A stretch of 49,448 bases of DNA from Treponemataceae bacterium (GTDB lineage: Bacteria > Spirochaetota > Spirochaetia > Treponematales > Treponemataceae), in the NCBI GenBank assembly GCA_024685655.1, contig JAIKVO010000227.1, positions 1-49,448 of the forward strand, read 5' to 3'. Of the stretch, positions 1-49,448 are shown piece by piece (the stretch's first letter is position 1; each line of letters begins with the position of its first letter). The notes under the pieces were generated by a model, which was given only the letters and a program-made list of their open reading frames with translations, was not told the origin of the DNA and did no database searches. A program made the position numbers and the translations under genes.

Positions 1-339
1 CTAACGGCGCGAAGCGACGTATAAGCTGACAAAAAACCTGCTTTTTTGTGGTTTGAAGTATCAAAACTGTACCCCAGGTTAGCGATTGGAGCCGCGCCGT
101 TAGGCGGCCACTGGACTGAGCGAATGTAATGAGCGAGGGAAGCGGCTGGAGCGCGGGTAGCGCGTAACGGCGGAAAGCGCGACCGCCCGACGGGCGGGAA
201 CCGCCATATTCCTGTTCTGAAATTCTGCTATGAATTACCATCTACTACGATTTTTATTGACGATGGAGCTTTTTTTTCGTACCTTTAATGTGTTCACAAT
301 GAACAATTTCAATTTAATTCAACCTTTTGGAGGAAATAT

Positions 340-606
340 ATGAAGGTTACACCATTGGCAGACAGAGTTCTCGTAAAGATCGAGAAAGCAGAGTCAAAGA
401 CTGCAAGCGGAATCATCATTCCGGACACAGCACAGGAAAAAACACAGATTGCGACCGTTGTTGCAGTCGGTGACGATAAAGAGAAAATCAAAGTAAAGGC
501 TGGCGACCGCGTTATGTACGACAAGTATTCCGGTACAGCAGTAAAGATTGACGGAGAAGAGCACCTCATCCTTAAGGCAGCCGATATTCTTGCCGTAATC
601 GCATAA
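340..606 (+). CDS. groS: Co-chaperonin GroES
   Basis: 88-aa [39 protein letters not shown]..., typical GroES; GGAGG ribosome-binding site just upstream. Confidence 0.97.
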
Positions 607-658
607 AAAGATTATCAAACTGCCGCAAACGAAAAGGTCTTGCTACAGTTTTTCAGTT

Positions 659-2470
659 TTATTGAAGCGTTTTCAACAAAAGACGTGCCTTGTTGTTGTC
701 CGGGTTAAGCTTGACGCTGTAACCAAGACTAAGCAAGGCATTTTTTTTATCATCATGCACAGCCTGAATATGTCCCATACGATAATGGATTTCAGATGCC
801 AATACAGAATCAGCAGTATGGCCGGCAAGATTTCCATAAAGCTCCAAAGCTTTCTGGTACAATCCCTCGGCGTTGTAGATCGCAGCAAGATTTACAGCAG
901 CAACAATATCATCGATACAGCCACGGTCATAAATATATGTCTCGTACAGTTTCTTAGCTTCATCAACAAGCCCATCGCCAAGGCAGAACCATGCTGCTAT
1001 CATACATTCACGGTCATCGAGCATTGAAGCATTCTCTGCATATGAAGAAGCGCTGATATCATATTTTTCCGACATGTAATTATCAAAAATTCCGCGCGCC
1101 TCATCATTATAATAATTACGGAGCATCCAGCACACAGCAAAATCCGTTAGATATGGATCATGTTTGTTTTCATGACGATACCGCTCCAAAGCATAGAGTA
1201 TATCCTGGCGGCACTCAATTGAACTGGTGTTTCCGCTCAACCACTTTGTCCTAAGATACTCGACATAAAGTTCAGGTCTGTATTCTTTAGAAAGCGAAGT
1301 CTCCATTCGGTAGAGCGCGTCAGAAACCGGGATGGACGGAACTGAATTCTGTCTTTTTTGCTGCAATGTGCTCAGCACGGAATCTGGCTCCGTAATCATA
1401 GAGCCAGATGTTTTAAGCGCGTAGTCAGCATATACGACAAGCCCCTCGTCATAGTCGGGATAAGATGCGCTCATATTCACAAGGATACGGAAAGCACTCT
1501 CCAAATCATCAGAACGAATGGCGTACAAAGCCGCATTGCTATATATCTCTTTTGGAATTGTTTTTTTGGACGAACCGGACGCACCCGCTGCGGAAGAAGT
1601 GGCACTTACCGAGTTTGCCACACCCAAAGAATCATTTATAACCGAAATCCAGTAGTCATCCGCGGATTTATTCTCGCCCGCCATGAGCCACGCATCGGAT
1701 GCGAGCAAAGCCGCATCCTCGATGCTGCCGCACATCTTGCACAAATCAACGCATTCCAGGTAATTGCCTGCGTCATAATTCACAAGCGCCCAAAAATACG
1801 CATACTTCTCGTTCTCAGGCACAACCGGTGTTAAAGCAGCGGCTTTCTTGAAATTACCACGCTGAGCCTCTACAACGGCAGCATCAACGAGCCAGAGCTC
1901 GTTATGCGTGGCTCCAGCTGCCCTCACAAAAAAATCCGTGAAATCTTCTTCTGTAAAAATACTATCAGCGACAGCTCGCCTAAGAATAACCTCTGTATAA
2001 AGCAGAGACCATTTCGTATTGGAAAGCCTGTCTGTATATTTCACAGCTTCAAGAACGTTTCCTTCAGAAAGAAGGATATTAGCATAAACTGCGTTCAATT
2101 CAGGAACTTCAGGCTGTTTTTTCAGGATTTTTTCCACGAATGCTTTGTTTTTCGCATATTGACCGAGTTTAGTATATCTTTTTATGATTGAAAGCTGTTT
2201 TTCCAACCCCATCGCGTTTTCTGCAGCTTTTTCGGTCAGCTTCACAGCGTCTTCAAACTGGTTGCTTTGAATGCATGCATCTATCAGGTTCAACTGTTCC
2301 GAGAATGAAGCATCAGAGTTTTTATTTCCGCAACCAGAAAGACTCAACACCCCGGCAATGCATAAAACTGCAGGAATGAACAATAGAAAGGCAGAAAACG
2401 AAAAAAGCCCGGCAAGCTTTTTTTTGAGAGCCTGACCGGACTGTTTAATTTTCGGGAAGAACAGCACCAT
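659..2470 (-). CDS. TPR-repeat lipoprotein
   Basis: Lipobox LSLSGC after a hydrophobic N-terminus; helical repeats including C-terminal LYGNLAGHTADSVLASEIHYRMGHIQAVHDDKKNALLSLGYSVKLNPDN. Confidence 0.75.
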   Translation of the reverse strand: MVLFFPKIKQSGQALKKKLAGLFSFSAFLLFIPAVLCIAGVLSLSGCGNKNSDASFSEQLNLIDACIQSNQFEDAVKLTEKAAENAMGLEKQLSIIKRYTKLGQYAKNKAFVEKILKKQPEVPELNAVYANILLSEGNVLEAVKYTDRLSNTKWSLLYTEVILRRAVADSIFTEEDFTDFFVRAAGATHNELWLVDAAVVEAQRGNFKKAAALTPVVPENEKYAYFWALVNYDAGNYLECVDLCKMCGSIEDAALLASDAWLMAGENKSADDYWISVINDSLGVANSVSATSSAAGASGSSKKTIPKEIYSNAALYAIRSDDLESAFRILVNMSASYPDYDEGLVVYADYALKTSGSMITEPDSVLSTLQQKRQNSVPSIPVSDALYRMETSLSKEYRPELYVEYLRTKWLSGNTSSIECRQDILYALERYRHENKHDPYLTDFAVCWMLRNYYNDEARGIFDNYMSEKYDISASSYAENASMLDDRECMIAAWFCLGDGLVDEAKKLYETYIYDRGCIDDIVAAVNLAAIYNAEGLYQKALELYGNLAGHTADSVLASEIHYRMGHIQAVHDDKKNALLSLGYSVKLNPDNNKARLLLKTLQ

Positions 2471-2485
2471 ACCTATATCTACACT

Positions 2486-2902
2486 CTAGATTTTCAGCGT
2501 TTTTCTCACGTTATCAAGAACTGCATTTACGAACTTATATGACTCATCGGTTCCGAATTCTTTGGAGATATCAATTGCCTCGTCAATAATAATCGTAGGA
2601 TGTATATCTTTCTGGAACAAGAGCGAATACACGCTTATACGCAAAATAGCCAGATCAACCTTATTAAGCCGCTCGAAATCCCAGTTAATCAGGTGTTTCT
2701 TTATAACTTCATCGATCTCGCCACAGTTCTCTATAGTCCCAGAAATCAAAAGACGAGTAAAAGTATCGCTTTCCTCATCCATGCGTTCTTTTGTTTCCGG
2801 GCTGACCCACTCAAATTTAAGTAAATCTTCAAGCTCCATACCGGAAACATCCCATGAGTACAGAGCCTGAAAAGCAATTATACGACCTTTTCGCCTTGCC
2901 AC
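2486..2902 (-). CDS. nusB: Transcription antitermination factor NusB
   Basis: MARRKGRIIAFQALYSWDVSG...AILRISVYSLLF...IDEAIDISKEFGTDESYKFVNAVLDNV is a NusB signature. Confidence 0.95.
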   Translation of the reverse strand: MARRKGRIIAFQALYSWDVSGMELEDLLKFEWVSPETKERMDEESDTFTRLLISGTIENCGEIDEVIKKHLINWDFERLNKVDLAILRISVYSLLFQKDIHPTIIIDEAIDISKEFGTDESYKFVNAVLDNVRKTLKI

Positions 2903-2908
2903 TTACTG

Positions 2909-3997
2909 TTACCAACCTTCAAGAAGAGTATCAAGAGCTGAACCAGTCTTCATCATCTGATAGTTGGTAGAAGTACGAAGCTCATCGCAAATTTCCTGAG
3001 TAGCCTGATTGAAATACTCAGACATCTTCTGCTGAGAAACATAGTTGCGAATGTATTCGTATACGGTTGTCGTCGATTCCGGCTGAACGATGTCGCTGAG
3101 CTCAAGAAGCTTCGCTGGATACAAAGCACGGATTATATTGAACTGATAATCAGTAGAAGTGTCTTTTATTTCGTCAACGTTTCCAACAGAGCGTGTGAAA
3201 AATTTCAACAAATCCTGATATGTAATACCGAGCTGCGTCGCAGCCTGGGAGTTCTTGCTAATAAACATATCACCGGCCTGGAATCCTGATTTTGGATCTG
3301 TCATCTTTATCTTAAGCTCATCCAAGGTGACTTTTTTTGCTATTACATCATTATAAAGGCTCTCAGCAAGCTTTTTTGCCGCACTAGCATCGCTTCCTTT
3401 CGGAACAATCACGAAAAAAGCCTTCATTATATCGTTCTGATAGAAACTCTGTTTGTTCATCTCGTAATATGCGCGGATTTCCTCGTCCGTGGCGGAAACA
3501 GCCGCAAATTCGTTCTGTTTTACGGTCATTATGTACTGCTGCGCCATATACTGATTTTTAAGGAAAACTTTGTAATCTTCGACAGACATTCCAAGCTGAG
3601 CCTGGAAAAAGTCATCAAGACTCATATTGTACTGCTGCTTGACGAGCTGGGTGAAATCGGCTTCTGTAACAGTCTGCCCCACCTGACTAGAAAGCGTCTG
3701 GATATAAAGCTCATAAGCTTGAGTATCGGTAATACCCATACCCATTTTTGCCGCTGCCTGCAGAATAAGTTTCTCGTTGATAAGTGAGTCAAGAATCTCT
3801 TTTTTCTGCTCAATGGTGAAAGAAGACATGCTTGTCTGTTTCTTGTAAACTTCACAACGGTCTTTAAGCTGCTTTAGCGTAATTGTCTCCGCCTTATTAA
3901 GCTTGACCGTCGCAAGTGGCTGAAGGTTTGTCTGCGCAAAAAGTGCTGCCGTCGAAACAAAAATCGCGGCAAATACAGTAATAATGCGTTTGTTCAT
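2909..3997 (-). CDS. SurA-N/peptidyl-prolyl isomerase-like exported protein
   Basis: Signal peptide MNKRIITVFAAIFVSTAALFAQ; SurA-N-like KKEILDSLINEKLILQAAAKMGMGITDTQ. Confidence 0.7.
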   Translation of the reverse strand: MNKRIITVFAAIFVSTAALFAQTNLQPLATVKLNKAETITLKQLKDRCEVYKKQTSMSSFTIEQKKEILDSLINEKLILQAAAKMGMGITDTQAYELYIQTLSSQVGQTVTEADFTQLVKQQYNMSLDDFFQAQLGMSVEDYKVFLKNQYMAQQYIMTVKQNEFAAVSATDEEIRAYYEMNKQSFYQNDIMKAFFVIVPKGSDASAAKKLAESLYNDVIAKKVTLDELKIKMTDPKSGFQAGDMFISKNSQAATQLGITYQDLLKFFTRSVGNVDEIKDTSTDYQFNIIRALYPAKLLELSDIVQPESTTTVYEYIRNYVSQQKMSEYFNQATQEICDELRTSTNYQMMKTGSALDTLLEGW

Positions 3998-4328
3998 ACT
4001 ATCTTCCTTAAACTAACAGGATAAGGTGATTCACGAAAAAATCATACTTTGTAAACCACCTGTTTTTTCTTTATAATGTCCGGCAGAAGCAGACGCTTAC
4101 TAACTGCCTGTAACACTTTGTAAACATATTAATCGGCAAAATGTTACAGACACAAAAGCATCTGCACCGTCTTTTTTGCAATTTTTTCCGAGAGTCTGAA
4201 ACTCACGAAAGCTAAGCGAAACTCGCGGAGCGCATAGTTCGCAAGGGGCAAAACTATCTGGCGATCCTAGCCAAACCCCGCCCCAAAGCGCACGCCACAA
4301 AACTCACGCTCGCTAAACTCAAGAAGCC

Positions 4329-6125
4329 CTACTCGATTACAGCCCTGATTCTGCGGACACCCGCTGATGACGACTGCTCTTTCGTAATCTTGAAGTGACC
4401 GATAAGCCCAGTGTGCTCAACGTGCGGACCACCGCAAACTTCCTTGCTGAACCAGTTGTCTTTAGGACCAATCGTGTAAACCTTGACATCCTCGCCGTAC
4501 TTGTTCGCGAACAAAGCACGCGCGCCTTCTGCCTTGGCTTTCTCCAGGCTCATAATTTCCATTGTGACCGGCAGGTCTTTCTGAATCTGCTCGTTTACTA
4601 TATCTTCGGCTTTTTTCACTTCTTCTGGAGTCATAGGACGCTCAAAAGTGAAGTCAAAGCGCATACGCTCGTTGTTGATGTTAGAACCTTTCTGCGCAAC
4701 CTGATCGCCAAGAATATTGACAAGAGCCTGCTGCAAAAGATGCGTCGCCGTGTGGTACTTCGTCGTAATCTCTGACTGCTCGGCAAGACCGCCCTTGGCT
4801 TTTCCTGCATCGAGCGACTTTGACGCTTCCTGATGCTTCTTCTCGGCTTCCTTAAAGCCCTCAACATCAACAGTAAAGCCGTTCTCCGCACCAAGCTCCT
4901 GTGTAAGCTCAAGCGGGAAACCGAATGTGTCGTACAGGCGGAAAGCAACCTTGCCGCTTATCTCTTTTTTCGGGTTCTTCATAAGGTTCGGAAGAAGTTT
5001 CTGGAACTCAGCCTCGCCTTTTTTCAGCGTGTCGCGGAAGCGGTCTTCCTCTGCCGTAAGTTCTTTCTTAACTTTATCGGCATTCTGATCAAGCTCAGGA
5101 TAAGCATTCTTAAAGTTCGCGATAACCGTCTCCGCAATATCAGCAAGGAACGCTTTGTCAATGCCGAGCTTCATTCCGTGGCGCACAGCCCTGCGGATAA
5201 GGCGGCGCAAAACGTAGCCCGCTCCGAGGTTCGACGGAGAAACGCCCCTCTGGTCGCCCAGAATGAACGTGCTCGCGCGAGAATGGTCAGCAATAATGCG
5301 GACGGAAACGTCTTTTTCCGCGTCGCTGCCATATTTGTAGCCCGAAAGCTCCTCAATCTTTGCGATAATCGGCTGGAAAACTTCCGTAAGATAAACGGAG
5401 TTCTTGCCCTGAAGAATACAGTTCGTGCGTTCCAAGCCCATACCTGTATCTACGTTCTGTTTTGGCAGCGGCACGAGCGTCTTCTCGTCGATGCGGTTGT
5501 ACTGCATGAAAACGTTGTTCCAAATTTCCATCCAGTTCGCGCTGTCAGTCCCCTTATTGGAACCTTCCGGCGGCAGTCCCTCGCCTACCCAGTAGAAAAT
5601 TTCGGTGTCAGGACCGCACGGACCTGTCGGACCAGCCGCCCACCAGTTGTCGCTTGCAGGAAGATACGCAATCTTGTCGGCAGGCATACCGTTGTCTTTC
5701 CAGTAACCGGCCGCCTCCTCGTCGCGGGGAGCATTCTCGTCGCCAGCAAAAACCGTGACGCTTATTTTGCACGGATCAAGCGCGAGCCAGTCCTTGCTTG
5801 TAAGGAACTCGTAGCTGAATGCGATAGATTCTTTCTTGAAGTAGTCGCCGAGCGACCAGTTGCCGAGCATCTCGAAACATGTAAGGTGGCTCGGGTCGCC
5901 AACCTCGTCGATGTCGCCGGTGCGGATACATTTCTGGTAGTCCGTAAGGCGTGTTCCGGCAGGGTGCTTTTCGCCCAAAAGATACGGAACGAGCGGGTGC
6001 ATACCGGCTGTCGTAAAAAGAACGGATGGGTCATTCTCAGGAATCAGTGATTGACCTGAAATCTCAGCATGATTTTTCGATTTGAAGAACTCTATGTACT
6101 TAGAGCGTAATTCGTTAGCAGTCAT
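4329..6125 (-). CDS. alaS: Alanine--tRNA ligase (short form)
   Basis: SLIPENDPSVLFTTAGMHPLVPYLLGEKHPAGTRL, GLERTNCILQG, KYHTATHLLQQAL, VCGGPHVEHTG; 598 aa, ends after the editing domain. Confidence 0.97.
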   Translation of the reverse strand: MTANELRSKYIEFFKSKNHAEISGQSLIPENDPSVLFTTAGMHPLVPYLLGEKHPAGTRLTDYQKCIRTGDIDEVGDPSHLTCFEMLGNWSLGDYFKKESIAFSYEFLTSKDWLALDPCKISVTVFAGDENAPRDEEAAGYWKDNGMPADKIAYLPASDNWWAAGPTGPCGPDTEIFYWVGEGLPPEGSNKGTDSANWMEIWNNVFMQYNRIDEKTLVPLPKQNVDTGMGLERTNCILQGKNSVYLTEVFQPIIAKIEELSGYKYGSDAEKDVSVRIIADHSRASTFILGDQRGVSPSNLGAGYVLRRLIRRAVRHGMKLGIDKAFLADIAETVIANFKNAYPELDQNADKVKKELTAEEDRFRDTLKKGEAEFQKLLPNLMKNPKKEISGKVAFRLYDTFGFPLELTQELGAENGFTVDVEGFKEAEKKHQEASKSLDAGKAKGGLAEQSEITTKYHTATHLLQQALVNILGDQVAQKGSNINNERMRFDFTFERPMTPEEVKKAEDIVNEQIQKDLPVTMEIMSLEKAKAEGARALFANKYGEDVKVYTIGPKDNWFSKEVCGGPHVEHTGLIGHFKITKEQSSSAGVRRIRAVIE

Positions 6126-6294
6126 AATCAGCTATTTTAGATACCGACGGCAGTTAAGTCAATAGTACGGCATAAGGATAGGGGAAAGCATTCCCCTCGG
6201 CGGCACACGGTTGCCGCCTACCCCTTCCAGCGGGGCAAACTAATCCAGTTTAACCCCCGCAACGCCCCCAGCTTCACAAAAGAGCCGTTTCCGC

Positions 6295-6714
6295 TCACGG
6301 CTTCACGGTGTTTCTTGCCTTGTTTTTCAGCTCTTCAAGCAAAGCTTCCCTGTATTTTTTTGGCACATAAACTTCGACAACAGAACCATTATCAAGGCTT
6401 ATAAAAATCATGTTCTTTTTTATTGTCGCGTTTGATATTTTGGAAAACTCAATCAAATCAGGGTCATACAAACCTTGCTTCGCACCTGCCGCTATAATCA
6501 GACCGCCAGGTGCCTCTTTTACATAAAACGCCGGAGTTCTGAAATAACCAAAAATGAACACCAGAACAGAAACGAGCAACAAGCAAAACGGCATTAAATT
6601 CTGCGGAAATGGCTCATTTCTCGACATAACAAACTGCCCTATAGTCACAACAAAATGCCCGCACGATATCCCTATCGCACCTAGTAATTTACTTCGTTTG
6701 ATTGTCATGTGCAT
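6295..6714 (-). CDS. Small membrane protein of unknown function
   Basis: 139-aa ORF with two predicted TM segments and a soluble C-terminus. Confidence 0.6.
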   Translation of the reverse strand: MHMTIKRSKLLGAIGISCGHFVVTIGQFVMSRNEPFPQNLMPFCLLLVSVLVFIFGYFRTPAFYVKEAPGGLIIAAGAKQGLYDPDLIEFSKISNATIKKNMIFISLDNGSVVEVYVPKKYREALLEELKNKARNTVKP

Positions 6715-6891
6715 GCTCCTACTTTTTTGATACTTTTAGTATAAAGCATATCACCTAAAAAGCAAGTGGCTTTGGTAATGCCGCAAATTTTTAGTATCGG
6801 TGGTTATACAAATCAGGGCTTCTTTTATCTGTGATGAGTGGCAAAAACATTTCGAAGAGATTTCTTTTTACTGCTAGTTTTACCTGCAAAC

Positions 6892-6951
6892 AAAAAAAAA
6901 TGTCCAAACTCTAACAGAGCTAAAAAATACTCTCAGAGGCTGGACATTTTT
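6892..6951 (-). terminator. Rho-independent terminator downstream of the 6989-7894 gene
   Basis: Minus strand AAAAATGTCCA...TGGACATTTTTTTTT with internal CTCTGAGAG/CTCTGTTAGAG. Confidence 0.75.
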
Positions 6952-6988
6952 GTAACTATAGGTGATGTATTTTTCTTACCAAAAATAC

Positions 6989-7894
6989 TTATTCATTTAT
7001 TACAATAACAGATATACCACCTATATCGCTTCTTCGCACATCCTTTATTGTACCATTTACTTCATAAACAGAACCAGATGTACCACCTGTCATTATTCCG
7101 TCAATAGTCTCTGCCGGTGTCAATGAGATAACATCATCATTGTTCGTATAGACAAATACACTTGAATATGTCGGAATCTTTATACCAATATTATCTTTTT
7201 TGTATCCACTCAAAGTTTTTCCATTAACCGAATAGGAAAATTCTTCATGTTTGGTATCTTCATCAACAGATGTTACATTTAGTTGTAAGCATATTCTTCT
7301 TCCTATAATTTCATAATCACTAATGAATTTCTTGAAAACTAATGCAGAATTGTTTGCTATACAATTCAATATAATAGGTGATGTTACCGCTTTATTAAGA
7401 TTCTGTGTATACTCATCATCTGACCAATTTGCAATTCTTAATAGAATTTCTGCCTTCATTTGCTTTGCATATTCAACAGCGACTTTTTCCGAAGTTTCAT
7501 ATGAAGATCCTGACTTAACTTTTTTCAAATCCTTATCACAAGCATATGATGACATATCCGTCAAATCAATCTTAAAATCATCACCTTGTTTTGTTACCGT
7601 ACATGTGAAATCATATCTCGTCAAACCTACTATATTTCCTACAACGAAACTTGCAGTAAACACGTATTTCTCATTCGTAACATCAATCGACACAAAGTAT
7701 GGATCATATATAGTCCAAGAATCTGATTTCTCTGTCGCAAAATTGTAAACACCAGATATCAGTTTTCTATCTCCCAACGAAAGGGCAGACACATCTACTG
7801 AATCAGCAGACGATGAGGCTCCTCCTGTCGATAAGCACGAAGTAAAAACAGACAGTAAGCATACTATCAATCCAACAGTTAAAAATCTTTTCAT
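6989..7894 (-). CDS. Hypothetical lipoprotein
   Basis: MKRFLTVGLIVCLLSVFTSCLSTGG lipobox; 301 aa. Confidence 0.7.
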   Translation of the reverse strand: MKRFLTVGLIVCLLSVFTSCLSTGGASSSADSVDVSALSLGDRKLISGVYNFATEKSDSWTIYDPYFVSIDVTNEKYVFTASFVVGNIVGLTRYDFTCTVTKQGDDFKIDLTDMSSYACDKDLKKVKSGSSYETSEKVAVEYAKQMKAEILLRIANWSDDEYTQNLNKAVTSPIILNCIANNSALVFKKFISDYEIIGRRICLQLNVTSVDEDTKHEEFSYSVNGKTLSGYKKDNIGIKIPTYSSVFVYTNNDDVISLTPAETIDGIMTGGTSGSVYEVNGTIKDVRRSDIGGISVIVINE

Positions 7895-8045
7895 ACAAGT
7901 CCTCCAAAATTATTTACTAGAAATAAACTTTTCAAGAAATAGTATAAAACAGATATTTATTTTTGTATAGATTGTATATACTTTTTTATGCTTTATATAT
8001 TTCACATCTATGTAATCTTAATATAATTTCCTTGAAAATAATATA

Positions 8046-8366
8046 ATGCAGGATTTTGAGATACGGATGCGTGTTGCAGAAAACATCCGCACGCTTCGCA
8101 AACAAAAAAAATATACTCAATTTCAATTGGCAGAAAAATCAAATCTGTCTGAAGCTACTATAAAAAGCATTGAATTAGCACATTCTTATCCAGAAGAAAA
8201 AACTCTCTCGCAAATTACTGAGGCTTTAGAAATTGATGTTGTGAAACTTTTTATGCCAGTTGGTGAGTCATTCAGAAAAAACAAAGAAATCGCAGCTCGA
8301 CTAAAATCTGCGATTGCAAGCGATGTACGGGACTATGTGAATGAAGTTTTGCGGGAGTTTGACTAG
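8046..8366 (+). CDS. XRE-family helix-turn-helix regulator
   Basis: RVAENIRTLRKQKKYTQFQLAEKSNLSEATIKSIELAHSYPEEKTLSQITEALEIDVVKLF. Confidence 0.9.
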   Translation: MQDFEIRMRVAENIRTLRKQKKYTQFQLAEKSNLSEATIKSIELAHSYPEEKTLSQITEALEIDVVKLFMPVGESFRKNKEIAARLKSAIASDVRDYVNEVLREFD

Positions 8367-8769
8367 ACTAAAAATACACACGGCTCGTTATAAAACGGAA
8401 GAAGTTCATCGTGCGTAATCAAATACATGTTTTCGGCTTTTGCCTGGCTTATAAGCATTCTGTCAAAGGGATCTTTATGCGAACGGGGTGCATCAGGTGA
8501 GTAAGAAAGTGTTTTCAAAAAAAGAGCATGTTCAGGCAGTATAGGAAGACACTTCATTCCTGCTAATTCACAAAGCTCAAATAATTTATCACCAGAGATA
8601 GGGAACTCTTCCTTCGATTTTAGATATTTAATCTCAGTTTCCCAAATATTAATAGAACTAAAAAAAATCTCGTTGTCAGGATTTTGAATAATATCCAAAT
8701 CCTGATGTGTCAGCTTTTTTTGTTTGTATGAATCCAAATTATTAAATGAGTATCTAATAAGACTCTCAT
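8363..8769 (-). pseudogene. VapC-like PIN-domain toxin, frameshifted at an A7 tract (complement of T7 at 8715-8721)
   Basis: ATG at 8769 (ATGA overlap with the upstream antitoxin stop) encodes MRVLLDTHLIIWIHTNKKS*; the +1-nt frame continues KLTHQDLDIIQNPDNEIFFSSINIWE...HKDPFDRMLISQAK...LITHDELL. The tracked start at 8812 is artefactual. Confidence 0.8.
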
Positions 8770-8999
8770 AAATAATCCTCAAATTCTTCCGCAACAACAT
8801 CATCACCAGCATGGATATCTTCTGGATATTTAAACATACCTTCTGCCAAACCTATTTTAATTTCGTTTGTCTTAGGTTTTTCTTTTTGAGCATTAATCAT
8901 CATCAATTTGTACTGCAAAAGCTGAACATATTTTGCAACTTCTTCCAAATATTCTTCGGGAAGTGTTTTCAACTGCTGCACTAATCGCTCATATGACAT
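8766..8999 (-). CDS. Antitoxin-like protein (DUF2281-like) partnered with the PIN gene
   Basis: MSYERLVQQLKTLPEEYLEEVAKYVQLLQYKL...; stop overlaps ATG of the PIN gene. Confidence 0.65.
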   Translation of the reverse strand: MSYERLVQQLKTLPEEYLEEVAKYVQLLQYKLMMINAQKEKPKTNEIKIGLAEGMFKYPEDIHAGDDVVAEEFEDYL

Positions 9000-9072
9000 G
9001 ATAAACCTCCATGCATTTTAAAGATAACACAGAATTGGAAATTTTACTATAAAAAGGTCTTATCAATTCCGC

Positions 9073-9507
9073 TCACTTATACTCAACGAGGTCGAATGTC
9101 TGAAAGATTTCAAAATCGGCTGGATTCGCCGTCCAGAGCTCTGTTACACCGGCTTCTGCGAAAGAAGCTGCCATGTGGGTGTCCTGAATGCGTTTACGGC
9201 CGAGTTTGTACATGTTCGTCCAAAGAAACGCGCGCTTAAGTGAATTATCATCTGGGTAAATAACTTTCACCCTCTCCTGATCCACCCAAAACCAAGTGCG
9301 CTCAATTGCCTGCTCCATTGTAAGCGGTGAAACAAACCGGCGTGAATCCGTTATAACATGCTGGAATTCAAGAAAAGTCTGATTAAAAATGACAAGCACT
9401 GAATGCTTTTCTTTAAGCCATTTCTCGAACAGCTTTACAGCACCATTGTGGCGCGGCGAATCCAGAATCTCCAAGTCTATAAGAAAAGTTGTGTCGATTC
9501 CTACCAA
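9073..9507 (-). CDS. PIN-domain toxin (VapC-like)
   Basis: LVGIDTTFLIDLE...IQDTHMAASFAEAGVTELWTANPADFEIF; likely TTG start at 9507 overlapping the antitoxin stop; the tracked upstream extension overlaps the antitoxin gene. Confidence 0.75.
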   Translation of the reverse strand: MVGIDTTFLIDLEILDSPRHNGAVKLFEKWLKEKHSVLVIFNQTFLEFQHVITDSRRFVSPLTMEQAIERTWFWVDQERVKVIYPDDNSLKRAFLWTNMYKLGRKRIQDTHMAASFAEAGVTELWTANPADFEIFQTFDLVEYK

Positions 9508-9767
9508 GATGCGCTCCCAAGCATTTCGTCCTGATAGTCTTTTGAAAGCCAGTCTTGAGCACCCGGTTTTATTCCGCCGAGCGAAACAGGCTGCCATTCT
9601 TCAAGAGTTTTTTTTGGCTTCGAATGGTTTTGAATATACTCATCCATTGCCTCTCGGACCAATTCTGCCGCTTTACGATTCTGGGCTACAGCCATCTGCT
9701 GAAACATGAGATACTTTAATTCCTGTAAATAAACCGTAACCGGTTTTTTTCTTAAATGTACTGCCAT
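9501..9767 (-). CDS. Ribbon-helix-helix-like antitoxin
   Basis: MAVHLRKKPVTVYLQELKYLMFQQMAVAQNRKAAELVREAMDEYI; overlaps the PIN gene start. Confidence 0.65.
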   Translation of the reverse strand: MAVHLRKKPVTVYLQELKYLMFQQMAVAQNRKAAELVREAMDEYIQNHSKPKKTLEEWQPVSLGGIKPGAQDWLSKDYQDEMLGSASW

Positions 9768-9852
9768 AGTTATAACATACATATATTATATATGTATGTC
9801 AAGATTTTTTTCTTTTCCTTCTCATGTAGCAACGATATAAAAATCATTTCTA

Positions 9853-10605
9853 TTATTTATTCGAAAATCTGGACAAAAACGACTGTGTTCTTTCAACCTG
9901 AGGATTGTTTATCACGTCTTCAGGGGAACCTTCTTCCACGATTACACCACCGTCCATAAAGATGACATGGCTGGAAATATCCCGCGCGAAGGCCATTTCA
10001 TGAGTGACTACAACCATTGTCATTTTTTCAGCAGCGAGCTCTTTTATTACAGCAAGAATCTCGCCTGTAAGCTCCGGGTCGAGCGCGGATGTCGGCTCAT
10101 CAAAAAGAAGGACTTCGGGCTTCAACGCAAGCGCACGCGCAATGGAAACGCGCTGCTGCTGCCCTCCGCTAAGCTCACACGGATATGCTCCCGCTTTAGA
10201 TTCAAGTCCCATCCGATGCAGCAGCTCCATCGCGACATTTTCCGCTTCGTGCCTGCTTTTTTTCAGCACACGTATCTGCGGGTCGGCAACATTTTTTAGA
10301 ACTGAATAATGCGGAAAAAGGTTGAAATTCTGAAATACAAGTCCGCTTTTAAGGATTATTGCGTGGCGTTTTGCCTTGTCTGAATAAATACCATTCTCAA
10401 CGAGCGTTTCTCCGCAAATCTTGATTGTTCCATCCGTAACGTCTTCAAGCTGTGAAATGCAACGCAAAATAGTCGATTTTCCTGAACCGCTCGGCCCGAT
10501 TATTCCAAGAACCTCGCCTTTTTGCACTGAAAACGAAATTCCCTTTATAACATCAAGATTTCCGAATGACTTTTTCAAATTCTCAACTGTGATAATTTCA
10601 GACAT
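9853..10605 (-). CDS. Polar amino-acid ABC transporter ATP-binding protein
   Basis: Walker [10 protein letters not shown], signature [15 protein letters not shown], Walker [16 protein letters not shown]. Confidence 0.95.
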
Positions 10606-10701
10606 ATTTTTTCCTAACGCAAGTATTCAAATATCCGCAGCGATTTACAACCAAGCTTATAAGAAGTCTCGCTGCGGAATTACGCTCGCCACAAGCAAAA
10701 T

Positions 10702-11382
10702 TCAGTTATAATAGGCAAGTTTCTTTTCTAATCTTTGGAAAACAAAAGAAACAATCCAGTTCATTACGAAATAGAATATACCTGCTAAAAACAATGGAAT
10801 AAAACTGAACAAAGCTCCCTGCCGTTCCTTTGCGACCATAAGAAGCTCGGAAACACCAATTACAGAGACAAGCGCTGTGTCCTTTACAAGAGTAATTACT
10901 TCGTTTCCCATAGCAGGTACAATTCGTTTTACAACCTGAGGCAGAACAATCCTGAAGAATGTCTGCCCGGATGTATATCCTAAGACCTTTGAAGCCTCAT
11001 ACTGACCTTTTGGAATAGACTCTATCCCACCTCTGTAAATCTCTGCGAAATATGCCGCATAATTTATTGAAAGAGCGATAATTGCAGCTGCAAATCGGTT
11101 CCAGCTGAAGTTCACGGCATAGCCAAGATTCACAAGCCACCTTATAAAAAGCCCCGGTCCGAAATAAACGACAAGAAGCTGGAGCATAAGAGGCGTTCCC
11201 CTGATTATCAAAAGGAAAACATTCACCAACCCTGATAAAAGTTTATTCTTTGACATGCGTCCCATTGCAATTGGAAGCGCGAGAGGAATTGAAAAAATCA
11301 GAGTAAGAAAGAACACTTCAAGCGACGTAAGAGAACCGCTCAGCATAGCTTGAAGTGTCTTCAAATATCTTTCAAAGCCCAT
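10702..11382 (-). CDS. Polar amino-acid ABC transporter permease
   Basis: HisM/GlnP-type LLIIRGTPLMLQLLVVYFG, YFAEIYRGGIESIPKGQYEASKVLG. Confidence 0.95.
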   Translation of the reverse strand: MGFERYLKTLQAMLSGSLTSLEVFFLTLIFSIPLALPIAMGRMSKNKLLSGLVNVFLLIIRGTPLMLQLLVVYFGPGLFIRWLVNLGYAVNFSWNRFAAAIIALSINYAAYFAEIYRGGIESIPKGQYEASKVLGYTSGQTFFRIVLPQVVKRIVPAMGNEVITLVKDTALVSVIGVSELLMVAKERQGALFSFIPLFLAGIFYFVMNWIVSFVFQRLEKKLAYYN

Positions 11383-11389
11383 AAAAGGA

Positions 11390-12196
11390 TTATTTTCCTA
11401 TTACGCTTACATCTTTACCGAACCATGCCTTGCTGATATTGGCGATAGTTCCGTCTTTCTGCATTTCAAGAAGGATTTCCTGAACTTTGTCACGCAGCTC
11501 CGGCTCGTTCTTTCTGAAACCGATTCCGTAAGCCTCATTCGCGAGTGCCTCTGAAACTACATAAAACGGCTCACCAGTCTGTGCGATTGAATAGTTTGCC
11601 ACAACACTGTCCATCACAACGCCATCTACACCACCAATTTTAAGATCGTTCAATGCAGTGATATTATCTTTAAATGGAACGATTTCCTTAAGTCCAGCCT
11701 TGAACGCTTTATTAGCTTCTTCATCAACAGCATCCTGGGCGCTTGAACCACTCTGAATACCAAGCTTTTTGCCGTTCATATCTGCAAGTGTCTTGATTCC
11801 GCTGTCATTTCTTACGACAAGAACCTGTTCATTGTTCAAGTATGCGAACGTGAAAGAAAGTGCATTCTTCCTTTCTTCTGTGATTGTAAAACCGTTCCAG
11901 ATACAGTCGATTTTTCCAGTCTCAAGCTCAAATTCCTTTGCATCCCAGTCGATTGGTTGTGCCTTAAACTCAACACCAAGTCTTTTTGCGACTTCTTTCG
12001 CAAGGTCGATATCATAACCTACAATTTCATTGTTATCATTCCTATAACCAAGCGGTGGGAATGAATCATCCAAACCGAGGACAAAAGTTCCTCTTCCTTC
12101 CAATGCGCTGACGGCATCTTTCTTTTCTGTTTTTTTACAGCTTACAGTACAGAACAAAGTCACAACTGCTATCAGAACAAACATAATTCTTTTCAT
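11390..12196 (-). CDS. Amino-acid ABC transporter substrate-binding lipoprotein
   Basis: SBP_bac_3 motifs GTFVLGLDDSFPPLGYRNDNNEIVGYDIDLAKEVAKRLG; lipobox FCTVSC. Confidence 0.93.
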   Translation of the reverse strand: MKRIMFVLIAVVTLFCTVSCKKTEKKDAVSALEGRGTFVLGLDDSFPPLGYRNDNNEIVGYDIDLAKEVAKRLGVEFKAQPIDWDAKEFELETGKIDCIWNGFTITEERKNALSFTFAYLNNEQVLVVRNDSGIKTLADMNGKKLGIQSGSSAQDAVDEEANKAFKAGLKEIVPFKDNITALNDLKIGGVDGVVMDSVVANYSIAQTGEPFYVVSEALANEAYGIGFRKNEPELRDKVQEILLEMQKDGTIANISKAWFGKDVSVIGK

Positions 12197-12324
12197 TTTT
12201 TCTTATCTCCTCAAAAAAGAAAAATTACATGCTTTTGATTTTAAGAGGAAAGAAAAAAATAGGCAAGAAGTTTTGATTGTCATCTGATGTTGACAACAGT
12301 ATCTTTATGATTTAGTGTTTTTCC

Positions 12325-13902
12325 ATGAGAGTTTTGAAATTAGTAACCGTAGCAGCAATCTTATTTGTTGCCTCTGTAAATTTATTCGCCCAAAGCGCAA
12401 TCGTATCATCACAGCATACCTCTGTTACAATTCCATCATCGCAACGCTCAGTTTCCTTGACATCATCTGATATTCCAACCCAGTTTCCTTCAATTGAGCC
12501 GCTTTTTACAGCAGAAGAAGAGCTAGGCTACTCTCCCGATAAAATTCTTACCGCTGATGAGATTCTCACACTTTCTCTTCTGTTCTCGGAATGCTCTCTT
12601 TCATCAGTTACAGCTCGGCGTGCGTTCCAGAAATTCGAGCGTATAAAAAAAGAAGTATCCTCGCCGGAATACATGCAGATGAGCGAAGAAGAACGTGGAA
12701 AAGCAATACTCATGCTTTTGTATAAAAACACGCTTTTTGAATACAATGAAGACCAATCGAAAATAAATACAGTTTTCGAGACTGGCTACTATAACTGCGT
12801 ATCATCGGCTCTTATCTACATGGCTGCGGCAAAAGCCGCCAGGCTTGAGGTAAGAGGACAAAAAACACCCGAACACGCATTCTGCTCCATATACATCAAA
12901 AACAAAACGACAGGCAAAAAACACCGCATTGACGTAGAGACGACAAATCCATATGGATTCAATTCTGGAACCACTGGCACGATTGACTACGGTGATAACA
13001 TGAAATTGTACTACAGCGTTCCTGCATCAGATTATGAGAACCGCCAGGAAGTGAGCGACAAAGTATTTGTCGGGTTAGTCGCAAACAATCTTTGTGCTGA
13101 TTACCAGAAAAGCGGAGACTATTATTCTGCCATTCCAAGTATGGGCGCTCTGTATGACCTTGTAAAAAATGAGAAATCTTCTGCGCAACATCAAATCCAG
13201 GAAGATTTTTTCGGATTTCCATGCTCCTACATACATGATGTATCCATCGACTTAGATTCTTATCCAGCATCAAAATATGAAGAAATTGTAAGCTGGTTCG
13301 CAAGTTTTATAAAACGATGGGGCAAAAATTCTGCTTTGCAGGATAATATGGATGCCGCATGCAACAATCTTATTTACCTTTGTTTCCAAGAAAAAAACTA
13401 TGACCTAGCGAATACATCTTTCTCTAAACTGAAACCATACATCTCGAAAAAGCAACTTGCGGAATCGCAAGAAATTATTACGGAAATACTAATTACCTCA
13501 AAAACGGATGGAGCTGAGCCATATCAAAAAACAGAAATTATATATGACTTGCTAAACTCAGCTGATTTATCTTCCGCGCAAAGGAAACGCTTATCAACAG
13601 AACTGGAAAACACTTGGCTAATAATTCTGACAGAACGCATGAATAACTGCGAATTCCGCGAAGGCTACCAGGATTCGCTTACGGCACAAACTCAGTTACC
13701 TGAAAGCGAAACGTTCAAACAAACTACTCAAATTTTCTACACCGACTGTATTATCGATATTCATAATGCTTTTGTAACACAAGCAAACAGCGGCAATTTC
13801 AAAGAAGCAATAAAAATCCTGGAACAGGGGCTTTCCGAGTTCCCAGATGACCAGACACTTCTTAATGATGTGGCGATTTTAAAATCTGTAGGGCTTCTTT
13901 AA
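12325..13902 (+). CDS. Exported protein with transglutaminase-like Cys/His/Asp motifs and TPR-like C-terminus
   Basis: Signal peptide ending VNLFAQ; GYYNCVSSALIYMAAAKAARL, PEHAFCSIYI, HRIDVETTNPYGF. Confidence 0.6.
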   Translation: MRVLKLVTVAAILFVASVNLFAQSAIVSSQHTSVTIPSSQRSVSLTSSDIPTQFPSIEPLFTAEEELGYSPDKILTADEILTLSLLFSECSLSSVTARRAFQKFERIKKEVSSPEYMQMSEEERGKAILMLLYKNTLFEYNEDQSKINTVFETGYYNCVSSALIYMAAAKAARLEVRGQKTPEHAFCSIYIKNKTTGKKHRIDVETTNPYGFNSGTTGTIDYGDNMKLYYSVPASDYENRQEVSDKVFVGLVANNLCADYQKSGDYYSAIPSMGALYDLVKNEKSSAQHQIQEDFFGFPCSYIHDVSIDLDSYPASKYEEIVSWFASFIKRWGKNSALQDNMDAACNNLIYLCFQEKNYDLANTSFSKLKPYISKKQLAESQEIITEILITSKTDGAEPYQKTEIIYDLLNSADLSSAQRKRLSTELENTWLIILTERMNNCEFREGYQDSLTAQTQLPESETFKQTTQIFYTDCIIDIHNAFVTQANSGNFKEAIKILEQGLSEFPDDQTLLNDVAILKSVGLL

Positions 13903-14118
13903 GATTTAAGACCGCATTTACATCAAATGAAAATTTTACACAGAAAAAACTCCCCCCCCATACTTTCTCATAAACCGTGCTTTTCAAAAATTAAAAAAAA
14001 CTTTTTCTGGCGTGAATAAAACTTTCATGTTATCCTGAAAACAGTTGAGCTTTTGCTGTCGTGTTACAAAAACGTTTTATGGAAACAGGCAGCAAGATTG
14101 TAAAAAAGAGGAGGATAT

Positions 14119-14787
14119 ATGTTTAAATTCTGGGGAGACGGCTCCGATTTTGCAAAAGGGCTTGTCGATAACATCAGGGTAAGAAGTACCGAAAACTTCA
14201 ACTGGACGTTTATTTTTATACTTGCAGTTGTTTTTTATGTGTACTGGACTGAAATCCACAAAAAGAATTACGAGGCTGTCTTCGCTGGACTCGCGCTTTA
14301 TGGCGTACACTGGTTGTATGAAATTGTGAACGCGATTATCGGGCATATTTCCGGATACCCGCTATGGTCAGTAAGCAACGATTCCACGACTTTCATTCTG
14401 TTGATCGGTGTCTGCTGGGAACTTTCCATGATGTTCTCGCTGGCAGGAATAATATCATTCAGGATGATGCCCCAAGACCGCACCAAAAGATATTTCACCA
14501 AGAACGGAAAGAAAGGTATAAGCTGCAAACTCGTTGTCGCTATTGAGATGGCACTTCTTTTTGCTTTGTTCGAATCGTTCCTCGCTGGAACATCAAATCA
14601 TTCTTTTATCTGGGTTTATAAATGGTGGGGCGTTATTCCTGTATTCATAACGACATACGTTCCATTCTTTTTGGCGAGCAACTATGTTCCAGACATGGCT
14701 CCTGCAAAACGCAAACGCTTTCTTATCATCCTTTGGGGAAGCGTCGCGGTATTGCTTGTCGTACTGATTCCTCTAGGAATTATCTGA
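14119..14787 (+). CDS. Multi-pass membrane protein of unknown function
   Basis: 222 aa with several hydrophobic helices; AGGAGG upstream. Confidence 0.7.
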   Translation: MFKFWGDGSDFAKGLVDNIRVRSTENFNWTFIFILAVVFYVYWTEIHKKNYEAVFAGLALYGVHWLYEIVNAIIGHISGYPLWSVSNDSTTFILLIGVCWELSMMFSLAGIISFRMMPQDRTKRYFTKNGKKGISCKLVVAIEMALLFALFESFLAGTSNHSFIWVYKWWGVIPVFITTYVPFFLASNYVPDMAPAKRKRFLIILWGSVAVLLVVLIPLGII

Positions 14788-14946
14788 ACGAAAAAGAGAA
14801 TTTGGAGAATGTGATAATCAAGGAGAAAAAAAATTAAGGAAACGTTAAGAATTGGGCGTTTTTTCAGTTTATTTTTTCAAGTTCTTGCTATATGCTTAAC
14901 TCATCGAAGAATAACTTTAAAATAGAAAGCTATATGGAAGGGTTTG

Positions 14947-17031
14947 ATGAAACTTAACGCAAAATTCCAAACGATTATTATTTCGCTCCTTATAATCGCT
15001 TGCTCCATAAGTGTTTTTATGTTCATGAGCTTCATGCAGATAATGAAGCTCCGTGACTACGAGTCAACTGCAAAAAACGCAGATACTATCGTTCACAAGC
15101 TTGTTTCCTACAGCGACGCTATTTTTGCACGGCAGTTCGTTTACGACGATGTTTCAACCAATTGGGAATCGCTCAGGGAACAAGCAAACATCATATTTGA
15201 GGAACTTAATAATCCTATCGTTATGGAACGGCTCGATGAAGAGCTAGAAGAAAAACTTTCGTCCGTAATAAAAACATGGAACTACATCCAACCGAGTTTC
15301 GACGATCTTTCCAAACAGTACAACGAAATTATCACAAATAACAACATCGATCCAGCTATAAAACTCACCGTAAAAGTGAACGGCCTTTTGGAAGGTGTCA
15401 AGCAGCTTAAAGGCATGCGCGACACATCAGTTCTAGACAATGCAATATACAATATATCTACAACTCAAAAAAACATAGTCTACATAAATGATACTTTCAA
15501 CAAATCGCTTACAGAACTCTGCGAAGGTCTCAGCAGCTTTTGCTGGGAAAAATATTATCAGTTTCTGGTAGTGACTCTCATAATTATCGTGACATCCTCG
15601 ATTACAGCATTTTTCTTAACAAGAGCCGCAACAGGAAAAATAACAAAGCGTATAATGACTTTGCGCGATGCTTCCAAAAAGCTTTCTGACAAAAACTTTA
15701 CAGTAAAGCTTTCTGACAACAGAAAAGATGAGGTAGGCGACCTTACGCGCGATCTTCACGAAACTGTTTCTACACTCGACAGCATTTTGCAGGATGTTAA
15801 GCATGGTGCGGCTATCGCAGTGCAGTTCGGGAACACATACGAAGGAGCCGCCACACAGACAGCGGCTGCCACACATCAGATACGAACGAGCATAGAGTCT
15901 TTGAACAGGCAGTTCGAGCTCCTTGAAAAAGCCGTAAAAAGCTCCATGGAAAAACTGATGCAAATGTCCGATATCGCGCTTGCTCTTGTCGTAGACAACC
16001 AGCAGCAGTTCGACTCTATTTCGCAAAACTCTGCAGACATAACAAAGATGGCGAAACTCGTCACGGTAATAACCGACACATCAATAGAAAAATCGCAGAA
16101 TGCCGAGCGTATACAGCAGTTCGTTACGGACGGTGACAGCAAAATCAGCGCGACTACAGATCTGCTCAACGAGATTACTAGTCAGCTCGATGAGATTGGT
16201 GACATTATCGAAATTATAAACGGAGTTGCCGAACAGACGAACATTCTTTCTATGAACGCGGCAATAGAGAGCGCACATGCTGGTGAAGCCGGAAAAGGAT
16301 TCGCGGTTGTTGCTGAAGAAATCCGCAATTTGGCAGAATCAACAGCTGATAACTCACATCGAATAGCAGCTTCTATCAACGCGATAGTGAAAAAAGTAAA
16401 GAATGCCGATAAAGCCAGCAGTCTTGCGGCAGATGCCTTTGCACGGGTAAGTGAACAGGCGCAGGATATGAGCAATTCACTCCATGACATTACAGAAGAT
16501 TTGCGGTCCGTTGACCAAAAAATAAACGAATTAGACAAGCGAACTCATTCCGTTGCTTCAACCGCTTCAAAGATAAGCGGACAATGCGACCAGCTTAACA
16601 CACAGCAGATGGCGGTTTCAGAAGCGATGGCGCAGATGCATGGCATATTCTCGGAGTCAAAGACGGGTGTCAACGAGATTCGCACAGGCGCAAACGACAT
16701 TGTTGAGAAGATGCTCCAGGTTAGCGAACTCAGTGTAGAGTCAAGCACCAACATGAAAAATCTTTCAAAAGAACTTTCGGCATTTATAACATCCGATTCG
16801 GAAAGTGATACAGGAGAAGCCGCTGACAGCTCAGAAACCGAAATTAATGGGCTTTCCAACGGAAAAGATGGCGAAACGAGTGGCGTGGTTACTGGCAGCA
16901 TTCTGGAACAAAACGTGGCATTCGCGAATGCTGCAAATTTTGGCGACAACACCGAAAAAACAGAGCCAGAAAAAACATTCACGACAGAACCCGACAACGA
17001 TGATGACCTTCTTGCGTACTTCAATTCTTAA
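14947..17031 (+). CDS. Methyl-accepting chemotaxis protein
   Basis: HAMP region and hairpin signature [44 protein letters not shown]. Confidence 0.95.
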
Positions 17032-17917
17032 TTGCGTGGCTGCGTTTTTGTGACTTCACCGGCTTTTTTCCGAAGAAAAACACCGCGATTGCCGCTATGT
17101 ACGGCAGAGCCGGAAGCACCGACGGCGGGATAAATGAGACCCCTGCGGCTGTCTGAATGCTGTCCGCCGCGTATCCAGCTGCTGTGAACAGGAGCGATGA
17201 CGCTATCACCCCAAAGACATTCCGCCTTCCAAGGAAAACTGCCGCAAGCGCAATCCAGCCGCGCCCGGAACTGATGTTTGGCACGAAAGACGAAAGACGC
17301 AATGTAAGGACAGAACCCGCGGCGGACGCAAAAACTGCTGCAAGCAGCCACGACGAGCATCTGTAAAAAGCCGGATTCACTCCTTTCTTTTTAAGGAGTT
17401 TCGGGTCACTTCCGGCGACAACGAGTCTAAGCCCCCATTTTGTATATTTCATTACAGGAAAAAGAAATAATACACAAACAAGCGTCGGTATGAAAAGGGC
17501 GAAAACCGATGTTCCGTTTGAAATTGTTGGAAAAAGACCTTCTGCAAAATTAAAGTTCGCCTTCAAAATCGCCGGAGAGAGAACTCCTTTTGTTTTGAAA
17601 ACGACAGACGAACATACGGACGTGAATCCGGCAGAAAATAAGTTTAGCGCAATTCCTGTGACAAACGGATTTGATTCTGTTTTTTCGGTATACACCGATG
17701 CGAGAACAGAAACTGCTGCCGCACAAAGCCCGGAAAGCAGACAGGCGGCTAACGTGTTGCCGGTACAATACGCAAAAAGAAACGTAAGAAAAGCCGACAA
17801 ATTAATTATTCCGTCAATGAAAACCGCAAGCACACCGGCGTATTCGCTGATTAACGCACCGGCGGAGGCAAGCATTAGAGGAACAGAAGAAACTAAGATA
17901 TTCAAAATGATTCTCAT
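17021..17917 (-). CDS. BMP/nucleoside-type ABC transporter permease (YufQ-like)
   Basis: [49 protein letters not shown] coupling with the upstream gene. Confidence 0.85.
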
Positions 17918-20583
17918 GCTTTTCTTCCTTTGCCAAAATGTGTTTTCGTGTGGCTGACCGTAACGAAAAGAAGAATTACAGCCTGAATTATGTACGTCAT
18001 GTCCGGGTTCATGCTGCCGGTAAGAACAGTTCTTTCACAGCCAGTGTAAATGAACGAAAGCACAAGGACTGACGGAATGAGCATAACAGGATTGTTACCG
18101 GCAATAAGGGCTGCCGTGAGCGCGTTCCAACCGAAACCGGAGTAAAAGCCTGAGTGACATGTAAAATGCGTGCCAGTCACTGCCAAAAAGCCGCATAATC
18201 CGTGGAAAGCACCGGAAATGAGCATTCCAGACATAAAATTACGGTTCACGTTGAAGCCGCTGAGCTTTGCGAAGGCAGGAGACGTTCCTGATATGCGGAA
18301 GATTCTGCCATTTTTTGTTTTGACGAGTATAAAAATAAGAAAAGCAACAACAGCAAGTACCATGAAAACTGATATGTTGAGCGACGAAGGCTTAAGAATC
18401 TGAGGAAGCCTGAAACATTCAGCAAGGAACGGTGTTGCAAGAAGATTGCCATTTTTCGCGCGGAAAACGTTCGTTATCGCACTGTCGATGCAGGGAATCA
18501 CCGCGCCGGAAAGAAGGAAAGATGATAATAAAACTTCTATATTTTTATGTATTTTAAGAACTGCAGGAATTGCCGTCATCATGGCACCGGCGGCGGCGGA
18601 CAAAACGGCGGTTAGGAGCAGCACGAGCACGGCGGCCCCCAAAGGAAGCTCTGGAATATAACCAAGCAGAATAGCAGCAACAAAGCCGCCGGCATAAACC
18701 TGCCCCTCGCCGCCCAAGTTTATTGAGCCTGCCGTAATAGAAGCAAAGGCCCCCGCCGCCGCCGCAAGAAGCACAGTCGCTGTGTTGAGCCAGTTTCCGG
18801 TAAAAAAAGCCGATGAAACCGGCGCGGTAAAAAACGAGAGCAGCGTTTGCCACGGATTTTTTGCCATCAGAAGGATAAGCCCGCCTGCGGCTATGAATCC
18901 TGCGAGAAGCGCGTATTGCGGATAAGCGATGAAAACCTTTTTGCGCTGTGTTTTGTGTTTCGGCGCAGATTTTTCGCTTTCGCTTTGTGTGGTGGGGGCA
19001 ACTGTCGCTATTTTTGCTTGATCTGTGGCAGTGCCGGCTTTTACGTGACTTGCAGTTTTTGAAGCTGTTGCGCTGGAATCGCTTTTTTTAAGGACTCCCG
19101 ACACAAGATGATACGTTACGTCTGCGTGTTTTACGACTTCTGAGCCTTCTGCTGCAAGTACAAGAACAGCCGCACCCTTCCCCGCTTCTGTTTTGATCCT
19201 CTTTATTATTGCTGATGTCCGCTTTCTATCCAGTCCGTATACAGGATTCGCGAAAATAAGCAAACTCGGCTTAGGCTGTCCGTCCGCGGAAAAAAGCTCG
19301 CGTTCTATTACTAAGCTCTGGAGCATTCCACCAGAAAGGTTTGTAACCGGTTCATCAGGCAGAATATCGACACCGGAAAGCTTTATTATATCTTTTTCTT
19401 TATTATAGCAAGTTGTAAGAATGTCGCGGACGGATAAGAGCGGCGACGAAGCCCTGTTTGTCTTGTCTGACGGCACAATTCCTACTCCGTTTTTTCGAAG
19501 TAATGTAGGTGAAAGCCGGTTATGCGCTGCGCCCATGAAAATAATTTTGCCGTCACACGGAAAATCGTTCATGCCTGTCACGATGTCTTCAAGTGTATCA
19601 AGCCCGGATTCTTTTTGTCCTGTTATGCAAGTAACCATACCTTTCTTCACGGCAAAAGAGACATCGTGAAGAGCGGCTTTGCGGAACGGGTATGCAGAGA
19701 CGTTCTGGAAGCAGAGAACTTCGTCGCCTACCGTAGAAGCAGTGTCGCTTGCCAGATAGGGGGCAGCGGTGTCGTCGTTCGGGGTGGGTGCCACATCGTC
19801 CATAGCTGGTGTACCTGAAACAACGTCGGGTTCACAAACCTCATCTGCGTTTATTTCGCTGAACATCGCGGAGTATATTTTCTTGATAGATTCTTCTGCG
19901 CCTTCTTTTTTTAACGATGAGGTCTCAAACTGTGCCGATACTACTCCGTCGCGCAAAACATAAACCGTGTCCGAATAAAGAACGGCTTCTTCGATGTCGT
20001 GCGTTATGAAAATGACACAAAGCCCGTCAGCGACAGCGATACGGAGTTTTTCAAAAAGAGATTTTCGCTCTGTGCCAGAAAGAGTCGCGGAAGGCTCGTC
20101 AAGAATAAGAAAAGAAGGCTTTCGGTAGAGGGTAGAAAGGAATGCGGCATAAAACCGTTCTTGCGCCGTAAGCGAATACGTTTTTTTGTCCAGAACCGGC
20201 CCTGTGCTCCACTTTTCGCACAAAGACTCAAGTTCTTTACGAGCTGAGTTGCGCCTTACAATACCGAAGCGTCCGGTCGGTTCTGCGCCTAAAATGCAAT
20301 TGTCCAGAACGGAAATGTTGTTCACAAGCTCCGGTATTTGGCTTACGGCAGCGATATGGCAAGTTTCTGCCGGATTTGCATCGATTGTGACTCCATCTAA
20401 AAGAAATTCTCCACAGTCTGGGCGCAAGTTGCCGGTAAGCACAGACGCAAGCGTTGATTTTCCGGCTCCGTTTTCGCCTAAAAGAGCGTACATGCGCCCG
20501 CCCTCGAACGAAAGAGAGACGGAATCTAGTACTTTTTTGCGAGGATAGCTTTTGGAAACGTTACGTATGGAGAGAATCGCCAT
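17914..20583 (-). CDS. Fused tandem ATPase and permease of BMP/nucleoside-type ABC transporter
   Basis: NBD1 GENGAGKST and FLILDEPSATLS; NBD2 NLSGGMLQSLVIE; C-terminal YufP-like permease ITAGSINLGGEGQVYAGGFVAAILLG. Start at MAILSIRNVSKSYPRKK. Confidence 0.88.
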   Translation of the reverse strand: MAILSIRNVSKSYPRKKVLDSVSLSFEGGRMYALLGENGAGKSTLASVLTGNLRPDCGEFLLDGVTIDANPAETCHIAAVSQIPELVNNISVLDNCILGAEPTGRFGIVRRNSARKELESLCEKWSTGPVLDKKTYSLTAQERFYAAFLSTLYRKPSFLILDEPSATLSGTERKSLFEKLRIAVADGLCVIFITHDIEEAVLYSDTVYVLRDGVVSAQFETSSLKKEGAEESIKKIYSAMFSEINADEVCEPDVVSGTPAMDDVAPTPNDDTAAPYLASDTASTVGDEVLCFQNVSAYPFRKAALHDVSFAVKKGMVTCITGQKESGLDTLEDIVTGMNDFPCDGKIIFMGAAHNRLSPTLLRKNGVGIVPSDKTNRASSPLLSVRDILTTCYNKEKDIIKLSGVDILPDEPVTNLSGGMLQSLVIERELFSADGQPKPSLLIFANPVYGLDRKRTSAIIKRIKTEAGKGAAVLVLAAEGSEVVKHADVTYHLVSGVLKKSDSSATASKTASHVKAGTATDQAKIATVAPTTQSESEKSAPKHKTQRKKVFIAYPQYALLAGFIAAGGLILLMAKNPWQTLLSFFTAPVSSAFFTGNWLNTATVLLAAAAGAFASITAGSINLGGEGQVYAGGFVAAILLGYIPELPLGAAVLVLLLTAVLSAAAGAMMTAIPAVLKIHKNIEVLLSSFLLSGAVIPCIDSAITNVFRAKNGNLLATPFLAECFRLPQILKPSSLNISVFMVLAVVAFLIFILVKTKNGRIFRISGTSPAFAKLSGFNVNRNFMSGMLISGAFHGLCGFLAVTGTHFTCHSGFYSGFGWNALTAALIAGNNPVMLIPSVLVLSFIYTGCERTVLTGSMNPDMTYIIQAVILLFVTVSHTKTHFGKGRKA

Positions 20584-20743
20584 AAAAAAGACAATAGTTG
20601 ATAGATAACAAAAAGGCAAGCGCCGGATTGGAGCAGTTGCCAGAGGGATGAAAGACCGAGGCAAGTCCGGCGGTGTCTTCAGTCACCGCCGGACCGCGCT
20701 GCGGAAAGCCGGGAAACTAAGGGGGCTACGCGCCTACACCTTA

Positions 20744-21814
20744 TTACTGCGGTGAAGGAAGGAGTAGCTCACCGTTTTTGATGAGCGCGTATTCCTTTGA
20801 TGTCACGGCTCGGACTTCATCTGGAACAGAGGAGATGTAAAGTGGGTCGTCCTCGATGAACGAGATGTATCCTTCTTTGATGCCGACTGTCTCGGCGGTG
20901 CCGAACTTGAGCGATTTATCCAGGTATTTAGTCATCATTTCATACGACATTTTGTCCTGAGCCATTGTCGTGCTTGAAATTACGTATCCTGGGGCTTTTG
21001 CAAAGCCGTTGTCATCGAACCATGCGATGTAGAAACCGAATTTTTCTGCCGCGGAAATAACGCCCTGAGCTGCGCCGCCTGCAATCGGGAGGATAACGTC
21101 AGTTCCGGCGTTATAAAGTGCTTCTGAAAGCTCCATGCCTTTTGAAGCATCGTACCAGTTTCCGACTACGACGAACTCAACTTCTGTATCAGGAACAGCG
21201 GCTTTTGCGCCTTCAATGTATGATGGCAGAATTATGTTGTTCATTACAGGATATTCCTGAGCCGCAACAAGTGCAATTTTATGAGCCGCATTTGCGTATT
21301 CCATTTTGGAAGCGGAAACGAGAGACGCTGCGTAACCAGCCATAAAAGCCTGCTCGCGCTGATTGTAGCGTACTGTTGCAACCGAAGTGTTTCCTTCGAG
21401 GAAAGCGTCCATAAGAACGAATTTTACGTTCGGGAACTGTGTTGTAAGCGGTGCTACAAGGTCCGGAAGTGACGGGTTTGATGAAAGAATCATCGTGTAT
21501 TCACCGGATGAAGCGAGTGCTGTAAGTTTGCCGCTCCATTCCGACTGGTTCGTTCCAGCTTCGATAATCGTGCATTTAACGGCGTTTTTTCCGTCTGCAT
21601 GATTTTTTGCGTTGAAGTCGGCTACGGCTTTTTCAGCGCCGCTTACGAGCATTTCATAGACAGGGCTTCCTGAAACGACACCTGGAACAAATACTGCGAT
21701 TGATTCTGCTGTTGCTTTTTCTGTTTTACATGCTGTGATACTGAGTGTGCAAACGAGTAAAGCAGCACACGCACAAATTACTGTTAAAAAATGTTTTATA
21801 TCAAACTGTTTCAT
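20744..21814 (-). CDS. BMP-family (PnrA/TmpC-like) substrate-binding lipoprotein
   Basis: Lipobox LSITAC; AGYAASLVSASK, VILPIAGGAAQGVISAAEKFG, AWFDDNGFAKAPGYVISS. Confidence 0.92.
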   Translation of the reverse strand: MKQFDIKHFLTVICACAALLVCTLSITACKTEKATAESIAVFVPGVVSGSPVYEMLVSGAEKAVADFNAKNHADGKNAVKCTIIEAGTNQSEWSGKLTALASSGEYTMILSSNPSLPDLVAPLTTQFPNVKFVLMDAFLEGNTSVATVRYNQREQAFMAGYAASLVSASKMEYANAAHKIALVAAQEYPVMNNIILPSYIEGAKAAVPDTEVEFVVVGNWYDASKGMELSEALYNAGTDVILPIAGGAAQGVISAAEKFGFYIAWFDDNGFAKAPGYVISSTTMAQDKMSYEMMTKYLDKSLKFGTAETVGIKEGYISFIEDDPLYISSVPDEVRAVTSKEYALIKNGELLLPSPQ

Positions 21815-22007
21815 AGTCGTGAGTATAGTTTTATATCAAACTAATGTCAACAGGTTTATTCAATTTTTTGGGGAGCTGTTTTTTGCGTGATGCGGTTTTG
21901 TGCGAATTTGCGGAAATGTGCGGCAAGATGCGCAGAATCTGCGCAAAGCGAATTTTTGGGGGCGCAAGTTTCTACAGTCGTGGGATTTTTGAAGAGATTG
22001 CGCGGAA

Positions 22008-23417
22008 CTACCGCCGTTTTTTCCCGGGGCGATCTTTGTAGAATTGATTTTTATCCGCGTACATTTTTTCATCCGCACTTTTCATAGCGATACGAACATT
22101 GCGGCTGTCCTCAACGAACTCGTAGCCTACTGCAAAACTTACAGCACCGGACGCATCCGACTGTTTCTTAAGCTGATCGACAAGTTGCTCAATCTCATTT
22201 CGCGTAGAACCGCGTATCATGATAAGGAATTCATCACCGCCGGCACGGAAAATTTCGCTTCCGCCAAACACAATTTTCAGCATGGAAGCGGCATTTTTAA
22301 GAAGCGTGTCACCGGCATCATGACCTTTGTTGTCATTCACTTGCTTCAAGCAGTTAAGGTCAGTGAAAACAACACCGAGCGAAGTTTTTTGCTCATCGTT
22401 TTCAGAAACAAGCTGATAAACGCGGTTGTTCATTTCGTTTCTGTTGAAAACACCTGTAAGCATATCCATCGTGCTTAGGATGCGAAGTTTCTCAAAAAGC
22501 TGATGATTGTGAATTTCCGATGCGACAAAAAACGTCGTAAGCTCCAAAGTAGATTTAATACGGACAGAATCGTCCTCATCGAATTCCGTTACCCATATAT
22601 ATCCCAAAAGTTCGTCGCCCTTTTTTATCGGGAACAGCGCGATACGTTCAATGCCTGATTTTTGAAGCGAATCATACCATATCGGATTACGCTCCTTTAC
22701 GAATTCCATATCGTGCTTATTCTTGATGATAAGGCAGTTGCTCCCGGCAATTGTATCTTCAAACGAATCAGCTATATCAAAAAAATCGAAGCAAAACCAT
22801 GAAAGATTCCGCGCCATTTCCGGCTCCGAAAACATGGATTCGCCCAAAAGAGAACAAGTCCGGTTTGTATAATCCATCTGCAGGATGAAACAATATTTCG
22901 CGCGGCACATCACCCTTATATCTTTGATGACTTCTGCCATTTTCGTCTTAAAATCCTCGGAACCCCGCATTTTTATGCAAGAATTAAGGACATCGGACGC
23001 AACCTGCTGAGAAAGGTTCGACATCTGAGAAGTATCCGCTTCGCGTGAAAGTTCCTGCGAATACGTGCAGTAACAGATGTTCTCTTCATCACAATCCAAA
23101 GGAAGCATAAAAATATTGAACCAAAAATCGAACCGATCGGGATGCACGTATGTATGAAGCGGTTGTTTAAGAATGGCGCAGCGGTAGCAAAAATCCTCGA
23201 AATTAAGATCTTTTTGCAAATAAAGCTGGTAATCGCTGTTCGGAATGAATTTGTTCGTAAGCATTTTCGGAGTGTACGGAGAGCCCTCTATAGACTCAAT
23301 ATAGGCCTTGTTCCCTGCAACTATGCGGATGTTTCCATAAGAACCGTCTGGAAACTTCTCCACAGATATAATGCAGGTCATTGTCTTAAAACCATCAACA
23401 AATTTCTGAAAATCCAT
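22008..23417 (-). CDS. GGDEF-domain diguanylate cyclase with N-terminal sensory region
   Basis: DMLTGVFNRNEMNNR, VFTDLNCLKQVNDNKGHDAGD, FRAGGDEFLIMIRG; likely start MDFQKFVDGF. Confidence 0.9.
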   Translation of the reverse strand: MDFQKFVDGFKTMTCIISVEKFPDGSYGNIRIVAGNKAYIESIEGSPYTPKMLTNKFIPNSDYQLYLQKDLNFEDFCYRCAILKQPLHTYVHPDRFDFWFNIFMLPLDCDEENICYCTYSQELSREADTSQMSNLSQQVASDVLNSCIKMRGSEDFKTKMAEVIKDIRVMCRAKYCFILQMDYTNRTCSLLGESMFSEPEMARNLSWFCFDFFDIADSFEDTIAGSNCLIIKNKHDMEFVKERNPIWYDSLQKSGIERIALFPIKKGDELLGYIWVTEFDEDDSVRIKSTLELTTFFVASEIHNHQLFEKLRILSTMDMLTGVFNRNEMNNRVYQLVSENDEQKTSLGVVFTDLNCLKQVNDNKGHDAGDTLLKNAASMLKIVFGGSEIFRAGGDEFLIMIRGSTRNEIEQLVDQLKKQSDASGAVSFAVGYEFVEDSRNVRIAMKSADEKMYADKNQFYKDRPGKKRR

Positions 23418-23665
23418 ACAAACCTTTCCAAATGATTTTTCGCATGACAGAAGTCTCAAAGAACATAATAAAACTGAGCGAATACATTTTTTATGATATA
23501 TTGATTTTCTCTACGATTCAACTTAAATATTCCAAAGATTATACAAAAGCGATTTTTCATAATTTTTTATTGAACAAGTTATTTTTCATGGTATTTTTGT
23601 CTTGAAAGCTTGATTTTTCGTGCTAAACTTTATATAAAGCTATCGCACGAATAGTACCAGGAGAT

Positions 23666-24493
23666 TTGAAAATGGATTTGGATGAACAACAGTTGAAATA
23701 TGGGATGGAATTTATTGTCGGCACTTGGCAAGCCGATTTTTTGGTGAATACATTTTCTTCAGATTCAACTCATATTCCTGCCTGTGAATTCAAGTCAGAC
23801 GACGGAACAGATTTTTCAGCTTTTTCGTTCGAGTTTTTTGAGGATCATACTATAGTAGTAAGCGATGCTTTCTCTGGAAAAGAGGAATACGGAACTTGGG
23901 AACAGACCGGGAGCAATGAATATCACTACTGTTTGAGCAATCCGTTCGAAGTTCCAGAAGATGAATTCAATAACTATGCGGAGACTTTGAACGTTCAGAA
24001 CGGTCAGCTTTCGTTCATGATAGAGAATCTTTCGGTAGTAATGAAAAAAACAGCAGAAGGAACAATCACGAAAACGCAGGACATCGGTGATATGGAGTCT
24101 GACCAATCGATGACAGACATTATCGGTAATTACAAAGTCGTGAAGGTGATGAACTTTGAGACTTTCGAGATGCGTACAAAAGAAGAACTGGAAAGGCAGA
24201 AAGCTGAAGGAAAAATAGATGACGAGACGTATTCGGAAGCTTTGACTTTCTTTGAGATGAATATTGAATTCACATCTGACGGCAATGTTGTAACAATGGT
24301 CAAGGGTGTTTGTGAGACACAGGATTGGAAAGCTGTTGACGGAAAGTACTATATCAACACAAACGAAGAAGTTGAGATTTATGGAGAAAAACAGTCTCCT
24401 TGGAAAGAAATAGAGTTTGACGAGGACGGACTGATAAAATTCGCAGAAGGAATGTTGCTTTTACAAAAAGTGCCAATTCAAGGATGTAAATGA
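23666..24493 (+). CDS. Hypothetical protein, translationally coupled to the S41 peptidase gene
   Basis: 275-aa ORF, SD CAGGAG, ATGA overlap with the next gene. Confidence 0.75.
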   Translation: MKMDLDEQQLKYGMEFIVGTWQADFLVNTFSSDSTHIPACEFKSDDGTDFSAFSFEFFEDHTIVVSDAFSGKEEYGTWEQTGSNEYHYCLSNPFEVPEDEFNNYAETLNVQNGQLSFMIENLSVVMKKTAEGTITKTQDIGDMESDQSMTDIIGNYKVVKVMNFETFEMRTKEELERQKAEGKIDDETYSEALTFFEMNIEFTSDGNVVTMVKGVCETQDWKAVDGKYYINTNEEVEIYGEKQSPWKEIEFDEDGLIKFAEGMLLLQKVPIQGCK

Positions 24494-26502
24494 ACATTAT
24501 GTTCGATATGATTTATCTGCGGCTATTTTCTCAGGATCCAGTGACAGTATCGTTTGCAGTTTTCGTTGTAGCAGCGGCAGTCGTCCTTGTGATTCTGCGG
24601 CGAAAGGTTTTCGTCCAGGACATACAGGAACCACAAACAAACGGGCTGGAACCGATAAAAGACTCATACTACGAAGCAAACAAACTTTTCCGCAGAAAAA
24701 GAAAATTTCTGCACATAATTCTTTGCGTCATTCCTTTCGCCGCGTGTTTCATCCACTTTATTGCAGCCCGGTTCATCGGCAACTCGTGGGCGACATGGCA
24801 TTATTACGGCATTTTTTACCTTGCCGCCGCATTGCTAGCACTCCTTCCGATTTGCGACCTGAACCGCATAACAAGAAAAATATTTCCGCCGTTCACAGTC
24901 ATCTTTGCGGTCGCGGCACTTCTGCACACGCTCATTTATCCAATGGCATGGAGCAGCGCGCTCAGGAATCACTCACATAAATCTTATACAGAATCGTTCA
25001 TTGCCATGACCGAAGACATGGAAAAATACTACTCGCTCACAGACTGGAAAAAGATAGACATCCCCGCCTTACGCGACAAGTTTCTGCCGGTCGTGGAGCA
25101 GGCGGAAAAAACGAACGACGACGGGCTTCTTTATGCCGCAGCCTGCGCTTACACATACTACTTTTTCGACGGACATGTAAGAGCCATGCCAAGCACAGAA
25201 TCGTTCTGGCGCGGCGTAATGCTGCTTTCCGGCAACGATTATGGCTTTTCAATGGTGCAACTTGACGACGGAAGATTTATCGCCGTTAGCTGCAGTCCTG
25301 AAACGCCTGCATGTGAGGCGGGAATCCACAACGGAACAGAAATTGTCATGTGGAACGGGAAACCTGTGGCGCAGGCTGCGGCAGAAACTGAATGTATCTA
25401 TAAGTTTGTGACGTGGCCTGTAAAAGAGAATGAAGATTTTTTCCGCCCGGTATGGCTTGCTACCCGCGGAATAAACGACCCGCTCGATTCAGCGGAGCGC
25501 ATTCTTTCGTTTGCACAAATAGAGCCACGAACATCACGATTCATCAAAAGTGACACTGGCGAAATCGTGGAAATAAAAGATCCTGGCCGCATTCCGATGG
25601 AACTTCTTATGGCACTTACAGTTGAGAACAACACAGACAAACGCTCGCCCGCATACGTCGGTTTTATCGCGGACTCCGGTGAATACACTGAAATCGAGGT
25701 AAAAGCACTTGGTTACGGAATAGACCGTTTGGAATTCACGTATCTGAATCTTCTTAGCGTGCTTCGCTCAAACGCATACTGGCTTGATAAAAATCTTGAT
25801 ACAATAATGATAAACGATGACACTGCGTATATGCTCCGGTTTGTCGAATCAAATTTTATCCTGACTGATAATCTTTCGTATCTTACAGGGAAATATCCGG
25901 CAGTAAAACGCAAACTCACAAAAACGCTTACGGAACTGCGCGAGCAGGGAATGAAAAAACTGATTATAGACGCACGGCACAACGACGGGGGGTTTCCCGC
26001 AATGGGAAACGAAACGGCGAGCCTTTTTACAACGGAAAGATTCCCTACAGGCATGGAAGTTTCGTGCATCAACGGCGATTTCAAGCCTCTGCAGACGGAG
26101 TACGTGGAAGCAGGCGGTTCTTTCAGCGATTTGCAGGTCGTCCTTCTTACGGATGCTTTTTGTCTGAGCGCGGGCGACTATCTTGTTAAAGTCCTTGGAA
26201 ACTGCCCGAACGTCACTGTAATGGGAATGACATCAAGCAACTGCTCTTGCCAGACAACAGGCGGAGACAGCTATCTTTCGCAAAGTATATGCGAAATCCG
26301 ATACCCGGTGAACTGGCGGTACAACCCCGATGGCACGAGGTTTATCGACACGGACGACACACGCACATGCACGCTGCCGCTTGATGTAAAGATTCCGCTG
26401 ACACTGGAAGCCGCACTCATTATGACGAGTACCGACGAAGAAGTCCCAGATTATCAGCTTGAATATGCGATAGAATATCTTAAAGAAAGGAATAATAAAT
26501 AG
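24490..26502 (+). CDS. Membrane-anchored S41-family (tail-specific) peptidase
   Basis: Hydrophobic N-terminal segments; KKLIIDARHNDGGFPAMGNETASLF and VVLLTDAFCLSAGDYLVKVLGNCPNVTVMG. Confidence 0.8.
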   Translation: MNIMFDMIYLRLFSQDPVTVSFAVFVVAAAVVLVILRRKVFVQDIQEPQTNGLEPIKDSYYEANKLFRRKRKFLHIILCVIPFAACFIHFIAARFIGNSWATWHYYGIFYLAAALLALLPICDLNRITRKIFPPFTVIFAVAALLHTLIYPMAWSSALRNHSHKSYTESFIAMTEDMEKYYSLTDWKKIDIPALRDKFLPVVEQAEKTNDDGLLYAAACAYTYYFFDGHVRAMPSTESFWRGVMLLSGNDYGFSMVQLDDGRFIAVSCSPETPACEAGIHNGTEIVMWNGKPVAQAAAETECIYKFVTWPVKENEDFFRPVWLATRGINDPLDSAERILSFAQIEPRTSRFIKSDTGEIVEIKDPGRIPMELLMALTVENNTDKRSPAYVGFIADSGEYTEIEVKALGYGIDRLEFTYLNLLSVLRSNAYWLDKNLDTIMINDDTAYMLRFVESNFILTDNLSYLTGKYPAVKRKLTKTLTELREQGMKKLIIDARHNDGGFPAMGNETASLFTTERFPTGMEVSCINGDFKPLQTEYVEAGGSFSDLQVVLLTDAFCLSAGDYLVKVLGNCPNVTVMGMTSSNCSCQTTGGDSYLSQSICEIRYPVNWRYNPDGTRFIDTDDTRTCTLPLDVKIPLTLEAALIMTSTDEEVPDYQLEYAIEYLKERNNK

Positions 26503-26718
26503 GCAAAGGGGGACGAATCCCCCTCGCTTCAACCCATGCGCACGCAAGCGTGCTTCCGGGTTTCCGCTCCCCCCTAGGGAGCGCCCCTGCGCGTTGCCAG
26601 CGAAGCGTTTCAATGCGCAGGGGAACGACAATCCAGTGGACTGTCGTTAGTGAGTCTCCCGGAGAGCTATGCTCGTAGAGGCGGGCTTCAAAGTAGTTGC
26701 TCTCGCTGACAGCCTGTG

Positions 26719-28029
26719 CTAGAGTTTTGTTCCGTTTACTGTTATTGTGCCTGCACTGCCGCTTGCTTTTGTCAGTTTGGAAGTTCCGCAAGTCACTGTT
26801 GCCTTTGATGTGCTGTCACCGGTGTAAACAGTTCCAGAAAGCGTTTCGTCTGGCGCGGTCACTGTAAGATACGCTCCTGTTCCCCACCGTATTTTCTTGC
26901 AGGAAATCAAGTTCTGTCCGTCAGATAGTCCATTGAAAGTACATCCGTTTATTGTGACAGCGGCTGTAGTGTGCGTCACCACGAACATATCCGCGCCGTT
27001 CGTTGCCGTAAACGTGCAGTTTGTAATCGAGAGCGAAGACTTTGTTGCAGAAGCGTCCTCGTCGGCAGCATCTCCGCTGGAACTCTGGTAAAGCATTACG
27101 CAGCCCTGTTCTGTTCTTCCTCCAGTAAGGTTGCAGTTTGTAAGCTCAACTTCATTCTTGCCCTCAACAACAATTGTCTGACCGTTCGTACAAGTTCCAG
27201 TGATATTGTAACCCTTGATAGTTCCTGTTGAGTAAATGCAAGGAGAGTCCTCGGCGACAGTGCTTAAAGTACTCGGTTTTGCGTTTTCCGAAGTACCGAC
27301 GATTACTGTTCCCCCGCCTCTGTCTGTCGCAAGGGCTGCGCAGTGAATGCTCTGTGTAGAGATATGCACGTCACCGTCCGCCGCTATAACAGTGCCACCG
27401 TAAGAAGCAAATAATCCGCGAGCAGAACTTGATGTAGTACTTATGTTTATTCCGTCTTTTATCTCAACTGTTCCACCGTCTGAGGCAAAAACTGCGTTTG
27501 CGTATTTGCCCGTTGTGTTCACTGTGCAGCCCGAGAGTGTTGCTGTTGAATCTTCGCCCAAAACAACTACTGCGTTGTTTATTCCGTAGAAATTGTAATC
27601 GTCGTCTCTTGAAGCACCGGCTCCGTCTCCGCCCTTAATAATAGTGCAGTTCGTAAGATTCGCTGTCCCGCCGTTCACAACAAGGACTGCAATCTCGTTT
27701 GAGCTTGTAGCTTCAATCGTTTCGTCTGTAAGATCGAGCGTCGTGCCGTCCACAAGATATTTGGCGTAGTAAGTCTTTGTAATGCCTTTCGCGGTTTTGT
27801 ACGTGTATGTCACGCTGTCAGCGCCTTCAACAACTACAGTTGTGCCGGATGAGCTGATTTCACCGGGGAATCCCATATCGCCGTCTGGTCTTTCGGGCGG
27901 ATTTCCTCTTTGTTCGCCGCCGAAAACGCTCTGTCCGCTACCAGACTTTCCGCTGCTACCGGATGCACATGCAGATGCAAGCAAGCAAACTGCAATCAAA
28001 ATCGCTGTAAATAATCTAATCTTCTTCAT
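26719..28029 (-). CDS. Surface lipoprotein with beta-helix-type repeats
   Basis: Lipobox LASAC; repeated beta-rungs (GGTANLTNCTIIKGG, DSTATLSGCTVNTTGK, NEVELTNCNLTGG, SSLSITNCTFTATNG). Confidence 0.8.
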   Translation of the reverse strand: MKKIRLFTAILIAVCLLASACASGSSGKSGSGQSVFGGEQRGNPPERPDGDMGFPGEISSSGTTVVVEGADSVTYTYKTAKGITKTYYAKYLVDGTTLDLTDETIEATSSNEIAVLVVNGGTANLTNCTIIKGGDGAGASRDDDYNFYGINNAVVVLGEDSTATLSGCTVNTTGKYANAVFASDGGTVEIKDGINISTTSSSARGLFASYGGTVIAADGDVHISTQSIHCAALATDRGGGTVIVGTSENAKPSTLSTVAEDSPCIYSTGTIKGYNITGTCTNGQTIVVEGKNEVELTNCNLTGGRTEQGCVMLYQSSSGDAADEDASATKSSLSITNCTFTATNGADMFVVTHTTAAVTINGCTFNGLSDGQNLISCKKIRWGTGAYLTVTAPDETLSGTVYTGDSTSKATVTCGTSKLTKASGSAGTITVNGTKL

Positions 28030-28089
28030 AGTTACTCCTTTAGCCTTGTAGCTTTATATGTATCGTATATTAAGTAGTCTTCAATTAAT

Positions 28090-30111
28090 CTACGGTCTTC
28101 CGCCGAAACCGCCGTTGCCGCCCTGCATTCCTCCGGGCCCACCCATTCCGCCTGCGCCAAAGCCGCTTCCTGAGCTCGAATCAGTGTAGACTTTGTTGGA
28201 GCTTGTCGTTGAAACATCACTGAGTGAAGAAGTTCCGCCGGAAAGTGTCGGGAGCGTTGTGTAAAGGTTATGGAAACGTACACCGCCCGTTACAGTAACG
28301 CCAGTTTTTACTGTGTATGTGGAACCTGTCGCAAGGTTCGGAGAAGAAAGTACCATCACCTCACCTGTAGCAGCTGGTAGCGTGTACACAAATACCGGGT
28401 TTCCGTTTTCATCTACAACCGCAACTGTAGTATTTGCGTTTCCATAGCTCGATGAACCAAGAACGACCGTACTCTGATTGCCGCTTGTAGGAGCTGTGTA
28501 GTTGCTCGTACCAAGTCCCACAACAAGGCCTCCATTAATTTTGAACGGATTCTGGTCACAGTCAAATGCACATTCTGGTGTATTAAGACCGAGCGCAACA
28601 ACCACGCCCCCGTTTATCGTACTTCCGTTTGTGCCATTTGAATCGATAGCATCGTTCGAACGGCTGTATGCGTAGATCGCACCACCGTTTATCGTTATGT
28701 TTCCACCGGCATTCATTGCATCATCCGTACAGCTAAGTGTGATTGTTCCTGCGTTGATAGTTAAATCAGCTTTTGCCTCAATTCCTTCCGGAGAACAGCT
28801 TGGATCACTGTCTGTACGGCCTTCATACGGTTCGCCTGTAGTCTTTATGCTGATGATGCCACCGTTTATTTCCACAAACGGATTCGGTGTTGTTGCAGTC
28901 GTTCCGTTCAAATAATTACCGCACAAAAGCGACTTGTTCGCCGTCGCTGTGTAGCTGCTGTCACCAATCACCGACGATGCTGATTTCCAGTGCGCTGTAA
29001 TTCCTTTCGCAACAGTGTTTATCGTGAGTTTTCCGCCGTTTATGATTACAAACCCAGCTCCATTTGTGTATTCTACGGTTAAATCGTCCTCATCAGCATC
29101 CTCGCCCTCAACTTTAATTCCAACGCTCTCGTCATCTTCAATCGTTCCTTTTCCCGTAAGGTTGATGTCTCCGCCATCCACAATAACCGCGTTCAGCGCA
29201 CGGATACAATCTCTTCCCGTAGTGCTGTCAACGGTCACATTAAGCACGATTCCGTCTGCGATGCGCACATAATCTTTTGCATAAACGGCGTGCTTGTAGC
29301 CGGAATTGATTATGTTCAGTGTACCAGCCGTACCGCTCTCGCCCGATCCGCCATCAGAATCAGCAGTCTCTCCTGTAAATATAATTGCACCTTTCGAGTA
29401 AACTGAGCCTTTTTTGTCATCGTACATCGTACTGCTCTGGTTAAGTACACGAGTATCTGTAAGTGTATTCTCAGTATCGTCCGCTACCACAATAAATGTC
29501 CGTTTTTCAGAGCTGAACCTAAGTACAGGACCCGCACCAGAATCACTAGTAATATTCACACCGTTCAGAATGACAGCCGCATCAGCTTTTTTATTCTTTA
29601 TAAAAACCGTACCTGTATAAGTTCCGGAAAGAACGTACTTTATTTTGCCAGTTCCCTTGTATTGGATTACTATACCGTTCGAAGCTTCATCAATTTCGTT
29701 GCCGTCCGAGTCCGTACTGGCTTCCACATTCACGCTTTTTACTATTGTAATTTTTGTGTCAGAAACCTTGCCTAGCGAAGATTCTTCCATGCCAACCGCA
29801 ATTTCGCTTCCATCATTGAGTTTTGCCGTTACATCAGTTCCATTAAAAGAGATGTACACAGTTCCGTCAGCAATAAAATTCTCATACAAGTCATCGGCAA
29901 CCACGCAACTCGCCTCAGCTGTTGTCGTATCTACATAATCCGTTGTGCTGCCGTCATCGACAATTTCCACAACTTGTCCAAATCCACCGGGTTGACTACC
30001 GCCAAAATAATTCGGCATTCCTGAAAAACTATTTGTACAGCCTGTAAAAGTTGCAAAAACAGCAAGCTTCAATAAAAGAGCAAGCATAATTTTCTTTACC
30101 GTTTGTTTCAT
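28090..30111 (-). CDS. Cthe_2159-like carbohydrate-binding beta-helix lipoprotein with Gly-rich tail
   Basis: VYISFNGTDVTAKLNDG, GYKHAVYAKDYVRIADG, GRDCIRALNAVIVDGGDINLTG, EGIEAKADLTINAGTITLSCTDDAMNAGGNITINGG; C-terminal GFGAGGMGGPGGMQGGNGGFGGRP; lipobox TFTGC. Confidence 0.82.
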   Translation of the reverse strand: MKQTVKKIMLALLLKLAVFATFTGCTNSFSGMPNYFGGSQPGGFGQVVEIVDDGSTTDYVDTTTAEASCVVADDLYENFIADGTVYISFNGTDVTAKLNDGSEIAVGMEESSLGKVSDTKITIVKSVNVEASTDSDGNEIDEASNGIVIQYKGTGKIKYVLSGTYTGTVFIKNKKADAAVILNGVNITSDSGAGPVLRFSSEKRTFIVVADDTENTLTDTRVLNQSSTMYDDKKGSVYSKGAIIFTGETADSDGGSGESGTAGTLNIINSGYKHAVYAKDYVRIADGIVLNVTVDSTTGRDCIRALNAVIVDGGDINLTGKGTIEDDESVGIKVEGEDADEDDLTVEYTNGAGFVIINGGKLTINTVAKGITAHWKSASSVIGDSSYTATANKSLLCGNYLNGTTATTPNPFVEINGGIISIKTTGEPYEGRTDSDPSCSPEGIEAKADLTINAGTITLSCTDDAMNAGGNITINGGAIYAYSRSNDAIDSNGTNGSTINGGVVVALGLNTPECAFDCDQNPFKINGGLVVGLGTSNYTAPTSGNQSTVVLGSSSYGNANTTVAVVDENGNPVFVYTLPAATGEVMVLSSPNLATGSTYTVKTGVTVTGGVRFHNLYTTLPTLSGGTSSLSDVSTTSSNKVYTDSSSGSGFGAGGMGGPGGMQGGNGGFGGRP

Positions 30112-30298
30112 ATTGATACGTCTCATAGCGTCCTCCTAAAAAGTTTCACGTTCGCGACATTCGCTTTTATGTCAGCGCTTCATCAGTATGTTTACCAATC
30201 ACATCAGCTGCTGTTGCCCGTTTTGGACCATTGCGTTTGCCGCTTTCTACGTACACTCTATAGCAATAAGAGGCACGAATCTTTAACCAGAGATAAGA

Positions 30299-30324
30299 GA
30301 ATTCTAAGAAAACTCTTAGAATTC
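30299..30324. repeat. Perfect 11-bp inverted repeat with 4-nt loop, followed on + by T-rich tract
   Basis: GAATTCTAAGA-AAAC-TCTTAGAATTC-TTTTACTGTTTTTTTATTTCTTTTTTT. Confidence 0.85.
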
Positions 30325-30374
30325 TTTTACTGTTTTTTTATTTCTTTTTTTGCAAGATATTCTATAATTCCTGT

Positions 30375-30962
30375 ATGAATCGCCCAAAACGACACTATAT
30401 TTTACTATCAATATTTTCTGTTCTGATATGTTGCATCATTGTGGCAATTGTGTCGGTAAATTTTGATAAAAGAGAACCTTCTCACCGCGGAGAACCGGCT
30501 GGATCACCGCATATCCATAAAGAAGACGATAAACTGCCGCCTCCGTACGATGCAGAAACGCTGCCGCAAGAAAGTGCGCGGCCAGACACACATCAAGATG
30601 GGTGCATGCCTCCGCATAACGCAGATAATCTTATGTATTATAGAGGAGCACGCACAATTTCAGATAACGAGCCGCTTATCATTAATCGCGCAGAATGCAA
30701 AAAAGATGGAGAAAAAACTGCAACTCTTGAAATTGTATTCAATCAGAGCATAAATCCAAAATCAGTCAATCACACTTCGTTCTTCATAGATGGAAAACAA
30801 CTTCCTGATGGAACAAGATTCTCTTTTAACAAAAAGGGTGATACAATAAAAATCACTATTCCAGTTGAAAACAACTCTTTTACACTTTCGGCGCAAGGCA
30901 TTCTTTCATACGACGGAACGCAGATGGAACCGGCTGAAATACAGATTGATGTGACACATTAG
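30375..30962 (+). CDS. Single-pass membrane protein with C-terminal Ig-like (SbsA-type) domain
   Basis: N-terminal TM helix; Pro-rich linker; LEIVFNQSINPKSVNHTSFFIDGKQLPDGTRFSFNKKGDTIKITIPV. Confidence 0.7.
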   Translation: MNRPKRHYILLSIFSVLICCIIVAIVSVNFDKREPSHRGEPAGSPHIHKEDDKLPPPYDAETLPQESARPDTHQDGCMPPHNADNLMYYRGARTISDNEPLIINRAECKKDGEKTATLEIVFNQSINPKSVNHTSFFIDGKQLPDGTRFSFNKKGDTIKITIPVENNSFTLSAQGILSYDGTQMEPAEIQIDVTH

Positions 30963-31004
30963 TACACGCGAATTCGCGCACGGCACGAAAAGTACGGAGA
31001 TACA

Positions 31005-31673
31005 ATGAAAATTCTTATTGTGGAAGATGACAAAGGCATTTCTGATTTTGTGATTCCAGAGCTGGAACATGAAGGTTACGAAACTTGCCTTGCAGAAACA
31101 GGACGCGAGGCTCTTGAAAAATTTAATTCAGAAAACCCAGATTTAATTCTGCTCGATATAATGCTCCCGGAACTGAACGGACTTGAAGTTTTGCGCCGCA
31201 TACGCACTGTTTCCACTGTGCCGGTGATTCTTGAAACAGCAAGGGGCGAAACCATAGACAAAATAAACGGACTAAATCTGGGCGCAGACGACTACATCCC
31301 CAAACCGTTCGAAATAGAAGAACTGCTTGCCCGGATAAACGCTCTTTTCCGCCGGATAAGCTTTTCATCAGCAAAAGAATCGGTACTTACGCTACGCAAT
31401 CTGAAACTGAACACAGACCGGATGACAGCAACAATCGTCAATGAAGAAATAAAGCTTTCAAAAACGGAATTCCAGCTTCTCAAATTGTTGCTTGAAAATC
31501 AGGGCAAAGTGCTTTCGCGCTCAAAACTCATAGATGAAATTTGGGGCAAAGATCATTTTATTGATGAAAACACAATAGATGTTTATATAGGATATTTGCG
31601 CACAAAAATTGCGGAGCACACCGACGGAGAATACATAAAAACAGTCCGCGGTGTCGGTTATATAATGGGTTGA
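31005..31673 (+). CDS. OmpR-family response regulator
   Basis: MKILIVEDDKGISDFV, DLILLDIMLPELNGLEVL, GADDYIPKPF, winged-helix C-terminus IDVYIGYLRTKI...VRGVGYIMG. Confidence 0.95.
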   Translation: MKILIVEDDKGISDFVIPELEHEGYETCLAETGREALEKFNSENPDLILLDIMLPELNGLEVLRRIRTVSTVPVILETARGETIDKINGLNLGADDYIPKPFEIEELLARINALFRRISFSSAKESVLTLRNLKLNTDRMTATIVNEEIKLSKTEFQLLKLLLENQGKVLSRSKLIDEIWGKDHFIDENTIDVYIGYLRTKIAEHTDGEYIKTVRGVGYIMG

Positions 31674-31708
31674 TGCCAGCTTTTACGATTTTTTTGGAAG
31701 GAGAAAGA

Positions 31709-33103
31709 ATGCGTCATTCATTTGCAGTACGACTTTCGCTGAGATTTATGTTTATTCTGACTGTCTCCGTAATGACTCTTTCCGTTCTGTTTCTGCTTTT
31801 CGTACGCTCACTCGTGCAAAACGGCCAAACAGACGAACTAAAAAACGCGGAAACTTCTGTTTTTTCTACATTGGACGCATTATACACCAACACACCGCAA
31901 AATCAAGCAACAGTTGCATCAAACGGCGTGACCATGACAGATATTCCGTACTATCTTACATACATAGTGTATTTTACTAAAACACAAGAAATTATCACAA
32001 CGAATGACCCATTTTTGCCTATCCTCGAAGATTCCGGCGGCAAGGCGCTCCGCTATATTGTGGAAGATTATTTCTTTGATGGGAATCTGGATATTCTGTA
32101 TTATGCGGCTTCTCATGATTTTAACGGAACAAAAATAACAATCGCCGTTGCGATGAACATGGACAACAATTCGTCCGCGATGCTCTTTTCGAAATTGCCG
32201 CCCGCTATAATGCTAATGATTCTTCCTGTATTGATTCTGTCTTTCCTGCTTTCTTTTTTACTTACGAAAAATACCATAACCCCGGTTGTCCGTATTACAA
32301 AAGCAGCACAATCAATGACGACGGAAAAACTCAACGCGCTTTTGCCTGTTACGGGCAGTAACGACGAGATAGACGAGCTTTCGCGCACGTTCAACGAGCT
32401 TTTTTCGCGAATAAAAGCCGATTTCGACCGAGAGCGGCAGTTTTCAAGCGATGTCTCACACGAGCTGAACACTCCACTTACAGTTATTTCTGGGCAAGCG
32501 AATCTTTTGCTCCGTTGGGGGAAAAACGATCCGGAGCAGCTTGAGAAATCACTCAATGCAATAAAAAACGAGTCGAAATCGATGCAGGCAATAATCCAGA
32601 ATCTGCTGCAAATTTCACGCATTGAAAGCGGACGAATAAAGCCACAAATTGGCGAAACAAATATTCGCGAGCTTTTTGCGCGCATTACAGAAGAGTTTGC
32701 ATCTATCGCACCGGACGCAAAAATCACAGTAAAACACAACGATTCTGATATTGATGAAATCTTGCTGAACACCGACGAGGAGATGTTTCATCAAATTCTC
32801 ACGATACTCGTATCAAACAGTGTGAAATTTTCCGGTGAAAAATGTAATATCGTGCTGAACGTGGCAAAAACGGAAAATGGTGTTATAATTACTGAAAGCG
32901 ATGATGGACCAGGCATTTCTGAGGAATCGTTGCCCCATATTTTTGAGCGTTTTTACCGCGCCGACGAAGCGCGAAAAAGAAACGGGGGATCCGGGCTGGG
33001 ACTAGCGATTGCAAAAACACTCGCGGACACGCTAGATGCAAAAATCACAGCAGAAAACACAGAGCCGCATGGAGCGGTATTCAGAATTGCAATTCCCAAC
33101 TGA
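31709..33103 (+). CDS. Sensor histidine kinase
   Basis: H-box FSSDVSHELNTPLTVISGQANLLLRWG; N-box; G1/G2 DDGPGISEESLPHIFERFYR, GGSGLGLAIAKTLAD; GGAAGGAG before ATG at 31709. Confidence 0.95.
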   Translation: MRHSFAVRLSLRFMFILTVSVMTLSVLFLLFVRSLVQNGQTDELKNAETSVFSTLDALYTNTPQNQATVASNGVTMTDIPYYLTYIVYFTKTQEIITTNDPFLPILEDSGGKALRYIVEDYFFDGNLDILYYAASHDFNGTKITIAVAMNMDNNSSAMLFSKLPPAIMLMILPVLILSFLLSFLLTKNTITPVVRITKAAQSMTTEKLNALLPVTGSNDEIDELSRTFNELFSRIKADFDRERQFSSDVSHELNTPLTVISGQANLLLRWGKNDPEQLEKSLNAIKNESKSMQAIIQNLLQISRIESGRIKPQIGETNIRELFARITEEFASIAPDAKITVKHNDSDIDEILLNTDEEMFHQILTILVSNSVKFSGEKCNIVLNVAKTENGVIITESDDGPGISEESLPHIFERFYRADEARKRNGGSGLGLAIAKTLADTLDAKITAENTEPHGAVFRIAIPN

Positions 33104-33138
33104 ATATCATTTATCACACAATTATGGGAGGAATAAAA

Positions 33139-34125
33139 ATGACAGACAAACCGCTTCCGCCTTGGGCAGATGAAATTCCGCACGGAGCTTTTATTTCATA
33201 CGAGCCAACATACAAAGTGGGAGAATATTTCTCGCGGTTCCACAAAGATTTTTTCAGTTTCTCACCGGATGAAGCGGCACAATTCGCGCTATCCGGGCAG
33301 AGCGCAACGACTGCGACTGAAAAAAACACCTATAACGAAAATTCTGTCTCGAATGAAACAGCGGCAAAATGCGGAATGGCATACTATTATTTTGATCCCA
33401 CTGAGCACGGCTTTCCGAAAAACTGTGATTATCCTGTTTTTGTATTCATGCACGGATTGTCGAACGCACTAGAAGGCGATGTTTGCATAAACTACGCAGG
33501 AGCAGAATTCTATTCAAAAGACGAATATCAGAACGCAGTCGGAGGGGCATATCTTTTGATTCCGATAGCGAATGAATACCGCGACGAGAACGGCATAATT
33601 CAAAACAGCTGGGATGACAGCTACATCAAGCCAGTGCACCACCTTATCTCTGAGTTTAAAGAAAAACACGCAGGCGGGCACATCTCCAAAAAAGTGATAT
33701 TCGGCAACTCGCGCGGGGCAACAATGTGCTTCAAAATGGTCGATGCTTACACGGATTTTTTCGACGCTCTTATCCCGATAGGAACGTCAGATATTTCAGA
33801 TGACGCAACATTGGACCGCTATGACAAGAACGACGTGTGGCTTTTTTATGCGACAGGAAAACGCGATGAGTTCAACGACTATAACACACTTATTGCCCCG
33901 CGCATACCACGACTGGAGCGCATGAAACACTGTTTTATTTTTACGCCGGAGTGGGTTTACAACGGAGACCACGGAATAGCATCTATAAACTTTGGAGTAG
34001 AAATGGGGCAACACTGCCTTATAAACCCGATGCACTGCAACCTGAAATTTGACGACGGAACCCCGATGCAACAGTCGCTACCTAACGGAGTGACCGGCTG
34101 GCTTGCACAGATGCTGAAAGCCTAA
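33139..34125 (+). CDS. Alpha/beta-hydrolase (esterase-like)
   Basis: YPVFVFMHGLSN, nucleophile elbow GNSRG, GDHG near the C-terminus; GGGAGG before ATG 33139. Confidence 0.75.
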   Translation: MTDKPLPPWADEIPHGAFISYEPTYKVGEYFSRFHKDFFSFSPDEAAQFALSGQSATTATEKNTYNENSVSNETAAKCGMAYYYFDPTEHGFPKNCDYPVFVFMHGLSNALEGDVCINYAGAEFYSKDEYQNAVGGAYLLIPIANEYRDENGIIQNSWDDSYIKPVHHLISEFKEKHAGGHISKKVIFGNSRGATMCFKMVDAYTDFFDALIPIGTSDISDDATLDRYDKNDVWLFYATGKRDEFNDYNTLIAPRIPRLERMKHCFIFTPEWVYNGDHGIASINFGVEMGQHCLINPMHCNLKFDDGTPMQQSLPNGVTGWLAQMLKA

Positions 34126-34134
34126 AGACGTAAC

Positions 34135-36057
34135 TTATACCGCTGCCTGCCGTAAAAGTGTCACGCACTTATCCGGCGGGAGCGGTTCGCTGTACAAGAA
34201 TCCCTGAATATAATCGACACCGGCATTCTCAACCCGCTCATTCTGCACAGGGGTTTCTATACCCTCTACAAGAATCTTAAAGCCCCCCGTCTTAAATGTA
34301 TTAACAAGATCTGTAAAAAGGCTCATCCCCTTATCGCTTTCTTCCATCATCAACACAAGAGAACGGTCCATTTTTATTGTCGAGAAAGGAAGCGTAACAA
34401 CATTCGCAAGATTTGAATATCCAGTTCCAAAATCATCAAGGTAAAATTTTACGCCGGCTTTCGTGAGCGTCAGCATACTACGCATGACAAAATCAAAGTT
34501 GTCTATAAAAATGCTTTCCGTTATCTCCATCACGATATTCGACGGAGAAAGCCCAAACCTGTCTATAGTACTAAGCACATTCTCCACAATGTTCGGATTC
34601 ATCATCTGGTAGACAGAAAAGTTTATAGACACGGCTTCAACAACATCACGGTTTTCTGCGATAAATTTGCATATTTTCTCGAACGCGACATATCCTAGCC
34701 GTTCCACAAGACCACGATTTTCCGCAACCTGAACGAATTCCGCAGGAGAAATATCACCAAGCTCAGTATTCTTAAGACGGGAAAGAGCTTCCATGTAAAC
34801 GAATTTCTTCTCTTTTATTGAATAAATCGGCTGGAACCACACTTGGAACATCTCTGAATCCAAAGTAAGCTCGCGTTTCAGTATACTGTAAATCTGGCGT
34901 TTCCGCTCCATATCAAGCAAAACTGACTCATCACAAATCTGGAGAGAACGAGTATTTGTAGCCTGTTCCTTGTTCAGCATGTTGTTTATCAAATCCATCA
35001 TGAAATCAAGGTCATTCTCACCACGTTTGAATTCAAGCGCAACTGAACGACAATCAAGAGGAACCGGGATAACGGAGAATAACTGTGCATTTAGTTTTTT
35101 TATCTCCGCAATCAGTTTCTTGCTCTTTTGATTCACCTCATCGATTGTCTTACCAACTGCAGCAAGACGGTTCACAGAAAGGATATACGCATCACGAGGA
35201 AAAAATGAAAGAAGAAGCGTTCCAAGTTGCAAAAACAGACTGTCGAATTCTTTTGCATCAAGATTGGACTGTATAATATTCATACGCTCTATCGTCATGA
35301 CTAAAAGAACTCCGCCTGTTCTCTGCATGGAAATTCTACGGCGGAGTTTGCTTTCGCGCATCAATCCTGTACGATAATCCACCTCAATCATATACGACTG
35401 CACGGTTATATACGCGAAAAGCACGGATGTGAACGATGCGACACCGGTAAGTATAACCTTTGGGAAGAAAAACTGGATAGCCACGAAAAACAGCGAGATA
35501 AACGGATAAATCAGGAATACAAATAAAAGGCGACGGGCCATGAATTTACGCTGGACAAAAACCGTCATGATGATACAAAGCCCATAGCAGCCTGACAACA
35601 TGTATGTAATGTTCTTCAAAGGACCGCGTATATATCCCTCCACCGCATCGTACCGGAAAATCCAACCAGTCTTGATGTTCAGAAGAACAATCAGCATGTA
35701 TGACGTCAGCATAATTCCGCCTATGGAGGTAAAAATTATTTGCTTTTTGCGATCAGAGAACGCTATGTCAAACACATATGCTGACATTACAAACGGATTT
35801 ATAAGCAACATAAAGAAATATAAAGTAGTAACAAGAACTGTAAGCCACACCGGAACATTATTGACCGGCTCGATCATATAAACAGACGCGATATTAAACA
35901 CAGCTGCTAAAAAAGTTGAAGCAGAGGCGTAAAGAAAAAATCTTTGCCGCCTGTCGTAAAGAGAGAATGAAAGAAAAATATTAATACTTATTAGGAAGGA
36001 GCCCCAGCAAGCCACAAACTCCCCAATGACGTAATATCCAGCAGTTCCAAATTCCAT
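34135..36057 (-). CDS. Membrane EAL-domain c-di-GMP phosphodiesterase with degenerate GGDEF region
   Basis: FQPIYSIKEKKFVYMEALSRL, SINFSVYQM, DDFGTGYSNL, KILVEGIET; seven-TM-like N-terminus; no GGDEF motif. Confidence 0.88.
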   Translation of the reverse strand: MEFGTAGYYVIGEFVACWGSFLISINIFLSFSLYDRRQRFFLYASASTFLAAVFNIASVYMIEPVNNVPVWLTVLVTTLYFFMLLINPFVMSAYVFDIAFSDRKKQIIFTSIGGIMLTSYMLIVLLNIKTGWIFRYDAVEGYIRGPLKNITYMLSGCYGLCIIMTVFVQRKFMARRLLFVFLIYPFISLFFVAIQFFFPKVILTGVASFTSVLFAYITVQSYMIEVDYRTGLMRESKLRRRISMQRTGGVLLVMTIERMNIIQSNLDAKEFDSLFLQLGTLLLSFFPRDAYILSVNRLAAVGKTIDEVNQKSKKLIAEIKKLNAQLFSVIPVPLDCRSVALEFKRGENDLDFMMDLINNMLNKEQATNTRSLQICDESVLLDMERKRQIYSILKRELTLDSEMFQVWFQPIYSIKEKKFVYMEALSRLKNTELGDISPAEFVQVAENRGLVERLGYVAFEKICKFIAENRDVVEAVSINFSVYQMMNPNIVENVLSTIDRFGLSPSNIVMEITESIFIDNFDFVMRSMLTLTKAGVKFYLDDFGTGYSNLANVVTLPFSTIKMDRSLVLMMEESDKGMSLFTDLVNTFKTGGFKILVEGIETPVQNERVENAGVDYIQGFLYSEPLPPDKCVTLLRQAAV

Positions 36058-36358
36058 TTACTTTGATGATAACATGAAACAATAAACCGTGCAATTTTTA
36101 ATTGTAAAATGTAAATCTTTTTTTGAGGTTTTGTGACAATGATTTTACAGAAATCTCAAAAACCTTTAATTTTTCGGGGAGAAAGCTAAAAAAATGTGAT
36201 GTTTTTCTAAGATTTTCAGTTGGAACGATTCGCTGGCAACACGCGCATAGCGCCAAGTTTGCATGGAGCTTTGCTGCGGAATGCGCACAAAACGTTCTCC
36301 CCGCTACGAGCACAGCTCTCCGCAAGTCTCGCTGGCAACGCGCGGGGTCGCTCCCTAC

Positions 36359-37411
36359 CTACCTATTTTTCAGACCGCGCTTGAACTCAACGATTCGGGC
36401 ACATGCCGTCGTTGTCCACGGACTTCTGTCGCCACGCTTCAGGAAATGATACCCTACCCCAGCAATCATAGCACCGTTGTCGGTACAAAGCTTAAGCGGC
36501 GGGAAAATGCAGCGGATATCGCTTCTTTCGGCAAGCATTGAGCGGAGCCTTGAGTTCGCGGCAACACCACCGCCAGCGACAACCGTTTTTATACCAGTGT
36601 CATCAACAGCCTTAAAAAGTTTCCTGAGCAGAATCTTTACCGCCGTTTCCTGGAACGCCGCGCAAATGTTTTCGTTCGTTTTTTCGTAGCCGTCGCACCA
36701 GAATTGGTCGAGCTGGTTGATGACCGCGGTTTTCAATCCGGAATAAGACACGTCGTAGCGGTGATCGTCCGAGTCGCCTTTGTTAAGCACCGGCATCGGG
36801 AACTTTGCGGCGGCAGGATTTCCGTTTTTCGCAAGATTATCGATCTTCACGCCACCCGGATAGCCGAGCCCGTAGAACTTTGCAACTTTGTCGAACGCTT
36901 CGCCGACGGCATCATCAATCGTCGTTCCCATAACCTCGATATCGTCGAAATTGTTGACTTTGCAGATGATACTGTGACCGCCTGAAACGAGAAGTCCCAA
37001 ATACGGATACTCCACGCCAGCCATGATGTCGTCCGCACCGGGAAGCACAAGGTTCGAAGCATACAAGTGACCGAGCATGTGGTTCACAGCAATAAACGGC
37101 TTGTTCAGCGACCATGCGAGCGTCTTTCCGAACGTGAGACCCATAAGGAGCGCGCCCATAAGACCGGGGCGGTTCGTTGCGGCAACAGCGTCAACGTCGT
37201 TCATCGTAAGGTGAGCTTCGTCAAGAGCCTGCCGTACTACAGGAAGAATCCATTCTGCGTGTTTGCGGCTCGCAATTTCAGGTACAACGCCGTTGTACAC
37301 CTGATGAAAAGGTATTTGGGTCGCTATAACGTTGCTAAGTATGTATTTGCCGTCCTCAACGATGGCGGCGGCTGTTTCGTCACAAGAAGATTCAATTCCA
37401 AGTACTTTCAT
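36359..37411 (-). CDS. tsaD: tRNA N6-adenosine threonylcarbamoyltransferase TsaD
   Basis: MKVLGIESSCDETAAAIVEDG, NHMLGHLYA, VSGGHS, VVAGGGVAANSRLR. Confidence 0.97.
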   Translation of the reverse strand: MKVLGIESSCDETAAAIVEDGKYILSNVIATQIPFHQVYNGVVPEIASRKHAEWILPVVRQALDEAHLTMNDVDAVAATNRPGLMGALLMGLTFGKTLAWSLNKPFIAVNHMLGHLYASNLVLPGADDIMAGVEYPYLGLLVSGGHSIICKVNNFDDIEVMGTTIDDAVGEAFDKVAKFYGLGYPGGVKIDNLAKNGNPAAAKFPMPVLNKGDSDDHRYDVSYSGLKTAVINQLDQFWCDGYEKTNENICAAFQETAVKILLRKLFKAVDDTGIKTVVAGGGVAANSRLRSMLAERSDIRCIFPPLKLCTDNGAMIAGVGYHFLKRGDRSPWTTTACARIVEFKRGLKNR

Positions 37412-37526
37412 TTCGTTCCCTTAAACTGATATTCGCATCGGTCGGCTCGCACAACAGAAATCGCAGTTTGCAACGTGGTTCGAAGCACAGTCCACAACGT
37501 GGTTCGTAAGCCGTACCGGTAATTTT

Positions 37527-38729
37527 CTAATCCAAACCCGAAATATCGGTGAGCTCATATCCTTGCGCAACAAGATCAGGATACATTTCCGAGATAATCG
37601 CCGCAAGTCCGTCCGACCAGACATGCCCTATCATGATTGCATGGCCTTTTTTGTCGGCGACGGCAAGGCCTTTTTTAATCATGGCGATTATGTCATCGCG
37701 CCCCGGCTCATTGTCAAGGAAGATGTCGCGCTCATATATTTTCATGCCACGTTCAAGAGCCGCCTGAGGTGCTTTTGTTTCCGCATTCGTACGCGAATCC
37801 AAAAAGAAGATGTTTTCTGCCTGGCAAACGTCAAGAACTGCACCGATCGCGCTTTGGGTCGCCGTTATAAGCGAGCCTTCGTGATTGTTAAGCCCGACGA
37901 CAGGCCCGATTTCCGCCAAGTTTTTGCGGACAATCTCTTCTATTTCGTATGTGTGCATATCGGGCTTTATGGCGGAAGGCCCCGGATCTACGGAAAGATT
38001 CACCGCCTGCATCGGCTGATGAAGAATAACCTGCTTTCCGGCTTTGCGGGCTGCTGCGGCAGCCTCCGCTGAGTGGGGAAGCCCCGGAAGAACCGCGATA
38101 ACGACCTTGAAAGGAAGGTTTAGGAACGGTTCCAGTTGATTCAGGTTGTGCCCCGCGTCATCAAAAACAAAGACGAGTTTCGCGCCGTTAGACTTGGGTT
38201 TCGTTGCTGTAGCAGAAGTCGCTGAGGCTGTCGCAGAGCTACCAGAGGATGCGCTTGCCTGGCTTGTCGCTGCGGACTGTCCGCTTCCTGAGCCCGTGCC
38301 TGTGTTGCCAGACGAGGCTGTGTTGCTGCCAGAAACGCTCGAAGAGGTGCTTGTTTGTGCTTGAGAACCGCCCGAAGCAGAAGTATTTCCCGTAAGCGGA
38401 ATTACAACGACAGAGCCAGTCTGCTTATCTGATGCAGTTTGTCCTGATGTGTTTGTCTGGCTTTGAGGTTTCTGCGCTGACTCGCTTCCTGTAACTGTGC
38501 TATTTGCAACATCTGTTTGTCCCGCCAGACTCTGTGACTGTGTATTTTTCTCAGCGCCATCGTTTCGGCCCTGTGCGTTCTGCTCTACGACCGCGTTTTC
38601 CCCAAATGTTACAGGAGACGGCGATAGCAGTATACTCGCTACAAGCATAAGCGTACCAATGCCCAGTATTATCAGAGTAATCATAACTATTTGTTTACTG
38701 GAAAGTTGTTTTCGTTTTTTACTAGGCAT
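37527..38729 (-). CDS. Divergent polysaccharide deacetylase (DUF610/YibQ-like)
   Basis: KLVFVFDDAGHNLNQLEPFLNLPFKVVIAVLPGLPHS, GLNNHEGSLIT, FFLDSRTNAET, GHVWSDGLAAI; TM anchor at N-terminus; start at MPSKKRKQ. Confidence 0.85.
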   Translation of the reverse strand: MPSKKRKQLSSKQIVMITLIILGIGTLMLVASILLSPSPVTFGENAVVEQNAQGRNDGAEKNTQSQSLAGQTDVANSTVTGSESAQKPQSQTNTSGQTASDKQTGSVVVIPLTGNTSASGGSQAQTSTSSSVSGSNTASSGNTGTGSGSGQSAATSQASASSGSSATASATSATATKPKSNGAKLVFVFDDAGHNLNQLEPFLNLPFKVVIAVLPGLPHSAEAAAAARKAGKQVILHQPMQAVNLSVDPGPSAIKPDMHTYEIEEIVRKNLAEIGPVVGLNNHEGSLITATQSAIGAVLDVCQAENIFFLDSRTNAETKAPQAALERGMKIYERDIFLDNEPGRDDIIAMIKKGLAVADKKGHAIMIGHVWSDGLAAIISEMYPDLVAQGYELTDISGLD

Positions 38730-38963
38730 ATCAACCGACCTGCACCACCCGTGCAAAACATCTTCTAATTCCACACCGCTCGCACAAATGAAATCGTCGT
38801 GTAGAATTATCACTGTATCGCGCTTGCTATAGTAGCTTTTTTGTCGGCTGCGGTCAAGGCAATTATCCCGGACATACTTTAGAAAAGCACATCATCCAGC
38901 AAAGTACTGTCATTTATTTATGAGCATTTTTGACAGAACAAAAAGTTCGTACAATACGTACTG

Positions 38964-39002
38964 AAAAAGAAGAGGCCGTCCAGCATTTCTAGACGACCTC
39001 TT
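38964..39002 (-). terminator. Strong Rho-independent terminator
   Basis: Minus strand AAGAGGTCGTC TAGAAATGCTG GACGGCCTCTT CTTTTT: about 11-bp stem with one G-U pair, then T-run. Confidence 0.8.
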
Positions 39003-39016
39003 AAGGCGGAGGAAAT

Positions 39017-39148
39017 TTATAGTGCGGCTCTGCCACACTCTTGTTTCAGCTGACATACAAAACTTGGATGCTTTGTAACTCTCTCCCTATAAAAGCTACA
39101 ACGCTGAACAATATCCCAAAGAGCTGGTCCGGGGTAAAAACCGCTCAT
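39017..39148 (-). CDS. Candidate 43-aa microprotein downstream of the sigma-factor gene
   Basis: ATG...TAA encodes MSGFYPGPALWDIVQRCSFYRERVTKHPSFVCQLKQECGRAAL; stop lies 14 nt before the terminator stem; below the ORF-track cutoff. Confidence 0.4.
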   Translation of the reverse strand: MSGFYPGPALWDIVQRCSFYRERVTKHPSFVCQLKQECGRAAL

Positions 39149-39171
39149 TAAGACCTATTTAGCAAGACTTA

Positions 39172-39996
39172 TTAAGCCTGGCGGTATGCTTTGCTATTTT
39201 TATAGTTTGTCCGTAGCTTGCGGATGGCACGTATTTCCATCTGACGAACAGTCTCTGCCGATACTCCCAACTGGTCACCAACCTGACGAAGCGTCTTTGT
39301 TTTTGTGTCGCAGTTGAAATTAAACCTGCTGTAAATTACTTTTCTCTCCATTACAGGAAGCTCTTCGACCATTGTCTTGATTTCCTGTTTGTCCATCTCG
39401 TTCATCATCTCACCTTCCGGGGTAAAATGCTCGTCAGGAATCATATCTGAAAGTTCTACGCTGCCGTCGTCGTCGCCCGGAGCGTTCATACTCACTACGG
39501 AATAAGCGTATGAAAGAACGTTCTTAACGTCGCGAACCGACATGTTCATACTCTCGGCAACTTCTTCATCAGAAGGATCTCTGCCAAAAATCTGATACAG
39601 CTTCGATTTCTCGGAACGAACCCTGCGAAGCATCTCTTCCCTGCGGTTAGGAAGCATGATTACAGATGTCTTGCTGTGTATATATCTAGTTATAGATTGT
39701 GCAATCCATGCATATGCATAAGTTGAAAATCTTGTGTTATATGAATAATGATATTTTCCAGCCGCGAACATAAGCCCGATGTTTCCTTCCTGGATAAGAT
39801 CCATGATAGAAACATATGGATTATCATATTTTTTCGCGATATTAACCACGAGTCTGAGATTCGCCTGAACCAAGCGCATCTTTGCATCGTTGTCTCCTTG
39901 CTGGATAAGCTTTGAGTGCTCTATTTCCTCTTCAAAGCTCATAAGCGGATATTTCAATATCTGCTTGATGTAGTTGCTGTAAATAGTATTTTCCAT
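39172..39996 (-). CDS. RNA polymerase sigma-70 family factor
   Basis: RLVQANLRLVVNIAKKYDNPYVSIMDLIQEGNIGLM, YNTRFSTYAYAWIAQSITRYIHSK, region 4 TLRQVGDQLGVSAETVRQMEIRAIRKLR. Confidence 0.93.
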   Translation of the reverse strand: MENTIYSNYIKQILKYPLMSFEEEIEHSKLIQQGDNDAKMRLVQANLRLVVNIAKKYDNPYVSIMDLIQEGNIGLMFAAGKYHYSYNTRFSTYAYAWIAQSITRYIHSKTSVIMLPNRREEMLRRVRSEKSKLYQIFGRDPSDEEVAESMNMSVRDVKNVLSYAYSVVSMNAPGDDDGSVELSDMIPDEHFTPEGEMMNEMDKQEIKTMVEELPVMERKVIYSRFNFNCDTKTKTLRQVGDQLGVSAETVRQMEIRAIRKLRTNYKNSKAYRQA

Positions 39997-40422
39997 AAAT
40001 TACCCCCGAAAACTATTGTTATGCTTTTGTGCACAACAACTGCTTTCATGAGATATATTGCAAAATCCGTGCCAATTTTCTAATTTCTTAATTTTTTATG
40101 AAAAAATCTTAAAAAAATGAGGAACAGAACAAATATTGCTCAATTGAAAACACAATGTTCAAAATAATTTCTGAAAACCGTAATATACGTATTTTTCAGA
40201 GGATATTTGAACAGTTTCTTTTATCTAGAAACAATTCATTACATTATAGAAATTTATTTTATCTGAGATTCAAGCAGGGAAAAAAGCATAAGAAAATAGA
40301 TTGCCACTATGTATTTAATAATATTTATAACACGCAAATAAAAAAAAACACGATTTTTTCAAAAAAAATTTAGAATTTAAGAATTAAGTGATAATATTTT
40401 CTTGTTTTTTGGAAAATCCGTG

Positions 40423-40454
40423 CACATTTTTATACAGTGGTGTATAAAAATGTG
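40423..40454. repeat. Perfect 14-bp inverted repeat, 4-nt loop
   Basis: CACATTTTTATACA-GTGG-TGTATAAAAATGTG. Confidence 0.9.
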
Positions 40455-40524
40455 TATATTTTTGTGCACACCAGACTATTTTTCTGCACTGTTCCTTTTT
40501 GTGCACACATGTTTATGGCAAAGT

Positions 40525-42231
40525 CTATAGCCGATTTATTGCACTGACAATCGCATTAACACCAGCACGCCCGATGTTCGAGCTTCTACCAGCACCCCAA
40601 TGCTCCTCTCCGTTGTCAAAGCGAAGTTTGACATACGCTATCGCGTCTGTATCAGAACCAGTACCAATAGAATGCTCAAGGAAATCTGCAACGGAAAAAG
40701 GCGGCACGGGAGTAAAAGCAAGGGCTCTAGAAAAGGCTGCAACAGGACCGTTGCCCTTTCCTCCGACCGAATACTGCTTTCCGTTCCATAAAATGCTCGT
40801 GCGGCACAAAACATTGTCCTGATCGTCCCCACCATCCATATGCGTCTCCGCAATGTCCAGGACAGAAAGTGGCTCTGTTGTATTGAGCCAACCGTCGGCA
40901 AAGACAGCGTATACTTCCTGAGGAAGAAGTTCCTTGCCAGATTTGTCGGCGACATGTTTAACTGCTTTTCCGACAACAATTTGCATTTCCTTTGGAAGGA
41001 TAACTCCAAAACGGTTCTCCAAAATCCATGCCGCGCCGCCTTTGCCGCTCTGTGCGTTTATTCGAATAATCTCTTCGTACTCACGACCTACATCCTTTGG
41101 ATCTATCGGCAAATACGGAACACGCCACCGTGCGTTCTCGTCCGCACATGCTGCCCGTGCCGCAAACGCTTTCCGTATTGCATCCTGATGAGAACCAGAA
41201 AAAGAAGTGAAGACAAGTTCCCCACCGTACGGCTGGCGCACAGGAACTACCATCCCTGTTAGGTTCGTAAACTGAACGCAAACATCATTTATCCGGCTGA
41301 AATCCAAGCCGGGGTTAATTCCCTGCGTGAACATATTCATTGCAACGGTTATTATATCAAGGTTTCCGGTACGCTCCCCGTTCCCAAAAAGGGTGCCTTC
41401 AAGACGAGACGCACCTGCAAGAAGCCCAAGCTCAGCACATGCGACTCCTGTTCCCCTGTCGTTGTGGTTGTGAAGACTGATTATTACCTTTCCGCCGCAA
41501 ATTCTGCCGTCTGGAAGCCGTTCATGAATTCCTACTGCATCCTCGAAATGCTGTATAAAATACTCCACCTGATCAGCAAAAATATTTGCAGTCGCAGTCT
41601 CTACCGTTGCCGGAAGGTTCAGTATCAGCGGATTGTCCGCAGTAGGCTCCCATTCCTCGTATACGCGACTACAAATCTCAACACAATAATCACCGTCAGT
41701 AGCTGAAAAATCCTCCGGCGAATATTCAAGCTGTATTTTTGTCCGCTCATTCACATGATAAAGATTATCCTTGACGAGCCGCACTCCGTTGCAGGCAAAT
41801 TCGACAAGCTCCTTTTTGGACATGCCAAAAGTGAACTTGCGCTGAACTTCAGAGACAGCATTATATAGATGAAAAATAACATGCGGCGCTCCATTAACAG
41901 CCGCAAATGTTTGCATTATAAGAGGTTTTCTAGCCTGACACAGAACCTGCACAGCTACATCAGAGGGGATAAGCTTCTCGTCTATCAACCGCCGCACAAA
42001 CGCATATTCAGTATCATTCGATGCCGGAAAACCGATTTCTATCTGTTTGAACCCGATTTTTAAGAGCAAATCAAAATACGCAAGCTTCTGTTCCACGGAC
42101 ATCGGTACCGGTAAAGCCTGATTCCCGTCACGAAGATCGACGGAACACCATATCGGCGGTTTTGTAATTATATTGTCGGGCCAAGAACGCCCTACCATTT
42201 TTATTTGTCCGAAAGGCTCGTATTTTGCCAT
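40525..42231 (-). CDS. leuA: 2-isopropylmalate synthase (long/yeast-type)
   Basis: PPIWCSVDLRDGNQALPVPMSVEQKLAYFDLLLKIGFKQIEIGFPAS; LHNHNDRGTGVACAELGLLAGA; NGERTGNLDIITVAMN. Confidence 0.95.
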   Translation of the reverse strand: MAKYEPFGQIKMVGRSWPDNIITKPPIWCSVDLRDGNQALPVPMSVEQKLAYFDLLLKIGFKQIEIGFPASNDTEYAFVRRLIDEKLIPSDVAVQVLCQARKPLIMQTFAAVNGAPHVIFHLYNAVSEVQRKFTFGMSKKELVEFACNGVRLVKDNLYHVNERTKIQLEYSPEDFSATDGDYCVEICSRVYEEWEPTADNPLILNLPATVETATANIFADQVEYFIQHFEDAVGIHERLPDGRICGGKVIISLHNHNDRGTGVACAELGLLAGASRLEGTLFGNGERTGNLDIITVAMNMFTQGINPGLDFSRINDVCVQFTNLTGMVVPVRQPYGGELVFTSFSGSHQDAIRKAFAARAACADENARWRVPYLPIDPKDVGREYEEIIRINAQSGKGGAAWILENRFGVILPKEMQIVVGKAVKHVADKSGKELLPQEVYAVFADGWLNTTEPLSVLDIAETHMDGGDDQDNVLCRTSILWNGKQYSVGGKGNGPVAAFSRALAFTPVPPFSVADFLEHSIGTGSDTDAIAYVKLRFDNGEEHWGAGRSSNIGRAGVNAIVSAINRL

Positions 42232-42433
42232 TAAGCGGTGAATCCTCCTGTATGTTTGTGCGACAACTAGAACGTAGCAGAGTTTTGGAATCGGTTCAAG
42301 AGGTACCGCAGGGCAACCGACACACGAGACAATAACTGATTTTCCTCATATCAATCAGTCATTCCAGATTCGTTTTTTTCTCAGTCTGCTGCGCTATCTT
42401 GCCACTTTGACGTGGATTTCGTAAAATTATAAC

Positions 42434-44236
42434 ATGGAAGCAACGGGTGCGCAGATAGTCATAAAACTTCTTGAACGACAAGGGATAACAACTGTCGCAG
42501 GAATACCGGGCGGTTCTATTTTACCAATTTATGACGCACTTTACAAAAGCAGCATAAAACATATTCTCGTAAGGCAGGAACAAGCAGGCGGATTCATAGC
42601 CCAGGGTATCGCGCGTTCCACGGGACTTCCGGCGGTGTGTCTTGCAACAAGCGGACCAGGCGCCATGAATCTGCTTACCGCAATTGCAGACGCAAAGGCA
42701 GATTCTGTTCCGTTGATAGCTATTACAGGCCAGGTAGCGACAAGTTTTATCGGGACGGATGCATTTCAGGAAGCTGACACTTTCGGACTTTCTTTCCCAA
42801 TAACAAAGCATAGTGTTCTTGTTTCTTCCGCAGAGGAGCTTCTTCACGTAATCCCGGAAGCTTTTTCTCTAGCCGCATCGGGACGACCGGGGCCGATACT
42901 TATTGATATTCCAGTGAATGTCCAGCAACAGACAGTTTCTTTTACAGAATGGCCTGAGCCTGGGAAAAAAACGCGTCAGGCAGCAAGGTTCCGCACTCAA
43001 GGGAAAGAACTAGTGTGCAAAATGAAAGAGTTTGCGAAAACTCTCTTGGAAGCAAAGAATCCAGTAATTTTTGCAGGCGGTGGATGTACTTCGACTTCAG
43101 CTAGAAAAGGACTTCTTGATTTTTTAGAAATATTTCCTGCACCGGTCGTAACAAGCCTGATGGGGCTTTGCTCGCTTTCATCGGAACATCCGTGTTTTTA
43201 TGGCATGACAGGTGTTTACGGCTGTAAAAAAGCGAACGATGCGCTTATGAATGCGGATGTTATTCTTGCTACTGGCGTACGGTTTGATGAACGGGCTGCT
43301 GGTCGCAAAGCTTCTTATTGCAAAGGGAAAATTCTTCATATAGATATAGATGCGGCGGAGATAGACAAGCTTGTAGAATCGTACAGTTCCGCTGTTGTAG
43401 ATACTGAAACAGCGTTGCCGGTGCTGGCAGAATGTATCAGGAGCGAATCGCATGTTTCTGGCAGCGAGAAAAAAACTTGCGACATTGCTTTCTCCACGGC
43501 AAACGAGAGCTTTCACCCCAATATTGCTAATTCCACGCCACAAGAACCGACTTCACAAGGGGCAAGACTTATTGCGTGTTTACCAGAAGCCGCCGTTCGT
43601 GCCGGTCTCGACAAAGAAAACATCGTCGTTGTAACTGATGTAGGACAGCACCAAATGTGGACCGCGCAGGGCTATCCGTTTACGGAGCCACGACAGCTTT
43701 TAACATCCGGGTCGCTCGGGACGATGGGGTTCGGACTTCCTGCAGCAATAGGAGCCGCGCTCGCCTCGCCCGGTAAGCGTATTCTGTGTATTTCAGGCGA
43801 CGGTTCGATAATGATGAATATTCAGGAGCTCGCAACACTTGCTGAACTTGACTGCGATGTTACGATTGCCGTAATAGACAACAACGCGCTTGGGCTTGTA
43901 AAACAACTGCAAGCAAACGGATTCAAACACAGATACAGCGAAAGCTTTTATAAAAAGCCGTCGAATATTGCGCTGATTGCAGAATCGTTCGGCATTCCAT
44001 CACGCCACATAGACGGAACCGCGCTTATAGAAGGCAAGAGCGTTGGCATTTTCAACGGCACTCGCGGCTGTGACGGTATGAGCGACACAAACGCGTCTAG
44101 TACAGCTTTCACGAACGACTGCCACGAGGCTCGTACCTCTGGCAAATCTTGCGCTGATTGGGAACTTTTCGCGTTTCCAAAAGCCGGAAGTGGGCCACGG
44201 CTTGTTCAAATATCAGTTCCGTCCTGTTGGAAATGA
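42434..44236 (+). CDS. ilvB: Acetolactate synthase large subunit-like ThDP enzyme
   Basis: TTVAGIPGGSILPIYDAL, RQEQAGGFIAQGIARSTG, GTDAFQEADTFGLSFPITKHS, GSLGTMGFGLPAAIGAA, GDGSIMMNIQELATLAEL. Confidence 0.85.
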   Translation: MEATGAQIVIKLLERQGITTVAGIPGGSILPIYDALYKSSIKHILVRQEQAGGFIAQGIARSTGLPAVCLATSGPGAMNLLTAIADAKADSVPLIAITGQVATSFIGTDAFQEADTFGLSFPITKHSVLVSSAEELLHVIPEAFSLAASGRPGPILIDIPVNVQQQTVSFTEWPEPGKKTRQAARFRTQGKELVCKMKEFAKTLLEAKNPVIFAGGGCTSTSARKGLLDFLEIFPAPVVTSLMGLCSLSSEHPCFYGMTGVYGCKKANDALMNADVILATGVRFDERAAGRKASYCKGKILHIDIDAAEIDKLVESYSSAVVDTETALPVLAECIRSESHVSGSEKKTCDIAFSTANESFHPNIANSTPQEPTSQGARLIACLPEAAVRAGLDKENIVVVTDVGQHQMWTAQGYPFTEPRQLLTSGSLGTMGFGLPAAIGAALASPGKRILCISGDGSIMMNIQELATLAELDCDVTIAVIDNNALGLVKQLQANGFKHRYSESFYKKPSNIALIAESFGIPSRHIDGTALIEGKSVGIFNGTRGCDGMSDTNASSTAFTNDCHEARTSGKSCADWELFAFPKAGSGPRLVQISVPSCWK

Positions 44237-44321
44237 TGATTTCTTTTTCAAAACGGAGCCGTGAGCTAATATGCCGCGCTGATACAAGCGAAACTTTCGG
44301 GACTACCTCAATGGAGAAAAA

Positions 44322-47054
44322 ATGCACAAAATAGAACTTCTTGCTCCGGCAGGATCGGAGGACGCTTTTTTTGCAGCAATCGCAGCGGGAGCAAATGCCG
44401 TTTATTTCGGCACAAACCGTTTCAACGCACGAGAGCGGGCTACAAACATCAGTTTGGAGCGGCTGCCTTTTCTTACAAAAATAGCCCACGCGCATAACGT
44501 CCGCATGTACATGACACTCAACATTGTTTTTTATGACAATGAGTTTTCAGATGCGGTCGAGCTTGTGGGCGCGGCGTATAAAAGCGGGATTGATGCAGTT
44601 ATAGTGCAGGATTTAGGCATGATTTCCGTATTGAAAAACGCTTTTCCCAACCTTGAAATTCATGCATCCACGCAAATGACGACACACAACACTGCTCAAT
44701 GCAAGCTGCTTTCCGAAATGGGCGTTTCCCAAATCAACCTGAGCCGCGAACTTTCTTTAGACGAAATAAAACCGCTCGCAGCTTTTTTGAACGCAAACTC
44801 CATTGTGCCGGAAGTTTTTATCCACGGCGCGTATTGCATATCGTTCTCCGGGCAGTGCTATTTTTCGGGCGGACTATACGGATTACCGGGAAACAGAGGG
44901 CAGTGCGTACAGCCTTGCCGCCGGGAGTTTTGTGCGAGTGCAGTTACGAGCGGCTCGGCACAGGACGGAGAGGCAACTTATCGTGGGTTTGGCTCCCCGT
45001 GCGCAAAAGGAAAGGGAAAAAACTATTTAACGCCGTTTAATTTGAAAGATAACTGCGTGTTCAGCAGGATAAAAGAACTTGTTGAGGCATGCGGATGGAG
45101 CGAGCGAGCACAAGATACAAAGTGGCCGATATGTAGCTTAAAAATAGAAGGGCGCATAAAAAGTGCGGATTATGTATACGCTGTAACATCCGCATGGCGA
45201 GAGCAGCTTGACAAGCTTGAAAATGGCATCAAAACTGCGGCATCGGACGAAAGGCTTTCTCTTTCGATGAACAGAGGATTTTCTGCCGGCTACTTAGGAA
45301 ACGACATTTCGCGCGATATGTTCACATCAGGCAAAAAAGACCACTCTTGGACCGAGTGCGGCTCTGTCGTGTCTTTTAGAGCTGACAGCAGGACGCTTTT
45401 GCTCACGCTCGCAGATTCTGCACCGGGTGGGGCTTTCTCCGCACCGGAAAACGGTGATGAAGTTGCAATTTACGGAAAAGACGGCTCTTTTATATGCAAT
45501 GCATCTGTGAAAAGCGTGGGAAAAGCTGGCTCAAAGCAGATTTTTGCAAAAATCGCGATAAACGGCAAGCTTAACGGAAAAATAATGCCGGGACAAAGCA
45601 TTCTGCGGATCAAGCATTTTTTGAGCGACGAAGCGCTTACGAAGCTGAAAACGTCGCTTATCTCCGGCGCGACGGCGTCGTCGGGTTATAGCGAGAGCGT
45701 GGCGGATTCCTGTGGAGCCGGTGCCGATATGCGCAGAGCAAATGCCGACGATCTCAACACGGACAATGCTGATTCTTGTGGCGAAGGAAAAACGGCAGTT
45801 TCGGTGCGAATAAGCGGACAACAGGGCGGCTTGCTTGAAACAGAGTGGCGCATTTTGTCAGGAGCAACGATCAAAGATTACGTGAAAAAAAATCCGCAGC
45901 AATCGCATCAATCAGACAACCTTGCACAAAACACAGCAAATAATTCCGCTTGCCGAACCGACAAAACTTGTGTCACCGTTCGCTCCAAAACTCTGCTTTC
46001 CTCAGCGCAAAAGCGGAGCCTCGATGAAAAAACTATCACCGAAAAGCTCGGGCGGCTCGGCGGCACATCGTTTTTCCTTGCAGAAATCGATTGCACCGGA
46101 CTTGCGCAAAACCTTTTCTTACCGCTCGGTGAACTGAATGAAATACGTCGCCAAGCTATAGCATTACTTGCCTCCACACTACTTGACTCCGCATCCAAAG
46201 CGGAAAATGTTTCTTCGCCAATTACAGCCGTGCTCGCGCCACAAACGGATAGTGCGCCCAAAACGGATAGCGCGCATCAAACAACAGTCTCCGTTCCGCA
46301 CTTGACTGGCAAACAAGCAAACACGAAAAACTTCCGCATAATCACGCTTCTTCATTCGCTGGACGAATACAGCCCGCGCACATGCGAAAGCAAATGTGCA
46401 ACCTCCGGCAAAAGCGCGGCCCACAAAACCGCAAACGCGATCTCAAAACAAAATGCAGTCTCCAAAACAGAGAACGCGATTTTCGCTCTTGAAATTCCTG
46501 TTTTGTTCCGTGACGGAACGCGAGATAAATACATCAGTTTTCTTAACGCACACCCGGATGTTTTGCCGTATTTTCCAGCAATCCTCTTTGAAACCGACAT
46601 TAATGAAGCCGTCAACTTCTTGTCGGAACTCACGAAGCGCGTTGTAATCTGTGAGAATGCCGGGCTTCTTGTAGCCGCACACGACGCAGGCTTTTCCGTC
46701 GTCCCGGGATTTCATCTAAACATCACAAACTCATATTCTAGCGCAGAGTATTGCACACGTTTCAAATGCCCAGCTGTCATTCCGTCCCCAGAAACGACGG
46801 CGGCACAACTGAACAATCTGACGCTGCCGGACAATACAGAATTGTGGCTTTTACCGTCTGCAAAAAACTTTCTTATGCAAAGCCGTCAATGTCTTGTCGC
46901 TCGTGCGTCCGGCTGCAAAAAAACGGCAACTGACAGAGAATGCCTTAAAAACTGCGAGCGCGCCGTTTCTCTCGTTGGCAGTCAGGGCGAAAGAATCATC
47001 GCTGAAAAACGACCGGGGTTCTATTCGTGTCTGAGCTTGCAGCCCACACTTTAA
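44322..47054 (+). CDS. U32-family peptidase-like protein
   Basis: ELLAPAGSEDAFFAAIAAGANAVYFGTNRFNARERATN; SGGLYGLPGNRGQCVQPCRREF; SLKIEGRIKSADYVYAVTSAWRE. Confidence 0.9.
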   Translation: MHKIELLAPAGSEDAFFAAIAAGANAVYFGTNRFNARERATNISLERLPFLTKIAHAHNVRMYMTLNIVFYDNEFSDAVELVGAAYKSGIDAVIVQDLGMISVLKNAFPNLEIHASTQMTTHNTAQCKLLSEMGVSQINLSRELSLDEIKPLAAFLNANSIVPEVFIHGAYCISFSGQCYFSGGLYGLPGNRGQCVQPCRREFCASAVTSGSAQDGEATYRGFGSPCAKGKGKNYLTPFNLKDNCVFSRIKELVEACGWSERAQDTKWPICSLKIEGRIKSADYVYAVTSAWREQLDKLENGIKTAASDERLSLSMNRGFSAGYLGNDISRDMFTSGKKDHSWTECGSVVSFRADSRTLLLTLADSAPGGAFSAPENGDEVAIYGKDGSFICNASVKSVGKAGSKQIFAKIAINGKLNGKIMPGQSILRIKHFLSDEALTKLKTSLISGATASSGYSESVADSCGAGADMRRANADDLNTDNADSCGEGKTAVSVRISGQQGGLLETEWRILSGATIKDYVKKNPQQSHQSDNLAQNTANNSACRTDKTCVTVRSKTLLSSAQKRSLDEKTITEKLGRLGGTSFFLAEIDCTGLAQNLFLPLGELNEIRRQAIALLASTLLDSASKAENVSSPITAVLAPQTDSAPKTDSAHQTTVSVPHLTGKQANTKNFRIITLLHSLDEYSPRTCESKCATSGKSAAHKTANAISKQNAVSKTENAIFALEIPVLFRDGTRDKYISFLNAHPDVLPYFPAILFETDINEAVNFLSELTKRVVICENAGLLVAAHDAGFSVVPGFHLNITNSYSSAEYCTRFKCPAVIPSPETTAAQLNNLTLPDNTELWLLPSAKNFLMQSRQCLVARASGCKKTATDRECLKNCERAVSLVGSQGERIIAEKRPGFYSCLSLQPTL

Positions 47055-47065
47055 GGAGCGAATAA

Positions 47066-47671
47066 TTGAACGAATCTGAACTTTATAAAGAACTTGGAAC
47101 TCTTACAAAAGACAAGAACAAATGGAAAGAAAACATTCCTTATGTCTCGACGCTTCTGACCCACGAATCTGTAAAAATCCAGGCAAAATCATTATGGCTT
47201 CTTGGCGAGATGGGGCTCGAATATCCGCTGTTTGTGAAAGACTCCGTTCCGAAAATCGCATCTTTTTATGACAGTATGGAACCACTTTTACGCGAGCGTG
47301 CTGTAAACGCACTCGGTAGAATCGGGCGAGGAAACTATTCGGTAATCGAGCCGTATTGGGCTGGCTTGTTCCGTTTTGCCACCGATGAAACTCCGAATGT
47401 CAGGCTTAGTTTTATCTGGGCATCTGAAAACATCGCGACGAACACTCCCGACATTTACGCGGATTATATGCCGATATTCGAAAAACTCCTTCACGATAAA
47501 GATGATAAGGTGCGGATGGAAGCGCCGGAAATATTCCGTGTTCTTGGAAAACGACGTCCGGAGTTTGTCACACCTTTTGTGGAAAAGCTTCAAAAGATGG
47601 CAGAAACAGATGAAAACCGTGTCGTAAGAATCCACTGTTCAGGTGCGATAAAAGCCACAAAGCAGCATTGA
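47066..47671 (+). CDS. HEAT-repeat protein
   Basis: Helical repeats LLRERAVNALGRIGRGNYSVIEPYW, KDDKVRMEAPEIFRVLGKRRPEFV. Confidence 0.7.
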   Translation: MNESELYKELGTLTKDKNKWKENIPYVSTLLTHESVKIQAKSLWLLGEMGLEYPLFVKDSVPKIASFYDSMEPLLRERAVNALGRIGRGNYSVIEPYWAGLFRFATDETPNVRLSFIWASENIATNTPDIYADYMPIFEKLLHDKDDKVRMEAPEIFRVLGKRRPEFVTPFVEKLQKMAETDENRVVRIHCSGAIKATKQH

Positions 47672-47678
47672 AATTGAA

Positions 47679-48350
47679 CTATTCTCGTCTTGTGCTCACG
47701 GAAACGCCGTCGCCGAGCGTGTAAAATGTCGTGTCAAAGTTTTTGTTCGCCATTAAATAGATGATAAAACCACGGATTTTGCGCAAAAGTTTTATCGTGT
47801 TGTAGTTGTATGTTTTTCGGTAGCCGGCAGTCATGCCGTGAAAAAGCAGATTGTCGCTGATTATCGCGCCGTGTGGCGAAAGGAATTTTTCATACATCTC
47901 GAAAAAAGCGATGTATTGGGATTTCGCTGCATCAAGGAAGATAAGGTCGGCGGTGGCTCCTACAACTTCCGCGGCTGCCCCTGAGCCCGACGAAGTTACT
48001 GCAGCTCCTGCAAGTTCCGCTTCTACCCGCGCCAATGTTTCCAACCGGAGCGCATCGCCATGAATGACGCGCACCCGGTCAGAAAGCCCCGCATCCGCAA
48101 CGTTTTCTACAGCTTGTACGAACCGCTTTTCATCAAGTTCTACCGTGACGACCCGTACATCTGTAGATACAGATGCGAACTGAATAGCGGAACAGCCGGT
48201 AGCACTCCCAATTTCAAGTATCGTTCGGACGTTGTGCGCGCGGATATAATCGCAAATAAAGCGCAAACCTTCGTCCTGCATGACAGGAATTCCGTTTTCC
48301 CGGGCTTCTTGTTTTAATGATTCTACATCACTCACTGTAAACTCGCGCAT
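47679..48350 (-). CDS. O-methyltransferase family 3-like SAM-dependent methyltransferase
   Basis: NVRTILEIGSATGCSAIQFAS, VVTVELDEKRFVQAVENVADAGL, DLIFLDAAKSQYIAFFEMYEKFLSPHGAIISDNLLFHG; likely start MREFTVSD (the track start is 48419). Confidence 0.88.
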   Translation of the reverse strand: MREFTVSDVESLKQEARENGIPVMQDEGLRFICDYIRAHNVRTILEIGSATGCSAIQFASVSTDVRVVTVELDEKRFVQAVENVADAGLSDRVRVIHGDALRLETLARVEAELAGAAVTSSGSGAAAEVVGATADLIFLDAAKSQYIAFFEMYEKFLSPHGAIISDNLLFHGMTAGYRKTYNYNTIKLLRKIRGFIIYLMANKNFDTTFYTLGDGVSVSTRRE

Positions 48351-48481
48351 TTCTGGGGTTTTAGAGGCGAAGGGGTATTCGCAACGAGCGCGACGTGCGA
48401 AGTTTCTAGCGGCGGACAAGACCGGAGCGCGCCGGACACCGTACGGAGCGCAAGGACTTGGAGCGAGGGGGAGTCTTCCCC

Positions 48482-49315
48482 CTACAGTTTTTCGAGCATA
48501 GATGCCATATCGTCAAGCCAGCTGCCTTTCACGTCCTCTATTTTGCCCGCATCAGTCGCCGTCGCGATATCCGGCACAACCGGCACTTTGCAGACAGTCT
48601 TTACGCCGTGCTTCGCCGCAATCTCATCGATGTGGCTCTTGCCGAAGATCTCGATTTTCTTTCCGCAGTCGGGGCACTCAACGTAGCTCATATTCTCAAC
48701 AAGACCGAGCACCGGGATATTCATCATGCCAGCCATTTTTACAGCTTTCTCGACAATCATGCCGACCAGTTCCTGAGGCGATGCCGTGACGATAATGCCG
48801 TCCACTGGAATCGATTGGAACACCGTCAGAGGCACGTCACCAGTTCCCGGAGGCATATCGATAAACATAAAATCAATGTCGCCCCACATAACGTCTGTCC
48901 AGAACTGCTTTACCGCGCCTGCGATAACAGGTCCGCGCCAAACAACAGGGTCGGTTGCGTTTTCGAGCAGCAGATTCAGCGACATAACGCCGATGCCGTT
49001 TTTCGACATTACAGGGTACATTCCGCTGTCATTTCCGACGGCTTTTTCCGTAAGACCGAATGCGCGCGGCACGGATGGTCCCGTGATATCCGCGTCAAGA
49101 ACGGCAGTTTTCAAGCCTTTGCGGTTCATAAGAACAGCGAGCATCGAAGTTACGAACGATTTTCCGACTCCGCCCTTTCCGCTTGCTACAGCGATAACTT
49201 TTTTTATGTGCGTTCCCTCGTGAGGTTTTTCGTGCATATCCTGCGGCGCGTTGCGTGATGGGCAGTTTGAGCCGCACGACGAGCAGTCGTGTGTGCAATT
49301 TTCTTGATCACTCAT
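48482..49315 (-). CDS. Mrp/NBP35-family iron-sulfur carrier ATPase
   Basis: AVASGKGGVGKSFVTSMLAVLMNRKGLKTAVLDADITGPSVPRAFG; N-terminal Cys cluster CTHDCSSCGSNC; CPDCGKK; start MSDQENCTHD. Confidence 0.93.
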   Translation of the reverse strand: MSDQENCTHDCSSCGSNCPSRNAPQDMHEKPHEGTHIKKVIAVASGKGGVGKSFVTSMLAVLMNRKGLKTAVLDADITGPSVPRAFGLTEKAVGNDSGMYPVMSKNGIGVMSLNLLLENATDPVVWRGPVIAGAVKQFWTDVMWGDIDFMFIDMPPGTGDVPLTVFQSIPVDGIIVTASPQELVGMIVEKAVKMAGMMNIPVLGLVENMSYVECPDCGKKIEIFGKSHIDEIAAKHGVKTVCKVPVVPDIATATDAGKIEDVKGSWLDDMASMLEKL

Positions 49316-49448
49316 GTCAGTTTCCTTTTGAGCTGATAGTATAGCCTGAAGACCGACAATTTTCAATGAGTCATTATTATGGAAATATAGGGGATATGGG
49401 GGCTCGCCGGTGGCAATCACCACGGTTCTTACCACCAAAAAGCCTCGC

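Follow-up and report, generated by a model that had tools for sequence, protein, structure and literature searches.

Why does the vapC toxin gene of this Treponema-family genome fall into two reading frames at a run of seven adenines? The split could reflect loss of the toxin, an error in the assembly, or some form of regulated or reversible slippage. The source genome is a draft of 3.16 Mb in 293 contigs, with a completeness of 88%; the window, meaning the whole 49,448-nt stretch that was analyzed, is its contig 8.

A VapC toxin split between two frames

The locus is made up of the following features.

8766..8999, minus strand: vapB antitoxin gene of the DUF2281 family, 77 codons, intact (Pfam, NCBIfam, and homologues beside 17 of 17 relatives)
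8769-8363, minus strand: vapC proper, split (sequence and alignment with relatives)
8710..8769, minus strand: 5′ part of vapC, 19 codons and a stop, encoding the PIN domain's first strand and first Asp (sequence; aligns with the N-terminus of intact relatives)
8715..8721, minus strand: A7 run, the site of frame loss (sequence; relatives have a single frame here and no A7)
8363..8716, minus strand: remainder of vapC, 117 codons and a stop in the other frame, with the PIN domain and its remaining acidic residues (Pfam and alignment)

The split-frame VapC is genuinely present in the sequence and is no chance resemblance, because four lines of evidence agree. First, the vapC ATG (8769-8767) overlaps the vapB stop codon as TTATGA (an ATGA overlap), and the frame that it opens ends after AAC AAA AAA AGC TGA, just as the original prediction described. 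The 0-frame product is MRVLLDTHLIIWIHTNKKS, 19 codons closed by the TGA at 8712-8710, and the A run inside it is exactly 7 bases long (8721-8715). Second, the 117-codon remainder, which is open in the frame entered by a −1 slip, matches the PIN domain PF01850 with 33.2 bits against a cut-off of 23.6; the further claim that the rest of the domain keeps its acidic residues in this other frame is borne out by the alignment as well. Third, the match of this remainder covers profile positions 24-112 of 120. In the genome-wide comparison, ten PIN genes score above the cut-off, nine of which match from profile position 1-2, leaving the window vapC as the only one to match from 22. Fourth, both pieces can be aligned over their whole length with intact relatives, with the junction falling between N-K-K and K-L, and full-length relatives cross this junction in one frame. 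The extent first given for the feature, 8363-8812, has to be revised, since it combines the downstream frame with a stretch of vapB. The only start listed for the downstream frame is the ATG at 8812; it lies inside vapB, is no sensible toxin start, and does not have the first strand in frame.

What kind of system is this? VapB matches DUF2281 (PF10047) with 36.7 bits against a cut-off of 26.5, and NCBIfam TA_VapB at 4e-7, which is under the curated cut-off. A PIN toxin gene and an upstream antitoxin gene joined to it by an ATGA overlap are what defines a type II VapBC pair of the DUF2281-PIN kind; the toxin of such a pair has one open frame, and here the 0 frame stops after 19 codons. An intact vapB ORF beside a disrupted toxin, found likewise in six relatives, is what defines an orphan antitoxin or degraded toxin-antitoxin (TA) locus. 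The window locus belongs to the DUF2281-VapC type II TA family, as a member with a broken toxin gene and a whole antitoxin gene.

Two sets of known systems are instructive. The Synechocystis gene pairs ssr8013/slr8014 and ssl2138/sll1092 are VapBC-like type II TA pairs of the DUF2281-PIN kind, and in E. coli slr8014 acts as a toxin, which its own antitoxin neutralizes (PMC4963859). They share with the window pair the antitoxin family, the PIN toxin, and the antitoxin-first order; unlike them, the window pair is assigned from its sequence, and the reading frame of its toxin breaks off after 19 codons. Surveys in Klebsiella (PMC7192599) and E. coli (PMC10790755) have described orphan antitoxins and degraded TA loci, for which they propose anti-addiction or simple decay as roles. 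As in those cases, an antitoxin gene is found in the window without a working toxin in its original context, but the window toxin remnant is near full length and in place, and the condition recurs in one small clade. TA decay and orphan antitoxins are thus already known, and what is unusual here is how often one clade has lost its toxin.

The surroundings of the pair offer several separate observations. The vapC gene converges on an HTH regulator gene (8046-8366), and the two stop codons overlap. On its other side, the broken pair adjoins ABC transporter genes and, directly upstream, a second vapBC pair (9073-9782) of a different kind that is unbroken and apparently intact. The toxin of this second pair matches Mtu_PIN_fam (TIGR00028) under the cut-off, and the nearest match of the pair is in a congener, G006, at 74% DNA identity. 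Another congener, G003, matches 6806-8366 at 92%, and similarity returns only at about 12288. The block 8367-12287, which holds both vapBC pairs and the ABC transporter genes, is missing from the otherwise collinear G003, with the junction at the HTH gene's stop codon, and is therefore either a gain in the window genome or a loss in G003. Elsewhere, the longest run of G or C anywhere in the window is a C8 run at 13952-13959, between an ORF ending at 13902 and an ORF starting at 14119; it is possibly a slip-prone promoter spacer.

Repeated breaks in related Treponema toxins

In the named collection of genomes, the closest relatives of the window vapC are from rumen Treponema MAGs, and the nearest VapCs, about 50%-60% identical, are from genomes of the same bacterial family. 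With the window counted, there are 18 close Treponema homologues. Eleven are whole (G136, G260, G086, G181, G043, G045, G046, G151, G131, G183, and G126). The other seven are broken, six by frameshift and one by truncation, at positions that differ. Those other than the window vapC are listed here.

G154 vapC: frameshift in a T run, which is one longer than that of G136
G085 vapC: frameshift within the C run that immediately precedes HKDPFDR; the first 96 residues are identical to those of the intact G136
G205 vapC: frame broken by codon 3
G051 vapC: frame broken inside DPFDR, in a one-contig assembly
G266 vapC: two breaks
G206 vapC: truncated after codon 96 and fused to unrelated sequence

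Several of the lesions lie in homopolymers (A7, T8, T7, and a C run) and some others are not homopolymer slips. Beside each of the seven broken toxins, vapB is open in a single frame. The seven breaks are best read as separate events, because all of the lesions differ, the broken genes are scattered across the tree, and in one case a broken gene has a near-identical intact sister. The six broken genes listed above are all in other Treponema-family genomes.

Is such breakage simply common among VapCs of these genomes? As a control, a sister-clade VapC was used as the query against the same 274 genomes at E ≤ 1e-30. About 62 VapCs outside the clade were recovered, all full length except one whose first part is out of frame (G260:C64:5814). 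Broken genes score lower, and hence rank lower, so further partial genes were also allowed into the control; the broken count is then about 1-3 in 62-64, and 3 of 64 if two further partial genes are admitted. The difference between the clade and its sister gives a Fisher p of 7e-5 to 7e-4, or 2e-3 without the truncated G206, values that are indicative only, as the clade boundary was drawn post hoc and the count includes the window itself. The out-of-frame sister-clade gene (L198, G260:C64:5300-6600) is on a small contig that also bears a full-length close relative at 1752-2138.

The repeated breakage of related Treponema copies at other places is better explained by the toxin having been lost repeatedly than by a frameshift by design. 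We consider it probable that a frameshift recently inactivated the toxin gene of this DUF2281-type vapBC pair, while the antitoxin was retained. Recent inactivation was one of the alternatives first put forward, and the differing breaks in relatives, the sister-clade control, and the codon-position differences described below make it the best supported of them. A small slip in the A run early in vapC would have cost the gene its frame. The resulting 19-residue product, which retains no more of the PIN fold than its first strand and first Asp, presumably could not act as a nuclease. VapB is still encoded whole and would be the only component at work, if anything is, which would make it an orphan antitoxin. 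A lone VapB may still neutralize a related VapC, or its gene may simply be heading for loss.

How recent might the break be? Compared with the intact G136 vapC, the window gene differs at 0.31/0.17/0.58 of codon positions 1/2/3, and the two genes of an intact pair about as far apart, those of G086 and G136, differ at 0.31/0.16/0.54. For the window gene itself dN/dS is saturated, while the frameshifted G154 compared with G136 gives a dN of 0.03 and a dS of 0.32. From the match between the window and the intact pair, and from G154, it appears that protein-level constraint on the downstream frames lasted until lately. The window VapC also differs at 6 of 42 columns that are invariant in ten intact relatives (0-4 when intact ones are left out in turn), and it has the longest branch in the tree. 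These departures could mean a distant lineage, or a period of relaxed constraint following an older break.

Errors and slippage as alternatives

A less likely explanation, although the strongest of the alternatives, is that the tract length was miscalled or strains were mixed in the draft consensus, and that the cell carries an unbroken gene. Indel errors are commonest in homopolymers, and the tract length is the one called in this draft of 293 contigs. A same-species or near-identical allele for comparing tract length was sought, and none was found in the genomes searched: other genomes of the genus had no VapC of the clade, with only 41%-44% matches in G002 and G005, and viral contigs had only relatives at 29%-31%. 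Against an artefact, the other nine PIN genes of the assembly are whole, and 25 A/T runs of at least 7 lie in long ORFs of the window that stay open (these ORFs were chosen for their openness). Moreover, breaks cluster in one toxin clade and not in its sister clade over the same genomes, and some of the relatives' breaks are not homopolymer slips. The homopolymer sequencing error raised at the outset is possible, but the whole PIN genes and the sister-clade contrast do not favor it.

It is more doubtful still that the clade keeps vapBC as an antitoxin with a slip-prone, mostly silent toxin. If this were true, cells would stay immune and meet active VapC only rarely or at a low dose. Two modes can be envisaged, loss and regain of frame at homopolymers or a leak by slippage at A7, and each can also be considered as an explanation in its own right.

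Phase variation, in which reversible homopolymer slips switch the toxin off and on in a population, is very improbable. Lesions in homopolymers and near-identical whole and broken alleles (G136 and G085) do fit such a switch, as do the three A/T runs of 7-8 bases in the one short vapC gene of the window (8363-8769), compared with 25 such runs over about 41.9 kb of the window's long ORFs. For that gene alone, the three A/T runs of at least 7 compare with 1.4 expected, with a p of about 0.05 in one of several tests. On the other hand, the lesion sites differ between genes, some lesions are not homopolymer slips, G206 is truncated, and G266 is broken twice. Furthermore, intact clade members have 9 A/T runs of at least 6 against 8.8 ± 1.9 expected from synonymous shuffles, and 2 of at least 7 against 2.8. 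A dedicated contingency tract is thus unlikely, given run counts at the shuffle expectation in intact relatives and lesion sites that are not shared, although any long run can revert. A search of the open-licence literature by title and abstract for a phase-variable or slippage-controlled vapC found no paper.

Equally hard to credit is programmed or regulated slippage, in which the ribosome (−1) or RNA polymerase (one extra A) slips at A7 to yield a fraction of full-length VapC. The direction of the shift suits a −1 slip, and the 0-frame stop follows immediately. A 9-bp hairpin begins 9 nt downstream, and its z is −2.4 to −2.8 when compared with dinucleotide shuffles. A_AAA could serve as a minimal −1 motif (PMC5009743), and slippage on A/T runs does take place in bacteria (PMC5574713, PMC3812077). 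This arrangement is reminiscent of dnaX, a programmed −1 frameshift gene with A_AAA_AAG and a 3′ hairpin (PMC5009743): the window has an A run, a near 0-frame stop, and a downstream hairpin at about the usual spacing. In contrast to dnaX, however, the 0-frame AAC AAA AAA AGC does not place the tandem heptamer A_AAA_AAG in phase, leaving only a single-codon A_AAA slip. The hairpin stands out less against synonymous shuffles than against dinucleotide shuffles, since 17% of the synonymous ones fold as stably downstream, and the z of a different run in the window, an A8, is stronger. Conservation argues in the same direction. The programmed slippage that the original prediction entertained finds no support in the relatives, since neither a break nor an A7 occurs at this junction in any of the 17 (G136 has CAGAAAAAGCTT there) and the intact ones read straight through; the breaks of the other broken relatives lie elsewhere and mostly need the opposite direction of shift. 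Accidental slippage on A7 is expected at some low level (PMC5574713, PMC3812077), and a trace of full-length toxin by this route is possible, with no sign of selection for such a leak.

Implications for antitoxin retention

What are the implications of repeated toxin loss? A search for a solved structure matching a clade member by sequence gave none at E ≤ 0.01. Selection against a costly toxin, or protection by the antitoxin alone, may be why this clade is hit so frequently. Split toxins of this kind would escape annotation pipelines or be mislabelled by them. Seven differing breaks are found in separate species within one small clade, and sister VapC clades are whole over the same genomes. 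The contrast between the clade and its sister therefore offers a natural test of the idea that costly toxins are removed by selection and their antitoxins are kept as protection.
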